64,000 bases of DNA from an uncultured Candidatus Saccharibacteria bacterium (GTDB lineage: Bacteria > Patescibacteriota > Saccharimonadia > Saccharimonadales > Saccharimonadaceae): the NCBI GenBank assembly GCA_945873065.1, contig CAMCBN010000002.1, positions 62,001-126,000 of the forward strand. The letters run 5' to 3'. Below are positions 1-64,000 of the stretch, piece by piece (position 1 is the stretch's first letter; every line of letters begins with the position of its first letter). Under the pieces are notes generated by a model. It worked only from the letters and a program-made list of their open reading frames with translations. It was not told the DNA's origin and made no database searches. The translations under genes were made by a program, and so were the position numbers.

Positions 1-1200
1 CTGGTAGTTGAACATGACGAGGACACGATTGCATCAGCGGATTATCTGGTTGATGTTGGGCCGGGCGCTGGCGTGCATGGTGGCGAAATCGTGGCGGTGG
101 GTACGCCGGCGGAAGTGGCGAAAAATCTAAATAGCATCACGGGGCGCTATTTGTCAGGCTCGGAGAAAATTCCTGTGCCGAAAAAACGTCGACTAGTCAA
201 AAAAGACCACAAACTAATCGTTCGCGGCGCGCGCGAAAATAATCTGAAAAATATTGATGTTGAATTCCCGCTTGGTGTGATGACGCTGGTGACGGGCGTG
301 AGCGGCAGTGGTAAATCAACGCTTGTCAATGATATTGTGGCGAATGAACTAACGGCGCGATTGCACCGGGCACAAACTGTGCCGGGCGCGCACGATAAAA
401 TCGATGGAATTAAGCAGCTCGACAAAACTATCGTTATCGATCAATCAGCGATCGGCCGCACGCCGCGTTCCAATCCGGCAACTTACACTGGTGTTTTCAC
501 GCAAATTCGCGAACTGTTTGCTGGCACGCCAGAAGCGAATATTCGTGGCTATAAGCCTGGGCGATTTAGCTTCAATGTGAAAGGTGGTCGCTGCGAAAAT
601 TGTCAGGGTGATGGTGTCATTAAGATTGAAATGCACTTTTTGCCTGATGTTTATATTCAATGTCCCGAATGTCATGGCAAACGTTATAATCGCGAGGCGC
701 TGGAAATTAAGTATAAGAATAAGACTATCAGTGATATTTTGGAAATGACAATTGAGCAGGCTTGTGAATTTTTTGCCAATATTCCAGCAATTTCGCGTAA
801 GCTCGAAACTATTAACGACGTCGGCTTGGGTTATGTCAAATTGGGTCAACCAGCGACGACATTTAGCGGTGGCGAGGCGCAGCGTATCAAATTAGCTACG
901 GAATTATCCCGCCGCTCGACAGGTAAAACTTTGTACATTCTCGATGAGCCGACGACTGGCCTACATACTGCCGATGTGCGCAAGCTGCTTGAGATTCTGC
1001 AAAAATTAGTGGATGGTGGCAACAGTATGATTATCATCGAGCACAATCTAGAAGTCATCAAATGCGCCGATTGGATCATTGATATGGGCCCAGAAGGCGG
1101 TCAGGGCGGCGGACAGGTTGTTGCAACTGGTACACCAGAGGATGTGGCAAAAAATGCTGCTAGTCAGACAGGTAAGGACCTGCGGAAGCTTTTGACTTGA
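1..1200 (+). CDS. uvrA: Excinuclease ABC subunit A, C-terminal part (5' end outside window)
   Basis: UvrA is the ATP-driven damage sensor that loads UvrB in nucleotide-excision repair. The frame is open from base 1, so this is the last 399 codons of a gene of usually about 940. The second ATPase domain is visible: Walker [10 protein letters not shown] near fragment residue 100, a zinc module with CENC and CPEC pairs near residues 198-222, the ABC signature SGGEAQR and the Walker B segment [10 protein letters not shown]. It ends with TGA, showing that UGA is a stop here. UvrC (9490) and UvrB (61318) lie in the same window but not in one operon. The identity is firm; only the start is missing. 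Confidence 0.98.
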
Positions 1201-1274
1201 GGCAGGTTAAAGCTCGTATTTTGATACCAAAATAGAAAATCGGACTACACTACTATTTGTGGTATGGTGGATAG

Positions 1275-1931
1275 TTAAGATGGGTTTTTGTTTTTCTTTT
1301 TCGTAAATAAAACTCTAAATTGCTTCTTCAGGGCGGTGCGATTTGATGGATTTTTGATGGCGTGAATAATCATCGGTGATACCGACAAGAAAATAATAAT
1401 AATTGCAGCAACTTCGATGTTGATACCGGCTTTGGTCAGAATTTCACCAGCGTAAAACCCTAAATATACAAATAAGGAAGACCATAGAGCACCACCGATT
1501 AAATTGAATAGTAGAAAAGTATTGTAGTGCATTTTACTAGCGCCTGCTACGATTGGCGCGAAAGTTCGTACGATTGGCACAAACCGTGCTAATACGATAG
1601 TGACTGAACCATGCTTGTCATAAAACTTCTCGGTTTTTTCTAGGTATTTTTTCTTAAAGAAGCGTGAATTGTCTTTTTCGAATAGTTTTCTACCTACTTT
1701 GTGCCCAAAACTATAGCCAACGCTATCACCCAATACGGCAGAAATAAATACCAGCAAAGCAAATAAATGAATATTTATCGGCAATATATTCTGTTGGACC
1801 ATATATGCTGCAGTGAACAGTAAACTGTCGCCCGGAAAAATGAAACCGATCAGCAGGCCAGATTCAGCGAACACAACTAATAATATTATCGGCACACCAA
1901 GGTGAATGATGAGGTTTATAAATGCTTCCAT
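1275..1931 (-). CDS. DedA family membrane protein
   Basis: This 218-residue integral membrane protein of the DedA/SNARE-associated family is linked in other bacteria to lipid-carrier flipping and membrane homeostasis. Visible family marks are the FAESGLLIGFIFPGDSLLF segment near residue 25, the ARFVPIVRTFAPIVAG motif near residue 120 with its conserved arginines, and four to five hydrophobic segments. An upstream TTG could extend it by two residues, but the ATG at 1931 sits 8 nt after a TATAAT box (complement of 1940-1945), so I chose that start and expect a leaderless transcript. It runs convergently towards uvrA. Its substrate cannot be read from the sequence. Confidence 0.9.
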   Translation of the reverse strand: MEAFINLIIHLGVPIILLVVFAESGLLIGFIFPGDSLLFTAAYMVQQNILPINIHLFALLVFISAVLGDSVGYSFGHKVGRKLFEKDNSRFFKKKYLEKTEKFYDKHGSVTIVLARFVPIVRTFAPIVAGASKMHYNTFLLFNLIGGALWSSLFVYLGFYAGEILTKAGINIEVAAIIIIFLSVSPMIIHAIKNPSNRTALKKQFRVLFTKKKNKNPS

Positions 1932-2024
1932 ATTCAAAAATTATAGCATATTTGATTGCAAAACTAATATGATAAAATAGAGTCACAGAACTCCGTAAAG
2001 GTATCTAACGAAAGGAAGAGAGAA

Positions 2025-2723
2025 ATGGGAGAGAAAGTTACTTTAAAAATCGAAAAACGTGTAGTTCTTGGCAAGAAAGTTCGCTTACTTCGCCGAGAGG
2101 GTATCGTTCCTGGCGTAGTGTACGGAGCTGGCATCGAGTCGACGCCAGTCCAGGCTGATTCTAGCGAAGTTCTTCGTGTATATAAAGCGGTCGGCAAGCA
2201 CACACCAGTACAATTAGTAGGTAATAAGCGTCGGATCGCTATGATCAAAGACGTAGATCTTCACCCAACGAAGACTGATACGATTCGCCATATTTCGTTT
2301 CATGCAGTGAGGGCTAATGATCCAGTGATCGCTGAAGTGCCGATTCGTTTGCTTGGTCAGGGCGAGTCTGAAGCAGAGCGAGCTGGTTTAGTAGTCTTGC
2401 AAGCACTCGAAAAAATCGAAGTAAAGGCATTGCCGATGGAATTGCCAGAAGTTTTAGAGGTATCGCTCGAGAAATTGGTCAAGGAGGGGGACCGAGTAAT
2501 GGTAGGTGATATTGTGCTGCCGGATGGTGTCGAGCTAGTTGAGCATGATGATGGTCGCGAGGGGACTGCCGACGACGATGTGACAGTCAAGGATCTGGTC
2601 ATCGCTAGTGCTTATGAGCCAGCTGCTCTTGAAGCTGCCAATGAAGCTGCTGCTGGCCAAGCTGAATCAGCTGACGCCGAACAAGTCGGGGTTGCAGACG
2701 AAAATAGCGCGACTGAGGAATGA
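2025..2723 (+). CDS. rplY: Large ribosomal subunit protein bL25 (CTC/TL5 type)
   Basis: A 232-residue bL25 of the long CTC form: an N-terminal 5S-rRNA-binding beta-barrel (about residues 1-90, with RREGIVPGVVYG), a TL5-like C-terminal domain (about 95-185) and an Ala/Glu-rich acidic tail. The protein binds 5S rRNA in the large subunit. AAAGGAAGAGAG just before the ATG is a good ribosome binding site. It is a single gene, convergent with the ABC exporter at 2733 after only 9 nt. The low-complexity tail is common in long-form bL25. Confidence 0.93.
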   Translation: MGEKVTLKIEKRVVLGKKVRLLRREGIVPGVVYGAGIESTPVQADSSEVLRVYKAVGKHTPVQLVGNKRRIAMIKDVDLHPTKTDTIRHISFHAVRANDPVIAEVPIRLLGQGESEAERAGLVVLQALEKIEVKALPMELPEVLEVSLEKLVKEGDRVMVGDIVLPDGVELVEHDDGREGTADDDVTVKDLVIASAYEPAALEAANEAAAGQAESADAEQVGVADENSATEE

Positions 2724-2732
2724 CCTAGCTAA

Positions 2733-4532
2733 TTAATCTTCGATAAATCCACCTGATTGTCGTGCCCACAACTTGGCATAGATACCATGTTTTTTGGCTA
2801 GAAGCTCGTCGTGTAAACCATCTTCGACTATACGGCCGTTCGCCAGCACTATGATACGGTCGAGTTTGGCGATGGTCGACAAACGGTGGGCGATAACGAT
2901 CGAGGTGCGACCTTTCATCAAGGTTTCGAGTGAGTTCTGAATTAGAGCTTCCGATTCGGAGTCAAGCGCCGAAGTTGCCTCATCCAAAATCAATATTGGC
3001 GCGTTTTTGAGGATTGCTCGAGCGATGGCAATCCGCTGGCGTTGTCCACCGGATAGTTTAGTGCCGCGTTCACCGACTTTGGTGTCAAAGCCATCTTTGA
3101 GTTTGATGATAAAGTCATAGGCACCTGCTTGACGCGCCGCTCTCTCGATTTCGCTGTCTGATGCATCGGGCTGTCCGTAAGCGATGTTTTCGCGTACTGA
3201 GCGGTGAAATAGTAATGGTTCTTGTGGTACGTATGCTATTGATGAGCGCAGGCTAGCTTGCGTCACTGTGGAAATATCTTGCCCGTCAATGAGAATTTTG
3301 CCCGAATCGATGTCAGAAAAGCGTAGCAGCAGTTTTGTCAGCGTGGTCTTGCCGGATCCGCTCGACCCGACCAGTCCGATCTTTTCGCCTGATTTTATGT
3401 TTAGAGAAAAATCACGAAATAGCGTATCGCCTTCACCTTCGTCGTGAGTGAAGGTTACGTTTTGCATCGTTAATTGTCCGTGCTTCACCTGTAGATCTTT
3501 GGCGTTTTTGGCGTCAGTGAGCGTCGTCGGTGTTGTCAGGATATTTACCATCTCGTGGGCGTCGCCGAGTACGCGGTTGTACGTGCGCATGATACTATTC
3601 ATGTTCCATAGTTCGTGTGCCACACTACCTGTGTAGGTAATGATCAGATAAACTGCTGCGACTGACACAAAGTTGTGCTGAGCTGCATATATGGCAAAAA
3701 CAATAGCGGCAATCTTGATACTAGTATTAACTGTCGAATAAATAGTACTAACTTTCAAGAATCCGTGCATAGTATCCATACTAGCGGTACGCCATTTATT
3801 GACGATTTTGTTGAATCGTCTTCCTTCTGATTGCTCAGCGCCCGATGACTTGATGGCAAGAATATTTGACATGGCATCGGCTAATTGTCCACCAACCTTG
3901 TTGTTGGCGTCGGCTTCGTTTTCGTTTAATTTTGCTAATGGCTTGGAACCAAAATAAACCACTACACCAAAAATTACCGAAAAGGCAAACAAGAACACGG
4001 CGTATTGCCAAAGTAGCGTCGCCAATACCACGACCGATCCTACTAGTGAAATTATCAGTGGTAGCATCGACCAGATAATCGTATCCCAAAAACGTTCAAC
4101 CGCACCAGTCAGCTTGCTGGTTTGACTAACAAGTGAGCCGCCAAATTTATTGGCATGAAAAAACATAGTCTGCTCAGTCAATTTATTGAAACACCGTCGG
4201 TATAGGTCGCGCTGCATCGCTGTCTCAAACGTCCAGACAAAATATAACACTAACCGCCAACCAATAACCTCTGACCATAGTTGGCTAAATCCATACATAC
4301 AGATCAACAACCAGAGATTGCTAGAGCTTTGTAATTGTCCACGCTGGATAATGTCGAGTAGCTGAGCGATCACTAATGGTCCGACAAAAGTCCCGACAGT
4401 GATGGTCAATGTCGCGGTGAGCAGTGCAGCATTACGTCGCCATGCATACGGTTTTGAAGCGTGCAAAAAAAGGCTAATTATTTGTTTGCTGTTGGATGAT
4501 GTTTTGATTTTGGGACGATTCTTCTTTGTCAA
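2733..4532 (-). CDS. ABC exporter, fused membrane and ATPase domains (copy 1)
   Basis: An ABC half-exporter (MsbA/LmrA-like) with six membrane helices in the first 330 residues and a C-terminal ATPase: Walker A GSSGSGKTT, Q-loop YVPQEP, signature LSGGQRQR, Walker B LILDEATSALD and an H-loop in IVIAHRLST. The longest frame begins at 4586, but an AAGAAAGG site lies 8 nt before a TTG at 4532 and TATAAA-like sequence lies inside the longer N-terminus, so I start at the TTG (about 599 residues). It ends in nearly the same residues as the exporter at 7598 (YAKLWARQSGGFI), so the two are paralogues and may form a heterodimer. The substrate is unknown. Confidence 0.9.
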   Translation of the reverse strand: MTKKNRPKIKTSSNSKQIISLFLHASKPYAWRRNAALLTATLTITVGTFVGPLVIAQLLDIIQRGQLQSSSNLWLLICMYGFSQLWSEVIGWRLVLYFVWTFETAMQRDLYRRCFNKLTEQTMFFHANKFGGSLVSQTSKLTGAVERFWDTIIWSMLPLIISLVGSVVVLATLLWQYAVFLFAFSVIFGVVVYFGSKPLAKLNENEADANNKVGGQLADAMSNILAIKSSGAEQSEGRRFNKIVNKWRTASMDTMHGFLKVSTIYSTVNTSIKIAAIVFAIYAAQHNFVSVAAVYLIITYTGSVAHELWNMNSIMRTYNRVLGDAHEMVNILTTPTTLTDAKNAKDLQVKHGQLTMQNVTFTHDEGEGDTLFRDFSLNIKSGEKIGLVGSSGSGKTTLTKLLLRFSDIDSGKILIDGQDISTVTQASLRSSIAYVPQEPLLFHRSVRENIAYGQPDASDSEIERAARQAGAYDFIIKLKDGFDTKVGERGTKLSGGQRQRIAIARAILKNAPILILDEATSALDSESEALIQNSLETLMKGRTSIVIAHRLSTIAKLDRIIVLANGRIVEDGLHDELLAKKHGIYAKLWARQSGGFIED

Positions 4533-4629
4533 GATGGATACCTTTCTTAAATTTTGGCTATTTATATAGAACCGAAGAAATACCACTGTAATATTAAGGG
4601 GGGGTAGGGTAGATCTAAGTTAGTCAGAG

Positions 4630-4648
4630 GAAACTCAAAAAGAGTTTC
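4630..4648. repeat. Hairpin in divergent intergenic region
   Basis: A perfect 7-bp inverted repeat GAAACTC/GAGTTTC with an AAAAA loop, between the divergently transcribed ABC exporter and the Fur-like regulator. It ends neither gene, so it could be an operator or structure in the exporter leader. No function can be assigned from sequence alone. Confidence 0.4.
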
Positions 4649-4765
4649 ATAATTAGAGAAAAATTGTAACATGTATGAATATACTCGTCAACACTAGTTG
4701 GGTTTGTTCGTTATTTTCTACGATCCGGGTAAGTGAGAGTATTGATAGCAATATATTAAAAGAAG

Positions 4766-4794
4766 TTGCATTCTTATCGTAAATTATTTACAAT
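4766..4794 (+). promoter_or_regulatory. Promoter of the Fur-like gene
   Basis: TTGCAT at 4766-4771 and TACAAT at 4789-4794 are spaced by 17 nt, a good sigma-70-type arrangement. The expected transcription start falls at the ATG (4801), so the mRNA would have almost no leader. Confidence 0.65.
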
Positions 4795-4800
4795 AAAAAT

Positions 4801-5187
4801 ATGACGCAAAGCATCAATCGTCGCACTACCAAATATACCTGTGAGGTGTTGGCGGTTTTGCGTCGGTTGCATCACGCCACTAATGCTGAGATCGCTGCGA
4901 AGTTGCGCGAAACTTATCCGCAAGTCAGCGACACTACAGTACACAGAGTAACACAACGTTTATATGATGATCGTATGATAGGGTTGGCGCCATCGACACA
5001 ACAGGGCTGCCTGCGCTATGATGCTCGGCCTGAGCGACACGATCATTTCCGGTGTGGATATTGCGATAAGCTGCGAGATATCGCGATACCGGTGAGTGTG
5101 CGTCAACAGATTGAGTGTGAATTGGATGATTGTTACTTTGATGGCCCGCTGGTAATCACTGGAACGTGTAAAAAATGTCAAAAATAA
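4801..5187 (+). CDS. Fur-family metalloregulator
   Basis: A 128-residue DNA-binding protein of the ferric-uptake/peroxide regulator family. The N-terminal winged helix (about residues 10-75, with DTTVHRVTQRLYDD as the recognition helix) is followed by a short dimerisation domain with an HDHF motif and two zinc-type cysteine pairs (CGYC near 81 and CKKC at the end). Whether it senses Fe, Zn, Mn or peroxide cannot be told. Thioredoxin starts 11 nt after its stop, so the two form an operon, which suggests a redox role. The start has no ribosome site but lies 6 nt from a -10 box. Confidence 0.85.
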   Translation: MTQSINRRTTKYTCEVLAVLRRLHHATNAEIAAKLRETYPQVSDTTVHRVTQRLYDDRMIGLAPSTQQGCLRYDARPERHDHFRCGYCDKLRDIAIPVSVRQQIECELDDCYFDGPLVITGTCKKCQK

Positions 5188-5198
5188 GGAGGATAATT

Positions 5199-5531
5199 AT
5201 GGCATTGCATAATATCACAACTAGACAAGAATTTGAGGAAAAGGTTTTGCAAAGCAAACATCCAGTGTTGGTCGATTTCTGGGCGACATGGTGTCCGCCG
5301 TGCCGCGCGATGGCGCCGATTTTACACCAAATTGCCGACGAGACCGATTTTGACATTGTGAAGATTGACATTGAGGCTAGTGGTGACAACGCTGCTTTGG
5401 CACAAGAATACCGAGTGCAGGGAATCCCCAATATGAAGGTTTTCGCTAGCGGCAAAGAGGTAGCAGAGATTATTGGCATGCGGCCGAAGCAAGCTCTCGT
5501 TGATGCCCTAGAAGAGGCAGCAAAAGCCTAG
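5199..5531 (+). CDS. trxA: Thioredoxin
   Basis: A 110-residue thioredoxin that reduces protein disulfides in the cytoplasm. It has the active site WCPPC near residue 29 and the cis-proline segment QGIPNMKVF near residue 72. The frame can open earlier at 5175, inside the Fur-like gene, but AAGGAGG ends 6 nt before the ATG at 5199, which decides the start. It is cotranscribed with the Fur-like regulator. Its reductase partner is probably the thioredoxin reductase at 54867. Confidence 0.95.
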   Translation: MALHNITTRQEFEEKVLQSKHPVLVDFWATWCPPCRAMAPILHQIADETDFDIVKIDIEASGDNAALAQEYRVQGIPNMKVFASGKEVAEIIGMRPKQALVDALEEAAKA

Positions 5532-5628
5532 GCTCTGTTATTGTTTTAGACGCAGAATGTTTGTGTCTGGCTTATATTGGTGCAGCGATTGAAAAAGAAA
5601 TTTCTAAGTAGCTTAATTATAAATGAAG

Positions 5629-6216
5629 ATGGACAATTTTTCACTACTACAGCAAGAAATTATGTCTGACCCAATGAATGCTGAGTTCACCAGAAGAGGT
5701 TGGCTGCCAGTTTATGCAGCCTCGCCGCGGTCGCGAATCGTGCTGGTTGGACAGGCGCCAGGGAGAGTCGCGCAACAAACCCATAAGCCGTGGAATGATG
5801 CTAGTGGACGATTGTTGCGTCGGTGGTTGGGCGTAAGTGATGAACAATTTTATGATGCGGATTTATTTGCGTTGATGCCAGTAGACTTCTATTATCCAGG
5901 CAAGGGTGTACACGGTGATTTGCCACCACGTAGCGAATTTGCTGCCAAGTGGCATGCACAGATTTTGGCACAAATGCCTAATGTACGATTGACTATCTTG
6001 GTAGGGGCGTATGCGCAAAAATACTATTTAGGCAATAGAATTAAGCGCAATTTGACGATGACCGTATCGAGCTTTAACGATTATTTGCCACAGTATTTTC
6101 CTCTGGTGCATCCATCACCACTTAATATTGGTTGGCGTAAGCGTAATCAGTGGTTTGAGACAGAAGTTGTCCCGATTTTGCAAGCTGTAGTCAAAGAAGC
6201 AATATTGCCATCGTGA
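5629..6216 (+). CDS. Uracil-DNA glycosylase superfamily protein
   Basis: About 195 residues of the uracil-DNA glycosylase fold. The first catalytic motif is GQAPGR near residue 37 and the second, HPSPLNIGW, lies near residue 165, as in UDG families 4/5 and the YqaE-like group that removes uracil or mispaired bases. The family-4 iron-sulfur cysteines are absent, so it is not a typical family-4 enzyme. Two ATGs compete (5623 and 5629). A TATAAA box overlaps the first, so I used the second. Exact substrate preference is uncertain. Confidence 0.8.
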   Translation: MDNFSLLQQEIMSDPMNAEFTRRGWLPVYAASPRSRIVLVGQAPGRVAQQTHKPWNDASGRLLRRWLGVSDEQFYDADLFALMPVDFYYPGKGVHGDLPPRSEFAAKWHAQILAQMPNVRLTILVGAYAQKYYLGNRIKRNLTMTVSSFNDYLPQYFPLVHPSPLNIGWRKRNQWFETEVVPILQAVVKEAILPS

Positions 6217-6294
6217 TTATACCCCTAGTGGTTTATTGTAGTGAATAATTTAGCAAAAATTGGTTATACTAAAAATAGTAAAGAAGGAGGGAGT

Positions 6295-6693
6295 ATGAAA
6301 GGTTTTTACGGTAATATAGAAAAATTAACGGAGGAAAACACTCACTTTCGTCAAGTTATTTATACGGCGCGACATTGCCAGTTGGTATTGATGGCGTTGC
6401 CTGTAGGTTGTGAGATCGGCTCAGAAGTGCATCCAGATAACGATCAGTTCTTTCGCTTTGAGGCGGGTGAAGGTAAGGTCTTTATCGATGGTAACGAGTA
6501 TGCCGTAAGTGATGGCGATGCAATCATTGTACCAGCTGGTGCTGAACATAATGTCATCAATGTGTCATCAACAGAGATGCTCAAAATGTATACGATCTAC
6601 AGTCCGGCACACCACAAAGATGGCATAGTCCGGACAACTCGCGAGGAAGCGGAGAAAAACGAAGAAGAATTCGATGGAGTGACGACTGAGTAA
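6295..6693 (+). CDS. Cupin-domain protein
   Basis: A 132-residue single-domain cupin. Metal ligands are visible as SEVHPDNDQFFRFEAGEG (His, Gln and Glu of motif 1) and PAGAEHNVIN (His of motif 2). A GTG at 6241 would extend the frame, but AAGGAGGG lies 4 nt before the ATG at 6295 and a TTATACT promoter box lies between the two, so the shorter start is right. Small cupins of this type are often annotated as sugar isomerase-like, but no substrate can be read here. Confidence 0.85.
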   Translation: MKGFYGNIEKLTEENTHFRQVIYTARHCQLVLMALPVGCEIGSEVHPDNDQFFRFEAGEGKVFIDGNEYAVSDGDAIIVPAGAEHNVINVSSTEMLKMYTIYSPAHHKDGIVRTTREEAEKNEEEFDGVTTE

Positions 6694-6764
6694 GAGTGTG
6701 CTGGGCTAGGAGTGTCAGGGATCTAAAGCTTGCTAATTTGAGCGGATAATGCTACAAAATAAGG

Positions 6765-7568
6765 ATGAAGAAAAGATCCGAAAATGCTTATGACACGTTG
6801 ATAAAAAATAATTTTCACGAAACAGTAAAGGATGTCGGTAATGTCGACTATAACGTGGTCGGTGGATTAGGCTTGAGTGCTGTGTTAAACGCGGCCAAGC
6901 TTGATTGGGATGAGCACACTGTTCGGCTAAAACCTGATGCCTTTTTGCCGTGTTTGCGCGAAAATGGTACGGTGCGCGATTTAGATACCTTGGTTCAAAG
7001 CTCTGAGGCTGATAAGATCAAAGCTTATCGAGACACTGTAGATGCGGTGATTGGCGATGAAATGGTTGCATCGGTTTTTGGTATCGAAGACTATCGCCAC
7101 AATAGGCGTGGTTGGTTCGATTTTGTTGGTACGCGTTATATCGATGATGCGGGTAGGTTGTATTGGCGTACGGGTGGTATCGAGACTGAAATCCCATCGG
7201 CGAGTCTTGAGCCGTGGCAAGTTGAGCGGGATGGTCAAGTGGTCTGCAATATTCTCAACCCAATTTCTCAAATTGGTGCCTACACTAATCGCTCAATCAC
7301 AGGTGTTCGAGCAAAAGACGAGGAAAAAGTCGATGCTTTGCGGCGGGTAGTCATGCCGAATGATAAGTTAAAAGACATTCCGGCGGCTTATCGTGAGCAA
7401 TATTTTGCGTTTATGGAGCAGTCGTATAAAGTGTCTAGGGCGCGTCGACTTGGTTGGCTGGGGCTAAAGGCTAGTACTTTACGAGCCCTAGAGCAGCAGT
7501 CTTGGGCAGAAAGATTAGCACAAGGGTCGTTAGATGGTGTACTAAGTGTGCTTACTGGCAAAAAATGA
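6765..7568 (+). CDS. Unknown protein, possibly nucleotidyltransferase fold
   Basis: A 267-residue soluble protein I do not recognise at family level. Near residues 31-37 it has VVGGLGLSA and about 40 residues later RDLDTLV, which resembles the GG-S plus D-x-D layout of the nucleotidyltransferase (MNT/AbiEii-like) fold. The rest (DFVGTRYIDDAGRLYWRTGG, C-terminal basic helices) gives no clear hint. The ATG directly follows an AAGG, and a GATAAT box lies about 15 nt upstream. No antitoxin-like partner is adjacent. The fold is an inference from two short motifs. Confidence 0.55.
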   Translation: MKKRSENAYDTLIKNNFHETVKDVGNVDYNVVGGLGLSAVLNAAKLDWDEHTVRLKPDAFLPCLRENGTVRDLDTLVQSSEADKIKAYRDTVDAVIGDEMVASVFGIEDYRHNRRGWFDFVGTRYIDDAGRLYWRTGGIETEIPSASLEPWQVERDGQVVCNILNPISQIGAYTNRSITGVRAKDEEKVDALRRVVMPNDKLKDIPAAYREQYFAFMEQSYKVSRARRLGWLGLKASTLRALEQQSWAERLAQGSLDGVLSVLTGKK

Positions 7569-7597
7569 GATAGCAGCGGTGTGGGTGCTAGTCTGTT

Positions 7598-9349
7598 TTA
7601 GTCTGCTATGAACCCGCCTGATTGTCGCGCCCATAGTTTGGCGTAGATGCCATCTTTTGCTAATAGTTCCTCGTGTGTGCCATCTTCGACTATCATACCC
7701 TCGTCTATCACGATGATGCGGTCGAGATTGGCGATGGTGCTGAGGCGGTGAGCTACTACTAGTGATGTGCGGCCGTTCATTAGTCGAGATAGTGAATGTT
7801 GGATGAGTGCCTCACTCTCGGAGTCGAGCGCGCTAGTAGCCTCGTCGAGCACTAAGATCGGTGCATCTTTCATGATAGCTCGGGCGATAGCGATACGCTG
7901 TCGTTGACCACCACTAAGCTTGACGCCGCGCTCACCAACGATAGTATCTAACCCTTGTGGTAATCGCTGGATAAACTCCCAGGCGTTGGCTTGCCGAGCA
8001 GCTTCGATGATTTGTTGATCGTCCGTCGTATTTGAACAAGCATAAGCGATGTTTTCGCGTACTGAGCGATGAAATAGTAATGGTTCTTGTGGTACGTATG
8101 CGATTTGCGAGCGAAGGCTTGTTTGGGATACCTTGCGAATATCTTGATCGTCAATAAAGATACATCCATCAGTAACATCATAAAAACGTAGTAGTAGCTG
8201 AGTGATGGTAGTTTTGCCTACGCCACTTGCGCCGACAATGCCGACCTTTTGCCCCGAGGGTATATGTAGTGTGATATCTTTTAGTACGGGGTGTTTACCA
8301 TCATCGTACCGATAGGTGACTGCTTCGAAGCGGATAGTGCCAGTTGTGATGGCAAGAGGTTTGGCGTTTGGCTGGTCGGTTATTTTATTTGGAGCCATTA
8401 GCATTTCTGTCATTGGCTGAGCGTCTAGCAAGGCATTATCGTATCCAGTGATGAGGTCGCCGATAACGAATAGTTGCGAGCCGATTCGCTGCATATAAGC
8501 TAAAACGAAAACCGCGATCGCTATACTAAGGTCGCCCGATAGCGTCATTTGAGCGATTATACCAACAGCTAACACCTGTACTAATACCATTAGCCAAACG
8601 CGAAGAGAGCCCTCGATAGTACTGATGCCGACGTACTTGTCCCAGACGTTGGCGAATCGCTGTGTAAGTTTGTGCAGTGTCGCTGATTCTCGGCTTTCGC
8701 TAGCAAAAGTACGAACGATGACATTATTAGTGAAAACATCGGCTACCTGCCCGTGGATAGCACCGGTCAGTTGTTTGCGCTCTTGTCTCATTTTGGCACA
8801 GAGGCGAAGACGTAGCCAAACTTGCAAAAACAGTATTACGATAAATACAAAAACTATCACCGCCACCCAAGGGGCTTGTGTAGCTAGAATAGCAAGACCG
8901 CCACCAACACTGAGCAAATTGCCTAGCGTACGGCTAACTATTAGCCCTTGTAAAGTATACTCACTACGAACATAGTCGATGTAGCGGCTGGTCATAGAGC
9001 CAACTTTATGATTGGCGAAAAAACTATGATCTTTGGCGATGAGTTTGTCGAAAGCATCTTCGCGCAAGCCAGCCATCACTTGTGCTTCATGATAGGCGAT
9101 CGTTCGAAACCCGATCAGGTTACATAGTCCACCGAGAAACCCTACACTACCAGCTATCCACATAATGCGCGTTAACTCCTGCTCGTCATGGCGAGATAAA
9201 GCATCTATAGCCTGCGACAAAACGTAAGGTAGCAAAGTATCGATCAAGAGCACTCCTACTGGTATAGCTATTAATACAACGAAAAGTGAAACCTTATGTT
9301 TGCGTAATTGTGCCCAGTACAACAACAAAGTCTGACGATTGATCGACAT
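7598..9349 (-). CDS. ABC exporter, fused membrane and ATPase domains (copy 2)
   Basis: A 583-residue ABC half-exporter with six hydrophobic helices in the first 310 residues and a complete ATPase: Walker A GASGVGKTT, YVPQEP, LSGGQRQR, LVLDEATSALD and VVAHRLST. The start at 9349 has GGGGAG upstream. It is clearly a paralogue of the exporter at 2733, sharing the C-terminal YAKLWARQSGGFI, and both retain the catalytic glutamate after Walker B. About 3 kb of unrelated genes separates them. Substrate unknown; lipid or peptide export is typical for the family. Confidence 0.9.
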   Translation of the reverse strand: MSINRQTLLLYWAQLRKHKVSLFVVLIAIPVGVLLIDTLLPYVLSQAIDALSRHDEQELTRIMWIAGSVGFLGGLCNLIGFRTIAYHEAQVMAGLREDAFDKLIAKDHSFFANHKVGSMTSRYIDYVRSEYTLQGLIVSRTLGNLLSVGGGLAILATQAPWVAVIVFVFIVILFLQVWLRLRLCAKMRQERKQLTGAIHGQVADVFTNNVIVRTFASESRESATLHKLTQRFANVWDKYVGISTIEGSLRVWLMVLVQVLAVGIIAQMTLSGDLSIAIAVFVLAYMQRIGSQLFVIGDLITGYDNALLDAQPMTEMLMAPNKITDQPNAKPLAITTGTIRFEAVTYRYDDGKHPVLKDITLHIPSGQKVGIVGASGVGKTTITQLLLRFYDVTDGCIFIDDQDIRKVSQTSLRSQIAYVPQEPLLFHRSVRENIAYACSNTTDDQQIIEAARQANAWEFIQRLPQGLDTIVGERGVKLSGGQRQRIAIARAIMKDAPILVLDEATSALDSESEALIQHSLSRLMNGRTSLVVAHRLSTIANLDRIIVIDEGMIVEDGTHEELLAKDGIYAKLWARQSGGFIAD

Positions 9350-9489
9350 GAAAACTCCCCGTAGCTATTAATGTTTAAAGTCTGATCCAGATGCTAATTA
9401 TAGCATAATTTATGCTTTACGCCAATTTTTCTGAACTGATGACCATAGCTAATCATAGCGTGAACTGGTAAACACGATATAATGGTAGT

Positions 9490-11070
9490 ATGAATGGCCA
9501 CCTAAAAACTAAGCTAGAAACGTTACCGCGTAGCCCTGGGGTGTATTTTCATAAATCATCAGATGGTGAAGTGATATATGTTGGTAAGGCTGCAGTGTTG
9601 CGCAATCGTGTACGTCAGTATTTTCAGCAGAGTCGCCAACGCGATAACAAAACATTGGCTTTGGTGGCAGAGATCGCTGACACTGATTGGATTGAGACTG
9701 AAAGCGAGGTCGACGCACTGTTTTTGGAAAGTGAGATGATCAAGCGCTATATGCCACGTTACAATGTGTTACTACGCGACGACAAATCGCAAATGTATGT
9801 GCGGATCGACATGAAAAATGAGTGGCCAGTGGTGAGTTTTACGCGTAATCCAGCGGATGATGGTGCTGATTATTACGGACCATTTTATAATGGGTATGCG
9901 CTAAAAAAGGCCCTGCGATACCTGCGTCGGGTGTTCCCGTATTTGACACGGCAGCGCCGTCCGGGGCAGTCGAAATTGGACGAGGATCTGGGGCTGTCGC
10001 CAAAAGTCAGTGACGGTCCAGAGATATATAGGGCAAATCTACGCAAATTGATTAGTTATATCAAAGGTAATCGCAAGTCTATCGCGGCAGAGCTAGAGCA
10101 CGATATGAGGATGGCAGCACAGCGGCAAGATTTTGAGATGGCAGCACAATTACGAAATAAACTTCGATCGATGCAAGAATTACAACGGCGCGTCATGTTT
10201 GGTGATAAAGAGTTTCTCAATATTTCGAAAGATAGAGCCTTGGCGGATTTAGCAGAATTATTTGGGCTAGGTTCGTTACCTGCACGTATAGAAGGCTATG
10301 ATATCAGTCATATGAGTGGTCATCAGGTAGTGGCAAGTATGGTGGTGTTTACAAATGGGGTGAGTGATCGGGCGGAGTACCGAAAATTCAAGGTTGTCGA
10401 AAAAAATGATGATGCAGGGAATATACACGATGTTATTTTTCGTCGGTTAAGCGAACGAAACCTCAAGCGTTGGGGTAAGCCGGATTTATTACTGATCGAT
10501 GGTGGCAAGGCGCAATTACAGGCAGCGATTCGTGCTCGTGATGAGCGGCGGGTGACAGTGCCGATCATTAGTATCGCCAAGCGGGAAGAGGAGGTTATAT
10601 TACATCAGGTTAATTCGGGGATCGATCGCTCACATATTGATATATTATCGCAAAACACTGGTCGCGACATGTATACACGACGCGATGGTGAGTATCTTGT
10701 CGTAAATCTTCACCCTGATCAGCGCAATGCTGGCTCGCACTCCAAAAATCTACGTGGCAGTAATACTGTTTCTGAGTTGAACGCAGAATATATTTCGAAT
10801 CGTTATGATGATATTACGAAGCTATTTCAGCGTATTCGCGATGAGGCGCATAGGTTTGCTGTTAGTTACCATAGTACACTTAAGCGTCGTACAGCGACCG
10901 CTAGTGTGCTTGATGATATATCTGGTGTGGGTCCTTCTACGCGTAAAAAACTGATCCGAGCTTTTGGGAGCACTCGAGCAGTACGTTTGGCTACCAAAGA
11001 GGAACTAGCTCGTACTGTAGGTGTAGCCCGGGCATCTAGTATTTATCAATATTTTCACGATGGTCGATGA
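9490..11070 (+). CDS. uvrC: Excinuclease ABC subunit C, cysteine-free short form
   Basis: UvrC makes both incisions in nucleotide-excision repair. Domains in order: GIY-YIG nuclease (residues 12-95, with GVYFHK and IYVGKA), UVR domain (about 198-232), RNase H-like nuclease (YDISHMSG near 277, LLIDGGKAQL near 337) and a tandem helix-hairpin-helix (ISGVGPSTRKKL near 480). At 526 residues it is shorter than the usual 590-610. I can find no cysteine anywhere, so the four ligands of the [4Fe-4S] cluster known in E. coli UvrC are gone; that region reads RQRRPGQSKLDEDLG. A TATAAT box (9478-9483) lies 6 nt before the ATG. Confidence 0.97.
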   Translation: MNGHLKTKLETLPRSPGVYFHKSSDGEVIYVGKAAVLRNRVRQYFQQSRQRDNKTLALVAEIADTDWIETESEVDALFLESEMIKRYMPRYNVLLRDDKSQMYVRIDMKNEWPVVSFTRNPADDGADYYGPFYNGYALKKALRYLRRVFPYLTRQRRPGQSKLDEDLGLSPKVSDGPEIYRANLRKLISYIKGNRKSIAAELEHDMRMAAQRQDFEMAAQLRNKLRSMQELQRRVMFGDKEFLNISKDRALADLAELFGLGSLPARIEGYDISHMSGHQVVASMVVFTNGVSDRAEYRKFKVVEKNDDAGNIHDVIFRRLSERNLKRWGKPDLLLIDGGKAQLQAAIRARDERRVTVPIISIAKREEEVILHQVNSGIDRSHIDILSQNTGRDMYTRRDGEYLVVNLHPDQRNAGSHSKNLRGSNTVSELNAEYISNRYDDITKLFQRIRDEAHRFAVSYHSTLKRRTATASVLDDISGVGPSTRKKLIRAFGSTRAVRLATKEELARTVGVARASSIYQYFHDGR

Positions 11071-11131
11071 TAAAGATGATAAATTAAGCTACCCCTAAAC
11101 CTTTTGAGAGTTTGGGTATTTAGACGCGAAA

Positions 11132-11157
11132 CAGCGGAGACTATTGAATCTCCGCTG
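11132..11157. terminator. Hairpin between convergent uvrC and ABC operon
   Basis: A perfect 9-bp stem CAGCGGAGA/TCTCCGCTG with an 8-nt loop between the convergent ends of uvrC and the minus-strand operon. A clear T-tract is lacking on both sides, so it may act as a bidirectional transcript-end structure rather than a strong intrinsic terminator. Confidence 0.5.
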
Positions 11158-11186
11158 AATCACCGAGTCACTACGAATGTTTCGGT

Positions 11187-11267
11187 CTAGTTGCCGCTAG
11201 TCATCAGTACGATCGCAGCTAAGAAGATGGTGATGCCAATAATGATGAGTATACCCTTCTTCCTCAT
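11187..11267 (-). CDS. 26-residue membrane peptide, last gene of the TCS/ABC operon
   Basis: A small open frame of 26 codons with a strong ribosome site (AAAGGAGG, 4 nt before the ATG). It starts 14 nt after the permease stop codon. The product has a charged start (MRKKG), one hydrophobic helix of about 17 residues rich in Ile/Leu/Ala, and a short polar tail, so it should be a single-pass membrane peptide. It has no recognised family. The strong ribosome site and operon position suggest an accessory subunit or regulator of the transporter. Function is unknown. Confidence 0.6.
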   Translation of the reverse strand: MRKKGILIIIGITIFLAAIVLMTSGN

Positions 11268-11281
11268 GATTCCTCCTTTCT

Positions 11282-12040
11282 TTATAATTCATCGCGTCGT
11301 CGTATGTATGAGATCGTGCCGATTAGTCCAATCAGCGTTATAACGATTGATGCGATAAGAGCATATGGTATTGCGACCTTGGCGTCGGTGCTATTGATGG
11401 TTTGTAGATAGACTTGATACGGCCACGCATATGGCAGGAGATGTAGTAGTAGCTCTCGGCCATTAGCCATAGTTGCCATCATGAATCCAGCTACAGCTAC
11501 AATGATCGGTGCGCTCACCGTGCGAACGACAAGCGCTAGGACATATTGGATCGTTATGATGCCAAGTGCTGCTATGAAAGTAAAGCCAAATAGGGTGAGT
11601 GTATCAGGTAGATGGTTCACTGCTTGCGGCACGAGCTCTGCGTTCGGACGGATTGATTGTAGAATTGCTGCGCCACTGTACATAATGATCATCAAAACAA
11701 CAAACGATATCAAGGTGAGAAGTGTGGTAATGCACCACTTTGCCAGGATAATATGACCTTTATTTACAGGTGTAGAAAATATCACTTTCCATGCGTTGCT
11801 GCTATGTTCAATTGCTAAGTACTGTGCAGCGATCGCTCCAATGAATAACGTCATGATAAGCTGTAGCCAGATTTGCATGCAAGAGTTGACGAATGAATCC
11901 CAATGCCAGATGATCCCACTATTGCCTTGAGAAAGATAAATTAACGAAACCATAGCGACTGGCATGATGGCCACCCATATAGTGACTGCTATCAGTGGTG
12001 TATTTTTGAGCTTTAATAGTTCTGCTCGGATCAGATTCAT
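11282..12040 (-). CDS. ABC-2 type transporter permease
   Basis: A 252-residue membrane protein with six predicted helices and the ABC-2 permease layout (MNLIRAELLKLKNTPL start, then an SNAWKVIFSTPVNKG segment after the second helix). It is the membrane partner of the ATPase encoded just upstream; their genes overlap by 4 nt (ATGA), so they are translationally coupled. Permeases of this type with an adjacent two-component system often protect against lantibiotics or bacitracin-like peptides (inference from context). The substrate is not readable. Confidence 0.88.
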   Translation of the reverse strand: MNLIRAELLKLKNTPLIAVTIWVAIMPVAMVSLIYLSQGNSGIIWHWDSFVNSCMQIWLQLIMTLFIGAIAAQYLAIEHSSNAWKVIFSTPVNKGHIILAKWCITTLLTLISFVVLMIIMYSGAAILQSIRPNAELVPQAVNHLPDTLTLFGFTFIAALGIITIQYVLALVVRTVSAPIIVAVAGFMMATMANGRELLLHLLPYAWPYQVYLQTINSTDAKVAIPYALIASIVITLIGLIGTISYIRRRDEL

Positions 12041-12948
12041 ACTTTAGCCTCCTCGGTGTTAGTTAGTCTCATAAATATACTTTCCAGATCATTGTCAATT
12101 TGCCGTAGTTCGTGGATGGCGACTCCAGATGATACAAGTTGTTTTGTAATTTGTGCAATCTCTTCATTCGTAGAGGCGTGGATGATGACTTGTGAATTTT
12201 TTGCCTCGGTAGCAATGTTCATATCCTTTATTATGGCGAGTGCTTTATCAGTGGTAGGTGTTGTCAAGAGGAAGCTTGGATGGCTATATGATCGCAACGC
12301 TTCTTTTGCTCCTTCAAACAACAGATGACCGTGGTGGATAACGCCGATGTGTGTCGCTACTTGTTCGATTTCATTGAGTAGATGGCTAGATATGAACACT
12401 GTCATACCATGATCACGCTGGAATGATACAATTAGCTGACGCAAGTCTTTGATACCTGATGGGTCTAGACCGTTTGTCGGCTCATCAAGTATGAGTAGTG
12501 AGGGTTTGTGTAGCAGCGCGATGGCGATACCAAGCCGTTGTTTCATACCTAGCGAATACTGCCCGACTAATTTGTCTGCTGCACTCGAGAGGCCAACAAT
12601 TTCTAGCACCTCACTGACGCGTTTAGCTGAGATGGTGTGTATCAGTGCGGCGATCCGGACATTATCAGCGCCACTTAAATGAGGGTAAAGCGATGGACCT
12701 TCGACTAGTGATCCAATTTGTGCTAGTGCTGCCCGTCGATTGATAGTCAATCGTTGTCCGGCGACCTCTATACTGCCACTCGTCGGCCTGATGAGTCCGA
12801 GTATGAGGCGTATCGTCGTAGTTTTACCTGCGCCATTTGGACCAAGAAATCCATAGATTGAACCCTTCGGTATGGTGAGTGACACATCAGAAATAATAGA
12901 TGTACCGCCGATTACTTTTTGTACGTTTTTCATGGTGATTGCGTTCAT
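12037..12948 (-). CDS. ABC transporter ATP-binding protein
   Basis: A 303-residue ATPase of the multidrug/lantibiotic-resistance type (BcrA-like): Walker A GPNGAGKTT near residue 38, signature YSLGMKQRLGIA near 137, Walker B LLILDEPTNGLD, and a C-terminal extension of about 90 residues typical of this class. It is followed by its permease with a 4-nt overlap. The ATG lies 6 nt after a TATAGT box, so this gene probably has its own leaderless promoter downstream of the sensor kinase gene. Confidence 0.93.
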   Translation of the reverse strand: MNAITMKNVQKVIGGTSIISDVSLTIPKGSIYGFLGPNGAGKTTTIRLILGLIRPTSGSIEVAGQRLTINRRAALAQIGSLVEGPSLYPHLSGADNVRIAALIHTISAKRVSEVLEIVGLSSAADKLVGQYSLGMKQRLGIAIALLHKPSLLILDEPTNGLDPSGIKDLRQLIVSFQRDHGMTVFISSHLLNEIEQVATHIGVIHHGHLLFEGAKEALRSYSHPSFLLTTPTTDKALAIIKDMNIATEAKNSQVIIHASTNEEIAQITKQLVSSGVAIHELRQIDNDLESIFMRLTNTEEAKV

Positions 12949-12954
12949 GACGCG

Positions 12955-12987
12955 ACTATAACAACAAAATCTCCAGAAAGTCTGGAG
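12955..12987 (-). promoter_or_regulatory. Hairpin plus promoter between sensor kinase and ABC genes
   Basis: On the minus strand the kinase stop is followed by the perfect hairpin CTCCAGA-CTT-TCTGGAG, then ATTTTGTTGTTA, then a TATAGT box (complement of 12955-12960) 6 nt before the ATPase start. The hairpin with its T-rich tail can end the kinase transcript, while the -10 box restarts transcription. The inverted repeat also spans the place of the -35 element, so it might be an operator. Confidence 0.55.
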
Positions 12988-12988
12988 G

Positions 12989-13882
12989 CTAGAGAAGTTT
13001 CAGTCGAATCGAAAATGTTGCGCCGTGGTTGGGCTGGCTGTCAACCACTACCTTGCTTTTGTGCCGCCGGGCGATGGTTGCTGCGATCGCTAGACCAAGG
13101 CCAAAGCCCGTTGATTGCTCGGTGTTTTGTCGTGCTTTGTCGGTACGATAAAAGCGGTCAAATATATGTTTCTGTTGATCTGGTGTCAGTCCACAACCTG
13201 AATCGCGGGTCGAAAGTACTACGTGTGTACGTTGTTTATTAGCAGATATGGTGATCGTTGATCGTCTTGGGCTGAATTTTATAGCGTTGTCGAGCAGTAT
13301 CGCCAACAATTGTGAGAGTTCGTCTGCTATCGCATAAACATATAGATCTTCTGATATAGAACAGGTGATAGTTTGTTGTTTTTTCTGGGCAAGTGGTTGT
13401 AGCTGCGCTTGTGTATCTGATACGAGAGAACGCAGGTCGACGGGCGCTAGGCGTGGTGCAGTCGTCGTCTCAAAGCGTGACAGACGAAGTAATTTGTCGG
13501 TCAGCGCAGTCATGATAGTGACTTGTGCAAGTGCGCGAGTCACTATTTCTTGTGAGGGTGTATGAGATTTTAATTCTGGATCTAGCTGTGACACTTCAAG
13601 TAAAGTGCGGAGTGCTGCGGTCGGTGTACGAAGGTCATGCGATATATCAGCGATAAATTGCTCTTGTTGTTTCTTGGCAATTTGCACCTTGCGATAGTTT
13701 ATTTCGGCTAGCGTGACCGAACTTATTGCCCAAACCAACAGCACACCCATACCGACGATCATGCTCGTTTGTTGGCTCATGCCTGGCGGCTGTGATATGA
13801 TCGCTAGCAAAAACAAAAGGGGTAACCCGATATATTGCAAGGCGATAAACCATCTACGTGAACTAGCCAGTGGTCTCATCAC
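12989..13882 (-). CDS. Sensor histidine kinase
   Basis: A 297-residue membrane kinase with two N-terminal helices and almost no loop between them (residues 12-55), so it probably senses within the membrane or through the ABC transporter. Kinase motifs: H-box FIADISHDLRTPTAAL near residue 83, N-box LLDNAIKFSP, G1 DSGCGL and G2 GFGLGLAIA. It overlaps the response regulator gene by 20 nt. Short-loop kinases beside ABC transporters are typical of antimicrobial-peptide sensing modules. Confidence 0.92.
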   Translation of the reverse strand: MMRPLASSRRWFIALQYIGLPLLFLLAIISQPPGMSQQTSMIVGMGVLLVWAISSVTLAEINYRKVQIAKKQQEQFIADISHDLRTPTAALRTLLEVSQLDPELKSHTPSQEIVTRALAQVTIMTALTDKLLRLSRFETTTAPRLAPVDLRSLVSDTQAQLQPLAQKKQQTITCSISEDLYVYAIADELSQLLAILLDNAIKFSPRRSTITISANKQRTHVVLSTRDSGCGLTPDQQKHIFDRFYRTDKARQNTEQSTGFGLGLAIAATIARRHKSKVVVDSQPNHGATFSIRLKLL

Positions 13883-14534
13883 GTATCGTATAACCCCTTC
13901 CCCAAACCGTCTCTATGATGGGTGGCTCGTTTAGCTTGGCACGGAGATTCGCGATATGACTCTCGACAGTAGTAGTAAGTACGTCAGCGTCATCGTCCCA
14001 TACCAGTGATATGATTTGCTCTTTGGTAAAGATTCGGTTTGGCTGGCGTAATAATACTTCAAGTATCGCTGACTCACGTACCGATAGTGCGACTAGCCTG
14101 CCTCCTCTCAGTGTTTGATGCGATACAGTGTTATATGATACATCGCCAACGTTCAGTATCGTAGGAAGTGCTGTTTTTGGACGCCGTAATACGGCACGCA
14201 GACGCGCCAATAATTCACCAAACTCAAATGGTTTCGTTAAATAATCATCAGCCCCAGCGTCAAGCCCTTCGATTTTTTGCTCGGTGGTATCTTTTGCGGT
14301 CAAAAGGACCATCGGTAGGTCGCGATTCGTTTGGCGAACGGCGCGACATAGTTCAAGGCCAGTTTGTCCGGGTAGCATCCAATCAATGATGGCGGCAGCA
14401 TATTCACCGCTCATAGCATACGCTTCGCCTGTCTTGCCATCGTATACGACATCGACAGCGTATGAAGATAATTCAAGCCCTTTCTTGAGCGATCGGGCTA
14501 GTTCTTGGTTGTCTTCAACGATGAGAATACGCAT
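13863..14534 (-). CDS. OmpR-family response regulator
   Basis: About 223 residues: a receiver domain (VEDNQEL acidic pair, phospho-acceptor Asp in IIDWMLPG, switch Lys in YLTKPFEFGE) and a winged-helix DNA-binding domain ending VWGRGYTI. The frame can open five codons earlier at TTG 14549, but a TATAAT box directly precedes that TTG, so the ATG at 14534 is preferred. It is the first gene of the regulator-kinase-ATPase-permease-peptide series and likely controls the ABC promoter at 12955. Confidence 0.93.
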   Translation of the reverse strand: MRILIVEDNQELARSLKKGLELSSYAVDVVYDGKTGEAYAMSGEYAAAIIDWMLPGQTGLELCRAVRQTNRDLPMVLLTAKDTTEQKIEGLDAGADDYLTKPFEFGELLARLRAVLRRPKTALPTILNVGDVSYNTVSHQTLRGGRLVALSVRESAILEVLLRQPNRIFTKEQIISLVWDDDADVLTTTVESHIANLRAKLNEPPIIETVWGRGYTIRDETTG

Positions 14535-14574
14535 GGTTCGTAAAGCCAATTATATCATTTGTTTTCGTAGTTAT

Positions 14575-14597
14575 AAAAAACCGCCCTCTTGGGCGAC
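14575..14597 (-). terminator. Intrinsic terminator of tRNA-Gly(CCC)
   Basis: On the minus strand a CGCCC-AAGA-GGGCG stem is followed by GTTTTTT, directly downstream of the minus-strand tRNA-Gly gene. Confidence 0.8.
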
Positions 14598-14620
14598 CGT
14601 TTCCGTTTTTAGCTCCGAAT

Positions 14621-14695
14621 TGGTGCGGGTGAGGAGAGTCGAACTCCTGTCTCAACCTTGGGAAGGTCACATAATAGCCGTTATACGACACCCGC
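14621..14695 (-). tRNA. tRNA-Gly (anticodon CCC)
   Basis: A full cloverleaf on the minus strand with CCA encoded (complement of 14621-14623). Acceptor stem GCGGGTG/CACCCGC, anticodon loop TTCCCAA giving CCC, T-arm GGAGT-TCGACTC-TCC. G18-G19 (AACGGCT) and C56 are both normal. The D-stem is weak (GTAT/TTAT). It reads GGG codons. Confidence 0.93.
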
Positions 14696-14855
14696 GCGCT
14701 TTTTATATTATCATGTTTGTGTAGCTGTAGGCAACGTAGGCGGTATAACTTAGCTATTTTATGTATTGTGTAAGACATTTTGGAATTTGCGCTTAATCGC
14801 CAAGTGCTGTATAATCGCTAGTGCGGCTACTTTTAGTGGCGGTGCCAGATTTGCT

Positions 14856-14931
14856 GGCTCTTTAGCTCAGTTGGTAGAGCAGGGGCCTGAAGAGCCCTGT
14901 GTCACTAGTTCGAGTCTAGTAGGAGCCACCA
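14856..14931 (+). tRNA. tRNA-Phe (anticodon GAA)
   Basis: Cloverleaf with acceptor GGCTCTT/AGGAGCC, standard D-loop CAGTTGGTA, anticodon loop CTGAAGA giving GAA, T-loop TTCGAGT and encoded CCA. Both subunit genes of its synthetase are in this window. Confidence 0.95.
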
Positions 14932-14935
14932 GCAA

Positions 14936-14965
14936 AGCACTCTCCCATAAGGAGGGTGCTTTTCT
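14936..14965 (+). terminator. Intrinsic terminator of tRNA-Phe
   Basis: A 10-bp stem AGCACTCTCC/GGAGGGTGCT with a CATAA loop, followed by TTTCTT. Confidence 0.85.
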
Positions 14966-15001
14966 TGAGGTGTGCGTTTGGGCGTATTATAATATAGTGT
15001 T

Positions 15002-15652
15002 ATGAAGTCACTGCATCAGCACAGAACACGACCAGTCAGAGTATGGCACTTGGTGGTATTTGCCATATGTTTAGTAGGGGTGATATTGGTGATTTTTACC
15101 AGCATATGGATAATCTGGTTGAGTGAGAAGCAATCTGGGCAGTCTACTATCGTTGGGCAGTCTACCTCAAAAAAGGAAGTTTTTCCAGCTATTGAGGCAG
15201 ATAAGCTATCGCCATTACGCGCTAAAACAATAAGTGTATTACATCAGCAATTTGATAATCCACAGCCGGGTGAATTTTATAGTCAAGGCGAAAAACAAGA
15301 TTGGTGTGCAAATTTCGTTAGTTGGGTTAGTCGCCAAGCTGGTGCGCCACTTGTTAACCCGCACAGTGGTGGTTGGCGGATTCCCGGTGTGCGTAGTTTG
15401 GAGACAGCCTATCGTAATAGCGGAAAGTTTCGCGCAGCTAATAGTGGTTATCAGCCGCGACCAGGAGATACTATTATGTACGATACTACCAGTCGCCATG
15501 GTGAGCATGTCAATTTCGTATTGAAATATGATGATGGTAAAGTCACTACTATCGGTGGCAACGAAGGTAGTTCCATTAGCAATTCCATCCGTGTCCAGCA
15601 ATTTGATCTTCGTAACGATGGTCCGATTCGTGGTTTTGGGGTGTTAGAGTAG
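15002..15652 (+). CDS. CHAP-domain peptidoglycan amidase/endopeptidase
   Basis: A 216-residue exported or membrane-anchored protein: one hydrophobic helix at about residues 18-42, a linker, then a CHAP (NlpC/P60-like) domain with catalytic Cys in DWCANFVSW near residue 97 and His in GEHVNFVLKY near 168. CHAP enzymes cut peptidoglycan peptides, so it may act on the cell's own wall or on that of a host cell (inference). The ATG lies 8 nt after a TATAAT box (14988-14993) and has no ribosome site. It is a single gene between tRNAs. Confidence 0.88.
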   Translation: MKSLHQHRTRPVRVWHLVVFAICLVGVILVIFTSIWIIWLSEKQSGQSTIVGQSTSKKEVFPAIEADKLSPLRAKTISVLHQQFDNPQPGEFYSQGEKQDWCANFVSWVSRQAGAPLVNPHSGGWRIPGVRSLETAYRNSGKFRAANSGYQPRPGDTIMYDTTSRHGEHVNFVLKYDDGKVTTIGGNEGSSISNSIRVQQFDLRNDGPIRGFGVLE

Positions 15653-15678
15653 ATAGTGACAGTGACCCGAGTTATTCG

Positions 15679-16377
15679 CTAGTCGTGTATATTCTGAGAT
15701 AGCTCGCGCAGTTCTTGATGGCTGCGTTGGTCTTCGTATCCGACCCTAAATGGTTGAAGTTGGTCGGGATTGTAGATGTCGGCCAAGATAGTTTTTAATT
15801 GATCGTCACTCGCATCATGCAGTGGTCGATATGATGGATAGTTCACCGGGTAGTGAGCTCTGGCGTTGGTGAGGGCTCGTTTGAGGCTATCTATAGCGAG
15901 ATCAGGGTTGTTGAGATCGACTATTAAAGTTAGATTGTCTGGGAATATCTCGGTTGGTGCACCAGGGATATCCTCTGCGGTCGGTTGTCGAAAGCCGAGC
16001 CAGCGAAAGAATTGTCCGTATGTTGGGTCGATAAGATATTCATTAGATGAATCATCTCGGTAGCGCAGCATGACATGGCGGAACCGTCGATAGCTGTACT
16101 GGCTGCGTGGTGCCTGTGGTGGTGTAGTGATGACACGCTCTGTCGGTATATCATAGTATTCGTTCAAATTGTACTGCAGTAGTGCTGTGGCGATACCGCA
16201 ATTCGGTATTCTAGCGTGCCAACGAGCGTCATCAAAGGGCCAACCTAATACGCCAGCGTTTTTTTGCCGTAGCTGTTCTACCGTACAAAAATGAGCTGTC
16301 TCGGACTCGATAGCTGAGCGTGAACGTTCAGCCAGGGTGGGTGGTTGATTAGTAATATGAAATTGCTCATTACGCAT
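15679..16377 (-). CDS. Unknown protein with Cys/His/Asp triad pattern
   Basis: A 232-residue protein I cannot place in a named family. IPNCGIATALLQ (Cys60), RHVMLRY (His101) and LIDPTYGQFF (Asp117) are spaced as in papain-like, transglutaminase-like or arylamine-acetyltransferase-like enzymes. No signal peptide or membrane segment is visible. The frame could open at 16434, but a TATAAT box and GAGGA lie just before the ATG at 16377, which I therefore chose. It runs convergently with the CHAP gene. Enzymatic function is inference from the triad only. Confidence 0.6.
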   Translation of the reverse strand: MRNEQFHITNQPPTLAERSRSAIESETAHFCTVEQLRQKNAGVLGWPFDDARWHARIPNCGIATALLQYNLNEYYDIPTERVITTPPQAPRSQYSYRRFRHVMLRYRDDSSNEYLIDPTYGQFFRWLGFRQPTAEDIPGAPTEIFPDNLTLIVDLNNPDLAIDSLKRALTNARAHYPVNYPSYRPLHDASDDQLKTILADIYNPDQLQPFRVGYEDQRSHQELRELSQNIHD

Positions 16378-16495
16378 AAAGATGTCCTCATTATAGTATA
16401 GATAGAAAAAACTGTGAATAACCCCAATTAGCAATTTATTAAATCTATCTTGCTAGGTGGCTGTTTCTTTGGTATACTAATGGCTGTCGGTACAT

Positions 16496-16571
16496 GCGGG
16501 TTTAGCTCAGTTGTTAGAGCGCTTCCTTGCCATGGAAGAGGCCAGGAGTTAGAGTCTCCTAACCCGCACCA
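16496..16571 (+). tRNA. tRNA-Gly (anticodon GCC) with U19:A56 in place of G19:C56
   Basis: Acceptor GCGGGTT/AACCCGC, anticodon loop TTGCCAT giving GCC, encoded CCA. The D-loop is CAGTTGTTA (position 19 is T) and the T-loop is TTAGAGT (position 56 is A). The normally invariant G19:C56 pair is thus replaced by a matched T19:A56, so the elbow contact could still form. A TATACT promoter box lies at 16473-16478. Confidence 0.92.
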
Positions 16572-16589
16572 TTTTGGAGCTAGAAAATA

Positions 16590-16611
16590 GTCGTCCTATT
16601 GGGCGGCTTTT
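16590..16611 (+). terminator. Intrinsic terminator of tRNA-Gly(GCC)
   Basis: GTCGTCC-TATT-GGGCGGC stem (with G-T pairs) followed by TTTTAT. Confidence 0.7.
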
Positions 16612-16782
16612 ATATAATATCGCCGAATGGTAGCGATACGTATATTGACAAATGGATGAGCTCAGAGGTCTATGAAATGTTCGAGGGACAGCTATAATCT
16701 GCTTTTGCCTTGGTTTGTGCTTGTGTTTAGGAATGTGATGGTGCATAATAGAAGTAAGCTGGTACGCTACAGGGGTGCCCTT

Positions 16783-16854
16783 ATGTCAAACACAAACAGT
16801 GCTAAAACAAAAACCGTGCCCCAGGGTGGGCGCGTAGCAGCGATTCGCCTCTAG
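16783..16854 (+). CDS. Possible 23-residue ORF ending inside a terminator
   Basis: This stretch between two tRNA genes (16572-16890) has no ordinary gene. The only candidate is a 23-codon frame with AGGGG 9 nt before the ATG; the product would be basic and polar (MSNTNSAKTK start, GGRVAAIRL end). Possible -10 boxes lie at 16692 (TATAAT) and 16744 (CATAAT). Its TAG stop lies in the 5' arm of the terminator at 16846. It could be a real peptide, a leader, or part of a short non-coding RNA. Confidence 0.3.
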   Translation: MSNTNSAKTKTVPQGGRVAAIRL

Positions 16855-16872
16855 TCATAGGGGCGTTTTTTT
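16846..16872 (+). terminator. Strong intrinsic terminator upstream of tRNA-Ala
   Basis: Stem CGCCTCTA/TAGGGGCG (8 bp, one G-T pair), GTCA loop, then TTTTTTT. It must end a transcript starting after the tRNA-Gly terminator at 16611, which implies a short transcription unit there. Confidence 0.85.
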
Positions 16873-16890
16873 GGTATGGTAAAGGGGTGA

Positions 16891-16967
16891 GGGGCATTAG
16901 CTCATTTGGCTAGAGCGCTTCGCTGGCAGCGAAGAGGTGACCAGTTCGAATCTGGTATGCTCCACCA
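16891..16967 (+). tRNA. tRNA-Ala (anticodon GGC)
   Basis: Acceptor GGGGCAT/ATGCTCC with the alanine identity pair G3-U70, anticodon loop CTGGCAG giving GGC, T-loop TTCGAAT, encoded CCA. D-loop G18-G19 is normal. The next tRNA follows after 5 nt, so the two are cotranscribed. Confidence 0.95.
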
Positions 16968-16972
16968 TTGAT

Positions 16973-17049
16973 GGGTCTTTAGCTCAGTCGGCTAGAGCGC
17001 ACGATTCACATTCGTGAGGTCACAGGTTCGAATCCTGTAAGACCCACCA
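16973..17049 (+). tRNA. tRNA-Val (anticodon CAC)
   Basis: Acceptor GGGTCTT/AAGACCC, anticodon loop TTCACAT giving CAC, standard D- and T-loops, encoded CCA. It follows tRNA-Ala(GGC) by 5 nt. Confidence 0.95.
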
Positions 17050-17109
17050 TTTTACTGCTAAGGGATAAGATTTCCGTAAGTCTACAGTTTTTATCCTTGG
17101 CTAGTGTAT

Positions 17110-17185
17110 GGGGATATAGCTCAGTTGATAGAGCGCAGCATTCGCATTGCTGAGGTCGAGGGTTTGAATCCCTCTATCTCCACCA
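17110..17185 (+). tRNA. tRNA-Ala (anticodon CGC) with A19:U56 in place of G19:C56
   Basis: Acceptor GGGGATA/TATCTCC with G3-U70, anticodon loop TTCGCAT giving CGC, encoded CCA. The D-loop CAGTTGATA carries A19 and the T-loop TTTGAAT carries T56, a second matched replacement of the usual G19:C56 pair. No hairpin terminator follows, only T-rich DNA leading into the next promoter. Confidence 0.93.
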
Positions 17186-17258
17186 GGTTTTATTTTTTGT
17201 TTTTTGTATACTGTGCTAGTCGTAGTTATTGTCTGTAGTTTTTGTTACAATAGAGAGT

Positions 17259-18572
17259 ATGTTCAAACGGTTTATTCAACGGCATCTTGAGTCGTATGTC
17301 GTGAAGTACTTTCAGGCTCACCCCGAAGTAAAATTAGTAGTAGTCACTGGTAGTGTTGGCAAGACGAGCACCAAGCGAGCGGTAGCGACGCTTTTGTCGC
17401 AGCGGTATCGTGTGAGGATGCTTGATAATAATCACAACACAGATTTATCTGCACCATGCGGGATTCTCGGTGTGGCATATCCGGTAGGTAAGGTACATAG
17501 TGTAGGTGCCTGGCTTCGCGTATTTCGAGCGGCTCATCGCAGAGTTGTTGAGCCAACCGACGTGGACATTATTGTGCAAGAATTGGGTACGGATCACCCA
17601 GGGGAGATCGCAGATTTTGGGCGGTACTTAAGACCAGACCTCGCTATCGTGACAGCGGTGACGCCAGAGCATATGGAATTTTTTGGTTCGATCGATGAAG
17701 TGGCCCGAGAAGAGCTGGAAGTAGCCAGTTATTCTAGACAAGTACTACTAAATCGTGATGATATTGAGGGACGGTTCGCAAAATTTATTACAAATCCAAA
17801 CTTTAGCACTTATGGCACCACTGGTCTAGGTGAGTATCGATTTGAGCAACATGATTTCACAGCTGAGTCTGGTTATCGTGGTATGGTAATAACACCATCA
17901 GAGGTGTCACCATCATTTATGGTATCGATCAACGTTGTCGGCGAGCATAGTCTCCGGCCAGTCATGGGGGCTGTAGCAGCAGCGCTTCATTACGGTGTTA
18001 CGCCCGAAGAAATCGTAAGGGGTCTGCAACTGATACGGCCTGTACCAGGGCGGATGAATCCACTGATTGGTATCGGTGGCACGACGATTATTGATGATAC
18101 ATATAACTCTAGCCCAGCAGCAGCTTTAGCGGCTTTGCAAACATTGTATAGTTTTAGCCAGGCATCGCAGCGTATTGCTATTTTGGGTGATATGAATGAA
18201 TTAGGGGCCTCAAGCCAGTCTGAGCACGAAAAACTCGGTGCTGCCTGCAGCTCGAGCTTGCTTGATTGGGTAGTGACAGTTGGCCCTGAAGCTGGTAAAT
18301 ATATTGCCCCAGCAGCACAGTATCGAGGATGTCAGGTGAAAGTGTGTCGTGATGCGATAGAAGCTGGACGGTTTGTTCGTTCGGTTAGCCAAGCTGGATC
18401 GGTCATCTTAGTGAAGGGATCGCAGGGTGGTATTTTTCTTGAAGAAGCAGTTAAGATTTTATGCGTCACTAGTGAAGATGTCGAGTTGGTTCGACAGTCT
18501 CCCGAGTGGATGGCTATTAAGGCGCCATACTTCTCACAGTATGAAGATTTCGTTGGTGGCAGACGCCGTTAG
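17259..18572 (+). CDS. Mur ligase, MurF-like
   Basis: A 437-residue ATP-dependent Mur ligase. The P-loop VTGSVGKTSTKR lies near residue 31, the central-domain segment VVQELGTDHPGE near 110, TAVTPEHMEFFG near 137, and the C-terminal domain carries DDTYNSSPAA and AILGDMNELG, typical of MurF (addition of D-Ala-D-Ala to the UDP-MurNAc tripeptide). It is most like the MurF branch, but a CPR-specific paralogue cannot be excluded. The frame can open at 17229, but a TACAAT box (17246-17251) lies inside, 7 nt before the chosen ATG. Confidence 0.82.
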   Translation: MFKRFIQRHLESYVVKYFQAHPEVKLVVVTGSVGKTSTKRAVATLLSQRYRVRMLDNNHNTDLSAPCGILGVAYPVGKVHSVGAWLRVFRAAHRRVVEPTDVDIIVQELGTDHPGEIADFGRYLRPDLAIVTAVTPEHMEFFGSIDEVAREELEVASYSRQVLLNRDDIEGRFAKFITNPNFSTYGTTGLGEYRFEQHDFTAESGYRGMVITPSEVSPSFMVSINVVGEHSLRPVMGAVAAALHYGVTPEEIVRGLQLIRPVPGRMNPLIGIGGTTIIDDTYNSSPAAALAALQTLYSFSQASQRIAILGDMNELGASSQSEHEKLGAACSSSLLDWVVTVGPEAGKYIAPAAQYRGCQVKVCRDAIEAGRFVRSVSQAGSVILVKGSQGGIFLEEAVKILCVTSEDVELVRQSPEWMAIKAPYFSQYEDFVGGRRR

Positions 18573-18628
18573 GAAATCATGATATAATAGCTTGGTAGAT
18601 AATATTTAGTAGTGGAGTGTGCGTTATC

Positions 18629-19849
18629 ATGGCAGACAAGAACACAACAAAGAAAAAAACAGTGGACGATAGTGAACAGCAAACCGTTACTCCAGAGGTA
18701 GAGACATCGACGACATCGACACAGCCTACTCTGGTTGGTACACCTGCCAAAAACTCAAAAAAGAAATTAATCATCGGTATTGTAGTTGGCGTGAGTACAC
18801 TGATCGCATTGATTGTTGCAGTAGTACTGTATTTCGTGTGGTATCAAAACCCGACAAAGGTCGTGAATGATGGACTCGTCGGGCTTCTCACTAGTAAGAC
18901 CGCTCAGTATAGTTTTGATGGTAGCGCAAGTGGTTCTAATGGTAACTCTGATGTGAAAATCAAAGCAGATTTTGTTCGTGGTGAGTCGGCTTCTGGTGGT
19001 ACAGTTGATCTGAAGTTGAAGTTGCGTGATGTCGATGATGAGGTCGTAGTCAAGGCCGATGTCTATATGGATAAAGAGGCTGTCTACTATCGTGTGCATG
19101 ATTTGGAAAAGGTCATTGATGCTATGATTGATGACACTTTGAATCGACGGTATTATTCTCATAATACACGAAAAAATCAAGTCAAGGTTCAAATGAAGGC
19201 GCAGTACACAAAAATAATCGAAGCGATCGACAACAAATGGGTGAAAAACACCAAAGAATACCTCAGTCGTAACAATCAAAATATTTCAGGCTGCTTTGAT
19301 GCGATTGTTTCACTGCAGTACGATCAGCAAGAGCGACAGAATCTCGCTTCTTTGTATCAGAAATATCCAAAGATGATTGACGTGGAGAAACTTGACAAAT
19401 CTTCATCTGATGGCACAGTTGGCTATACTATTACCAAGGGAGATGAAGATCAAGCCAAGGCGGCTTCAGATGAGTTGAAGGACTCAAAGGTTGGTCAGTT
19501 AATATCGAAATGTTCGCTAAACTCTACACGAAAAGTAACATATACTTACCGAAATGGTACTCGGATCACAAAGCGTACTACTACTTCACGTACAAGTATT
19601 GGCCTTGATAATATAAACAAAAACTCGTCGATTGAGTTGTGGGTCAGTCCAATCAGCCATCAAGTCAAGCGAATCGTTATCGTACCAAAGAAAGGTAATA
19701 ATAGTCCATTAACTATTACGATTGGCAATAAAGCACAACCGGCCAAACCGACTGATACGGTATCGGGTTATGATGTTGAGCAAATCATGAAAAAAGACTA
19801 TTCTCCCGCAAATAGTTCGACGAACACCGATACTAGCGGTGAAGCTTAA
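18629..19849 (+). CDS. Membrane-anchored extracellular protein of unknown function
   Basis: About 406 residues: a Thr/Lys/Glu-rich cytoplasmic start, one membrane helix near residues 48-70 (LIIGIVVGVSTLIALIV), then a large outer domain rich in Ser, Thr, Asp and Lys, with two cysteines that could pair (SGCFDA and SKCSL). No enzymatic motif is seen. The general look (an outer domain made of beta-strand repeats) resembles exported adhesin- or LolA-like proteins of this group. TATAAT at 18581-18586 is its promoter; I chose the ATG at 18629 behind GGAG over the GTG at 18617. Confidence 0.6.
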   Translation: MADKNTTKKKTVDDSEQQTVTPEVETSTTSTQPTLVGTPAKNSKKKLIIGIVVGVSTLIALIVAVVLYFVWYQNPTKVVNDGLVGLLTSKTAQYSFDGSASGSNGNSDVKIKADFVRGESASGGTVDLKLKLRDVDDEVVVKADVYMDKEAVYYRVHDLEKVIDAMIDDTLNRRYYSHNTRKNQVKVQMKAQYTKIIEAIDNKWVKNTKEYLSRNNQNISGCFDAIVSLQYDQQERQNLASLYQKYPKMIDVEKLDKSSSDGTVGYTITKGDEDQAKAASDELKDSKVGQLISKCSLNSTRKVTYTYRNGTRITKRTTTSRTSIGLDNINKNSSIELWVSPISHQVKRIVIVPKKGNNSPLTITIGNKAQPAKPTDTVSGYDVEQIMKKDYSPANSSTNTDTSGEA

Positions 19850-19873
19850 GCCCTTTGTCGATATAAATGCAGC

Positions 19874-19902
19874 TAGTGCCCTGGTGTTACACCGGGGCAC
19901 TA
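19874..19902. terminator. 13-bp hairpin after the membrane protein gene
   Basis: Inverted repeat TAGTGCCCTGGTG/CACCGGGGCACTA with a TTA loop and one G-T pair, between the membrane protein gene and leuS. No T-tract follows, but the stable stem and position suggest a transcript end. Confidence 0.6.
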
Positions 19903-19945
19903 ATCGTATATCCGAGTCGGTGACTGATGTGATAGAATGAGAAAG

Positions 19946-22405
19946 ATGAAACGTTATAATCCTTCTGAAATTGAGCCAAAATGGCAGCGTATCTGGGCTG
20001 ATGACGCTCGATATCGTGCTGACAACGAGTCGACAAAACCAAAATATTACATTACCGGGATGTTTCCGTACCCAAGTGGTGCTGGTATGCATGCTGGACA
20101 TTTCATGGAGCACTCTATCGTTGATGCCGTAGCGCGCTTTCGTCGGAGTTTGGGGTATGAAGTGTTGTATCCCATGGGGTGGGACAGCTTTGGTTTGCCT
20201 GCCGAAAATTATGCAATCAAGACTGGTAAAACACCACAGGAAACTACCGCTACCAACATAGCTAATTTCAAAAACCAATTGCAACGTGTTGGTGCTAGTA
20301 TTGATTGGAGTCGTGAAATTAATACTACAGATCCAGAGTATTATAGGTGGACGCAATGGATATTTACGAAGTTATTTGAGCGCGGACTTGCTTATCAAAA
20401 AGATTCATTGCAATGGTGGTGTCCAAAAGATAAAACAGTGTTGGCGAATGAGCAGGTGATCGGTGGCCGGTGCTGGCGTTGCGAGGAGGTAGTCGTCAAA
20501 AAGCCAATGAAACAGTGGTTCTTTAAGATTACCGAATATGCCGATCAGCTACTAGAAGATATTCCTGCGCTTGATTGGCCAGAGAAAATCAAGTCCGCAC
20601 AGATTAATTGGATTGGGCGAAGCGAAGGGGCTGAGATTACTTTTCAAATAGCCGAGCAGTTAGAGAGTGGTGCGTCAGAGGAGAATATAACAGTATTTTC
20701 GACACGGCCTGATACAATCTTTGGTGCTACTTTTTTGGTGTTGGCGCCAGAACATTCTCTAGCGCGGCATTTAGCGGTTGGTGATGCTCGCTCGGCGGTG
20801 TTAGCGTATATTGATGAGGCAGTAAAGAAGTCAGATATTGAACGCACCAACGACAATAAGGACAAGACAGGAGTGTTCACTGGTAGCTACGCTATTAATC
20901 CGGCCACAGGTGAGAAAGTACCGATATGGATTGCCGATTATGTCCTCGGTGGCTATGGCACAGGTGCGGTGATGGCGGTGCCAGCTCATGATGAACGCGA
21001 CTTTGCTTTTGCCGAAAAATTCGAGTTGCCGATCATCAAGGTAGTCGAACGGCCAGAGACAGACTCTGGTGTAGATTCGTGTTATCACGGTGAAGGAGTG
21101 TTAGTTAATTCGGGTGCGTTCAATGGTACGCGCAGCGAAGACGCTCGTGAGCAGATCGTAGCCTGGCTTGAGCAGGAGGGGCGAGGGACGCCAAAAGTTA
21201 CCTACAAAATGCGTGATTGGCTGATCAGTCGACAGCGTTACTGGGGTGCGCCGATACCAATTATTCACTGTCCAGAACACGGGGCAGTGCCAGTGCCAGC
21301 ACGGGATTTGCCAGTATTGCTGCCCGAGGTGCGAGACTTCCAGCCACGTGGTGATGGTAAGTCGGTTCTCGCCGCACAAGAACAATGGATACAAACGACA
21401 TGTCCAGTTTGTGGTGGTCCAGCACGTCGTGAAACTGATACTATGGATGGTTATGCTTGTAGTAGTTGGTATTTGCTGCGTTATACCGATCCCCATAATA
21501 ACGAGCAGGCATGGGATCCGACAGTTACCAACTATTGGGCGCCGCTCGACATGTATGTCGGTGGTGACCACGCAACGGCACACTTGTTGTATGTTCGGTT
21601 TTGGACTCACGTATTCCGAGACCTTGGCTTGACAGACTTTGCCGAACCAGTGCACAAGCTGGTATATCACGGATTAATCCAGGCCGAAGATGGTCGCAAA
21701 ATGAGCAAAAGTTTGGGTAATGTAGTTGATCCGCTTGAAGTGATCGATGCAGGGTACGGAGCTGACGCATTGCGTACTTTTGAATTATTTTTGGGACCTA
21801 TTGACGAAAATTCGAGCTGGAGTAGTCGTGGTATAGCTGGGGTGTATCGTTTTTTGAATCGGCTATGGACGCTGGTGCAGGAGTTTGATGATTGGCGCAA
21901 TGATAGTCAAGCAGTTGAGTCTACTGCTGTCACCCATTTAGACTCTGTAGTCCATGCTACCATCAAAAAGGTGACTGGTGACATTCATCGCCTGAGTTTT
22001 AACACAGCTATAGCTAGCCTGATGGAATGTGTCAATGATCTCTACAAGCTAAAGACTCAAGGTTTTAGTAACGATTGGCAGCAGGCACTAGAAAAGTTAA
22101 TCCAATTAGTTCAGCCTTTTGCACCGCACATGGCTGCTGAGTTATGGCAGCAATTGGGCCATAATGATCAGCTAGATTTCGTCGATTGGCCGCAGTGGGA
22201 CGACGCTAAGATAATTAGCGACACGCGTGTGGTCGTAGTGCAGGTCAATGGTAAGTTGCGCGCAACCCTTGAAGTAGCACAAGAAATCTCAGATACCGAT
22301 ATCAAGCAGTTAGCGCTCGATGATGATAACGTTCGACGCTATGTCAAGACAGAGCCGAAAAAAATCATCATTGTTAAGGGCAAGCTGATCAATATAGTTG
22401 TGTAG
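19946..22405 (+). CDS. leuS: Leucyl-tRNA synthetase
   Basis: LeuRS of 819 residues, class I. The HIGH motif is MFPYPSGAGMHAGH near residue 38, an editing (CP1) domain spans roughly 215-400, a zinc-type insert has CPVCGGPA near 490, and the KMSKS loop is DGRKMSKSLGN near 575, followed by the anticodon-binding and C-terminal domains. The first ATG (19937) overlaps a TAGAAT box at 19933-19938, so I use the second ATG, 7 nt downstream of the box. Its tRNA partners at 35539 and 46267 are in the window. Confidence 0.97.
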   Translation: MKRYNPSEIEPKWQRIWADDARYRADNESTKPKYYITGMFPYPSGAGMHAGHFMEHSIVDAVARFRRSLGYEVLYPMGWDSFGLPAENYAIKTGKTPQETTATNIANFKNQLQRVGASIDWSREINTTDPEYYRWTQWIFTKLFERGLAYQKDSLQWWCPKDKTVLANEQVIGGRCWRCEEVVVKKPMKQWFFKITEYADQLLEDIPALDWPEKIKSAQINWIGRSEGAEITFQIAEQLESGASEENITVFSTRPDTIFGATFLVLAPEHSLARHLAVGDARSAVLAYIDEAVKKSDIERTNDNKDKTGVFTGSYAINPATGEKVPIWIADYVLGGYGTGAVMAVPAHDERDFAFAEKFELPIIKVVERPETDSGVDSCYHGEGVLVNSGAFNGTRSEDAREQIVAWLEQEGRGTPKVTYKMRDWLISRQRYWGAPIPIIHCPEHGAVPVPARDLPVLLPEVRDFQPRGDGKSVLAAQEQWIQTTCPVCGGPARRETDTMDGYACSSWYLLRYTDPHNNEQAWDPTVTNYWAPLDMYVGGDHATAHLLYVRFWTHVFRDLGLTDFAEPVHKLVYHGLIQAEDGRKMSKSLGNVVDPLEVIDAGYGADALRTFELFLGPIDENSSWSSRGIAGVYRFLNRLWTLVQEFDDWRNDSQAVESTAVTHLDSVVHATIKKVTGDIHRLSFNTAIASLMECVNDLYKLKTQGFSNDWQQALEKLIQLVQPFAPHMAAELWQQLGHNDQLDFVDWPQWDDAKIISDTRVVVVQVNGKLRATLEVAQEISDTDIKQLALDDDNVRRYVKTEPKKIIIVKGKLINIVV

Positions 22406-22485
22406 ATGTATCGCTGGATCAGTTCTTGGGTTGACTCTCGTAGTTTCGGTCGATTAGGTCAGGTGGTGCTCTCGTGTATTTTGCA

Positions 22486-22516
22486 ATATTTCTCTAGTGA
22501 AACACTAGAGAAATAT
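22486..22516. repeat. Perfect 14-bp inverted repeat upstream of rpmF
   Basis: ATATTTCTCTAGTG and its exact complement are separated by AAA. The right arm abuts or overlaps the -35 region of the promoter whose TATAAT lies at 22529-22534. It can be the terminator of leuS (no T-tract) or an operator for the bL32 promoter. Confidence 0.6.
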
Positions 22517-22528
22517 ACCACATTGGCG

Positions 22529-22534
22529 TATAAT
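22529..22534 (+). promoter_or_regulatory. -10 box of the rpmF promoter
   Basis: TATAAT at 22529-22534 with GCG before it, 46 nt upstream of the bL32 start codon, giving a leader of about 40 nt with AAGGAGAG in it. Confidence 0.6.
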
Positions 22535-22580
22535 AGTAACAAGTTTTATGCCAATCTAATCAATAAGGAGAGATATTTCT

Positions 22581-22721
22581 ATGGCTCAACCAAAAAAGCA
22601 GAGCAGCCCTCGTAAAACTGGTCTACGGCGCAGCCATTTGCGCTTGAAGTTAGCCCGTGTTGTCAATAAAACATCACCTGTGAAGGTAAAAACCACCAAA
22701 CGTGAGACTGGTGTAAAGTAA
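22581..22721 (+). CDS. rpmF: Large ribosomal subunit protein bL32 (zinc-less)
   Basis: A 46-codon gene. The product starts MAQPKKQSSPRKTGLRRSH, matching the bL32 pattern of a short Pro/Lys start followed by an RRSH/RRAH segment, and continues as a basic helix. It has no cysteines, so the zinc ribbon of many bL32 proteins is absent. AAGGAGAG lies 9 nt before the ATG. It lies between leuS and nusB and has its own promoter. Confidence 0.85.
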   Translation: MAQPKKQSSPRKTGLRRSHLRLKLARVVNKTSPVKVKTTKRETGVK

Positions 22722-22769
22722 TATCACGGTGCGTGTAATACAAGAATTTTAATAAAAGAAAGAACCAAC

Positions 22770-23231
22770 ATGGCTTCCAACCGCCACTTAGGGCGCATTG
22801 TCGCGTTGCAAACACTGTATGAGTATGAGTTTCGCCATCAATCAGGTGATGCGCAGGTATCGCTTGGTGATATTGTGTCGCGTAATTTAGAACAGTATAA
22901 TGCTGTTATCGGTGATACCGCGTTTGTTATGTCGTTAGTTACAGGGGTAGACAAAGTACGAGCTGAGCTTGATGCAAAATTACAGCCGATTGCCCCAGAG
23001 TGGCCACTTGAGCAGATAGCGCGGATTGATCGCAATATTTTACGGCTCGGTTTGTATGAGTTGCTATACTGTCACGATACCGTGCCACCGAAAGTTTCTA
23101 TCAATGAAGCGGTTGAACTCGCCAAGGCGTTTGGTTCTGATAATTCGAGTAAGTTTGTTAACGGTGTGTTGGGAACGGCATATCGTACCTTACTGGAGGA
23201 GAAGCCAAACAGTGCCAACACCGCCGTTTGA
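22770..23231 (+). CDS. nusB: Transcription antitermination factor NusB
   Basis: A 153-residue all-helical NusB, which with NusE (S10) binds boxA RNA and supports rRNA antitermination. Recognisable segments are RIVALQTLYEYEF at the start, ARIDRNILRLGLYELLY near residue 88 and INEAVELAKAFGSDNSSKFVNGVLG. The Nudix gene begins inside its 3' end, so they are cotranscribed, followed by RNase III, which processes rRNA. Confidence 0.95.
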   Translation: MASNRHLGRIVALQTLYEYEFRHQSGDAQVSLGDIVSRNLEQYNAVIGDTAFVMSLVTGVDKVRAELDAKLQPIAPEWPLEQIARIDRNILRLGLYELLYCHDTVPPKVSINEAVELAKAFGSDNSSKFVNGVLGTAYRTLLEEKPNSANTAV

Positions 23232-23706
23232 TCGATTTAAGAAATACTTTAGTCGCCGTCGGCCGGCTATCCAAGAGATTGTTCGCGAGCCGACTGCTGG
23301 TGGCATTGTATTTCGACATAATACTGATAATAAAATAGAAATACTGTTAATCCAAGATTCTAAGGATCGCTGGACTATACCGAAGGGGCATATCGAAGAA
23401 GGTGAGACGGCGGTTCAGACTGCCCGTCGCGAGATCGGTGAGGAGTCTGGCTTGCACGATGTAGATATGTTGGGCTGGCTCGGGAAGATCCATTTCCGGT
23501 ATCGTCGAGTCGATAAACTCGTCCTGATGACAACGCAGATCTATCTCGTGCGTGTCCGTACGAGTGGTAATGAGATCCAGAAAGAAGATTGGATGAATGG
23601 TATTAAGTGGTTTCCGTTTAATGAAGCACTTGAGTTGATCGAATATGAGGACATTGCGAAGCTTATGCTCAAGGCTAAAACGCGGATTCGTGAGGAAAAG
23701 CTATAA
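23212..23706 (+). CDS. Nudix hydrolase
   Basis: A 164-residue Nudix hydrolase starting at a GTG that overlaps the nusB end by 20 nt, with GGAGGAG upstream. The Nudix box is GHIEEGETAVQTARREIGEE near residue 65, with all catalytic Glu and Arg residues. The conserved first strand is TAGGIVFRH. Such enzymes clean up modified nucleotides or act on dinucleoside polyphosphates or mRNA caps. The frame can be extended upstream inside nusB, but that part is a shadow. Confidence 0.9.
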   Translation: MPTPPFDRFKKYFSRRRPAIQEIVREPTAGGIVFRHNTDNKIEILLIQDSKDRWTIPKGHIEEGETAVQTARREIGEESGLHDVDMLGWLGKIHFRYRRVDKLVLMTTQIYLVRVRTSGNEIQKEDWMNGIKWFPFNEALELIEYEDIAKLMLKAKTRIREEKL

Positions 23707-23750
23707 ATGCCTGCACGGGTAATGTGTGTGATGAAAGGAGTGAGTAGATT

Positions 23751-24470
23751 ATGTCGGGCATGCCAACAGGTCCATATCAGGAATGGGCGCGGCAACAATT
23801 AGGGTTTGAATATAAGAACATCCAGTTGCTAATCACGGCGTTGACGCATCGTAGTTATGTAAATGAACACAAAAAATCGGTGCATGAGCATAATGAGAGG
23901 CTAGAGTTCCTCGGCGACGCAGTGCTAGAGCTCGTGGTGACAGACTATCTGTATCATAATTATGATGAACCAGAGGGGATATTGACGAGTTGGCGAGCAG
24001 CTTTAGTGAATACTGAAAGTAATGCCGATTCCGGTGAATCTCTGGGTTATGCGCCATTGATTCGGATGAGTCGTGGCGAAAAACACGGCAACAATCGAGC
24101 ACATCGGCAGATGCTAGCCAATGCGTATGAGGCAGTGATAGGGTCAATTTATTTAGAGCGTGGTTATGCTGCAGCAGCTGAGTTTATTGCAAAACACACG
24201 ATTAGCAAATTACAGTCTATTCTTGACGATGGATCATGGCGCGACCCCAAGAGTCATCTACAGGAGGTGAGTCAGCGAGTCGATAACGCTACGCCAGTGT
24301 ACCGTGTATTAGCCGAAGATGGGCCTGATCACGATAAGGTTTTTACGCTAGGTGTTTTCGTGGCAGAGAAAAAAATGGGCCAAGGAATTGGTCCGAGCAA
24401 ACAGGTAGCACAGCAGCAGGCCGCTCGAGCGGCGCTGGCTGCGTATAAGCAGCGGGTGAATCGGGCCTGA
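23751..24470 (+). CDS. rnc: Ribonuclease III
   Basis: A 239-residue double-strand-specific RNase. The signature ERLEFLGDAVLELVV is near residue 48, the second acidic cluster NAYEAVIGSIYLERG near 125 and the C-terminal dsRNA-binding domain at about 165-235 (GIGPSKQVAQQQAARAAL). It processes rRNA precursors and degrades structured mRNA. GAAAGGAG precedes the ATG. It is in line with nusB and the Nudix gene. Confidence 0.96.
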   Translation: MSGMPTGPYQEWARQQLGFEYKNIQLLITALTHRSYVNEHKKSVHEHNERLEFLGDAVLELVVTDYLYHNYDEPEGILTSWRAALVNTESNADSGESLGYAPLIRMSRGEKHGNNRAHRQMLANAYEAVIGSIYLERGYAAAAEFIAKHTISKLQSILDDGSWRDPKSHLQEVSQRVDNATPVYRVLAEDGPDHDKVFTLGVFVAEKKMGQGIGPSKQVAQQQAARAALAAYKQRVNRA

Positions 24471-24557
24471 GCTGTGGCAAATTGACATCGCTTGTCAAAC
24501 AGTGTAGACTTATACAGAACGAACTAATGCAACTAAAAAAGTAAAGGAAGTTTTAAT

Positions 24558-24890
24558 ATGCTCGCAATTCGTTTGCAACGCTTGGGTCGCAAAGCTTACC
24601 CAGTGTATCGTTTAGCCGTACAGGAAGCCCAGCGCCACCCCTCTAGTGGTCGAGTTGTAGCTTATATCGGAAATTATAATCCTCACACTAAGGAAACTCA
24701 CATCAATACAGAGTTGGCCCAGAAGTATCTTGATAATGGTGCTCAGCCAACACCGCGGGTGGTCAAGTTATTGGCTGGTGCTAATGTGAATCTACCGAAG
24801 TGGGTCAAGCAGCCAACTGGCAACAAACATAAAGCGACGCGCAATCCGGATAAATTACGCAAGAATCAGCCTCAAGAAGAAGCTGAATAG
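24558..24890 (+). CDS. rpsP: Small ribosomal subunit protein bS16
   Basis: A 110-residue bS16: MLAIRLQRLGRKAYPVYRL start and the YIGNYNPHTKE segment are classical, followed by a Lys-rich tail. It binds 16S rRNA. AAAGGAAG lies before the ATG. The usual rpsP-khpA-rimM-trmD order is interrupted here by a terminator and a pilin gene. Confidence 0.97.
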   Translation: MLAIRLQRLGRKAYPVYRLAVQEAQRHPSSGRVVAYIGNYNPHTKETHINTELAQKYLDNGAQPTPRVVKLLAGANVNLPKWVKQPTGNKHKATRNPDKLRKNQPQEEAE

Positions 24891-24916
24891 TGGACACTTA
24901 AAGTATTAGCCATTAT

Positions 24917-24945
24917 AACCTCCTCTGTTAGGGGAGGTGTTTTTG
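24917..24945 (+). terminator. Intrinsic terminator of rpsP
   Basis: ACCTCC/GGAGGT stem with a 9-nt loop, followed by GTTTTT. Confidence 0.8.
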
Positions 24946-25000
24946 TGGACAAATATTGATCGAGTGAGTATAATACGTACATAACGTAAGCGGGGGATGT

Positions 25001-25420
25001 ATGAAAGACAGAGGGGGATTTACGATAGTTGAGTTGTTAGTGGTTATTGTCATTATCGGTGTGTTGGCGGCGATCACGACAGTTATGTATGTCGGTATTG
25101 AACGACGAGCCAAAGATGCAGCGACTGATGCTAATATAGCTAATATCCGCAAAGTTGTTGAATCTTATATTGCGGATCGTGGCAACCCGCCTTATTGTCC
25201 AGGTAGCGCCAAAGAATGCCCGATAGAGGCTGTTTATCCTGCGCTTCGTCAGTATGAATCGGCACTGCCAGTAGACAAAGAGCATCCCTATCAGTGGCAT
25301 GCAGATCCGAATGAAGGTGATAGCTGGGGCGTACGAGTATATAAATATTCACGGAATGGTTACTGCAGAGCTGGTAAAAATATGCAGCAAGGTTGGTGGG
25401 GAGGTATCGCGCAATGTTAA
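25001..25420 (+). CDS. Type IV pilin-like protein
   Basis: A 139-residue prepilin. The leader MKDRGG is cut before FTIVELLVV (Glu at +5), followed by the standard hydrophobic helix to about residue 30. The globular part has four cysteines (PPYCPG, KECP, GYCRAG and the last residue), so disulfide-stabilised. No assembly ATPase, PilC or PilD gene is in the window. It has its own TATAAT-like box upstream and GGGGGA before the ATG. Type IV pili serve twitching and DNA uptake in related epibionts. Confidence 0.88.
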   Translation: MKDRGGFTIVELLVVIVIIGVLAAITTVMYVGIERRAKDAATDANIANIRKVVESYIADRGNPPYCPGSAKECPIEAVYPALRQYESALPVDKEHPYQWHADPNEGDSWGVRVYKYSRNGYCRAGKNMQQGWWGGIAQC

Positions 25421-25524
25421 GGTGATGTTAGCTCTGTTTCAGAGGTGAGATTTGATGATAATTCTCAACGTATGGTACAATGAAATAGTAATATCGGAAT
25501 GACAGAACAAGGAGGGATACCCCA

Positions 25525-25905
25525 ATGACAACAATTGATCAAGAATTTGTTGAATATATTGTAAAATCGTTAGTTGAACACCCAGAAGACGTGTCGGTTG
25601 ATCGTATTATTGACGAGAAGGGTGTTTTGTTGACGTTGACCGTCAACCCAGAGGACTTAGGTCGGGTGATTGGTCGGCGTGGTAGCACAGCCCAAAGTTT
25701 GCGGACATTATTGCGTGCACTTGGTACAAAAAACAGCGCTCGTTACAACCTCAAGGTTGCCAATAACGATGAGCCACGAGCGACAGCTGCCTCATCTGTG
25801 GAAAACACTACCTCTGATGGAGTGGATAATAACCGTGATGATACCTCAGATTTCGCGAAAAAATCACGTCAGGAGCTTGCAGAGCTAGACGACCTTGATA
25901 TATAA
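25525..25905 (+). CDS. khpA: KH-domain RNA-binding protein KhpA
   Basis: A 126-residue protein with a single KH domain: EFVEYIVKSLVEHP start and the RNA-binding loop DLGRVIGRRGSTAQSLRTLL (GRRG). An acidic, Asn/Ser-rich C-terminal tail of about 45 residues is extra compared with the usual 75-80. It is an RNA chaperone or regulator. AAGGAGGG lies before the start. The usual neighbours bS16 and TrmD flank it. Confidence 0.92.
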   Translation: MTTIDQEFVEYIVKSLVEHPEDVSVDRIIDEKGVLLTLTVNPEDLGRVIGRRGSTAQSLRTLLRALGTKNSARYNLKVANNDEPRATAASSVENTTSDGVDNNRDDTSDFAKKSRQELAELDDLDI

Positions 25906-25991
25906 TACCAACAGTTCACGAAAACGAACTGCCAAAAAATAAACGCTCATTGCGAGCAAACCAGTAGGTTTGAGAGCCTTATTTGTGTAAA

Positions 25992-26018
25992 AAAACCGCT
26001 TGTGGAGGCGGTTTTTTT
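25992..26018 (+). terminator. Intrinsic terminator of khpA
   Basis: AAAAACCGC/GCGGTTTTT stem with a 9-nt loop and a seven-T tract. Confidence 0.9.
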
Positions 26019-26120
26019 ATTGCGTCACTAAAATCTGTGCAATTGACCCTCGTTGCTTGCATAGGCAAGGCAGTCGTATGCATATGTAGACGCCACAGGT
26101 GATACCTGCTACACTCGTAG

Positions 26121-26783
26121 ATGATGCGAAAGATTCAGGTCGTCACATTATTCCCTGAGATGTTTGCCGGCGTGTTCGGTAGTTCTATGATGTGGAAGGC
26201 GCAAAAGGATGGCTATGTTGAGTTATCGACTATTGATTTACGGCAATTTGGACTCGGTCCACGACGACAGGTAGATGATACGCCGTATGGAGGTGGGGAT
26301 GGCATGCTATTAATGGTCGAGCCACTGTGGCGTGCAGTGCGGCAGGCAAAAAAGAATGATCCAACAGCCAAGGTGCTTATTATGACACCGCGGGGTGCGC
26401 GCTGGAAACAGGCAATGGCCCAACGGTATAGCGAGGATGAGCAAGGTTATATATTCATTTGCGGGCATTATGAGGGGTATGATGAACGTATTATGGCACT
26501 AGTCGACTGTGAGATTAGTGTAGGCGACTACGTGCTCACCGGTGGCGAGCTACCAGCCATGACTGTTATCGACTCTATAGTGCGGCTTATCCCTGGTGTA
26601 CTTGGTGGTGAGAATAGTGCTATTATTGAGAGTTTTAGTGATGGCGAGACACTTGAGTACCCGCAGTACACTAGGCCAAAAGAATGGCAGGGTATGGTTG
26701 TGCCAGAGGTGTTATTGAGTGGTCATCATGCCAAGATAGCACAATGGCGAGCAGATCATTCATTGCGACAGAGAAATAGTTAA
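26121..26783 (+). CDS. trmD: tRNA (guanine37-N1)-methyltransferase
   Basis: A 220-residue SPOUT-family methyltransferase that makes m1G37 and prevents +1 frameshifting. The trefoil-knot motifs are present: DDTPYGGGDGMLL near residue 53, CGHYEGYDERI near 114 and GDYVLTGGELPAM near 135. Either of two adjacent ATGs (26121, 26124) can start it; a TACACT box at 26110-26115 lies 5-8 nt upstream, so a leaderless mRNA is likely. RimM, its usual neighbour, is absent. Confidence 0.96.
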   Translation: MMRKIQVVTLFPEMFAGVFGSSMMWKAQKDGYVELSTIDLRQFGLGPRRQVDDTPYGGGDGMLLMVEPLWRAVRQAKKNDPTAKVLIMTPRGARWKQAMAQRYSEDEQGYIFICGHYEGYDERIMALVDCEISVGDYVLTGGELPAMTVIDSIVRLIPGVLGGENSAIIESFSDGETLEYPQYTRPKEWQGMVVPEVLLSGHHAKIAQWRADHSLRQRNS

Positions 26784-26995
26784 ATGAAAAAGAACCCAGA
26801 ATGACCTGAGCTCTTTTCCGCGAATGTTATGGTGGATATATCGAAGAGCGATCGATACAATATGTTTGTTTTTGTAACTTCGCTATCGCTATGATAGCGT
26901 AGAATGATTAACGACACAAGACCCTTGGTGTCTATATCAAGATTTTGCAGGGTGGTAGAGTACAAAATGTGTCATCTATCTGGTATGATAAGGGT

Positions 26996-27487
26996 ATGGC
27001 AAAACGACAGCAGTTGGATGTGTTCGCGGCGCTGCGAGATATATTTCCACCGACCTTACGGCGTGATCCGCTGTATTGGCGGAGGTTGGTGTTGGGGCTA
27101 GTAATAATTATTTTGATCATAACGCAATTATTTACGTTCGAGAAATTCCCAAGTATTACGAGTACGTGGCAGTTTCCAGGAGGGGTGGTTGTTGCAGCTA
27201 TATTGGCAGGATTAATACCGCTTCTTGAGGTGTTGAGTTTACCGTTTTTGCTGTCGATGCAACTGTCTCGTAGTCTATGGCGCGTTTCGCAGGGTAGCTT
27301 GGTTTGTGTTAGTACGATGTGGTGTGGTATATCACTGTGGTGTACGTTGACACAGCCGTTGAGTGAGTCTGGTTTGCTTGGTGCTACATTGCCACTGGTG
27401 AATGGCTGGTGGACTGTTAGTTTTTCGCTGCTTTTGTTGATGGCTGCATTAGTCGTTGTGCTGCAACCTCATGACTATGAGCGATAA
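26996..27487 (+). CDS. Unknown membrane protein
   Basis: A 163-residue protein with a basic N-terminus (MAKRQQ) and four hydrophobic helices (about residues 25-42, 52-76, 88-108 and 128-153), ending in HDYER. I do not recognise a family. The frame can open at 26945, but TATGAT at 26984-26989 lies 6 nt before the ATG at 26996. It stands alone between trmD and tRNA-Gln. Confidence 0.6.
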   Translation: MAKRQQLDVFAALRDIFPPTLRRDPLYWRRLVLGLVIIILIITQLFTFEKFPSITSTWQFPGGVVVAAILAGLIPLLEVLSLPFLLSMQLSRSLWRVSQGSLVCVSTMWCGISLWCTLTQPLSESGLLGATLPLVNGWWTVSFSLLLLMAALVVVLQPHDYER

Positions 27488-27558
27488 GTTCATGACGAAG
27501 TGCGCTAGGCTTGAGTGTTGGTGACGATGGTGATATAATGATCAGCGTGCTGCAGCGA

Positions 27559-27633
27559 TGGGTCGTCGCCAAGTGGTAAGGCACTGGGTTTTGGTCCCAG
27601 CATTCGCAGGTTCGAATCCTGCCGACCCAGCCA
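27559..27633 (+). tRNA. tRNA-Gln (anticodon TTG)
   Basis: Acceptor TGGGTCG/CGACCCA with the U1-A72 typical of tRNA-Gln, anticodon loop TTTTGGT giving TTG, T-loop TTCGAAT, discriminator G and encoded CCA. GatC and GatA at the window end suggest that it is charged by the indirect Glu-tRNA-Gln route. Confidence 0.95.
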
Positions 27634-27652
27634 TGTTTTGTTATTTTTAGGC

Positions 27653-27686
27653 ATCGATCCCACGAAGTGGATCGATTTTGTTTTTT
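27653..27686 (+). terminator. Intrinsic terminator of tRNA-Gln
   Basis: ATCGATCC/GGATCGAT stem with an 8-nt loop, followed by TTTGTTTTTT. Confidence 0.88.
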
Positions 27687-27726
27687 ATATTAAACACTGG
27701 TAGTATCTGGTGTTATAATAATGGAC

Positions 27727-28230
27727 ATGGAATGGCTAGTTCGTTTAGCTGCTGATGGATTGATGATACCTATTATTGGCATCGCATTATATGCGCTGAT
27801 TGTTTTGGCACCGCGGCAGCCGGTGCGGATGAGGTACGATCGGTATACACGTGTGTTTATGGCTGGGCTAATGTCGTATTGGTGCGCTAAAGTGATCGGT
27901 GCATTATGGCAGCCAGAAGTCTTGCGGCCGTTTGAAAGGCTCGGTAGTGAGGCTGGAGCGTTATATCTTAATAACCCCGGCTTTCCGTCGGATCACGCAC
28001 TGTTCGCGATGTTTTTGACTATTGCTGTCTGGTATGTGACACGTCGGCGGTGGTTGTCGTTGGTGCTGCTTGTTATGACTATAATTGTATGTATAGGACG
28101 GGTGATCGCATTGGTGCATACGCCACTCGATGTTGTGGGTGGTGTGACTATAGCTGGTATCGGTGCCATATGGTATGCTCCATCGTGGCAGAAGTTGCGA
28201 CCTAGGCTAGCAAAAATAGCGAAAAGATAA
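27727..28230 (+). CDS. PAP2-superfamily membrane phosphatase
   Basis: A 167-residue membrane protein with five to six helices and the PAP2 triad: RPFERLG, FPSDHALF (canonical PSGH, here Asp for Gly) and GRVIALVHTPLDVVGG (His and Asp of the third motif). Such enzymes remove phosphate from lipid carriers, for example undecaprenyl diphosphate (BcrC type), which would fit peptidoglycan recycling. Two ATGs compete; TATAAT (27714-27719) lies 1 nt before the first and 7 nt before the second, so the second (27727) was chosen. Confidence 0.78.
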   Translation: MEWLVRLAADGLMIPIIGIALYALIVLAPRQPVRMRYDRYTRVFMAGLMSYWCAKVIGALWQPEVLRPFERLGSEAGALYLNNPGFPSDHALFAMFLTIAVWYVTRRRWLSLVLLVMTIIVCIGRVIALVHTPLDVVGGVTIAGIGAIWYAPSWQKLRPRLAKIAKR

Positions 28231-28257
28231 TATAATAGCCCCAAAGGGAGTTATTGG

Positions 28258-28905
28258 ATGAATATGGATGAGCAAATATATGCCCGCACAGCAGGCCCAG
28301 ATGAAGTAGCTGAAGCGGCGAGGCAAGCAAAAAAGGCTAAGACAGCGCGAACCGCTACGATCACGAAAACAGTGCTTGATGATGGTCAAGACCATAGTCA
28401 GGCGTTTAATAACCCGTTTGCAAAAGGAGGGTTATTCGATACGACAGATGAGAGCGAGCACATAGTCGATGGGTCTATTGAGGAAATGTCATCAGTCGCA
28501 GTCGGCGCAGTGATCACGGGTGTCGTGGCAGCTGTTGTTTTGTGTTTTATTTCAGCGACGGGCATCTTTGCTAGTGTGTGTAATCAAAGTGTATCAGTGT
28601 GCAGTACGTCGGTATTGTATGGAACTATCGTCACAATGGTAGTGTCAACTATTGTCGGGCTGCTGATGTTGGTGCAGCGACGTGTGTATCGCCCGGCGTT
28701 GGTGATGCTCGCTACTGTAGTAGCTATGTGGCCGGTCGTTGGCTGGATGTTGTATGTGCCGTGGTATATTGCGCTAGTTGCGATTACCTTACTCTTTACG
28801 ATTAGTATTTGTGTATTTACGTGGATTGCTCGACTGCGTAATGTAGCAGTGGCACTCGGAGCAGTGGCGGCTATCGTAGCGCTTGTGTATATCGCGACTC
28901 TATAG
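28258..28905 (+). CDS. Unknown membrane protein
   Basis: 215 residues: a soluble N-terminal part of about 80 residues rich in Ala, Lys, Thr and Asp, then five hydrophobic helices with short loops. A CNQSVSVC pair in the first outer loop could form a disulfide. No family recognised. AAAGGGAG is 9 nt upstream of the ATG. It follows the PAP2 gene by 27 nt, which contains a TATAAT box, so it may have its own promoter. Confidence 0.6.
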   Translation: MNMDEQIYARTAGPDEVAEAARQAKKAKTARTATITKTVLDDGQDHSQAFNNPFAKGGLFDTTDESEHIVDGSIEEMSSVAVGAVITGVVAAVVLCFISATGIFASVCNQSVSVCSTSVLYGTIVTMVVSTIVGLLMLVQRRVYRPALVMLATVVAMWPVVGWMLYVPWYIALVAITLLFTISICVFTWIARLRNVAVALGAVAAIVALVYIATL

Positions 28906-28923
28906 CTTTGGTCGTGTCTCAGT

Positions 28924-28957
28924 AAAAAGTCTTGTGATGTTTTCACGAGACTTTTTC
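28924..28957 (+). terminator. Intrinsic terminator
   Basis: AAAAAGTCTTGTGA/TCACGAGACTTTTT stem (one wobble) with a TGTTT loop, ending in a T-tract. Confidence 0.88.
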
Positions 28958-29004
28958 TTTGTAGTGCCCTATGATGGATAGCGGTCGTTCGGTATACTAG
29001 GTGT

Positions 29005-30075
29005 ATGATGTATATCGGTATTGTGATAAGTATACTGCTTTTGTTGGTTTTATGTATTCTGGTCGGAGTGTTACTCTATAAAATGCGTAGTACTGATATA
29101 GACCAAACCTCGGTAGCTCTACTTAAGACAGATATAACCGAACTAACGCATACAGTGGCAGCGATGCAGCAGACGGTGGGGGACAAATTGGAGCAGTCGG
29201 GCGCTGCGATGCAGACATCAATGCAAAAGCAGCTCAGTGAAAGTGCGAAGTTAATTGCTGATGTGACGCAACGCTTGGTGAAACTTGATGAGACAAATCG
29301 CCGCGTAGTCGATGTGGCTGATGAACTGAAAACACTACAGAATGTCCTGCAGAATCCCAAACAGCGCGGTGTGTTCGGTGAGTTCTATCTGGAAAGTGTG
29401 TTAGAAAATGTGTTGCCACCAGCCCAGTATCAGATGCAGTACCGATTCGCCGACGGAGAAATCGTTGATGCTGTTATTTTTCTTGACAAGGGGCAGATTC
29501 TACCGATTGATAGTAAATTTAGCCTCGAGAACTACAATAGGATGATCAACGCCGAGACCAAATCTGAACGCGATGCGTTATTGGCACGGGTGAGGGCCGA
29601 CCTAAAACAGCGGATCGATGAAACGGGTAAATATATCCGCCCTAGCGAGCATACGATGGATTTTGCTTTTATGTTTATACCAAGCGAGTCACTATATTAC
29701 GACCTACTGATTAATAATGTAGGGCAAGGTGGGTCGAGTCGTGATTTGATAGAGTATGCCTTTCGTGATCGGCGAGTAATCATAGTGAGTCCGACTAGCT
29801 TTTTGGCGTATTTACAAACGGTACTGCAGGGTTTGCGTAGTCTGCAGATTGAAGAGCAAGCTAAGGATATCCAGGTGCGGGTGGGGCGGCTCAGCACGCA
29901 TATTAAAAAGTTTGATGAACTAATGGATAAGATGGGCAAAAGTCTTGCAACGACAGTTAACCATTATAATACGTCGTACCGTGAGCTCGGTAAGATTGAT
30001 AAGGACGTGGTAGCGATCGCAGGAGGCCAGCGGCAGACCGACCCCGAGCTATTAGAACGTCCCCAAAGAGATTAA
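29005..30075 (+). CDS. rmuC: DNA recombination protein RmuC
   Basis: 356 residues: one N-terminal membrane helix (about 4-25), a long coiled coil (about 40-110) and the RmuC nuclease-like domain with QNPKQRGVFGEFYLE near residue 117, LPIDSKFSLENY near 165 and the ALKQRI-like helices that follow. RmuC limits recombination at inverted repeats in E. coli. A TATACT box (28993-28998) lies 6 nt before the ATG. The end overlaps a terminator stem. Confidence 0.93.
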   Translation: MMYIGIVISILLLLVLCILVGVLLYKMRSTDIDQTSVALLKTDITELTHTVAAMQQTVGDKLEQSGAAMQTSMQKQLSESAKLIADVTQRLVKLDETNRRVVDVADELKTLQNVLQNPKQRGVFGEFYLESVLENVLPPAQYQMQYRFADGEIVDAVIFLDKGQILPIDSKFSLENYNRMINAETKSERDALLARVRADLKQRIDETGKYIRPSEHTMDFAFMFIPSESLYYDLLINNVGQGGSSRDLIEYAFRDRRVIIVSPTSFLAYLQTVLQGLRSLQIEEQAKDIQVRVGRLSTHIKKFDELMDKMGKSLATTVNHYNTSYRELGKIDKDVVAIAGGQRQTDPELLERPQRD

Positions 30076-30103
30076 ATACTCACCCTGTAGGGGGTGAGTA
30101 TTT
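30074..30103. terminator. Bidirectional terminator between rmuC and aquaporin
   Basis: Perfect 12-bp stem AAATACTCACCC/GGGTGAGTATTT with a 6-nt loop, between two convergent genes; the A/T arms can serve either direction. Confidence 0.82.
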
Positions 30104-30140
30104 ACGATATTTAAGAGCTGCGTACCCGTAGAACTTTGCT

Positions 30141-31034
30141 TTAGTCGTTTTTGCGCTGGCTAGCAATGAGCAAGTATAGATTACCTCCTAGTGCGGCGCC
30201 TATCAGCGTACCAAAGATAACTTCGAGGCTGAAGCGGCTGTGCGGAGTTTCATTCGGATTTGCGGCAGCACCAGTGAAGCTACTATCTGCGGCCTCTGTG
30301 GCAGCGATAGCGACTGCTGGGTTGAGTGTAGCACCTTTAGCGCGTAGTTCGTGAGGTAGCTGTTGGACGTTTTGGACCGATGATGTATCAACGGTAGATT
30401 GAACTTGTGTCAAAAGACCACCAGCCAGTGCAGCGGCAACTGCTAGCGACAGACCAATACCAACCGCTTGCCCAGATGGTTTAAGCTCTGAACGCGATAA
30501 AACTGCTGCAATGCCAAACATTAACACGGCAGTACCTATCAACTCAATACCAAATATTGACCAACTGAAGGTAGAGAAGTGGTCGAAACTGAGCTTGAGT
30601 GCGTTACCACTGAGTCCGTTTACTGTGATAACAGCAAGCGCACCACCGAGCAATTGGGCTATCCAGTAAAATGGTACGAGCACTGTTTTGAGGCGGCGCA
30701 TCGACCACAGCCCGAACGTAACAGCCGGGTTTAGGTGAGCACCAGAAATACCTCCGATAGCCATAACAGCGACGAGCAGAGTTAGGCCTAAGTATAGTGG
30801 AGCAAACTGTGTGGCTACGCCGATAGCGACAACAGTTAACATGAATGTAGTGATCAGCTCAGCGAAAATGATACTGAGCAGATTGCTTGGTAAGGTTGAT
30901 TCGCGTCGTTCACGGACGACAGTTGTGGTTGTTGGCGCAGCAGCCGTAGCTTTTTCGGTTGATTTAGCCTTAGGTTCTGTGGCTGATTTCTTGGTGGCCG
31001 ACTTTTTGGTCGAAGCGGCTTTTTTGGTAGCCAT
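30141..31034 (-). CDS. Aquaporin/glycerol-facilitator family channel with basic N-terminal tail
   Basis: A 297-residue MIP-family channel with six helices and both NPA boxes (AHLNPAVTFG near residue 102, ATLNPAVAIA near 235). The spacing and small pore-lining residues fit a water or small-solute channel. The first 30 residues are an unusual Lys/Ala/Ser/Thr tail with repeated TKKS/TKKA units, expected to be cytoplasmic. AAGGAGGGG lies 5 nt before the start. Convergent with rmuC. Confidence 0.9.
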   Translation of the reverse strand: MATKKAASTKKSATKKSATEPKAKSTEKATAAAPTTTTVVRERRESTLPSNLLSIIFAELITTFMLTVVAIGVATQFAPLYLGLTLLVAVMAIGGISGAHLNPAVTFGLWSMRRLKTVLVPFYWIAQLLGGALAVITVNGLSGNALKLSFDHFSTFSWSIFGIELIGTAVLMFGIAAVLSRSELKPSGQAVGIGLSLAVAAALAGGLLTQVQSTVDTSSVQNVQQLPHELRAKGATLNPAVAIAATEAADSSFTGAAANPNETPHSRFSLEVIFGTLIGAALGGNLYLLIASQRKND

Positions 31035-31162
31035 ACACCCCTCCTTGGTATTAACATTAAGTGATTTACGTCTCCTAGTATAACATACTTGACCGATATG
31101 GCCTGATTATTGCGTACCTAGAAAAAACACATGCCGTATGCATCTGGTGTATACTAGATGTT

Positions 31163-31435
31163 ATGGGACGATTTATAGAACAAGATCAAGCGCGCAGTCG
31201 ATTGCAGGAGCGAATCGCAGCCGATCTACGAGCGAAGGCTGTTGAGCGTAGTCATGACGAGGGTGATGGTAGCACTCCACCGACGTATGATCCTACTGAT
31301 CCATATCAATCAGAATACTTGAAGGGGACGAAGCGGACGACATCGCTCGCTGCGGTATGGTTGGTAGTGGGATTATTGTTTTTGATAGTACTTGGATTTT
31401 TTATCGCTATGACTATAGCAGGAAATGGATATTAA
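31163..31435 (+). CDS. Small membrane protein upstream of pheS
   Basis: 90 residues: an amphipathic, Arg/Glu-rich N-terminal helix, a YDPTDPYQSEYLKG linker and one C-terminal helix (about 63-85). No family recognised. A TATACT box lies 7 nt before the ATG. It precedes pheS by 8 nt and may be cotranscribed with it. The tail-anchored layout suggests a membrane-tethered accessory protein. Confidence 0.6.
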   Translation: MGRFIEQDQARSRLQERIAADLRAKAVERSHDEGDGSTPPTYDPTDPYQSEYLKGTKRTTSLAAVWLVVGLLFLIVLGFFIAMTIAGNGY

Positions 31436-31443
31436 GGATTATC

Positions 31444-32487
31444 ATGACAGAGTTTGAAGAGGTTTACCATCAGCTAAAAGAAGTGATCGCGACATCGACA
31501 ACACCGAGACAGGTGCTACGGAGTTCAGAATTGCAGAATTTATATGGGCGCATTAGACAGCTTCCGGTTGAGGATCGTAGCGTCTTTGGGCAAAAAGTAA
31601 ATGCATTGAAGCAAGAGTTAGAGCAAGCGATTGCTGTGCGCGAAGAAGAACTATCGCGAGTGGATTTGCCGCCGATTGACGTGACGGCGCCGATGGATGT
31701 TAACGCCGAGATCCCATCGCTTTTGCCGAGCGACCAAGGTTCGACTCATCCACTGATGCGCGAGATCGAGAAAATTTCCGACATTTTCAACCGAATGGGC
31801 TATGTCATTGAAGAATCGCGCGAGATTGATGATCAATTTCATATGTTTGAAAGCCTGAATTTTCCGAAAGGTCATCCGGCGCGCGACGATTACGACACAT
31901 TTATGACCGAAGAAACTGACAAGAACGGCGACCGTTTGATTGCGCCGGCGCACACCTCGACCATGCAAAATCGCGTACTCAAAAAATACCGCGACAATCT
32001 GGAAAAGGGCGAAGCGATTGCTGCTATCGTGCCAGACCGCGTCTTCCGCAACGAAGACCTTGACGCGCGGCATGAACATACGTTCTATCAAGTTGAGGGC
32101 GTGTACGTAGCGAGAGGTGTTAATGTCGGCAATCTTATCGCCACGTTGCAGGAGTTCTTGCAGGAATATTACGGCAAAAAACTTGATGTGCGCGTCAATC
32201 CGTTTTATTTCCCATTCACCGAACCGAGTTTTGAGTTTGCTCTCAGTTGTCCATTCTGCGAAGGCAAAAATTCTGACTGTAAAGTTTGTTCTGGCGAGGG
32301 CTGGGTCGAGTTGCTGGGCTGCGGATTGATCCATCCGAATGTGCTGCGCGCCGCTGACATCGACCCGAACGAATACACTGGCTTCGCTTTTGGTTGCGGT
32401 ATCGACCGCCTGGTGATGATGAAATATGGCATCGAAGACGTGCGCCATTTCGAGAGCGGAAAGTTGGACTTTTTGCGGCAGTTTTGA
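31444..32487 (+). CDS. pheS: Phenylalanyl-tRNA synthetase alpha subunit
   Basis: A 347-residue class II synthetase subunit. Motif 1 region PLMREIEKISDIF near residue 103, motif 2 around RNEDLDARHEHTFYQVEG and motif 3 GFAFGCGIDRLVMMKYG near 315. A Cys-rich insert (CPFC, CKVC) precedes WVELLGCG, as in many PheS. AAGGA precedes the ATG at 31444; longer starts run into the upstream gene. The partner pheT is at 49977, not adjacent, which is uncommon. Confidence 0.96.
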   Translation: MTEFEEVYHQLKEVIATSTTPRQVLRSSELQNLYGRIRQLPVEDRSVFGQKVNALKQELEQAIAVREEELSRVDLPPIDVTAPMDVNAEIPSLLPSDQGSTHPLMREIEKISDIFNRMGYVIEESREIDDQFHMFESLNFPKGHPARDDYDTFMTEETDKNGDRLIAPAHTSTMQNRVLKKYRDNLEKGEAIAAIVPDRVFRNEDLDARHEHTFYQVEGVYVARGVNVGNLIATLQEFLQEYYGKKLDVRVNPFYFPFTEPSFEFALSCPFCEGKNSDCKVCSGEGWVELLGCGLIHPNVLRAADIDPNEYTGFAFGCGIDRLVMMKYGIEDVRHFESGKLDFLRQF

Positions 32488-32560
32488 TATGCGTCTAGAT
32501 TATCAACTTACTATTCATCATAATAAAAACTTGACAACCATGAGAGTAACTAAAGAAACT

Positions 32561-32713
32561 TACAGAAGCGTCCCTCTCCAAAACTTTACTCCTAATTCTG
32601 ACATCGACTGATCCAAATCAATCCCCGAGATCGACCGTTAACTTTATGCGAAGTATAGCTTAAGCCAGCAAGAGATTACTTTTATTGAGGAAAAAGTAAA
32701 GGCGATGGAGTAA
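32561..32713 (+). pseudogene. 3' remnant of a restriction-modification DNA methylase
   Basis: Reading one frame gives YRSVPLQNFTPNSDID-stop-SKSIPEIDR-stop-LYAKYSLSQQEITFIEE and a final stop at 32711. The LYAKY-SL-EEI-FIE ending is typical of the extreme C-terminus of Type II/III adenine methylases (such as DWSKSIPEIDRQLYAKYGL). The two internal stops fit TGG to TGA and CAA to TAA changes. About 50 codons are left. The rest of the 233-base gap after pheS holds nothing else I can identify. The family call is from memory of the motif. Confidence 0.6.
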
Positions 32714-32720
32714 AAGAAGA

Positions 32721-34322
32721 ATGTCTATAGATATGAATCGTGAAGACTACACACTAGTGACTGAAATGTCGGCGAAAAAGGCAAGAGGATATTTTTATAA
32801 ACCAGAGTGCTATGTCAATTTCAAATTACCATACTATGTAAATTTTAAAGAGCTACTGAAAAATGCCCGTGATATTACAAAAGGTAAAAACCAAGTAAGT
32901 GATATGTGCGAAAAGGACGAGTATGGTAGGCCGATATATCCAAGTAGACTCCCGGATGTGAACCATACTATATTAAAGAATAAAAATAGCAGTTTTGCGT
33001 GGCGTCCGCTTCAAATAATTCATCCAGTTTTATACTCTGAATTGGTGAATCATATAACATCCGAGGATAATTGGAAAAAACTCCAGGAATTCTTTCAGAA
33101 AAGAGATAAGTCAAAAGTCAAGTGTGCGAGCATGTTATTTGAATCGAATACGTCCCAGTCAGATCAAGCTATGCAGATTGTTAATTGGTGGAATAACGTA
33201 GAACAAGAAACACTACGTCGGTCGCTTGATTACAGTTTTATGCATCAGACTGATATATCGGATTGCTATGGATCAATTTACACTCACTCATTTGAATGGG
33301 CGCTCGCTGAAGATGGTCGACTTGGCGTCAAAAAGGAAAGGGAAGGGACAGGAAAATCAAGTCATAACTTAGGCACGGAAATTGACAAAAGGCTAAGAAA
33401 TATGAACCAGAACCAAACAAACGGTATACCGCAGGGTTCTGCTTTGATGGATTTCTTGGCAGAGATAATACTTGGCGGTGTTGACATTGAGCTAACAGAG
33501 AGAATCAACGAGGATGCTAGCCTTAAAGATGCGAAAGGTGCGCAAGGTGAGAATTTTAAGATAATTCGTTATCGAGATGATTATAGAATTTTGTCTACCG
33601 AGAACTATACTGGGCATCAAGTAATGAAATTGCTTAGTGATGTGCTGATGAAATGGAACTTCAAAATGAATAATAGCAAAACGTTTCAAACAGATGATAT
33701 TATATCGTCAGCAATAAAACAGGAGAAGCGTGATGAGGTATATGAAGCTCCAGCGAGATTACCGTATCAGAAAGAGGCGATGAGGATATTCTTGCTGTCA
33801 AGAAAATATCCAGGTACCGGATTGATCTCAAAACAGTTGGCGTATTATTATAATAGGATCAATAGAAAGAAGCCTTTAAAGAATATTGACTATGAAGCGA
33901 CTATCTCTATTATAGCTATGATCGCATACTATAGCCCAAATTGCATTTCGTCCGCTGCAGGTATAATCTCAAAACTTATTGAAAAATCTGAAGGTGTGGT
34001 GGATCGCAAATCTACTGTAGAAAGAATAATTGAGAAGTTCGCTGATATTCCGAATACAGAATTTGTTAATATTTGGCTGCAAAGAATTATGGATGGGGAT
34101 ACGGCGATGAGTGATGTGTTTGATAGCGAAATAACTAAGGTGATAGCTGGAAAGAAGGATGCTGGTGTGTTATGGAATTCCAAGTGGCTTACGGACGAAT
34201 ACCAAGAGCGGCTAAATGTTAAAATATCTACCCTCAAGGAAGATGTTGAGTCGGGTGAATTTAGTCCAGTTATGGAGCAAGAAGAGTTTCAGATATTCGA
34301 CGACATACCGTCTGCAGGATAG
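32721..34322 (+). CDS. Reverse transcriptase, defence-type (DRT-like)
   Basis: A 533-residue protein with the RT palm motifs: motif A TDISDCYGSIYTHSFEWAL near residue 173, motif B NGIPQGSALMDFLAEIIL near 234 and the catalytic YRDD in IIRYRDDYRIL near 276. An N-terminal region with FAWRPLQIIHPVLYSELVN and a helical C-terminal part of about 190 residues complete it. Neither group II intron maturase nor retron parts are visible. This fits the unknown-group RTs that give phage resistance (DRT), though I cannot assign a subgroup. The DNA is more AT-rich than pheS and typA. It follows the methylase remnant by 7 nt. Confidence 0.85.
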   Translation: MSIDMNREDYTLVTEMSAKKARGYFYKPECYVNFKLPYYVNFKELLKNARDITKGKNQVSDMCEKDEYGRPIYPSRLPDVNHTILKNKNSSFAWRPLQIIHPVLYSELVNHITSEDNWKKLQEFFQKRDKSKVKCASMLFESNTSQSDQAMQIVNWWNNVEQETLRRSLDYSFMHQTDISDCYGSIYTHSFEWALAEDGRLGVKKEREGTGKSSHNLGTEIDKRLRNMNQNQTNGIPQGSALMDFLAEIILGGVDIELTERINEDASLKDAKGAQGENFKIIRYRDDYRILSTENYTGHQVMKLLSDVLMKWNFKMNNSKTFQTDDIISSAIKQEKRDEVYEAPARLPYQKEAMRIFLLSRKYPGTGLISKQLAYYYNRINRKKPLKNIDYEATISIIAMIAYYSPNCISSAAGIISKLIEKSEGVVDRKSTVERIIEKFADIPNTEFVNIWLQRIMDGDTAMSDVFDSEITKVIAGKKDAGVLWNSKWLTDEYQERLNVKISTLKEDVESGEFSPVMEQEEFQIFDDIPSAG

Positions 34323-34348
34323 GTAAGGAATTATAGCTATGGGTAATC

Positions 34349-34436
34349 TCGCAAATCCTGTGCTAAAATTTGCGAAAGAAGGGGGTCGTCAAAAAAATTA
34401 AAGACTGCTCGACAAGTGACTTAATAATCGTGTCGA
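34349..34436 (+). other. Two hairpins downstream of the RT gene, possible structured RNA
   Basis: TCGCAAAT/ATTTGCGA (8 bp, 11-nt loop, 34349-34375) and TCGACA/TGTCGA (34409-34436) lie in the 150-base gap after the RT stop, separated by GAAGGGGGTCGTC and an A-run. Neither has a T-tract. They could form the end of the RT mRNA or a separate RNA that works with the RT. Confidence 0.35.
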
Positions 34437-34475
34437 TCTAATGAAGACTGGGTGTACTAAAATACTTTATTGAAC

Positions 34476-34775
34476 TTACTTTTGCGGCGCAGAATGTGTG
34501 CTAAGATACTCAATTCTACTAGTGATTTGTATATATAATTTATCAATAATCTGACGATCTGGACGCTCTAAACCTCGTTCGATCGCTATATAGTCCTGGT
34601 CAAAATAATCAAACATATCGTCCCAAACAGTCCTCTTGTCGTCTACCTCGAAGACTCGAGCTAGCGAGAAACAGATACGGCTTAACGATTCTAAGACTCC
34701 AGCGTCGTCTGGCATGTCATAATACAAATCAATAATTTCGCGAGCAGTTATATATTCATCTCGTTGTTTATTCAT
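34476..34775 (-). CDS. Small unknown acidic protein
   Basis: A minus-strand frame for 99 residues from ATG 34775 (MNKQRDEYITAREIIDLYY start, many Asp/Glu). It can be extended to 151 residues at 34931, but that added part is Arg/Ser-rich and not convincing. All-helical appearance, no recognisable motif. It converges with the RT gene, so it could belong to the RT locus or be a separate remnant of the island. No ribosome site is clear. Confidence 0.45.
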   Translation of the reverse strand: MNKQRDEYITAREIIDLYYDMPDDAGVLESLSRICFSLARVFEVDDKRTVWDDMFDYFDQDYIAIERGLERPDRQIIDKLYIQITSRIEYLSTHSAPQK

Positions 34776-34998
34776 ATATTCAAGTCTATCAAAGTTAGTG
34801 GACAGTTTATAGACATGTCCAGGTCTACAGTCATCTACAGATGACGATTCGGATGCTTTCTCCTGAGATTCTGATCTGTGGAGTGCATCGACCCCAGCTC
34901 GACACCGTCGATGGAGCCGTTGGTGTCCCAAGAAACATGGGTGTGCAGCTATGTGACATCCTGTGTGCGACGAGCTAGAATAAACACAAGGGGGATAT

Positions 34999-35409
34999 AT
35001 GAAAGATACATCACTACGTAAGCAACTGGAAGCCTACGCTAAAAAGAAGTATGCGGTGGAGGCTGAGCAGTTACCGTTTAATCGCGAAGACTATGCCATA
35101 TTGAGACATCAAGATAGTGGCAAGTGGTTCGCTGTGTTTATCGTAAAATCGCGCCAGCAATTGGGATTGGACGGGAAGGGTGATGCTGAAATTGCGAGCC
35201 TCAAGATACGTGATTCATCATTGGTCGACATGTTGCTGCAGCAGCCTGGTTATCTTAGGAGCTATCCGAGTTCTGGGTGGGGTTAGGTTTCTGTCGCGTT
35301 GGACGGAACCGTGCCCTTTGAGGACATCTGCCGATGGATGGATGAGAGCTATAGTGTGACGATATCAAAGACGAAAAATAAGAAAGTCCCGCTGGTGAAG
35401 AGGAATTAG
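34999..35409 (+). pseudogene. MmcQ/YjbR-family gene with in-frame amber codon
   Basis: The frame starts behind AAGGGGGA and matches YjbR (REDYAILRHQDSGKWFAVF, LLQQPGYLRSYPSSGW), then has TAG at 35284. The same frame continues without shift into VSVALDGTVPFEDICRWMDE, the normal C-terminal part of the family, to TAG at 35407. The full 135 codons would have the family length. It is thus a recent nonsense pseudogene, or needs amber readthrough. YjbR proteins have a CyaY-like fold and possible DNA binding; function is unsettled. Confidence 0.78.
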
Positions 35410-35538
35410 ATGTATCAGCGGCGAACATTTGAGGTTCAGCTTTTGATGCGCCCCCGGAATTGCTTCAGTAAAAAGTGAAAGTATTTTTCTAATTTATGTG
35501 CTAGTTTCTCCTTGAGTATGATATAATCGTATTCACAT

Positions 35539-35625
35539 GCGGATGTGGCGGAATTGGTAGACGCGCTAGCTTCAGGTGCTAGTGTACGCAAGTACGTGAA
35601 GGTTCAAGTCCTTTCATCCGCACCA
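35539..35625 (+). tRNA. tRNA-Leu (anticodon CAG)
   Basis: Long-variable-arm cloverleaf: acceptor GCGGATG/CATCCGC, anticodon loop TTCAGGT giving CAG, variable arm GTACGCAAGTAC, T-loop TTCAAGT, encoded CCA. TATAAT at about 35520 is its promoter. It borders the recombinase fragment and may have served as an attachment site. Confidence 0.95.
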
Positions 35626-35689
35626 CGACTCCCCTATACGAACCCGCACCAAGCGGACTCGGCCCGGGAGCAGTCGCAGCCAACGAAGT

Positions 35690-35717
35690 GCGCTCACCCG
35701 TCAGGGTGGGCGCTTTT
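35690..35717 (+). terminator. Intrinsic terminator of tRNA-Leu(CAG)
   Basis: GCGCTCACCC/GGGTGGGCGC stem (one wobble) with a GTCA loop and TTTT. Confidence 0.85.
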
Positions 35718-35721
35718 CGTT

Positions 35722-36180
35722 GTGGGGCTAGTACATCGGTGTGGTCGTCTGGGTCTGGTTGGTGGGTGTCACCGTTGCTCTTCAGACTGGACTGCGGTCC
35801 TGCTTGACTGTGGCATGCAGTCCACTGCAGCCTGGAGCTGGTCAACTGGTCGAAGGGGAAGTTGAGGCTAGCGGCAGCACTGGTGGTGCTGGTGTGGTCG
35901 TGGACGATGACCGGCGCCACGGACGGTACCGACTCCTCAGACCTCTCCACGTTCTCCTCACTCTCACTCTCCACACCCTTCACCTTCTCGTCACTCATTG
36001 GCCCGCTCTTCGGTTCGCCCGCCATGATGACTCGCCCGTGCTCGTCGATCTCCGGGTTGACCAGTACCTTCTCGAAGAAAACCTGGTTGAGCTGCTTCTT
36101 GAGGTGGTCTGGCGCCGCCTGGTACAGGCGGTGGCAGTCCTCGAGGAGGTCCAAGCTTTGGCATAAAACGCCCCATGATA
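35722..36180 (-). pseudogene. C-terminal fragment of a GC-rich serine recombinase
   Basis: On the minus strand the frame reads AFYAKALDLLEDCHRLYQ, then APDHLKKQLNQVFFEKVLV and DEHGRVIMAGEP, which is the usual C-terminal region of large serine recombinases/integrases. A stop (TAA) at 36181-36183 cuts it off upstream; catalytic and DNA-binding domains are missing. The remaining part is Ser/Glu/Pro-rich and runs into the tRNA-Leu terminator. Codons nearly all end in G or C, unlike all neighbours, which points to a high-GC donor such as an actinobacterium. Confidence 0.75.
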
Positions 36181-36322
36181 TTATTTTGGGTATTACTACG
36201 AAATGTATTTGGTTTATGATACTGAGCGCCCACCGCCTAGGTGAGTTTTGTGTATCTTATATTGGGTTGAGAACACTATACATCTGATGCTTTAATATGT
36301 TACAATTCTAACAACAAAGGGA

Positions 36323-36343
36323 AGCCTGCTTAAAATTCAGGCT
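36323..36343 (+). promoter_or_regulatory. Leader hairpin directly before typA
   Basis: AGCCTG/CAGGCT with a 9-nt loop, followed by ATATTTTT and then the ATG at 36352. A TACAAT box (36301-36306) puts the mRNA start near 36313. The only SD-like sequence (AAAGGG, 36316-36321) lies before the hairpin, about 30 nt from the start. It looks like an attenuator or a structure that brings the SD near the ATG. Confidence 0.5.
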
Positions 36344-36351
36344 ATATTTTT

Positions 36352-38205
36352 ATGAAAGAACCGAAATTTATTCGCAACATTGCTATCATTGCGCACGTCG
36401 ACCACGGTAAAACGACGTTGTTAGATGGACTACTTAAGCAATCAAACACTTTCCGTAACAATCAGGCAGAGATGAGCCAAGAATTAATCATGGATTCGGG
36501 TGACCAAGAACGCGAGCGCGGTATCACGATCACCGCCAAACAGACGACAGTTTATTACGAATATACGGACAATGCGGATGCTCCTGCTGGCACTTATAAA
36601 ATCAACATCATTGATACGCCAGGACACGCCGATTTTTCAGGCGAAGTTGAGCGGACACTGAATATGGCGGACGGTGTTTTGCTCATCATTGACGCGCAGG
36701 AGGGCCCGATGCCGCAGACAAAATTTGTGCTTTCAAAGGCGCTGGAAATGGGACTCAAGCCTGTGGTGGTTATCAATAAAATCGATAAACCAGCCCGACG
36801 TATCGCCGAGGTTGAGGACGAGCTAGCCGACCTTTTCCTTGAACTAGCGACCAATGAAGCGCAGTTACACTATCCGATTTATTATGCAGTGGCACGCGAC
36901 GGCAAGTCTTGGGAAAGTATGCCGAACGATCCGAGCGAAGATGCAACGTTAGAGCCGATTTTTCAAGCAATTATCAATAAGATTCCGGCACCAACAGTTG
37001 AGGGTGGCGCGTTTCAAATGCTGGTTACGGCGCTGCAATACGATAACTTCCTTGGCAAGTATGCGATCGGACGGATTCATCGCGGCAGCGCACGGCGCAA
37101 TTTACCGATCACATTGATCAAAACAGACGGTTCGACACAAAACGCCAAGATTGATAAACTTTTTATCAGCCGTGGCCTCGCAAAAGAAGAAGTCGAAGAA
37201 GCTAGTGCGGGCGATATCGTCTACGTCGTTGGCGCGACTGAAGCGCGCATCGGTGAGACACTGACGGATCGCGACCACCCAGAAGCGCTACCGGTGATAG
37301 AGGTCGAAGCACCGACTATTAGCATGTACCTAGGTCCAAACACCAGCCCGATGAAAGGCCGCGAGGGCGAATTTACCACAAGCCGACAAATCGGCGATCG
37401 ATTGACACGCGAGCTGGAGACCAATGTGGCACTGAGAGTGCGCGAAAACGGTATCGGTTTCGTAATTTCGGGACGAGGCGAGTTGCACTTATCTGTCTTG
37501 ATTGAAGCAATGCGGCGCGAGGGTTATGAATTTGAAGTCGGTCGTCCTGAAGTCGTCACTATTACCGAAGATGGAATCGAAAAGGAGCCAATTGAAGAAT
37601 TATTAGTTGAAGTCGACCAAGAATTTGTCGGCGCTGTCAGTCAGGAGCTAGGCAAGCGTAAAGCCGAGCTAATTAAACAAGAGCAAACTTCGAGTGGCGC
37701 AGCGCGAATGACTTACATCATCACCACACGCGCCTTGATCGGGCTACGCAATACCCTGCTAACCGAAACCAAAGGCACGGTAATTATGTACAGCTTGCCA
37801 CACGGCTATCAAAAAGTTAGCGGCAAGCTAACATCAACGCGCAATGGTGTTTTAATCGCCTTCGAGCCAGGCACTACTACACCGTATGCATTAGAGAACG
37901 CCGAAAGTCGCGGCGAGTTGTTCATTGGGCCGGGCGTGGAAGTATATGCTGGTATGATCGTCGGACTAAACAATCGCACAGAAGATATGGAGATCAATGT
38001 CTGTAAGGCTAAACATCTAACAAACATGCGCTCAAAATCTTCAGACGGTTCAGTGCAACTGACGCCACCAACTATTTTAAGTCTAGAACAATCAATTGAT
38101 TTTATCGAAGACGACGAGCTACTCGAAGTCACACCGAAATCGCTGCGCCTGCGCAAAAAATATTTGGATGCGAATGAACGCAAGCGCGCGAGGAATCGTC
38201 TATAA
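36352..38205 (+). CDS. typA: Translational GTPase TypA/BipA
   Basis: A 617-residue ribosome-associated GTPase involved in stress adaptation and 50S assembly. G1 AHVDHGKTTL near residue 13, the switch region RERGITITAKQT, G3 DTPGHADF, G4 NKIDKPA, then EF-G-like domains and the TypA-specific C-terminal domain (RNGVLIAFEPGTTTPYAL, EVTPKSLRLRKKYL). Full length. Transcribed alone from the promoter at 36301 and ended by a terminator. Confidence 0.97.
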   Translation: MKEPKFIRNIAIIAHVDHGKTTLLDGLLKQSNTFRNNQAEMSQELIMDSGDQERERGITITAKQTTVYYEYTDNADAPAGTYKINIIDTPGHADFSGEVERTLNMADGVLLIIDAQEGPMPQTKFVLSKALEMGLKPVVVINKIDKPARRIAEVEDELADLFLELATNEAQLHYPIYYAVARDGKSWESMPNDPSEDATLEPIFQAIINKIPAPTVEGGAFQMLVTALQYDNFLGKYAIGRIHRGSARRNLPITLIKTDGSTQNAKIDKLFISRGLAKEEVEEASAGDIVYVVGATEARIGETLTDRDHPEALPVIEVEAPTISMYLGPNTSPMKGREGEFTTSRQIGDRLTRELETNVALRVRENGIGFVISGRGELHLSVLIEAMRREGYEFEVGRPEVVTITEDGIEKEPIEELLVEVDQEFVGAVSQELGKRKAELIKQEQTSSGAARMTYIITTRALIGLRNTLLTETKGTVIMYSLPHGYQKVSGKLTSTRNGVLIAFEPGTTTPYALENAESRGELFIGPGVEVYAGMIVGLNNRTEDMEINVCKAKHLTNMRSKSSDGSVQLTPPTILSLEQSIDFIEDDELLEVTPKSLRLRKKYLDANERKRARNRL

Positions 38206-38225
38206 TCAGAAAGATCTTGGCGTAT

Positions 38226-38255
38226 AAAAATCACTCCATCTTTGGGGTGATTTTT
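38226..38255 (+). terminator. Intrinsic terminator of typA
   Basis: AAAAATCACTCC/GGGGTGATTTTT stem with an ATCTTT loop; the symmetrical A/T arms also suit the convergent gene. Confidence 0.9.
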
Positions 38256-38276
38256 CACTTTCAAGCCCAACTGAAA

Positions 38277-38873
38277 CTAATCAACGAGCGTTTCCTTAAC
38301 GCGCCTTGAAATGATAAAGTAGAGCGCAATCAGAACGTGAACTATGATTGCCACCATGATACCGCTAACAAGGAGAGGTAGTGTATCCTCAGAACGCCAG
38401 TAGCACACACGACTTGAGTGTTCAGAACAAAGATAAGCGCCTGTTTTTGTATTATCAACCATGTATGGAACAATTAAAGCAAGCACTGAATATACACCAG
38501 ATATACCCAAAGTGATCAAAGCAAAAATTTTACCTAGCTTTTTTTGTAGTGAAATAAGAACGATCGAGGCGATGTAGCCGGCCGCTAAAATTGGTGCAAA
38601 AATAAGCGTAACAATTGCTGACGCTGCTGGTAGTGCTAGCATTGAAGCGAAAAATAGTGTCGTGCATACTATCGATGCCAAACCAAAACAAACTAGGAAG
38701 AAGGTCAACCAACCACCAAGGCCTTTGAGAGACTGTTGCACAACAATATATTGAACTTGCTGCACAGGGGCCTGACCACCCGCTGGAGCAACAGTTTCTG
38801 GCGCAGTTGGTTGCGGAGTAGGATTTTCTACTGTTTGTTGCTGTGATTTTTTCGTTGGCACAAGATGTGACAT
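38277..38873 (-). CDS. Four-helix membrane protein of unknown function
   Basis: 198 residues: a Pro/Gln/Thr-rich cytoplasmic head of about 45 residues, then GLGGWLTFFLVCFGL and three more helices. The GGWL entry to the first helix recalls the DUF2569 group, but the match is weak. A pair of cysteines (AYLCSE, RVCYW) sits in the last outer loop. The ATG follows GGAG with no spacer, so the GTG four codons later may be the true start. Confidence 0.6.
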   Translation of the reverse strand: MSHLVPTKKSQQQTVENPTPQPTAPETVAPAGGQAPVQQVQYIVVQQSLKGLGGWLTFFLVCFGLASIVCTTLFFASMLALPAASAIVTLIFAPILAAGYIASIVLISLQKKLGKIFALITLGISGVYSVLALIVPYMVDNTKTGAYLCSEHSSRVCYWRSEDTLPLLVSGIMVAIIVHVLIALYFIISRRVKETLVD

Positions 38874-38960
38874 CTCCTTGCGATTATTATGTGATTTTAT
38901 TATACCATAGACATAATTTTCCCTGTTCGCACCTTTATTGTTTGATATACTAGGGTTAGC

Positions 38961-39827
38961 ATGGCTTTGAAGCGTGATAAAAATATACTGGCACTCTGCT
39001 TATTGATTTGTTTCTTATGCTTCGCGGTTCGGATATGGGAATTTCTAGTTCTTCGCACCGACCAGTCCCAGATTGGCGAAAATTTTGTGCATAAACTTTT
39101 CGGAGTTTTGGTCATTTTTGCCTGTCTAAAAATGCTGCGCTGGCGGTGGCGCGATATTGGTTTTCGTCGCAAACAATGGGTGAAAAATATCTGGCTCGGG
39201 CTGCTTCTGGGATTCTCGTTTTATTCGGTAGCCTTTTTGTTTGAATTTTGCTTTTTGCATTTTCGCGGTGCGGCACCGCAATTTTTGGTAAGTTCCGGCG
39301 GATTCTCGCTGACGAAAACTGATCAGTTCGTCGGCGTCGGGCTGGTCGCGATCGTTTTATTCAATATCGTCAACGTCTGGATGGAGGAAGGATTTTTCCG
39401 GGGGCTGCTGGAAAAAATTTTACGCAAAAAATACAGGTTTTTCATCACAATTCTCATAAGTGCAACGCTGTTTGGACTTTGGCATTTGGCGATGCCGTTT
39501 CGAGCGTTTCTGGACGGCGAATTTTCGTTCATGCAAATGGCGTTTTTTGGAATTGGTTACGTTCTGCTTGCTTTAATTTTCGGATTAAAGATGAGTTTGT
39601 TATACAAAATGACGGGTAGTTTGTGGCTTGGTATGGCAGATCATTTTTTCAACAACACAATAATTAATGTTGTGCATATTACATCAATCGAAGGTAATGA
39701 CCATCTGCAGACTATACGAATCGTAGCGGCACAAGTTTTGTCATTTATTTTTGTATTGCTATTGTGGCTGCGACATAACAAGAGGCGTCCGACTCAAAGC
39801 ACGCCGCTGACCTCGTCTGGCAAATAG
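38961..39827 (+). CDS. CPBP-family intramembrane protease (Abi/CAAX)
   Basis: A 288-residue membrane protein with about eight helices and the CPBP motifs: MEEGFFRGLL (EExxxR) near residue 141, FGLWHLAMP (FxxxH) near 172 and ADHFFNNT near 226. The family includes CAAX prenyl proteases and bacteriocin-immunity or self-processing proteases. TATACT lies 9 nt before the ATG. Its 3' end overlaps rarA on the opposite strand by 34 nt. Confidence 0.88.
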   Translation: MALKRDKNILALCLLICFLCFAVRIWEFLVLRTDQSQIGENFVHKLFGVLVIFACLKMLRWRWRDIGFRRKQWVKNIWLGLLLGFSFYSVAFLFEFCFLHFRGAAPQFLVSSGGFSLTKTDQFVGVGLVAIVLFNIVNVWMEEGFFRGLLEKILRKKYRFFITILISATLFGLWHLAMPFRAFLDGEFSFMQMAFFGIGYVLLALIFGLKMSLLYKMTGSLWLGMADHFFNNTIINVVHITSIEGNDHLQTIRIVAAQVLSFIFVLLLWLRHNKRRPTQSTPLTSSGK

Positions 39828-40963
39828 CCTTTGCCGTGCTTAAAACCAGCCTGCCATTTATAATCTTTGCCGTAACCGAGGTCTTTCATCAGTTTGGTTG
39901 GCGCGTTGCGGATATGAAGCGGCACGGGTGAGTTGGGGAATTTTCGCGCCAAATCTTGCGCTGCATGCATCAAATCGGTCGTTTCGCGCGATTTGGGCGA
40001 GCGCGCCAGGGCTACCGCGCAATGATATAAATTGTAATTCGCTTCCGGCAGCCCCACGCGTTCGACCGCCTGAAACGTGGCAACCGCCAGTGCCAGCGCA
40101 CCATTGCCCGCCAAGCCGATATCCTCCGAAGCAAAAATCACCATTCGCCGGGCGATAAATTTCGGATCTTCACCAGCATCAATCATTCGCGCCAAATAGT
40201 ACAAAGTTGCCATCACGTCCGAGCCGCGCATCGACTTGATAAACGCCGAGATGACATCATAGTGCATATCACCCTTTTTGTCATACCCTGGCACTTTTTT
40301 CTGAGCCGCCGCCTTGACAACCTCGGGCGTAATTTTTTCACCAAAGCCTAGCGCTAATTCCAAATTTCCCAGCGCCACCCGCGCATCGCCGCCTGATAAT
40401 TCCGCCAGATAGTCCAGCGCTTTTGGCGTCACCGCTTTACTTTGGCCAAGTAGCTTCAGTGCCCGTTTGAGAATGGCGATAATTTCTTCCTTCGCCAGCG
40501 GTTGCAGAACCAAAACCCGCGTCCGACTGAGCAGCGGCGTGATAACTTCAAAGCTGGGGTTTTCCGTCGTCGCGCCGATGAGTGTGATTAACCCCGATTC
40601 AACATGCGGCAAAAATGCGTCTTGCTGCGCCTTATTAAAACGATGAATTTCATCAACAAACAGAATTGTCCGTAGTCCCAAATTCCAATTCTGGCGAGCG
40701 TGTTCGATAACTTTCTCGACATCTTTTTTGCCGCTCGTCACGGCCGAAAGTTCGATAAATTCTGCCTCAACCTCACGCGCAATAATCCGCGCCAATGTCG
40801 TCTTGCCCGTTCCTGGCGGCCCCCAAAAAATCAAGCTGACCGGCTCTTTTTGGCGCACGATCCGCCTGAGTAGCTCTCCGTCGCCCAGCAGATGGCCTTG
40901 CCCGATGACGGCATCGAGCGTTTGTGGGCGCATTCTTTCGGCGAGGGGTCGGCGACTTTTCAC
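39794..40963 (-). CDS. rarA: Replication-associated recombination ATPase RarA/MgsA
   Basis: A 389-residue AAA+ clamp-loader-like ATPase that acts at stalled forks. It begins RPLAERMRPQTLDAVIGQ, Walker A is GPPGTGKTT near residue 47, Walker B FVDEIHRF near 102, sensor 1 GATTENPS, and the C-terminal tetramerisation region is present (KKGDMHYDVISAFIKSMRG). The start is a GTG, 6 nt after TATAAT (complement of 40970-40975), so again near-leaderless. Confidence 0.95.
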   Translation of the reverse strand: MKSRRPLAERMRPQTLDAVIGQGHLLGDGELLRRIVRQKEPVSLIFWGPPGTGKTTLARIIAREVEAEFIELSAVTSGKKDVEKVIEHARQNWNLGLRTILFVDEIHRFNKAQQDAFLPHVESGLITLIGATTENPSFEVITPLLSRTRVLVLQPLAKEEIIAILKRALKLLGQSKAVTPKALDYLAELSGGDARVALGNLELALGFGEKITPEVVKAAAQKKVPGYDKKGDMHYDVISAFIKSMRGSDVMATLYYLARMIDAGEDPKFIARRMVIFASEDIGLAGNGALALAVATFQAVERVGLPEANYNLYHCAVALARSPKSRETTDLMHAAQDLARKFPNSPVPLHIRNAPTKLMKDLGYGKDYKWQAGFKHGKGYLPDEVSGVL

Positions 40964-41038
40964 GACTTTATTATACCACTTGTCAATTAATTACAGGCGT
41001 TACCTTAAATTTTAAATACTATAAGCCAAGGAGAATGT

Positions 41039-41125
41039 ATGAATGAAAATGCTGCTGGTGCCGCTGTCGCTCTGATAGTGAGCGGTAAAGAAGCGAGATC
41101 AAAACTTGCGTTCATGCCATGTTAA
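41039..41125 (+). CDS. Possible 28-residue ORF upstream of the DinB gene
   Basis: A frame of 28 codons behind CAAGGAGAATGT, a good ribosome site, with AT-rich promoter-like DNA upstream. The product is Ala-rich (MNENAAGAAVALIVSGKEAR start) without similarity I know. It ends 25 nt before the DinB-family gene, so it might be a leader peptide. Confidence 0.35.
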   Translation: MNENAAGAAVALIVSGKEARSKLAFMPC

Positions 41126-41150
41126 AATGACCTAAGGGGAGGAATGATTT

Positions 41151-41669
41151 ATGAATAATACAGTATTATTGATTGATGCAGCGGGGCGTGCTCAAGAGAG
41201 GCTATTACAAGCGCTGGACGGGCTCAGCCCAGAGCAAATCAACCGTATACCAGCACCAGAGGTCGCACCAAGCATTAAGTCATTAGCCTGGTTGGTGTGG
41301 CATGTGGCGCGTGAGATGGATTTTCAGATAGCAGATCTATTGGGTGTTGAGCCGCTGTATTTTAGCGAAGGTTGGGGTGATAAATTTGCGTTGGACTTAC
41401 CTCCCGACACGCAGGATTGGAAGCATACACCATCAGAGGCGGCGAAAGTCATGGTAACTGATATACAGTTGTTGCGCGATTATCTGTCGCGAGCTACGGA
41501 CTTTGTTATAGACTACTTGGCACATGTTAGTGCGAAATCACTTGGCGATATCATCGATGAATCATGGGACCCACCAGTGACACGGGCGGCACGATTAGTT
41601 TCGATCGTTGATGATGCTATTATGCATTCTGGGCAAGCTATTTATGTTAAACGATTGATTAGAACTTGA
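41151..41669 (+). CDS. DinB/YfiT-like four-helix protein
   Basis: A 172-residue DinB-superfamily protein. The metal-binding histidines are in LAWLVWHVAREMD near residue 50 and in DDAIMHSGQAIYVKRL near 157. Members include bacillithiol/mycothiol transferases and stress-induced proteins of unknown function. AGGGGAGG precedes the start. No thiol-cofactor genes are nearby, so the reaction is open. Confidence 0.85.
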   Translation: MNNTVLLIDAAGRAQERLLQALDGLSPEQINRIPAPEVAPSIKSLAWLVWHVAREMDFQIADLLGVEPLYFSEGWGDKFALDLPPDTQDWKHTPSEAAKVMVTDIQLLRDYLSRATDFVIDYLAHVSAKSLGDIIDESWDPPVTRAARLVSIVDDAIMHSGQAIYVKRLIRT

Positions 41670-41808
41670 GCTATTTCGCTTGGTACGATCAGGTCTCGTG
41701 ATGTATGTAGAGTGTCTGTAGATGGCTGATAAAGGTATAATATACAACGCTTGCGCATACAGATATGACGTGAGATAATTAACGTATAATTTTTTAAAGG
41801 AGATCTCG

Positions 41809-42555
41809 ATGGAGTACATAATTATTGGCATAGTACTGGCGCTTATTGTGCTAGTGTTGAGTGGTGTTAAGGTAGTCAATCAGTATCAGCGTGGTGTAGT
41901 GCTGACACTTGGTCGTTTTTCGGGAGTGCGTGCACCGGGTTTGCGTGTGGTAGTGCCAGTATTTCAGACGATTATGATGGTCGATGTGCGTTCGACACCG
42001 ATTGATGTGCCGAAGCAAGAAGTCATTACTAAGGATAACGTTACTGTTGGTGTCGATGCGGTGGTGTATTTTCGGGTGATTAATGCTCCAAAAGCTGTGC
42101 TTGAGACGACTAACTATATCTACGCGACCAGTCAGTTTGCTCAAGCCGCGTTACGTGATGTGACTGGTAATGTTGACATGGATGATCTCTTGGCTAACCG
42201 GGAAGGTATTTCGCAACAAATCAAAGAAATAGTCGACGCCGAAACTGATAAGTGGGGCATTGATGTCGAGAACGTTAAGATTCAGAATATTGAGTTACCG
42301 GGCGATATGAAGCGTGCCATGGCCAAACAAGCTGAGGCTGAGCGTGAGCGTCGCGCTAACATAATTAATGCCGATGGTGAAAAGGCTGCTGCTGAGACGT
42401 TAGCTGAGGCAGCTGGTATATTGACGAACACTCCTGGGGCTATCAACTTACGTACATTAACGACGCTGGAGCGCATTAGCACTGAACCGAGCCAGAAGAC
42501 AATGATTTTGTTCCCAGCTGAACTGACCGAGACGCTGAAAGGTCTGAAGCGCTGA
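41809..42555 (+). CDS. SPFH/band-7 membrane scaffold protein (stomatin-like)
   Basis: 248 residues: one N-terminal helix (2-20), the SPFH domain (VVNQYQRGVVLTLGRFSG near 23, RSTPIDVPKQEVITKDNV near 62) and a C-terminal coiled coil with ERERRANIINADGEKAAAE typical of stomatins. These proteins organise membrane microdomains and regulate proteases. TATAAT plus AAAGGAG precede the ATG. The stop overlaps the start of the M24 peptidase gene by 1 nt, giving an operon. No NfeD partner is seen. Confidence 0.92.
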   Translation: MEYIIIGIVLALIVLVLSGVKVVNQYQRGVVLTLGRFSGVRAPGLRVVVPVFQTIMMVDVRSTPIDVPKQEVITKDNVTVGVDAVVYFRVINAPKAVLETTNYIYATSQFAQAALRDVTGNVDMDDLLANREGISQQIKEIVDAETDKWGIDVENVKIQNIELPGDMKRAMAKQAEAERERRANIINADGEKAAAETLAEAAGILTNTPGAINLRTLTTLERISTEPSQKTMILFPAELTETLKGLKR

Positions 42556-43742
42556 TGATTGACTTTCGCCAAAATCGAGCGCGTCTCGTTGAAGCGCTGG
42601 AAGGTGGGTTGGTGGTCGTATCAGCATATGATGAAGTGCAAGGGAGTGGCGATGAGCCAGCTCCCTTTTGTCAAGAATCGAATTTTTGGTGGTTGTGTGG
42701 TATCGAAAGGCCAGGCTGGAAATTGATAGTCGACGGCTTAAGACAGCGGACGATATTAGTAAGGCCGCATGTTGATCCAGTGCAGCAGACGTTTGTCGGC
42801 GAATTGAGTCGGGCGGAGGCGATGGCTATCAGTGGTGCTGATGCTGTGATAGATGCCGGCGAATTTGAGGCGGAGTTACGCCAATTGACCAAGCGGCACA
42901 CAGTGGCCTATGAAGTAAGTGATCAGACTGATTATGGATTTATCCTCAACCCAGCTCCACGCGATCTAAACAGAGTGTTGCGGCGGATTTTCCCATCAGT
43001 GCAGTCATGTTTGAGGCATATGCGCGAGCTACGGGCAGTCAAACAACCGGAAGAGATTGATATCATGCGTCGGGCGATCGCATTGACCATTGCAGGATTT
43101 CAGCGAGCCAAAAAGGAGTTAGACACCTGTCAATACGAGTATGAAATTGAAGCATTGTTTGGGTATACTTTTCGGCGGCATAACGCTACCCATGCCTATA
43201 GTCCGATTGTAGCCGCTGGCGGTCATGCTTGTACGCTTCACTACAGCCAAAATAGCGGTAAGATTCAGAATGATCAGATGATATTAATCGATATCGGAGC
43301 GCGACTACATGGGTATTGCTCTGATATCACGCGCACGTATAGTCTAAAGCCGACTCGTCGTCAGCAAGAAGTACATGCTGCGGTGGTGCGAGCAGAGCGT
43401 CGTATCATTGCTTTGCTTGAACCAAATCTACCATTGGTCGAATACATCCAAAAGAGCGATGATATCATGCGGGATGCGTTAGAGAGTCTGGGGTTGCTTG
43501 GGAGTCGCCAGGATGAATCAGTTTTTCGTCGTTATTGTCCGCATGCGATAAGCCACGGTTTGGGTGTCGATACACATGATAGTCTTGGCTCGCCTAGGTA
43601 TTTTCGCCCAGGTATGGTGTTAACGGTCGAGCCAGGTATTTACATTCCCGAAGAAAATATAGGTGTACGGATCGAGGATGATATTCTTATTACCAAAGAT
43701 GGCTACGAGAACCTTAGTGCTGACCTATCGACAAAATGGTAA
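42555..43742 (+). CDS. pepP: Xaa-Pro aminopeptidase (M24 family)
   Basis: A 395-residue PepP-like enzyme that removes an N-terminal residue before proline. The N-terminal domain is about residues 1-165; the pita-bread catalytic domain has the five metal ligands: Asp in ILIDIGARLHGYCSDITR (two), His in HGLGVDTHD, Glu in TVEPGIY and Glu in RIEDDILI. Translationally coupled to the SPFH gene. Fits an organism that lives on peptides. Confidence 0.92.
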   Translation: MIDFRQNRARLVEALEGGLVVVSAYDEVQGSGDEPAPFCQESNFWWLCGIERPGWKLIVDGLRQRTILVRPHVDPVQQTFVGELSRAEAMAISGADAVIDAGEFEAELRQLTKRHTVAYEVSDQTDYGFILNPAPRDLNRVLRRIFPSVQSCLRHMRELRAVKQPEEIDIMRRAIALTIAGFQRAKKELDTCQYEYEIEALFGYTFRRHNATHAYSPIVAAGGHACTLHYSQNSGKIQNDQMILIDIGARLHGYCSDITRTYSLKPTRRQQEVHAAVVRAERRIIALLEPNLPLVEYIQKSDDIMRDALESLGLLGSRQDESVFRRYCPHAISHGLGVDTHDSLGSPRYFRPGMVLTVEPGIYIPEENIGVRIEDDILITKDGYENLSADLSTKW

Positions 43743-43764
43743 AAAACAACTATACTAAAAGCAA

Positions 43765-44166
43765 ATGAGGCGACAATTTTTTATATTTATTATCCGGTGG
43801 GTACTAAATTCGTTTGGTCTGTGGATTGCGGTGCGTATTCTCGGGTCGGGCTATAGTGATGCCCAGATTGATGCAGGGTTACCGGTGTTTTTGATGGCTG
43901 GGTTGATATTTTCGGTCGTGAATGCTGTTTTTAAGCCGATTGCCATTATTCTTTCATTACCAGCGATTTTGATAACACTCGGATTGTTTACTATAGTAGT
44001 AAATGGCTTTATGGTGTATATTTCGTTGAAGTTAGCTCCAGGTTTGAGTATGTCGTTTGGTAATTCTATTATTACAGGTTTGATTATGAGTTTGGTAAAT
44101 TATATAGTCAGTAGTGCACTTGAATTAGATTATGGTAAAACACAGGAGGAGAAGTATGAATCTTGA
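43765..44166 (+). CDS. YvlD-like four-helix membrane protein (phage-holin-family annotation)
   Basis: 133 residues with four hydrophobic helices and the family pattern LNSFGLWIAVRIL, NAVFKPIAIILSLPAILITLG and GLIMSLVNYIVS. Members are called holin family IV or DUF360, but in genomes like this they are chromosomal membrane proteins, not phage genes. A TATACT box lies 7 nt before the ATG; its 3' end overlaps secG by 11 nt. Confidence 0.85.
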   Translation: MRRQFFIFIIRWVLNSFGLWIAVRILGSGYSDAQIDAGLPVFLMAGLIFSVVNAVFKPIAIILSLPAILITLGLFTIVVNGFMVYISLKLAPGLSMSFGNSIITGLIMSLVNYIVSSALELDYGKTQEEKYES

Positions 44167-44389
44167 TGGTATATTACAGGCTGTTATGGTCTGGTCGGCT
44201 ATTTTGATGGTGATTGCGATTTTATTGCAGCAACGTGGTGCTACATTGGGAGCTGGTTTCGGTAGCTCGGGTGAGCTATATACCACGCGCCGCGGATTAG
44301 ATAAGAACTTATTTGAGGCCACTATCTTTTTGGCTGTACTTTTCGTTGGTTCTATCCTGGTATCATTATTGTTGCCATCAGTGGGGTAG
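44156..44389 (+). CDS. secG: Protein translocase subunit SecG
   Basis: A 77-residue SecG with two helices and the conserved loop LLQQRGATLGAGFGSSGELYTTRRGLDK between them. It stimulates SecYEG-dependent export. AGGAGGAG lies 4 nt before the ATG at 44156, within the end of the upstream gene; the earlier start at 44132 is unlikely. The oligopeptide-binding protein gene starts 1 nt after its stop. Confidence 0.93.
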   Translation: MNLDGILQAVMVWSAILMVIAILLQQRGATLGAGFGSSGELYTTRRGLDKNLFEATIFLAVLFVGSILVSLLLPSVG

Positions 44390-44390
44390 T

Positions 44391-46235
44391 ATGTCTGATA
44401 ATCAACTGCAACGCCGCCAGGTTGACACTGACCTCGTTTCGAATGGAGACTCTGTATCAGCTCGTGAGGCAAAGTCGGTGCCTTCGCGGCGTAAACGCCC
44501 ACGGCGAGACTTAAAACAACTCGAGGAAAGTGCGTCGCAGCATGCAAATCGATTTTTGGGCAGTCGATTTAGTAGTTTACGCCGAGCGAGACGACGTGTT
44601 TTGTTCTGGTTGTTGCTAGTTGCATTGATTATGCTGGGTACAGCGACACAGCTTTTTATACGGCGCGATACATCTGCTGTATCGGGAAGTAATGGTGGTA
44701 CGTATATCGAGGGGTCTCTTGGAACCATCGAGACATTAAATCCGCTCTTTGCGACGAGCAACACAGAATTATCAGCTAGCCAACTCATGTTTTCGTCACT
44801 TTATAGGTATGACACATCTGGGTCGTTACATACCGACGTTGCTACGGGTTTTACTTATAGCGAGCCGAATAAAACATACACCGTTAAGTTGCGTGATGAT
44901 GTGCGGTGGCATGATGGGCAACATCTCACCGCGAAAGATGTCGCATTTACCATAGGCCTGATCAAGAATCCGTCTGTCCGTTCGCCACTACGAGTCAACT
45001 GGATAGATGTAACGACAAAAGTAATCGATGACTTTACGATACAATTTACCTTACCAGCCACATATGCTGCCTTTCCGCACGCCTTGACTTTTCCGATTTT
45101 GCCCCAACATCTGTTAGGGTCTGTGGCGCCGAGTGCAGTTCGCCAAGCGTCGTTTAATCAGTCGCCAGTGGGAAGCGGGCCATTTAAGTTTCAAATATTG
45201 CAGTCCACAAATAAGTCCAACCGCATGAAAGTCGTTCACATGACAGCATTCGACGATTATTATGGTGGGCGGCCAAAACTTGATCGATTTGAGCTGCAAG
45301 CTTACAACAGCCAGCAAGATATAGTCAAGGCGCTACAATCAGGAGAATTGAGTGGTGCTGCAGATATATCTACTATTTCACGTAGCCAAGTTTCGCAGCA
45401 TCAATATACGACAACTGTTACGCCAACGGATCGTGGAGTGTATTTATTGTTTAATAACACCTATCCGATGCTAAAGGATCGATCGGTACGTAAGGCTCTA
45501 CAACTGGCGACTAATACGACAGCAATTCGTGAGGCAATTGGCGGCGATGCTGTTCAGTCGCTCGACGTGCCATTTATTCCCTCGCAACTTGGTGGCATCC
45601 AGGTGCCTTCGGCTGATGCGGCAAACACCGCGAAAGCAGTGGCGGTTCTGGAGGCTGCTGGGTGGAAACTAAACGGTGACACACGAGTCAAAGATGGGCA
45701 AAAGCTATTAGTTACGATTACTACGACGAAAAACGCTGAGTATGAAGCAGTGTTGGCGAAAATAGTTGAACAATGGAAGCAGATCGGTGTGGTAGCCGTA
45801 CCGCAAGTAATTGATCGTTCAGCGACTTCGTCAACGTTTGTACAGGGTACATTGCAGGGGCGCGATTTTGAGGTGCTACTATACGAATTAGCTATTGGCG
45901 CTGATCCTGACGTTTATGCTTATTGGCATTCGTCGCAGGCTACTGCTAATGGATATAATTTCGCTAATTACACTAATAGGACAGTCGATGCTGCACTTGG
46001 AGGTGCGCGGACGCGCACTGAGCTAAAATTACGAGCAGCGAAGTACAAATCTTTTGCTGAGCAGTGGTTGTCTGATGTGCCAGCGATCGGATTATACCGA
46101 TCTGCGTCGGTGTATGCAACTGGGCGAGGAGTTCAAGCGTTGCGCTCTGGTGACATGCTGGTGTCGAATACCGATCGTTACTTTGATGTTGTGAATTGGA
46201 CAGTCGCGACACGTGAGGTTTACAAAACACCGTAG
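44391..46235 (+). CDS. Membrane-anchored oligopeptide-binding protein (SBP family 5)
   Basis: A 614-residue substrate-binding protein. An Arg-rich cytoplasmic head of about 65 residues is followed by one helix (about 66-88) and the family 5 domain: LNPLFATSNTELSASQLMF near 118, VKLRDDVRWHDGQHLTAKDV near 165 and SPVGSGPFKF near 260. It presents oligopeptides to an ABC importer that is not in this window. An uncut N-terminal anchor instead of a lipobox is visible. It is coupled with secG. Confidence 0.9.
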   Translation: MSDNQLQRRQVDTDLVSNGDSVSAREAKSVPSRRKRPRRDLKQLEESASQHANRFLGSRFSSLRRARRRVLFWLLLVALIMLGTATQLFIRRDTSAVSGSNGGTYIEGSLGTIETLNPLFATSNTELSASQLMFSSLYRYDTSGSLHTDVATGFTYSEPNKTYTVKLRDDVRWHDGQHLTAKDVAFTIGLIKNPSVRSPLRVNWIDVTTKVIDDFTIQFTLPATYAAFPHALTFPILPQHLLGSVAPSAVRQASFNQSPVGSGPFKFQILQSTNKSNRMKVVHMTAFDDYYGGRPKLDRFELQAYNSQQDIVKALQSGELSGAADISTISRSQVSQHQYTTTVTPTDRGVYLLFNNTYPMLKDRSVRKALQLATNTTAIREAIGGDAVQSLDVPFIPSQLGGIQVPSADAANTAKAVAVLEAAGWKLNGDTRVKDGQKLLVTITTTKNAEYEAVLAKIVEQWKQIGVVAVPQVIDRSATSSTFVQGTLQGRDFEVLLYELAIGADPDVYAYWHSSQATANGYNFANYTNRTVDAALGGARTRTELKLRAAKYKSFAEQWLSDVPAIGLYRSASVYATGRGVQALRSGDMLVSNTDRYFDVVNWTVATREVYKTP

Positions 46236-46266
46236 ATACATTATAATGAACAGCGCAGATAGTCAT

Positions 46267-46354
46267 GCGGATGTGGCGGAATTGGTAGACGCGTCAGCTT
46301 GAGGGGCTGGTGGGCATTATGCTCGTGGAAGTTCAAGTCTTCTCATCCGCACCA
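46267..46354 (+). tRNA. tRNA-Leu (anticodon GAG)
   Basis: Acceptor GCGGATG/CATCCGC, anticodon loop TTGAGGG giving GAG, long variable arm GGGCATTATGCTC, T-loop TTCAAGT, encoded CCA. TATAAT lies about 20 nt upstream. It resembles tRNA-Leu(CAG) at 35539. Confidence 0.95.
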
Positions 46355-46371
46355 CGATAGATGTTTGAATC

Positions 46372-46394
46372 GTCGCCCAGAGGGGCGGCTTTTC
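46372..46394 (+). terminator. Intrinsic terminator of tRNA-Leu(GAG)
   Basis: GTCGCCC/GGGCGGC stem with a short AGAG loop and TTTT. Confidence 0.8.
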
Positions 46395-46515
46395 GTTAGG
46401 CTCCAAAAAGAATTAGTGTCTATGTGGTTTTGATTTTACCAAACTTGCGTTTGAGATGGTGCCGCACTGCCTATCGTCCTATGATAAATTAAATGTAATG
46501 AGTAAAGGAGGGGCA

Positions 46516-46563
46516 ATGACAAAACGGCGATGTATTGATGCGAGGCGGAGGCTGGCAGTATGA
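46516..46563 (+). CDS. 15-residue Arg-rich leader peptide coupled to the nitroreductase
   Basis: AAAGGAGGGG is followed after 3 nt by an ATG opening a 15-codon frame MTKRRCIDARRRLAV. Its TGA stop overlaps the ATG of the nitroreductase in an ATGA. Five of 15 residues are Arg, encoded by CGG, CGA and AGG codons. It may set nitroreductase translation by coupling or by ribosome stalling. A TATGAT box lies about 40 nt upstream. Confidence 0.55.
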   Translation: MTKRRCIDARRRLAV

Positions 46564-47222
46564 AACAGGTTGAGAAGCATATCAAGGAGGCGCTTTCATT
46601 TCGCCACGCGACGAAAAAGTTTGCTGCCGATAAACGAATTAGCGATGAACATATGCAACTCATTCTTGAGGCTGCGCGTTTGGCGCCAAGTTCCTATGGA
46701 TTTGAGCCGTGGAATATTATCGTGGCGCAGGATGAGGCGCTGCGCGAAGCGTTGAAGCAGCACTGTATGATGAATGGTGCGCGCTTTGAAGCCAGTCATA
46801 TGTTAATTTTTACCGCCAAAACTGGTCATGAGTTGACGCGCAAGGGCGGCCATATTGATCACGCGCTTAAAGAGGTTTTACAAATGAACGCGGTGGCGCG
46901 CCTGGCTTATAAGACGTTCTGGAAGAAATGGGCCAAAAATAATTTTCGGCTCATGCGAGCTGAGGGCGATCTTCATGCGTGGGCAGCGCGCCAGGCGTAT
47001 ATTGCACTTGGTTTTTCTATGTTTGCAGCGGCGGAGCTACATATTGACTCATGCCCGATAGAAGGATTTGATATTGACGGCGCGGCGAAAGTGCTAACGA
47101 ATTATAAGCTCATTGATCCAGCAAAAGAGCAGCCGGTAGTATTGTTAGCCCTTGGTTATCGTGCTGAGCAGCCGCATCAGCGCCATCGCCGTAATCTGGA
47201 CGAGATCGTACAATGGCATTAA
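46560..47222 (+). CDS. Nitroreductase-family flavoprotein
   Basis: 220 residues of the FMN-dependent nitroreductase fold: SFRHATKKFAADKRI near residue 14 (FMN-phosphate contact), EAARLAPSSYGFEPWNIIV near 38 and LGYRAEQPHQRHRR near the end. Uses NAD(P)H to reduce nitro compounds, quinones or flavins. GGAGG stands 10 nt before the ATG; the start overlaps the leader peptide stop. The frameshifted HIT gene follows after 16 nt. Confidence 0.9.
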   Translation: MKQVEKHIKEALSFRHATKKFAADKRISDEHMQLILEAARLAPSSYGFEPWNIIVAQDEALREALKQHCMMNGARFEASHMLIFTAKTGHELTRKGGHIDHALKEVLQMNAVARLAYKTFWKKWAKNNFRLMRAEGDLHAWAARQAYIALGFSMFAAAELHIDSCPIEGFDIDGAAKVLTNYKLIDPAKEQPVVLLALGYRAEQPHQRHRRNLDEIVQWH

Positions 47223-47238
47223 AAGGAAAGGAAAAACT

Positions 47239-47685
47239 ATGCAGCGAACTATTTTCGACGACATCGTAGAGGGCAAAATGAAGTCTGGGAGGACGAAAAG
47301 TTTTTGGCGTTCCTCACGCCGTTTCCGAACACGCCGGGCGTGACGGTGGTTGATCCCGAAGCAAAATCCGGGAGATTATGTCTTCTCAATTGATAGCGTT
47401 GTGTATGCTGAATTTATGGCGGCGGTGCGAACGGTTGCTAACTTGCTAGAGCGAGCATTTGATACGCCGCGGGTGGCGCTGGTATTTGAAGGTACAGGCG
47501 TGGCGCATGTACACGCAAAATTATATCCTTTGCATGGTGATTTGGCAGGCAGGACCGATGTGTGGTCAGAAAATGCAGAGTTTCACGAAACGTATCGCGG
47601 CTGGCTCGCGACCACCGAAGGCCCAAAGATGGATGATGCCAAACTGGATGAAATCCAGGCAAAAATTCTGGCGGCCGCAGCCTAA
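47239..47685 (+). pseudogene. HIT-family hydrolase gene with two compensating frameshifts
   Basis: It starts MQRTIFDDIVEGKMK in one frame, continues as WEDEKFLAFLTPFPNTPGV in another (47286 to about 47349) and returns to the first as IPKQNPGDYVF through HVHAKLYPLHGD to the stop. The HIT motif (HVHAKL) is intact. Restoring one G near 47283 and removing one T near 47350 would give a normal HIT protein of about 148 residues. In the first frame a TGA at 47341 truncates it. Either a recent pseudogene or sequencing errors. Confidence 0.8.
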
Positions 47686-47697
47686 AACTTTAATTTT

Positions 47698-48534
47698 CTA
47701 AGCGGTATCGACGTCTCGGCTGACTGGTTCGTGGGCGCTGGTTGTCACCATAAAGGCATGCGGGTCGACAGCGTGGACAGCCTGCTGAACTTTCATTTCA
47801 TCCAGGCGAGTAAGGACCACGAACATGACGGTATAGGGTTCGTGTTCAATTTCGCGAAGGACTTTGCCATCAAGATAGGTGATGGAATGATGAACGATAT
47901 TATCAAGCGAGGCGTGGACTTTGTGCGGATGAGAGGTAACGATCCACAAGATACGCGATTCATCAAAACCTTGCGAGGTAGTGTGGATGGTTTTATGGAT
48001 GACGTAATAAGCGACCAGCGAATACATAGCATTTTCCCAGCCGAAGACGAAGCCGCCGCAGAGGATGATCAAGCTGTTGATGGCCAGCACTGCTTCGCTA
48101 ACTGAGAAGATGGTGCGCTTATCGATGAAGACCGCGACAGTATCTGCACCATCCAAAATACCGCCGTAGCGAAAAACGAGTCCAGCACCGATACCAACGA
48201 CAGTACCGCCGAAGATGGTTGCTAGAATTGGCACGTCAGTAGCTGCGGTATCAATATGTACAAAGGTTAGTGCGGCGAAGGTGATGATACCGATGATGGA
48301 GAGTCTGGCGAACTCGCGGCCAAATTTACGGTAGCCCATGATGATAAATGGGACGTTTAGTATGACGAGAAATGCGCCGAGAGGTAAGCCGGATAATTTC
48401 GCGCCGATGATAGACAGGCCGGTGACGCCGCCATCGAGCAGGTGATTTGGTAATAAGAAAAATTGCAAACCGGCCGCCGCGACGCTGGCACCGATGATGA
48501 CCATGATAGTGTTTTTGATTTTTTCGATAAGCAT
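47698..48534 (-). CDS. YitT-family membrane protein
   Basis: 278 residues: six helices (YitT/DUF161 repeats, with LLPNHLLDGGVTGLSIIG and FRYGGILDGADTVA) and a C-terminal DUF2179 domain (ILWIVTSHPHKVHASLD). The family is common in Firmicutes and CPR; function unknown, a transporter role is assumed. The ATG lies 6 nt after TATAAT on the minus strand (48541-48546). Convergent with the HIT gene. Confidence 0.92.
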   Translation of the reverse strand: MLIEKIKNTIMVIIGASVAAAGLQFFLLPNHLLDGGVTGLSIIGAKLSGLPLGAFLVILNVPFIIMGYRKFGREFARLSIIGIITFAALTFVHIDTAATDVPILATIFGGTVVGIGAGLVFRYGGILDGADTVAVFIDKRTIFSVSEAVLAINSLIILCGGFVFGWENAMYSLVAYYVIHKTIHTTSQGFDESRILWIVTSHPHKVHASLDNIVHHSITYLDGKVLREIEHEPYTVMFVVLTRLDEMKVQQAVHAVDPHAFMVTTSAHEPVSRDVDTA

Positions 48535-48642
48535 AATCTTATTATAACAGATCGTAATCGTCGTGATAGTAATGACGCTGCTTGAAGAAAATGCTATAAT
48601 TATTTATTGTATGGAGATCGCCAAAATTGCCAAAGGAGATAT

Positions 48643-49596
48643 ATGAAGAAAGCTAAAGCCGTCATAATAGTCATTGTTGTAATCGTCGCTATCATACTTG
48701 CCTTTGCGGCGTGGGCATTCTTTTGGCCGAGTCAGAGCGCTGATCTGCAGAAAGCGAATATCGTGCGGCGAAATTACGAGCAGTCAGTAGCGGACATTAA
48801 TAGCATCGTAGCGCGCGATACAGCAAATAACGATGTAACTGAGTCGTGTCGCCCGATAATCAAAACACACAACAAAAAGACGGCTAAAGCTGTAGTATTG
48901 ATCCACGGTGTGAGCGGCTGCCCATCGGATATGGCGGCGTTGGCCGATTGGTTTTTTGAGGCAGGGTATAATATTTACGTACCGCGCACGCCACACCACG
49001 GCTTGAGGGATAAAAGCGAGCATAGTAATGTGCGCGCCTCAGAGCTGGCGTCTTTTGGCAGTGAAAGTGTTAGTTTGGCAAGTGGTTTGGGCGATGAGAT
49101 TGGCGTGATCGGTCATTCGGGTGGTGGTAATCTGGCGACTTGGCTGACGCAGTATAGCGATGGCGTTGTATCACGCGTGTTGCTGCTAGCGCCGTTTTAT
49201 GAGCCAGATGCATCTCAGGCACCGAAATGGCAAATACCATTCCTGCGCAATTTGCACGGTAATCATCTCATTCCAGATCAGCGTTATGAAGAGCTATCGT
49301 ATCGAGCATTGGCAAATTATGTTATTTTGCGGCAAAATTATCGCAGCGACTTGAAAGCGAAAGAGCTAAAGCATATTGGTGTAGTAGTCGCTAGCAAAGA
49401 CCATCTCATCGATGGTGATTTGGCTCGTAATATACCTGAAAAAATAGCCCAGGCCAGTGGTGCTAGTTTTACATATGAGGTAACGCCGAAGGCTTTTGGG
49501 GTTGATCATTTAATGCTAGATCCAGCCTATAGTCAAGCGGTCGCAAAAAATAAACAAGCGCTGTTTTCGCTTTACCAGCGGGCGTATGAGAAATAA
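48643..49596 (+). CDS. Membrane-anchored alpha/beta hydrolase
   Basis: 317 residues: one N-terminal helix (about 7-25) and an alpha/beta hydrolase with VVLIHGVSGCPSDMA near residue 85 (oxyanion loop), nucleophile elbow GVIGHSGGGNLA near 155, the acid in VASKDHLIDGD near 250 and the His in FGVDHLMLDP near 290. The anchor puts it outside the membrane; esterase or acyl-hydrolase activity is likely. AAAGGAG lies before the ATG at 48643, favouring it over 48607. Confidence 0.87.
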   Translation: MKKAKAVIIVIVVIVAIILAFAAWAFFWPSQSADLQKANIVRRNYEQSVADINSIVARDTANNDVTESCRPIIKTHNKKTAKAVVLIHGVSGCPSDMAALADWFFEAGYNIYVPRTPHHGLRDKSEHSNVRASELASFGSESVSLASGLGDEIGVIGHSGGGNLATWLTQYSDGVVSRVLLLAPFYEPDASQAPKWQIPFLRNLHGNHLIPDQRYEELSYRALANYVILRQNYRSDLKAKELKHIGVVVASKDHLIDGDLARNIPEKIAQASGASFTYEVTPKAFGVDHLMLDPAYSQAVAKNKQALFSLYQRAYEK

Positions 49597-49732
49597 ATTA
49601 GAAATAAGGACGAGAACTAATTGTACTCAACGTGAAATTGCTGGGTTGTCTTCTGGTGTAAATGAATTAAATAGAATCCATACGACATCGTTGCTATAGC
49701 ACCCCAATTCCCGCAATAGAGAAGATCTTTAA

Positions 49733-49963
49733 CTAATTCATGTCGGAAGTAAAGGCAAAATACAAAGCTATTGATGAAGAAATAATCGGAATTGGAGCGA
49801 TGAAATAATCAATGCTTCGATTCATGATTTTTGCTTGTGGAACAAAATGTAACCCAATGACCAGCGTTACGATAGGTAGAATGAATTTTCTTTGATGAAT
49901 TATGAGTAAAATTATGATGAGTATCCAGATGCTTGTGTAGGTAATCTCACCTATAAAATGCTA
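49733..49963 (-). pseudogene. Decayed membrane-protein remnant
   Basis: The 380-base gap before pheT holds no intact gene. On the minus strand one open frame without a start reads as helices (ITYTSIWILIIILLII, then FILPIVTLVIGLHFVP, then a third), ending at a TAG at 49733; similar hydrophobic pieces continue in shifted frames towards 49640. This looks like a broken three-helix protein. I do not know the family. A 22-codon frame at 49740 on the plus strand is probably its shadow. Confidence 0.45.
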
Positions 49964-49976
49964 CAATATAACTAGT

Positions 49977-52592
49977 ATGAAAGTAAATCTAAAGACAATT
50001 GAAAAATTAGCAGGCTTTGAGCTGCCGAGTATTGACGAGCTGGCGGAGCGAGTGAATGCGCAACTTGGCGGCATCGAGGAAATTATTGATCTGGGTGCGA
50101 AGTATGGCGGTGCGCGAATTGTGCGGGTAGTGGAATGTATCAAGCATCCTGATGCTGACCGTTTGAGTGTGACGAAAATTGATGATGGCGGTGCGGCTGC
50201 CGATGTGCCGCGCGACGAGAATGGCTTGGTGCAAGTGGTGTGCGGTGCGCCAAACGTGCATGCGGATATGTGGGCGGTATGGCTGCCGCCAAAGAGCACG
50301 GTGCCGGCTAGCTTCGACGACGATGAGCCGTTTGTGCTGAGCGCGCGTCCACTTCGTGGCGTGTTGAGCCAGGGTATGCTGGCGGCGGGCGACGAGCTGG
50401 GGTTGAATGACGATCACGATGGGATTATCGAAATTACTGAGCGCGACGTGCCGAGCGGCGTGGAGCTGAAACCAGGTGCACGTTTTGCCGAAGTGTTTGG
50501 GCTGGACGGACATGTTCTTGACATTGAAAATAAGATGTTCACGCATCGGCCGGATTGTTTCGGGCAGTTGGGTGTGGCGCGCGAAATTGCGGGGATTTTT
50601 GGGCGGAAATTTACCAGTCCGGATTGGTATAAAGTCGCGCAAGAGTTTGCACCGGGCGATAGTTCTTTGGAGTTGGTGGTCAAAAATGAAGCGCCAGACA
50701 AGGTGCCGCGGTTAATGGCGGTAGCGATCAAAAATGTGACGGTTCAGCCTAGTCCGCTGTGGTTGCAGTGCGAGTTAGTGGCGATGGGCGGCAAACCGAT
50801 CAATAACATTGTGGATGCGACGAATTACATGATGTTTATGACAGCGCAGCCAACGCATGCCTATGATTATGATAAACTGCGCGGCCATGCACTTGGCGCG
50901 CGGTTGGCGCAGTCGGGCGAGACGGTGACGTTGCTCAACGGTAAGACGTACGAACTCGACACGGATGATATCGTCATCGCTGATGGTGAAGGTGTGATTG
51001 GCCTAGCGGGCATTATGGGCGGCGGTAATTCGGAAGTATCGAACGAGACGAAGAATATCGTACTGGAATGCGCCAATTTTGATATGTATGCCTTGCGCAA
51101 AACTGCCATGCGCCACGGGATTTTTACCGATGCATTGACGCGATTTAATAAAGGGCAATCACCGCTGCAAAATGCACCTGTATTGAGACAGCTGATGGGT
51201 ATGGTCGGCGGCGAGCAGGCGAGTGAGGTGTTTGATCGGTGCGACGACAGCATCTTTGTCAGAAAGCCAATTTGCGGTAAGGCCATCACGCCAACATTTA
51301 TATTTGAGCGGTTAGGTATGAGGCCTGATAATGCTGAAATTAAAAGGCTATTGGAAAACGTTGAAATGAAGGTAGAGGAGCATACTCTCTACAGCAATGA
51401 TTCCATGGAAAAACCAGATTTTGGCGATATTCGTGAGGGACATGACATTAACGAGGAGGAAGATGCGCTCTACATTAAGCCACCATTTTGGCGCACCGAC
51501 ATTGACGAGCCGGAAGACATTGTCGAAGAAGTTGGGCGGCTGTACGGCTTCGATAAATTACCGCGCGAATTACCGCGCCGCTCTGCTAAGCCGGCGCCAA
51601 AAAATTCACGCCGCGAAGTCAAGCGAAAAATCCGCCAAAGTTTATCAAAAGCCGGCGCCAACGAAGTTCTGACATATAGCTTCGTGCACGAAAATATTTT
51701 GAAAAAAGCTGAGCAAGACGTCGGTCAAGCGTTTAAACTATCCAACGCGCTGAGTCCAGATTTGCAATATTATCGCCTAACAGTGTTGCCGAGTTTGCTC
51801 GATAAAGTCCATACCAATATCAAGGCAGGGCATGACGAATTTGCCTTGTTTGAAATGGGCAAAGGTCACGATAAGCAACTGCCATCGAGTGATGGCGAAA
51901 AATTGCCAGGCGAAAATCATTTTACCGACCTCGTATATGCTGCTAAAAAACCAGGTAAGGGCGCGCCGTTTTATAGAGTACGCCGCATAGTTGAACAACT
52001 CGGCCGCGACTTTGGTACTAAATTTTTGTTTACTCCGATTAACGAGAAATCAGCAGGTGTTTTGAACAGTTCATTCCACGCTAGTATTGTTGCGCCGTTT
52101 GACTCTGAGCGTTCGGCAGTGGTGATGACACTGGATAGAAAATGCATCGGGGTGGTTGGCGAACTCAAACAATCAGTTATCAAGAATTTCAAATTGCCTA
52201 GCTATGTCGCAGCGGCGACACTAGAAACTGCAATGTTTGAAGAAATACTTGCTGTTGGTTATCGATCGTACCATCCACTAAGTCGCTATCCATCGACTAG
52301 TCGGGATATAACGTTCAAAACAGATGCAGATATATCGTTTGGCGTTATATCTGCCGAGGTTGATAGGATAGCAGGGGAAATCACGCGTCAGGATGGATAT
52401 TCTAGTGTCCATATTTCTATAGCTCCACGCGGAGTATATCGATCGACACCGGACGATCCTCAAAAATCAACTACATTTCGTGTAACATTCACGGACTACG
52501 CACAGACGTTAAATAGTAATGAAATATCCTCCATCGTGGAGAACTGGTTTGTAAAAGGTTTGCAGGAGTACTGTGGGGCTGAGCTCGTATAA
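49977..52592 (+). CDS. pheT: Phenylalanyl-tRNA synthetase beta subunit
   Basis: 871 residues, longer than the usual 790-800. The tRNA-binding (EMAP-like) domain is at about 45-160 (ARIVRVVECIKHPDADRLSV, QVVCGAPNVH), then B3/B4 (editing), B5 (KPPFWRTDIDEPEDIVEEVG region), the catalytic-like core and the C-terminal anticodon-binding fold (PLSRYPSTSRDITFKTD). It pairs with PheS (31444), 17 kb away. TACAAT (49962-49967) is 9 nt upstream of the ATG, with no ribosome site. Confidence 0.97.
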   Translation: MKVNLKTIEKLAGFELPSIDELAERVNAQLGGIEEIIDLGAKYGGARIVRVVECIKHPDADRLSVTKIDDGGAAADVPRDENGLVQVVCGAPNVHADMWAVWLPPKSTVPASFDDDEPFVLSARPLRGVLSQGMLAAGDELGLNDDHDGIIEITERDVPSGVELKPGARFAEVFGLDGHVLDIENKMFTHRPDCFGQLGVAREIAGIFGRKFTSPDWYKVAQEFAPGDSSLELVVKNEAPDKVPRLMAVAIKNVTVQPSPLWLQCELVAMGGKPINNIVDATNYMMFMTAQPTHAYDYDKLRGHALGARLAQSGETVTLLNGKTYELDTDDIVIADGEGVIGLAGIMGGGNSEVSNETKNIVLECANFDMYALRKTAMRHGIFTDALTRFNKGQSPLQNAPVLRQLMGMVGGEQASEVFDRCDDSIFVRKPICGKAITPTFIFERLGMRPDNAEIKRLLENVEMKVEEHTLYSNDSMEKPDFGDIREGHDINEEEDALYIKPPFWRTDIDEPEDIVEEVGRLYGFDKLPRELPRRSAKPAPKNSRREVKRKIRQSLSKAGANEVLTYSFVHENILKKAEQDVGQAFKLSNALSPDLQYYRLTVLPSLLDKVHTNIKAGHDEFALFEMGKGHDKQLPSSDGEKLPGENHFTDLVYAAKKPGKGAPFYRVRRIVEQLGRDFGTKFLFTPINEKSAGVLNSSFHASIVAPFDSERSAVVMTLDRKCIGVVGELKQSVIKNFKLPSYVAAATLETAMFEEILAVGYRSYHPLSRYPSTSRDITFKTDADISFGVISAEVDRIAGEITRQDGYSSVHISIAPRGVYRSTPDDPQKSTTFRVTFTDYAQTLNSNEISSIVENWFVKGLQEYCGAELV

Positions 52593-52608
52593 GCCCGATG
52601 AAGTTTGT

Positions 52609-54045
52609 TTATTTCGTTTGTTGCTGTGCGAATGTTTTGCGGCGCGACCGTGGCTTGGTGACGTGCAGTGGTCGTTGTGGTAGGTTGTTGCGGAGTCTGA
52701 TGAAGCTACGCCTAGTCGGTCGGCCTATCAATGTACCGAAAGATGCTCCAGCGGCGATTGCTATAGCGATGAGTACTGCGCGAAGTAAGCTATTGTCGAC
52801 TGCGTTAGAAGAGACAACATTCATAAGCCCATTATATAGTGTGACTCCAGGCACTAAGGGAACGATCCCCGCGTTAATAATAGCAAGACTGGGTATGTGT
52901 TGTAGTCTTGAGGTGAGTGTACCGATAAAGCCTACGACAAGCCCTGCAATAGCGCTGGCAGGTATAGCAGATAGGCCTAGGCCTGTTATTGTCAAAAAAA
53001 TGTCATAGCCAAGGACACCGACCACGCCAGTGATGATAACACCCAAAAGCTTTGTGTGGTTACCTAAAGTAAAAGCGGCAGCAATAATAGCGGCTCCTAT
53101 ATATTGATACTTTGCACCAGTCATCTGTAACTGCTCAGGGCTAGCGATAAAGTTAATGCCCATTCGTCGTGCGGCGTATAATCCGATCATTACTCCAGAC
53201 ACGACCCCCATTGTCATCATGACCACTTTGAGTAGTCGCCCAGCAGCGGTAATGTAATACTCGTCGATCGCGTCTTGGAATGCACCGACAATCATCATAC
53301 CAGCCAAGAGTAATACGATACCACTAACAGTAATGATGGTGGGGTTTACAGCGCCAACTATATCGAGATATCCGTGTGTAGCTAGCCAGGTCATGCCAGT
53401 GGCAATTAGTGTGATTGCCAACGCAGCAATGATCTGTGTGAAAAATACAGGTAGAGCTAGCCGGTATAATTTGGCCAACAGCCACATAATGATAGTTCCT
53501 GTAAGAAACGATACCAATATGATCGGTAGCGAAGAGGTGTAGATAAGTGCCGAGCCAGCACTTAACCCGCCGCCAGCAGCATATATCACCCACTGTGGGT
53601 AACGATGTGGATGAGCAAGAATATCATCAAGTCGGCGTTCAGCCTCGTCAAGAGTGAGTTTATTATCGTCGATAGTCGCTACTAGGCTTTGCAGGTCTTG
53701 CATGAGCTGGTAATTTATCTCTCGCGCTGGGACTGTGCGGAGTAGGGTGAGTGGCTCTTGTTCGTTGCCACGATCTTGCGACAAAATTAGCTGTGATGAA
53801 ATGATGTCGATATGAACTTTCCGTGTACAATACACACCGGTAACCTTTAGTGCCATATGCACAACACTTTGTGCCGGTGTACCCATCGATATGAGTTGTT
53901 CTGATATGCTCATCGTGAGGCGGAGAGCTCGCATATTGGGCGTGAGCGTACCATCAAGTTTTTCTATAGTAGAGCGAGAATTAGCTCCTTGGTCTATAGC
54001 CAAGCGAGCGAGGAATGGCGACAACATAGTGTAGAGACGATTCAC
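52609..54045 (-). CDS. Threonine/serine exporter family protein (ThrE-like)
   Basis: 478 residues: the N-terminal ThrE domain (DUF1212, about 1-230, including AAGGGLSAGSALIYTSSLP) with about five helices, and the C-terminal ThrB/YjjB-like domain with another five (SLAIINAGIVPLVPGVTLYNG). Single-chain fusion as in ThrE of actinobacteria. Exports small amino acids. A GTG at 54045 lies 7 nt after TATACT (complement of 54053-54058), so I prefer it to the longer frame from 54075. Confidence 0.88.
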   Translation of the reverse strand: MNRLYTMLSPFLARLAIDQGANSRSTIEKLDGTLTPNMRALRLTMSISEQLISMGTPAQSVVHMALKVTGVYCTRKVHIDIISSQLILSQDRGNEQEPLTLLRTVPAREINYQLMQDLQSLVATIDDNKLTLDEAERRLDDILAHPHRYPQWVIYAAGGGLSAGSALIYTSSLPIILVSFLTGTIIMWLLAKLYRLALPVFFTQIIAALAITLIATGMTWLATHGYLDIVGAVNPTIITVSGIVLLLAGMMIVGAFQDAIDEYYITAAGRLLKVVMMTMGVVSGVMIGLYAARRMGINFIASPEQLQMTGAKYQYIGAAIIAAAFTLGNHTKLLGVIITGVVGVLGYDIFLTITGLGLSAIPASAIAGLVVGFIGTLTSRLQHIPSLAIINAGIVPLVPGVTLYNGLMNVVSSNAVDNSLLRAVLIAIAIAAGASFGTLIGRPTRRSFIRLRNNLPQRPLHVTKPRSRRKTFAQQQTK

Positions 54046-54198
54046 GCTCTTTAGTATAACGATAAACTCAGGCAATGCAAGAAAAACACGCGATATTATC
54101 GCACAAAATAATGCACCGCATAAACACTGTAGTAATACGATGTGTCTGTTTATGATATACTAATATACACAGCACAATTATAGGATAAAAGGGAAATT

Positions 54199-54867
54199 AT
54201 GGCAACAACAAAGGCGCAACGGTGGGGTATTATTATAGTCCTGCTTGTTACTGTGAGCGGAACTCTTGGTTCGTTTGCGGTGATGGTATTATCGACAGAG
54301 AACTCCAAAAAGGATCAGGCCGAAAGACAGCGTATTGTCGAAGAATATCAAAAGATTCAACAAAGTTACCAGGCGAAGGTTGACACGCAAACCAAGCAAT
54401 TATCAGATAAGTACTACCCGACCTTGATTCAGTACAAGGACCAAGTCGCCACTTTTGATCGTGATGGAGTAACCACTATGCAAACCGAAGACTTGCAAGA
54501 GGGTACTGGTGAAGAAATCAAGGATACGACAGCGTTCGCTGTGTATTACATTGGTTGGAATCCGAAAGGAAAAATTTTTGATCAATCGATAGACAAAGAT
54601 AAACTCAAAGCGCCATTGCTTGTAGGACAGGGATTGAAAAATGCTAGTGTTATCACCGGCTGGAAAGAGGGGATTAAGGGTATGAAAGTCGGTGGAGTAC
54701 GCAAACTCGTTATTCCTTCCGATAAAGCCTACGGCGAGACAGGTCAGGGTGACGATATACCGGCGAATACGCCGCTGAGCTTTGTAGTGATGGCTATACC
54801 GATGCCACCTACTATTGCCCAACCTGATACATCAAAGTTAACCGAAGAATATATGAGGTTGCAATAA
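54199..54867 (+). CDS. Membrane-anchored FKBP-type peptidyl-prolyl isomerase
   Basis: 222 residues: an N-terminal helix (9-31), a coiled-coil linker (about 35-75) and an FKBP domain (AVYYIGWNPKGKIFDQSID near 116, VITGWKEGIKGMKVGGVRKL near 151, PANTPLSFVV near 197). It catalyses proline isomerisation, here on the outer face. GGATAAAAGGG precedes the start. Its stop overlaps the trxB start by 1 nt, so protein folding and redox genes are coupled. Confidence 0.9.
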   Translation: MATTKAQRWGIIIVLLVTVSGTLGSFAVMVLSTENSKKDQAERQRIVEEYQKIQQSYQAKVDTQTKQLSDKYYPTLIQYKDQVATFDRDGVTTMQTEDLQEGTGEEIKDTTAFAVYYIGWNPKGKIFDQSIDKDKLKAPLLVGQGLKNASVITGWKEGIKGMKVGGVRKLVIPSDKAYGETGQGDDIPANTPLSFVVMAIPMPPTIAQPDTSKLTEEYMRLQ

Positions 54868-55820
54868 TGAGCTCAGATGAAGTACAGTCGTATGACGTAG
54901 TGATGATTGGTGCTGGACCAAGCGCACTTTCGGCAGCAGTCTATACTACTCGTGAAAATCTCCGTACTGTCATTTATGAGAAGGCGGCGATCGGTGGTAT
55001 GGCAGCGATTACTGACCGGATCGATAACTATCCTGGGTTTGCTGATGGTGTTGCGGGGATGGAGCTAACTGAAAGATTCCAACAGCAAGCTGAGCGGTTT
55101 GGTGCGCGAATAGAACTTGGCGAAGTGACGGATTTATATACAGATGGTGATAGCACAGTCTTGACAGTGGATGGCCGTAAAGTGCGAGCCAAGGCAGTAT
55201 TGATCGCGACAGGTAGTGAGTACAATAAATTGAATATCCCTGGTGAGGCTGAATTGTATGGTCGTGGCGTGCATTATTGCGCGACATGTGATGGCGCATT
55301 TTATAAAGAAAAACACCTAGTAACCATCGGTGGTGGTAACTCTGGCATACAAGAGACGATATTTTTGACAAAATTTGCTAAGCATATTGATCTACTGGTG
55401 CGCAGTACTATCAAGGCCAGTGAAGTCCTCCAGGACGAGCTTCAGCCATATATCGATAGCGGTCAAGTGACGGTACATACGCATACTACACCTACTCGTA
55501 TGGTCATACGAGATGGTATGATAACGGGTGTGTTGGCGGAGTCCGATGGTAGATCGGTACAGTATGATTGCGATGGTGTTTTCGTGTTCGTTGGACTAAA
55601 ACCAAACACAGGTTTTTTGCGAGGCACATCTATCAAACTTGATGAGCGTGGCTTGATCATAACAGATGATACTCTTCAGACTTCGATGCCAGGGGTTTTT
55701 GCGAGCGGTGATGTGCGCAGCGGTGCAACAATGCAGATAGCGACTGCGGTGGGTGAAGGTGCGACGGCAGCCTTATCGATCCGTGAGTATATTCAACATC
55801 GTGCCGCCATTAGTAAATAA
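54867..55820 (+). CDS. trxB: Thioredoxin reductase
   Basis: A 317-residue FAD enzyme that reduces thioredoxin with NADPH. FAD-binding GAGPSALSAAVY near residue 14, the redox site CATCDG near 138, an NAD(P)-binding GGGNSGIQE near 154 and the C-terminal FAD motif GVFASGDVRSG near 275. The second Rossmann motif is GGGNSG rather than GGGDSA. Partner of the thioredoxin at 5199. Confidence 0.95.
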   Translation: MSSDEVQSYDVVMIGAGPSALSAAVYTTRENLRTVIYEKAAIGGMAAITDRIDNYPGFADGVAGMELTERFQQQAERFGARIELGEVTDLYTDGDSTVLTVDGRKVRAKAVLIATGSEYNKLNIPGEAELYGRGVHYCATCDGAFYKEKHLVTIGGGNSGIQETIFLTKFAKHIDLLVRSTIKASEVLQDELQPYIDSGQVTVHTHTTPTRMVIRDGMITGVLAESDGRSVQYDCDGVFVFVGLKPNTGFLRGTSIKLDERGLIITDDTLQTSMPGVFASGDVRSGATMQIATAVGEGATAALSIREYIQHRAAISK

Positions 55821-55882
55821 CGAGTGTTTCAGATAGCATTAGTTGTGCTGGGCTTTAGACCAAAATAACGTGGCTAGCTTCG

Positions 55883-56878
55883 TCACATGACATGTTGTTT
55901 CGCGAAATCCTCTAGCATAGTAATAATTTTTGGGTCTTTTGTTTCAAGGGCTATCTCTCGTGTACCGATCATACCACTGCCCTGGACGAAATTATGAGAG
56001 CCAGTTATAGCGACTCGACTACCATCATTCATGGTGAATATGATGAATTTAGCGTGTATGTAGGTACTATGGTTGTAGCTGTTGTGTAAACGATTGAAAA
56101 GCCCGAGGCTAATAATGATCGAGTTAAGAAATGACGCATTTTGCATATGGTTGACGTACATTTTGTATTGTGGACAATGACGGATCGCGCGGGCTAGTCG
56201 TCCAGTCGGGCGGTATTGCGAGACAAAAAGGATACTTTGTGCTTTTGCAGCTAGCTGACTAGCTCGAGAGTAGACAAGGGAGTTAAAAGGCAGCCCTCCA
56301 TCTATCAGTATTGTGCCTAGTGGATTTTTGAGCCGATGGTTACGCATGCCTCGACCAGATTCATCACTGCGACGGACATTATTGTGCTCTTTGTAGAGCT
56401 GTTTGGCTAACTCATCCTGTTGTATTCGTAACATGTAGTCTGTGTTTTCGAAACTCATCAAGTCTGTATTGACTCCACCAAAGGTGTAAACGATATCGTC
56501 GGCAATCAGCCACTTACTGTGGGTGCGACCCGCAAAGCCGATATTGCTATCGCGCCCGAGCCAATGAAATTTTACACCAGCCTTACGTAGACGTCGTTCT
56601 AAGCGTAGAGCGTGAACGCCACGCTGTTGTTGTTTTTTCATGTCAAGGATTGACCCGCGGATTTCGGTATAGGTGAGGGTATCGACTAAAAGCGATACAT
56701 GAACGCCTCGTTTGGCGGCAGTTTCGAAAGCTTCGATGAGTTGGCTCGTTTCTGGACAGTCATCGTGGAATGTAGTTGTGACTAATGCGACAGTATGCTG
56801 GGCGCGATTGATATCGCGAATAGCGTGAGTAGTAAAGTCGCGCGCTAGCACGAGCGATAGGGGAGATTTTCGTGTCAT
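55883..56878 (-). CDS. Phospholipase D-like protein (cardiolipin synthase type)
   Basis: A 331-residue protein with two HKD motifs: THSKWLIADD near residue 120 and IHAKFIIFTMND near 273, each followed by GG-N or GSHNF segments. No membrane helices are visible, unlike typical cardiolipin synthase, so it may be a soluble phosphatidyltransferase or nuclease. A TACAAT box (56888-56893 on the minus strand) is 9 nt upstream of the ATG. Divergent from ppa. Confidence 0.85.
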   Translation of the reverse strand: MTRKSPLSLVLARDFTTHAIRDINRAQHTVALVTTTFHDDCPETSQLIEAFETAAKRGVHVSLLVDTLTYTEIRGSILDMKKQQQRGVHALRLERRLRKAGVKFHWLGRDSNIGFAGRTHSKWLIADDIVYTFGGVNTDLMSFENTDYMLRIQQDELAKQLYKEHNNVRRSDESGRGMRNHRLKNPLGTILIDGGLPFNSLVYSRASQLAAKAQSILFVSQYRPTGRLARAIRHCPQYKMYVNHMQNASFLNSIIISLGLFNRLHNSYNHSTYIHAKFIIFTMNDGSRVAITGSHNFVQGSGMIGTREIALETKDPKIITMLEDFAKQHVM

Positions 56879-56940
56879 ATCTTTGCTATTGTAGCGCAGG
56901 TTTTGCTAAAATAGAACTAGTACGAAAGGAGTTATATTAA

Positions 56941-57471
56941 ATGGCAGATTTTAACAAAGTATTGAGTCCTGGTGATGTCGAGGCTGGCGTTGTAAACGTA
57001 GTGGTAGAGATTCCTCAGGGGAGTTACCATAAAATTGAGTGGAATCGTGATTTAGCGGTGATGCAGCTTGATCGGGTAGAGCCGGCTATTTTTGCTAAAC
57101 CTACCAACTATGGCTTCATCCCACAGACGCTCGATGAAGATGGCGATGAGCTTGATGCTTTGATAATCACCGACCAGCCACTCACGACAGGAGTAGTGTT
57201 AGAAGGGAAAGTGATCGGTGTACTCGAATTTGTCGATGACAATGAAGTAGACGATAAAGTGATCGTTGTACCAGCAGACGACCGCAATACAGGTGATTCT
57301 ATCAACTCTCTTGAAGATTTACCAGCCAACACATTGAAGCAAATCGAGCACCACTTTGGGCACTACAAAGATTTGAAAAAACCAGGATCAACAGTAGTAA
57401 AGGGCTTCGGCGACGTTGAACGGGCCAAGGAGATCATCCGAGACTCTATCGCTCGCTGGAATGAAAAATAA
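56941..57471 (+). CDS. ppa: Inorganic pyrophosphatase
   Basis: A 176-residue family I soluble pyrophosphatase. The active-site aspartates are in DEDGDELDALI (near residue 60) and DDKVIVVPADD (near 102); substrate contacts are in GSYHKIEW and NYGFIPQT. It drives biosynthetic reactions by removing PPi. GAAAGGAG precedes the start. The rel gene follows after 23 nt. Confidence 0.96.
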   Translation: MADFNKVLSPGDVEAGVVNVVVEIPQGSYHKIEWNRDLAVMQLDRVEPAIFAKPTNYGFIPQTLDEDGDELDALIITDQPLTTGVVLEGKVIGVLEFVDDNEVDDKVIVVPADDRNTGDSINSLEDLPANTLKQIEHHFGHYKDLKKPGSTVVKGFGDVERAKEIIRDSIARWNEK

Positions 57472-57494
57472 TCTTTAATGGACCGACCTTCGGC

Positions 57495-59051
57495 ATGAAT
57501 AAACAGTCATTACTTGATCAAGCACGGTCGTTTTATACAGAAGATCAACTATTTGAGATCGACCATGCGATTGATTTTGCTACTGAAATGCACGAAGGTC
57601 AAAAACGCAAGAGTGGTGAACCATACATCACGCACCCACTGAGTGTAGCGTCGATTTTGATCGAGTGGGGGATGGATAGTGACACTATCATTGCAGGGGT
57701 TTTGCACGATACTGTAGAAGACACTGATGCAACGCTCGACAAAATCGAATCACTCTTTGGCTACGATGTTTCATTTCTTGTGGACGGTGTGACGAAGATC
57801 AGTCAGGCGCGAGCTGGTATGCGCGATCTAGAACAGTACTTACCGCAAACTAAAGATAATCTCACGAAATTACTCATCGCAGTCGGTCAAGACGTACGTG
57901 TGGTCATTATTAAGTTAGCCGACCGGTTGCATAATATGCGTACTTTGCAGTACAAGTCATCAGCGAAACAACAAAAAATCGCTCGCGAGACGCTAGAGGT
58001 ATTCGCTCCGATGGCTGATCAGCTCGGTATGGGTCGTGTCCGGATGGAATTGGAAGAAAAGTCGTTTAGTTATCTAGATCCAAAAGAGTTCAAGCGACTA
58101 GAAAAGCTCATGCGTCAGCGTCTGGGCAAAAGTACGCGTAAACTAGGGGCGGTGCGTCTTGAAGTAGAGCGAGCACTCCAGGCTGAGGGGCTTGATTTTG
58201 AGGTGAACGGTCGAGTCAAAAGTTTGTATAGCCTTCACAAGAAATTGCAGAAACGTGGACACATCGATAATATCTATGATTTGATGGCTCTACGTGTAAT
58301 AGTCCAGGACAAAGAACAGTGCTACCGCGTGCTAGGTATCTTGCATGGCATGTATCAGCCGATGGTAGCGCGAATCAAAGATTATATATCGGTGCCAAAA
58401 CCAAACGGCTACCAGAGTTTACATACGACTGTTATCACTCCGAACAAGCAGATCGTTGAGTTTCAAATACGTACGCGTGGTATGCACGAGTATGCCGAGC
58501 GAGGTCTGGCAGCGAGCTTTCATTATCAGCAGCAAAAAAATTCGAAAGAATACCAAAAAGGAGACTCTCGTCGAGGGGTGTCTCAGCTACCAGCTCAATT
58601 ACAATGGATCAGTCAACTACAGGAGATAGCTGCCAGACTACGAGCTGGTGAGGATATCCCACGCCAGCAATTATCGATCGATCTTTTTCGCAATCGTATC
58701 TTCGTATACTCGCCGAAGGGGGATATATATAACCTGCCAGAAGGGGCTCTGCCGCTTGATTTCGCCTATGCGGTTCATTCTGATGTAGCTAAGCATGCTT
58801 ATGGGTTTCGTATCAATGGCAAAATGGAGTCGTTTGAGCGGCCGCTAGAGAATGGGGATGTGATAGAGGTGTTGACTCGAAAGTTATCATACCCCAAGCC
58901 GGGTTGGGCTCAGCTAGTGACGACGAGCCATGCGCGCGATAAATTACGTTTGCAGTTAAACAAAGTCCGGGTTCAAGCTGTAAATGAAGCAATCAGTCTG
59001 ACAGACAAGATCATACCAATGCGACCGTTTACCAAGCGTAGTAAGAAATAA
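57495..59051 (+). CDS. rel: (p)ppGpp synthetase/hydrolase, Rel family
   Basis: 518 residues. The hydrolase domain (HD site in LHDTVEDTDA near residue 75, with YITHPLSVA), the synthetase domain (ARIKDYISVPKPNGYQSLHT near 292, where RIKD is the RxKD form of bifunctional enzymes) and the TGS domain (FVYSPKGDIYNLPEGA near 408) are complete. The helical, zinc-finger and ACT regions of about 200 residues are absent, so ribosome sensing may be altered. In line with ppa. Confidence 0.94.
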   Translation: MNKQSLLDQARSFYTEDQLFEIDHAIDFATEMHEGQKRKSGEPYITHPLSVASILIEWGMDSDTIIAGVLHDTVEDTDATLDKIESLFGYDVSFLVDGVTKISQARAGMRDLEQYLPQTKDNLTKLLIAVGQDVRVVIIKLADRLHNMRTLQYKSSAKQQKIARETLEVFAPMADQLGMGRVRMELEEKSFSYLDPKEFKRLEKLMRQRLGKSTRKLGAVRLEVERALQAEGLDFEVNGRVKSLYSLHKKLQKRGHIDNIYDLMALRVIVQDKEQCYRVLGILHGMYQPMVARIKDYISVPKPNGYQSLHTTVITPNKQIVEFQIRTRGMHEYAERGLAASFHYQQQKNSKEYQKGDSRRGVSQLPAQLQWISQLQEIAARLRAGEDIPRQQLSIDLFRNRIFVYSPKGDIYNLPEGALPLDFAYAVHSDVAKHAYGFRINGKMESFERPLENGDVIEVLTRKLSYPKPGWAQLVTTSHARDKLRLQLNKVRVQAVNEAISLTDKIIPMRPFTKRSKK

Positions 59052-59061
59052 AAGAAGGGTT

Positions 59062-59490
59062 TTAATATCCGTTCGCTGGGCAAAGACCAGATTGTGGTCG
59101 AGACATGGTGGTAGTAACAAAATAAACGATATCGGTGTGATTGTTTGATTTTATTTGAATACAAAACCGTGTTCTATCGGCGTTTGTCACATAATGTGCT
59201 GTCATGTCCTTTGGTGTTGTGTAACGTGCATCTGCCAATGAAATCGGGTATGTGTCATTATTAGCGTTCGCGTGATCTATTTTGATCGCATTGAGTGCTT
59301 CGGTAGCCGCTGCCCGAGTAGCCGTATCTACCGATCGGCGCTGATATCCAGTATACGCTACAATCGATAGTGTTGATAGTATACCGATAAGGACGATGAC
59401 GACGAGTAGCTCCACTAGGGTGAATCCGGTCATCGATTGCTTTTGATTTGTTGACTTTATTTTGTTGGTCACCTCATAGTGTTTTTGCAT
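59062..59490 (-). CDS. Type IV pilin-like protein
   Basis: A 142-residue prepilin with a long 22-residue leader ending TG, cut before FTLVELLVVI (Glu at +5), followed by a hydrophobic helix and a small globular part with two cysteines (RFCIQI and GLCPANGY). GGAGGGG lies 3 nt before the ATG at 59490; the frame to 59553 is not needed. Like the pilin at 25001 it stands alone. Convergent with rel. Confidence 0.87.
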   Translation of the reverse strand: MQKHYEVTNKIKSTNQKQSMTGFTLVELLVVIVLIGILSTLSIVAYTGYQRRSVDTATRAAATEALNAIKIDHANANNDTYPISLADARYTTPKDMTAHYVTNADRTRFCIQIKSNNHTDIVYFVTTTMSRPQSGLCPANGY

Positions 59491-59608
59491 ATACCCCTCC
59501 AATAACATAAGCGTCTTGCATTTAGTATACTGGCAGACAGGGGGGTGACGCAAGTAATTATGTCAATGGAGGGTAGTAAAATAGGTCTGGTAGTAGATTA
59601 GTGTAATA

Positions 59609-59637
59609 TTGACAACTAATGTAGTTTGATGTATATT
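59609..59637 (+). promoter_or_regulatory. Canonical promoter of the rpe-like gene
   Basis: TTGACA at 59609-59614, 17 nt spacer, TATATT at 59632-59637. The predicted mRNA start coincides with the ATG at 59644, so the transcript should be leaderless. Confidence 0.78.
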
Positions 59638-59643
59638 CGTCGC

Positions 59644-60288
59644 ATGGCAGTTATAGCTCCAGTTATCTTGAGTACAAGTGTTGATAATTACAAAAAATCC
59701 GTTGAGCGCTTATTACCATTCGCTAAGCGGGTTCATATTGATATTTCAGATGGTATTTTCACACCAACGCAGACAGTTGGCATTGGCCAATTATGGTGGC
59801 CACAATCATGGACTGTCGACATTCACGCAATGGTGTCACGGCCGAGCATCTATGTGCAGCAGTTGATCGAGCTCAAGCCGCATACAATTATTTTTCATGC
59901 TGAAGTAAAGGAAGACCTTCTCCCGGTGCTGCAACAGGTCAAGCAGGCTGGTATTCACCCAGGTGTAGCCTTACAAAGGACTACAGTACCAGAGGCGGTT
60001 GCGCCGTATATAGAACACGCAGACTATGTGTCGATAGTCACAGGAACGCCAGGCAAACTAGGCGGGAAAGCTAGTTTGATGCAAATCGAGAAGATGCGCT
60101 TGGTACGAGCCATTCATCCACGTGTAGAGATTGGTTGGGATGGTGGCGCTAATATCAGTAATATTTTTGGCGTAGCTCAGGGCTCGGCTGATGTGATCAG
60201 TGTGGGTGGCGCGATCAGTATGGCGGACGATCCGCAGGGCATGTACAATAGGCTGCTGGCTGAGATGGACAAGCAAAGCGTGATTTAA
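59644..60288 (+). CDS. Ribulose-phosphate 3-epimerase-like protein
   Basis: A 214-residue TIM barrel of the Rpe family: APVILSTSVDNYKK start, VHIDISDGIFTPTQ near 30 (the His/Asp metal site in HIDISDG), DIHAMV near 64 and a C-terminal GWDGGANISNI (canonical D-GG). Key residues are mostly kept, though the second motif reads HAMV instead of HLM. Epimerises pentose phosphates or a related sugar phosphate. ATGs at 59629 and TTG 59626 would lie within the promoter. Confidence 0.8.
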   Translation: MAVIAPVILSTSVDNYKKSVERLLPFAKRVHIDISDGIFTPTQTVGIGQLWWPQSWTVDIHAMVSRPSIYVQQLIELKPHTIIFHAEVKEDLLPVLQQVKQAGIHPGVALQRTTVPEAVAPYIEHADYVSIVTGTPGKLGGKASLMQIEKMRLVRAIHPRVEIGWDGGANISNIFGVAQGSADVISVGGAISMADDPQGMYNRLLAEMDKQSVI

Positions 60289-60395
60289 TTTTGTGTACAG
60301 GAGTGCAAAAGCGAAAATTAATGTCTATTGACCCCCTCTTTTTGTAGCTGTATTATGTGTGCACAATGTTAATGTTTCTGTCGAGGAGGATGGGA

Positions 60396-61271
60396 ATGGT
60401 GTCACAAAATAACAATAGCTCTCGATCACAGATAGTGAGTCTGAGTCGTAGTAGTCGTAAATACAAGATAGCGCTTGCTGTATTGTCGGTGGCTCTCTTA
60501 TCGACCTTGGTGTGTATCGCTTATATGATAATGGTGGGAAAGGAGTCTAAAGAGCAGATAAACTCGAATGGTGGCTCAAAATCAGTTGCTATATCTAGCG
60601 CGGCTAAAACAGACAAACCTCAAATGAAGGAGATTTGTGGCACAAACGAAAAGCTTTGTATAAAATATCCGGACAACTGGAAGGCAGAAGCGGAGGATGC
60701 TGTCCATTCAGTTGGCGATCAGTCAAATGGGGTGTATCATGCCGATAAAATCACCTTGACCCATTCGAACGGTCTGAAGTTAGCGTTTGCGAGTGGACTT
60801 TCTTCTCTGGGTGGAGCATGTACAGAAGAAGATAACAACCTTTCGGTCGAAATTGTGCGTAAAGATATGACCAACCTCAAGGGATATCAAGCTTATGTAC
60901 CTGCTGAATACTCTACTTACACCAACGATTCGGCCTTCGCATTGGGGGTGATCGTACCAAATACTGACGGGACGAAGTTTACTCCAGAGATCGGTTTGTC
61001 AACCGCTAACAAACTGATCAACAACAATCAGGCTAAAGTATGCGACGTGAAGATGCTTGGGGTTATTAATGCAAAGAATACTAACATAACTACGAAAAGT
61101 TCTGGCAGCCCAGATCATGGTCAACTATTCATAGGTACAAAAGAATTTAGTGGTTATACTGCCAGCTTCCAAAACAAATCATACAATACACGCGAAGAAG
61201 CGAGGAAGGCCTTCGAAGGAGAGGATTACAAACAGGCTTACGAGATAATACGTAGTGTTTACTACAAATGA
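60396..61271 (+). CDS. Membrane-anchored extracellular protein, unknown
   Basis: 291 residues: a Ser/Arg-rich head, one helix (about residues 25-47) and an outer domain with KEICGTNEKLCIKYPDNWK, which recalls the start of PsbP-like or extracellular beta-sandwich domains, plus two further cysteines. No enzyme motif. GAGGAGG lies 7 nt before the ATG at 60396; upstream ATGs lack such a site. It stands alone upstream of uvrB. Confidence 0.6.
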   Translation: MVSQNNNSSRSQIVSLSRSSRKYKIALAVLSVALLSTLVCIAYMIMVGKESKEQINSNGGSKSVAISSAAKTDKPQMKEICGTNEKLCIKYPDNWKAEAEDAVHSVGDQSNGVYHADKITLTHSNGLKLAFASGLSSLGGACTEEDNNLSVEIVRKDMTNLKGYQAYVPAEYSTYTNDSAFALGVIVPNTDGTKFTPEIGLSTANKLINNNQAKVCDVKMLGVINAKNTNITTKSSGSPDHGQLFIGTKEFSGYTASFQNKSYNTREEARKAFEGEDYKQAYEIIRSVYYK

Positions 61272-61317
61272 ATGACCACCAAGCTACGTCAAAGTGTAGT
61301 AGTATAGAGAGGTGGAT

Positions 61318-63279
61318 ATGTTTCATCTCTCTTCTAATTATCAACCTACTGGTGATCAGCCAGCTGCAATTACACAGTTAGTTGATGGTCTAAAAAAGGG
61401 TCAGCGCGAGCAGACTTTACTCGGCGTGACAGGCAGCGGTAAAACCTTTACGATGGCGAATATCATCGCTCAAAAAAATGTGCCGACGCTGATCCTAGCG
61501 CACAATAAAACTCTGGCGGCGCAGCTCTTCAGTGAGTTCAAGCAGTTTTTCCCCGATAACGAAGTTCATTATTTTGTCAGTTATTTTGATTATTATCAAC
61601 CGGAAGCTTATATTGCATCGAGTGATACCTATATAGAGAAAGATTCGGCGATCAATGAGGAAATCGACCGCTTGCGTCACGCTGCGACAGATGCGTTGTT
61701 GACACGCCGTGATGTCATAATCGTAGCGAGCGTGAGTTGTATTTATGGACTCGGTTCGCCAGCGGATTATTATGATTTATCGATCACAGTGAAGCGTAGT
61801 GAGCGGCGTGTCCAGGATAAGTTTTTGCGTCAATTGATGGATATTCAATATCACCGCAATGACATTGATTTTGCGCGTGGTGCGTTTCGTGTCAAGGGTG
61901 ATGTCGTTGATATCTTTCCAGCTGGTGGTGAAACAGCGTATCGAGTAGAGTTTTTTGGCGATGAGGTTGACCGCATCACGCGTATCGACCCGCTGACCGG
62001 CGAGATTTTGGAAGAGCCAGACTCTTTTACGATCTTCCCGAGCAGCCACTATGCTACGCCGAAGCAAAAAATTCAGGCGGCTATCGAAGGCATCCGCACT
62101 GAATATGAGCAACGTGTTGAATGGTTCGAAAAGAACAATAAGCTACTCGAAGCCCAACGTCTTAGTCAACGTACCAAATATGATCTGGAAATGCTTGAAC
62201 AGACAGGTTTCGTCAAAGGTATCGAAAACTACAGCCGCTACCTAACAAATCGCGAGCCAGGCGAACAGCCAGCGACACTATTAGATTATTTCCCTGATGA
62301 TTTTTTGATGATGGTTGATGAAAGCCATGTCACGATACCGCAGGTGCGTAGTATGTACAATGGCGATCGCGCGCGCAAGGAAGTGCTAGTCGAGTATGGT
62401 TTTCGTCTACCTAGCGCGCTGGATAATCGCCCCTTGAGGTTTGATGAATTTGAAAAGCATATCAACCAGGTGATTTACGTTTCTGCTACACCTGGTGATT
62501 ATGAGCTCAAGCGCAGTCCGACGCCAGCACAGCAAGTGATCCGTCCGACGGGGCTGCTAGACCCGGAAATCATAGTTCGCCCGACTGAAGGACAGGTCGA
62601 CGATTTGATTGCTGAGATCCGCGACCGTATTAGCAAAAAGCAGCGTGTACTAGTAACTACCTTGACGAAGCGGATGGCGGAAGATTTATCGACTTATCTT
62701 TCGGAGACAAATATAAAGACGGCGTATATCCATAGCGAAATTGACACACTGGAGCGTGGTGATATCTTGCGTGATTTGCGTATGGGCGTGTATGATGTGC
62801 TGGTTGGAATAAACCTACTGCGCGAAGGGATAGATCTGCCCGAGGTTAGTTTGGTGGCGATTATGGATGCTGACAAGGAAGGTTTTTTGCGCAGCGAACG
62901 AAGTTTGATTCAAACGATCGGGCGGGCAGCGCGCCATGTTGATGGTAAGGTCATAATGTATGGTGATACTATGACTGATAGTATGCGTTTGGCGATCGAC
63001 GAGACGCGACGTCGACGTGACATTCAAGAAAAATATAATCGCGAGCATGATATCATGCCGCGTGGTATTACTAAAGCGATCGACGAGGGTCTGCGTGCTA
63101 TCATTCCGCAAAAAGAAGACGACAAACCAAAGCTCGACTTGCGTAAAATACCGCGAGATGAGTACAAAAACCTGATCAAAGATTTGACTGCGCAGATGAA
63201 TCTAGCTAGTGCTAACCTAGAGTTTGAGCGTGCTGCTGATTTGCGCGATTTGATCGCAGAAATTCGCGAGAAGATATGA
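61318..63279 (+). CDS. uvrB: Excinuclease ABC subunit B
   Basis: A 653-residue helicase-like UvrB that verifies damage. Walker [11 protein letters not shown] near residue 37, beta-hairpin [12 protein letters not shown] near 90, Walker B MMVDESH near 336, the helicase motif [18 protein letters not shown] near 500 and the C-terminal UVR motif ([17 protein letters not shown]) that contacts UvrC. GAGAGG lies before the ATG at 61318; a GTG two codons earlier is possible. Complete. Confidence 0.97.
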
Positions 63280-63378
63280 TTGTTTGCCGAGCGGATCCAG
63301 ATACTGACAGTTAGCTTTGGCATTGTGACACATTTAACCTTTGTCGTATATCTGATACTGCGTTATAATAAAGAGACA

Positions 63379-63669
63379 ATGAGCAATATTACTACAGATG
63401 ATGTGCAATATTTGGCACAGCTGAGCTCTATTAGTGTCGACCCAGCTGATGTTGAGGCGTTGCGCCAAAACCTTGAGGATATCGTGCACTATGTCGAGCA
63501 ACTATCTGAGCTTGACACTAGTGGCGTTGAGCCTACTTATCAAGTAACTGGATTGTCGAATGTTTGGCGAGCAGATGAAGTTCAGACAAGTAGCGTAACC
63601 AGCGAAGAGCTGTTGGCACTTGCTACTGATGAAGTCGACCACCAGGTAAGGGTGCCACAGGTATTATGA
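63379..63669 (+). CDS. gatC: Asp/Glu-tRNA amidotransferase subunit C
   Basis: A 96-residue GatC: DVQYLAQLSSISVDPADVE, VEQLSELDTSGVEPTYQV and the WRADEV motif are classical. It stabilises the GatCAB complex, which converts Glu-tRNA-Gln to Gln-tRNA-Gln. The frame can open at 63280, but TATAAT (63364-63369) lies 9 nt before the ATG at 63379. Overlaps gatA by ATGA. Confidence 0.94.
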   Translation: MSNITTDDVQYLAQLSSISVDPADVEALRQNLEDIVHYVEQLSELDTSGVEPTYQVTGLSNVWRADEVQTSSVTSEELLALATDEVDHQVRVPQVL

Positions 63670-64000
63670 TGAGTCAAATTGAAACTATCGTTACCGAAGT
63701 AAAGAAAGCACAGACGACAGCACGAAATCAGGTAGAGCGAGCTTTGGCTAAGGCTGAGCAAATTACCGAGTATCATGCGCTATTGAGCTTGACAGCTGAG
63801 CGAGCATTGCAGCGGGCTGATGATATAGATTTGGCGATAGCTCGTGGCGAGTCGGTAGGTAAGTTGGCTGGTGTACCGTTCGTAGTAAAAGATAATTATT
63901 TGGCATTTGGCGCGCCTACGACAGCAGCTAGCAAAATGCTTGAGAACTTTGATGCACCACTACAGGCGACAGTAGTAGAAAAGCTAGAAGCTGAGGGGGC
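63666..64000 (+). CDS. gatA: Asp/Glu-tRNA amidotransferase subunit A, N-terminal part (runs off the window)
   Basis: The first 111 codons of GatA, starting with two adjacent ATGs in the ATGA overlap with gatC. The amidase signature has begun: LAGVPFVVKDNY (catalytic Lys) and TTAASKMLENF. The Ser-cisSer-Lys triad would be completed downstream. It supplies ammonia from glutamine for the transamidation. Confidence 0.95.
   Translation, partial: MMSQIETIVTEVKKAQTTARNQVERALAKAEQITEYHALLSLTAERALQRADDIDLAIARGESVGKLAGVPFVVKDNYLAFGAPTTAASKMLENFDAPLQATVVEKLEAEG

Follow-up and report, generated by a model that had tools for sequence, protein, structure and literature searches.

A tRNA-Ala(CGC) gene of a Candidatus Saccharibacteria genome carries A19:U56 in place of the elbow pair G19:C56, and the best explanation, which we hold at a probability of roughly 85%, is that this is a functional tRNA in which the pair was exchanged by compensated substitution, selection acting on the pairing and A:U or U:A being tolerated in some tRNAs. 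To our knowledge, G19:C56 is treated as almost fixed in every tRNA, with a face touched by the ribosome, RNase P and tRNase Z. The swapped pairs that we found are complementary almost without exception, covary at the two positions, are distributed across the whole class and recur in other phyla and in viruses.

An intact tRNA-Ala(CGC) with A19:U56

The gene lies at 17110-17185 on the + strand of the window, by which we mean the whole stretch of 64,000 nucleotides that was analysed, in a genome of 853,655 bases that is 97% complete and has 42 Rfam tRNAs. It was called by ARAGORN and by Rfam, its RF00005 score of 69.0 bits exceeding the gathering score of 29, and its predicted fold is a cloverleaf of -27.6 kcal/mol. 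Standard tRNA numbering fits without insertions. The loop parse gave a D-loop of 8 nt, AGTTGATA, carrying G18 and A19 (17128, +), and a T-loop, TTTGAAT, carrying U55 and U56 (17165, +), which bears out the A19:U56 pair that a preliminary description of this DNA had read from the sequence. The canonical G19:C56 is therefore absent, Watson-Crick complementarity between the two residues is retained, and the D-loop with its G18 is not of the shortened, Pyl-like kind that lacks the G18 G19 motif. The acceptor stem is intact, with G at position 3 and U at position 70, a G3-U70 pair having an identity role in tRNA-Ala, and CCA is encoded.

A pseudogene or degenerating tRNA would be one way to account for a pair that is nearly universal elsewhere being abandoned here, but the 69.0-bit cloverleaf, the intact acceptor stem, G3-U70, the encoded CCA and the relatives that conserve the same state led us to reject this alternative, which the preliminary description had still allowed for and which we find scarcely credible. 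Judged by these features, the tRNA is probably functional in translation. Directly downstream of it, at 17259-18572 (+), lies a Mur ligase (MurF-like) gene with the Pfam domains Mur_ligase_M and Mur_ligase_C.

Seven of the nine tRNAs in the window keep G19/C56 in the loop parse, as had been stated before, among them tRNA-Ala(GGC) at 16891-16967 (+) and tRNA-Val(CAC) at 16973-17049 (+), both called by ARAGORN and used as internal comparisons. The second exception besides tRNA-Ala(CGC) is tRNA-Gly(GCC) at 16496-16571 (+; ARAGORN, Rfam and loop parse), with U19 at 16514 and A56 at 16551. Genome-wide, the pair is swapped in four of the 42 tRNAs, always with complementarity (A:U in Ala-CGC, Ala-UGC and Pro-UGG, U:A in Gly-GCC), and is G:C in the other 38. 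The two window swaps had been taken for independent compensated events; both are indeed compensated, but the genome holds four, and the one in Gly-GCC was inherited across the class. Since ARAGORN called 43 tRNAs against the 42 of Rfam, its Arg-TCG (L030) was set aside as an apparent antisense artefact.

Two further observations concern the genome and the window at large. The genome (L018) and several class relatives have a tRNA-Arg with anticodon GCG; in most bacteria this tRNA has ACG with inosine, so the class may lack deamination of adenosine 34. At 32721-34322 (+) the window encodes a 533-aa reverse transcriptase (Pfam RVT_1) with AbiP2 as its best PADLOC model (E 1.9e-153), a defence-type enzyme in a small Patescibacteria-type genome.

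Covariation of positions 19 and 56

Our search patterns fix the D-stem (GCTC/GAGC, or GCGC for Pro), U54 U55, R57 and A58, so that the counts apply to tRNAs with those stems, and the counted sequences include relatives and are not independent. With position 56 set to anything but C and position 19 left free, a match was obtained in 141 of 147 class genomes (136 of the 138 of high quality), and all 150 rows among the matches listed were complementary: 84 were scored by script, with 50 U:A, 34 A:U and no other state among the matches listed (60 of the 84 being Gly-GCC), and the other 66 were inspected by eye without a mismatch. The reverse pattern, C56 with a residue other than G19, matched in none of the 147 class genomes, and a different pattern run on 61 family genomes returned no mixed 19/56 state among the matches listed. 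Likewise, C19:G56 was absent from the class rows among the matches listed and from the rows of the phylum sample.

Within the class the swaps fall mainly in Gly-GCC, Ala and Pro-UGG. By eye, 62 rows of Ala tRNAs from 51 genomes divided into 11 A:U and 51 G:C (five of each for Ala-CGC), and 87 rows of Pro-UGG from 109 genomes into 22 A:U, confined to family f1 and one f5 genome, and 65 G:C; neither set held a mixed pair. In a phylum sample of 286 genomes the non-C56 pattern matched in all 25 class members and in 11 of the 261 others, and 44 of the 45 rows were complementary. The remaining row, a G19-U56 wobble in a tRNA with anticodon CGT (Thr; G327:C5:49990-50038), is a candidate swap intermediate.

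GTDB contigs, scanned with both positions restricted to A or U, yielded at least 120 loci and 122 matches. Among the matches listed, 120 of the 122 lay in ARAGORN tRNAs and all 120 were complementary (105 A:U and 15 U:A, or 70 and 12 among the 82 distinct sequences), the other two being one A:A where there is no tRNA and one A:U that ARAGORN did not call as a tRNA. Viral contigs gave complementary pairs in 121 of 122 matches listed and in 111 of 112 distinct sequences, the exception being one A:A, with 97 A:U and 14 U:A among the distinct swapped sequences listed. The viral tRNAs with A19:U56 (loci L199-L318) are mostly Arg-UCU and Thr-UGU, which are also the commonest canonical isotypes in the viral baseline.

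Among 80 named GTDB loci we found swaps in Gly-UCC of Bacteroidales, Ala-CGC of Opitutia and Alphaproteobacteria, Gly-GCC of Clostridia, Gly-CCC of Oligoflexia, Arg of Pyrinomonadaceae, and Met and Thr of Pacearchaeota; the named Saccharibacteria loci showed the swap types already described for Gly-GCC, Ala-CGC and Ala-UGC. The swaps in Bacteroidales, Opitutia, Alphaproteobacteria and the other groups are convergent. When the 1,659 distinct tRNAs of all loci were parsed more loosely, the count was 1,399 G:C, 186 A:U, 37 U:A, 1 C:G and 36 others, these last uncurated (11 A:C, 10 U:C, 6 C:C, 2 G:U, 2 A:A, single cases of G:A, U:U and C:A, and 2 in which residue 19 received no number); some of the uncompensated pairs may be D-loop numbering errors.

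The covariation by which the preliminary description had suggested checking its claim was thus strong in the class, phylum, GTDB and viral sets, and the matched swaps exceed what chance would give. Its view that pairing is kept is strongly supported, by the lack of C56 with non-G19 in the 147 class genomes and by the 120 complementary GTDB matches listed. The accompanying view that identity is relaxed holds in part but fails as a general statement, with 38 of 42 tRNAs of this genome at G:C and non-C56 matches in only 11 of 261 phylum genomes outside the class; nor does it seem to describe class Gly-GCC, which never showed G19 (0 of 147).

Possible drift, selection and tuning of the elbow pair

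In tRNA-Ala(CGC) a compensated double substitution would have replaced G19:C56 at the elbow by A19:U56, probably through G19-U56, a presumed intermediate that the single wobble among the phylum rows fits. For the A-site finger, uL5, the L1 stalk, RNase P and tRNase Z, what counts at the elbow may mainly be a Watson-Crick pair that is flat and stacked, which would place complementarity under strong selection. A:U and U:A would then be tolerated in some tRNAs: class Ala and Pro-UGG tRNAs vary between A:U and G:C, and Gly-GCC of the class, as far as sampled, has lost G:C altogether and alternates between A:U and U:A.

Much of this could come about by neutral compensatory drift from G:C through G-U to A:U, two transitions without benefit that are then inherited by clades, an account to which we give slightly less than even odds. 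Drift by two transitions predicts the large excess of A:U over U:A seen among the distinct sequences of the matches listed, in cells (70 against 12) and in viruses (97 against 14), and it is in keeping with the one G19-U56 intermediate observed and with the different states of Ala-CGC and Pro-UGG among relatives. What it explains poorly is Gly-GCC. A D-stem pattern for this tRNA that required G19 matched in none of the 147 class genomes. With any state allowed, in a phylum sample of 145 genomes, nine class genomes matched and all were swapped (5 U:A, 4 A:U), the tenth (G081) giving no match; outside the class 14 genomes matched, with 13 G:C and one A:U, and the remaining 121 did not match the pattern. 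The Gly-GCC swap is an inherited, class-wide state and no local event.

Families f1 and f9 each contain both orientations of the Gly-GCC pair, G174 and G047 differing from the rest of f1 and G116 from G135 in f9. A tree of TruB from 20 genomes requires at least two changes between A:U and U:A (bootstrap range 2-4); its backbone is weak, and its well-supported branches force only one. An exchange of A:U and U:A needs two transversions and a return to G:C two transitions; since the exchange was seen and the easier return was not, the pattern suggests selection against G:C in class Gly-GCC, with identity held at a weak pair, although the same signal could arise from intermediates missing from the sample or from replacement of the tRNA. 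The tRNA in question must work: of the 1072 Gly codons in the 42 window ORFs, 772 are GGT or GGC, and the genome showed no second G34 tRNA-Gly.

Selection of this kind would be expected if tRNAs for GC-rich codons (Gly, Ala, Pro, Arg-CGN) compensate for strong codon-anticodon pairing with a weaker elbow pair, making decoding and release uniform. Such tuning is possible, though we consider it rather doubtful. All four swapped tRNAs of this genome are Gly, Ala or Pro, class Gly-GCC shows A:U and U:A and never G19 in 147 genomes, and cellular swaps are concentrated in Gly, Ala and Arg, plus Pro in the class. When the 80 named GTDB loci were sorted manually into 23 lineage-by-anticodon events (the 40 loci L159-L198 being left out), GC-rich boxes made up 16 of the 23, compared with 20 of the 93 canonical tRNAs of a baseline drawn from 8 of 12 genomes (Fisher P 2e-5). 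The hand grouping and the partial baseline weaken this comparison, and fourfold boxes were enriched as well (19 of the 23 events and 35 of the 93 baseline tRNAs, P 1e-4), so that redundancy could explain the GC-rich bias. Cellular swaps also occur in Val, Thr, His, Met and Arg-CCU, and viruses, where Arg-UCU and Thr-UGU dominate, showed no enrichment (23 of 110 swapped tRNAs, compared with 27 of 153 canonical ones, P 0.53).

In the literature, the accessible part of PMC7566577 reports that Ala and Gly tRNAs need special features for uniform decoding, and that of PMC5758916 that replacing the natural U19:A56 of tRNA-Pyl by G19:C56 improved this tRNA in mammalian cells, raising suppression. A fuller proposal, that 19:56 is a tuning site at which selection holds class Gly-GCC weak and cells repeatedly weaken the pair in GC-rich boxes, evening out handling by the ribosome, strikes us as unlikely, if worth stating.

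The swaps could also reflect relaxation after loss of TruB, the T-loop modification enzyme, which needs Y56. A56 in Gly-GCC breaks its minimal substrate, 53-GUUYRANYC-61, which allows U56 and excludes A56 (PMC7912444, accessible part). However, TruB was found in 29 of 31 class genomes, this one included, and A19:U56 keeps Y56; the wide presence of the enzyme led us to reject its loss as the cause, an explanation we hold to be very improbable. TruB may have changed in specificity, and the exclusion of A56 from the substrate makes pseudouridine 55 in Gly-GCC a point to test.

Significance and comparison with known tRNAs

As far as the accessible parts of PMC4810234 and PMC7912444 go, G19-C56 is a conserved, exposed pair contacted by the ribosome and by many proteins and RNAs. 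That a whole class has replaced it in a tRNA it cannot do without, and that matched swaps recur elsewhere, points to complementarity and a flat pair as the real requirement. Natural 19:56 variants offer a way to ask whether tRNAs adjust the elbow to the strength of codon-anticodon pairing, and they warn that C56 should not be taken as invariant in tRNA models. Our literature search, with most subscription papers outside its scope, returned no report of a bacterial A19:U56 or of a class-wide Gly-GCC swap, and novelty is unproven.

The tRNA-Ala(CGC) shares with canonical bacterial tRNA-Ala the cloverleaf, the 8-nt D-loop, the 7-nt T-loop, G3-U70, CCA, and G18 with U55, and differs from it in having A19:U56 where the latter has G19:C56. 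A precedent for the pair in the tRNA-Gly(GCC) of the window is tRNA-Pyl, whose natural pair, according to the accessible part of PMC5758916, is a complementary U19:A56 in the same orientation; unlike the window tRNAs, which are otherwise canonical elongators, it has a D-loop that is shortened and in which the G18 G19 motif is missing (PMC7609411, accessible part). Eukaryotic tRNA-Ala offers a parallel in that a conserved tertiary pair has changed in an isotype-specific way in Ala tRNAs, but there the changes affect 15/48, 54/58 and 30/40, and 19:56 is described as conserved in the accessible part of PMC7566577.

Follow-up and report, generated by a model that had tools for sequence, protein, structure and literature searches.

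The gene under study lies on the forward strand of the window, which is the whole stretch of 64,000 nucleotides of Candidatus Saccharibacteria DNA that was analysed, and runs from an ATG start to a TAG stop through 533 codons with zero internal stops. The encoded reverse transcriptase (RT) carries the motifs DISDCYGSIYTHS, GIPQGS and YRDD, and the gene has a GC content of 38.3% against 46.1% in the window. An intact RT reading frame with these motifs and its AT-richness had been described in the initial annotation and are borne out, as is the broken state of the neighbours: the methylase tail, the TAG-interrupted YjbR gene and the recombinase fragment are all real. The features of the locus are as follows.

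32567–32713, forward strand: remnant of an Eco57I-type restriction-modification methylase, comprising its final 48 codons and interrupted by two in-frame stops (alignments).
32707–32710, forward strand: GGAG, a possible ribosome-binding site 10 nt 5′ of the ATG, within the end of the methylase remnant (inferred from sequence).
32721–34322, forward strand: Abi-P2 family polymerase, 533 amino acids (PADLOC AbiP2 profile, PDB entry 7r08, AlphaFold, Foldseek).
32835–32837, forward strand: codon of Tyr39, the equivalent of the priming Tyr61 of Abi-P2 (gap-free local alignment to 7r08).
33252–33254, forward strand: codon of the catalytic Asp178 (motif A, TDISDCYGSIYTHS; invariant in 37 homologues).
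33576–33581, forward strand: codons of the catalytic Asp286-Asp287 (YRDD; invariant in 37 homologues).
34476–34931, reverse strand: hypothetical ORF downstream of the RT, assigned to no family by profile searches.
34999–35406, forward strand: YjbR-family gene with an in-frame TAG at 35284–35286, probably unrelated to the RT (PF04237 on read-through).
About 35626–36154, reverse strand: C-terminal piece of a serine recombinase, adjacent to a tRNA-Leu gene and probably unrelated to the RT (same-genome copy).

The last 23 residues of the methylase are 87% identical to a Lactococcus plasmid protein, the closest plasmid match in the collection searched, and a longer alignment (2.7e-22) places the stops at Trp and Gln positions of the homologue. 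The YjbR read-through matches PF04237 with 35.8 bits (1.3e-8), and the recombinase fragment shares 91% identity with the corresponding section of a long ORF at G000:C6 in the same genome. The RT and the recombinase fragment as one element is not supported, the fragment lying on the far side of the tRNA-Leu gene. The genome has two copies of the recombinase tail with a tRNA-Leu next to it, at L184 6913–8604 (C6) and at 35539–36154 of the window; in the C6 copy, at tRNA-Leu(tag), the frame stays open over 580 codons and gives 563 amino acids when read from a GTG, and the window copy, at tRNA-Leu(cag), is a fragment. Recombinase tails at two tRNA-Leu genes suggest repeated integration at tRNA-Leu. 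Parts of a Gabija system are also found in this genome (L184 11388–13293; G000:C6, about 87.4–89.3 kb), namely one ORF that matches GajA over its C-terminal half (1.7e-102, profile positions 286–534 of 536) and another that matches GajB over its N-terminal half (2.6e-122, profile positions 3–265 of 565); from its sequence the pair looks like a decayed Gabija system. On the other side of the RT, pheS (31357–32487) and pheT (49941–52589) are separated by approximately 17 kb in the window, the typA block coming after pheS. In genomes G006 and G003 pheT lies close behind pheS, and in G010 the two are separated by a 972-residue ORF that belongs to no family known to Pfam or PADLOC (L170 7333–10251). 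Since the pheS/pheT spacing differs among the window and these three genomes, the stretch following pheS is variable; in the comparison for an empty insertion site, the gene order in G010, G006 and G003 differs from that of the window.

Several lines of evidence place the RT in one family. The PADLOC AbiP2 profile matches residues 11–528 over profile positions 5–485 of 489 with 509.8 bits, about three times the score of the next-best RT class in the PADLOC profiles (164.3 bits), and at 1.9e-153 its resemblance to a defence RT can by no means be put down to chance. The best sequence match in the PDB is 7r08, the only solved structure of an Abi-P2 (2.8e-63, residues 13–493), and the only Pfam match is a weakly scoring RVT_1. 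An AlphaFold model computed with 37 homologues as input has a mean pLDDT of 92.4 and a pTM of 0.92, and Foldseek places all six chains of 7r08 first, with TM scores of 0.78–0.79 by query and 0.85–0.87 by target. The whole predicted chain superposes on 7r08, comprising the RT palm and fingers followed by the unique helical domain, with no thumb. The other class 1 defence RTs, DRT4 (UG15), DRT6, AbiK and AbiA, have the RT core and a helical domain in common with it, and AbiK is also protein-primed and untemplated like Abi-P2; in both profile and fold comparisons they score clearly lower than Abi-P2 (TM 0.43–0.57 by query), DRT4 reaching 0.57/0.61, DRT6 0.57 by query and AbiK and AbiA 0.43–0.50 by query. 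DRT9 and the group II RTs score approximately 0.3, and for the predicted model every fold other than 7r08 is clearly the worse match.

The residues on which activity would depend are in place. Tyr39, Asp178, Asp286 and Asp287 are invariant across 37 sequences from many phyla; the mutated catalytic residues in relatives that the initial annotation had named as a possible counter-indication did not occur in these homologues. The local alignment with 7r08 is gap-free at Tyr61, which corresponds to Tyr39 of the window protein. In Abi-P2 it is Tyr61 that starts DNA synthesis, the Y61F variant showing no DNA polymerization, and Y46F polymerizes at wild-type levels (PMC9508834). By its motif, Asp178 would take the position of Asp163 of AbiK (PMC9508834). 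Of the 70 columns with a conservation of 97% or more among the other 36 sequences, the window RT retains 67; the near-invariant residues altered, P139L, F291L and N365G, include none that is catalytic, and are more such departures than most of the other sequences show.

The features of the Abi-P2 family found in the window protein are therefore a full-length best profile match, the fold, the Asp triad and the priming Tyr, and the gene very probably encodes an Abi-P2 abortive-infection polymerase. The protein is a full-length, ordinary Abi-P2, real but not new in kind. Of the initial reading as an unclassified defence RT (DRT), the defence type stands, and the lack of a class gives way to Abi-P2, as specified by the profile, the PDB match and the fold. 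With the Abi-P2 of Escherichia coli P2-like prophages (7r08; P2-EC30/P2-EC58; PMC9508834) the window protein shares full-length homology, fold, triad, priming Tyr and organization as a single gene. The two differ in identity, which is approximately 30%, and in setting: the window gene, known here from sequence, stands beside a restriction-modification (R-M) remnant in a 0.85 Mb genome, whereas that of E. coli stands in a P2 prophage.

A scan of genome contigs with one motif pattern gave 332 encoding stretches in many phyla; the analysis continued with the best 80. In the tree, built by a quick method and containing several long outgroup branches, yet with good support for both joins of the window clade, the window RT groups with L037, L038 and L039 (support 100), and a further copy from the same family, G519, joins outside these four (support 95). 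The clade is nested among Abi-P2s of many phyla. L037 (the G616:C5 locus) belongs to the window's own family and L038 to a Candidatus Saccharibacteria metagenome-assembled genome; identities of the window RT to L037, L038 and L039 are 47–51%, and with the nearest homologue at approximately 51% the divergence is too great for dN/dS. Matches at 1e-20 were obtained in ten of 394 family genomes, nine of them good Abi-P2s; the tenth, in G068 (2.5e-47), is partial, groups with other RT classes and was left out. Abi-P2 is thus sporadic in the family, as expected for horizontally moved defence genes. Carriage of the window-type Abi-P2 by viruses was rejected, the Abi-P2s of the viral contigs all being distant (29–38%), with none near the window RT. 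No mention of Abi-P2 in Saccharibacteria was found in the literature searched. Other copies in the family are divergent: L033, L034, L011 and L035 are without the SIYTHS stretch, and their counterpart of GIPQGS is GLPQSG or GLPQGS, with YRDD or FRDD kept. In G470, the ORF directly upstream of Abi-P2 (L009 3003–3785) matches PADLOC PDC-S32, a candidate defence family (3.8e-13). In Escherichia phage pro147 (L006 2251–5536) an ORF on the other strand next to Abi-P2 is annotated as a second reverse transcriptase; retron and Abi-P2 as neighbours are mentioned in the literature (PMC8934634).

The same tree bears on the idea of a housekeeping or mobile-element RT of the group II intron, retron or diversity-generating retroelement (DGR) kind, which we regard as scarcely conceivable. 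The weak RVT_1 and group II profile scores are what can be cited for it, but the group II model, whose curated cut-off is 300 bits, gives 37 bits, in agreement with the absence of a maturase noted initially, and no intron, msr/msd or variable-repeat parts were seen near the gene. The placement among group II intron or DGR RTs that would have spoken for such an element did not occur: tree and fold both put the window RT in Abi-P2, and together with the AbiP2 profile they refute this identity.

It is also very improbable that the protein is an RNA-templated DRT of the DRT2/DRT9 kind, which would use a non-coding RNA encoded nearby as the template for an effector DNA or gene. The RT core of DRT2 and DRT9 is homologous to that of the window RT, and some DRTs are known from the literature to use a flanking RNA, but the DRT9 and DRT2 structures fit poorly (TM approximately 0.3) and the Drt2 profile gives 22 bits against a cut-off of 390. 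The search for a conserved flanking RNA, proposed with the initial annotation, indicated none: an Rfam scan near the gene gave no match, the flanks of the gene fold no better than shuffled sequences (z of −0.12, 0.00 and 0.49) and comparison of the window with its three closest kin revealed no long conserved flank, the longest matches being 18–31 nt. In close kin, coding genes lie directly upstream and downstream, which leaves little room for an RNA. Nor is a partner RNA expected for an Abi-P2, since these are stand-alone, untemplated and protein-primed enzymes.

The surroundings of the close kin point to restriction-modification. In L038 the order is hsdM, a small ORF, hsdS, Abi-P2 and hsdR, with the RT overlapping hsdS, and in L039 it is hsdS, Abi-P2 and hsdR; in both the ends of the RT overlap or nearly touch the neighbouring hsd genes. 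L038 and L039 are thus set within type I R-M operons, whereas the Abi-P2 of L037 lies beside a serine recombinase and that of the window beside a dead Eco57I-type methylase. Among the best 80 of the 332 loci, a Methylase_S (HsdS) domain was found in 15 of 54 close upstream same-strand ORFs, and the 49 downstream ORFs scanned included seven HsdR and two MmeI-type enzymes; similarity to the window RT was the criterion by which these 80 loci were picked, so their fractions cannot be read as rates for the whole family. A connection of Abi RTs with R-M is not new, one AbiK that apparently belongs to an R-M system having been reported (PMC8934634). With a methylase tail directly before the RT and kin in R-M operons, the simplest history is that of an R-M/Abi-P2 cassette minus its R-M part, which suggests that the RT arrived as the second gene of an R-M cassette whose methylase has since been reduced to a tail with two stops. 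A bolder proposal, which we consider doubtful, is that Abi-P2 is a regular accessory of R-M operons, serving as a suicidal fallback upon failure of restriction, and that here it has outlived its R-M partner and acts alone.

Whether the RT is still maintained is a separate matter. Two stops in 48 methylase codons against none in 533 RT codons argue for current selection, which on the sequence is plausible, and the RT and the methylase remnant may have different histories. The gene could alternatively be a recently arrived and already inactive relic in which stops have not yet gathered. It sits in a decayed stretch, has three conserved residues changed, is found in a genus where zero of the 12 other genomes searched carry Abi-P2, and shares its genome with a GajA/GajB pair that looks truncated; moreover, Abi-P2 copies do decay in this family, as the internal TAG of L031 shows. 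Such a relic is nevertheless unlikely, as the frame is open and the catalytic and priming residues are intact beside a methylase tail that is not, and the changed residues are not catalytic.

The working of the window Abi-P2 is modelled here by analogy with Abi-P2 and AbiK; family membership, fold and the intact catalytic and priming residues come from the present analysis, and the trimer, the activity, the untemplated product and phage resistance are carried over from the Abi-P2 family. The protein would assemble as a trimer, in which the hydroxyl of Tyr39 would take the first nucleotide on the same protein and the RT-fold site (Asp178, Asp286 and Asp287) would extend a single DNA strand in an untemplated manner, the C-terminal helical domain filling the position that a template strand would hold. 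Once set off by a phage, this synthesis would halt phage multiplication, with probable loss of the infected cell. The Abi-P2 of P2-EC30 confers resistance to T5 (PMC9508834).

The picture of the Abi-P2 family is unchanged by the window gene, which adds to it a well-supported clade from small-genome bacteria and an example of an Abi-P2 that has apparently outlived its restriction partner. A defence gene that is suicidal, judging from its family, is thereby seen to be retained in a genome of only 0.85 Mb.
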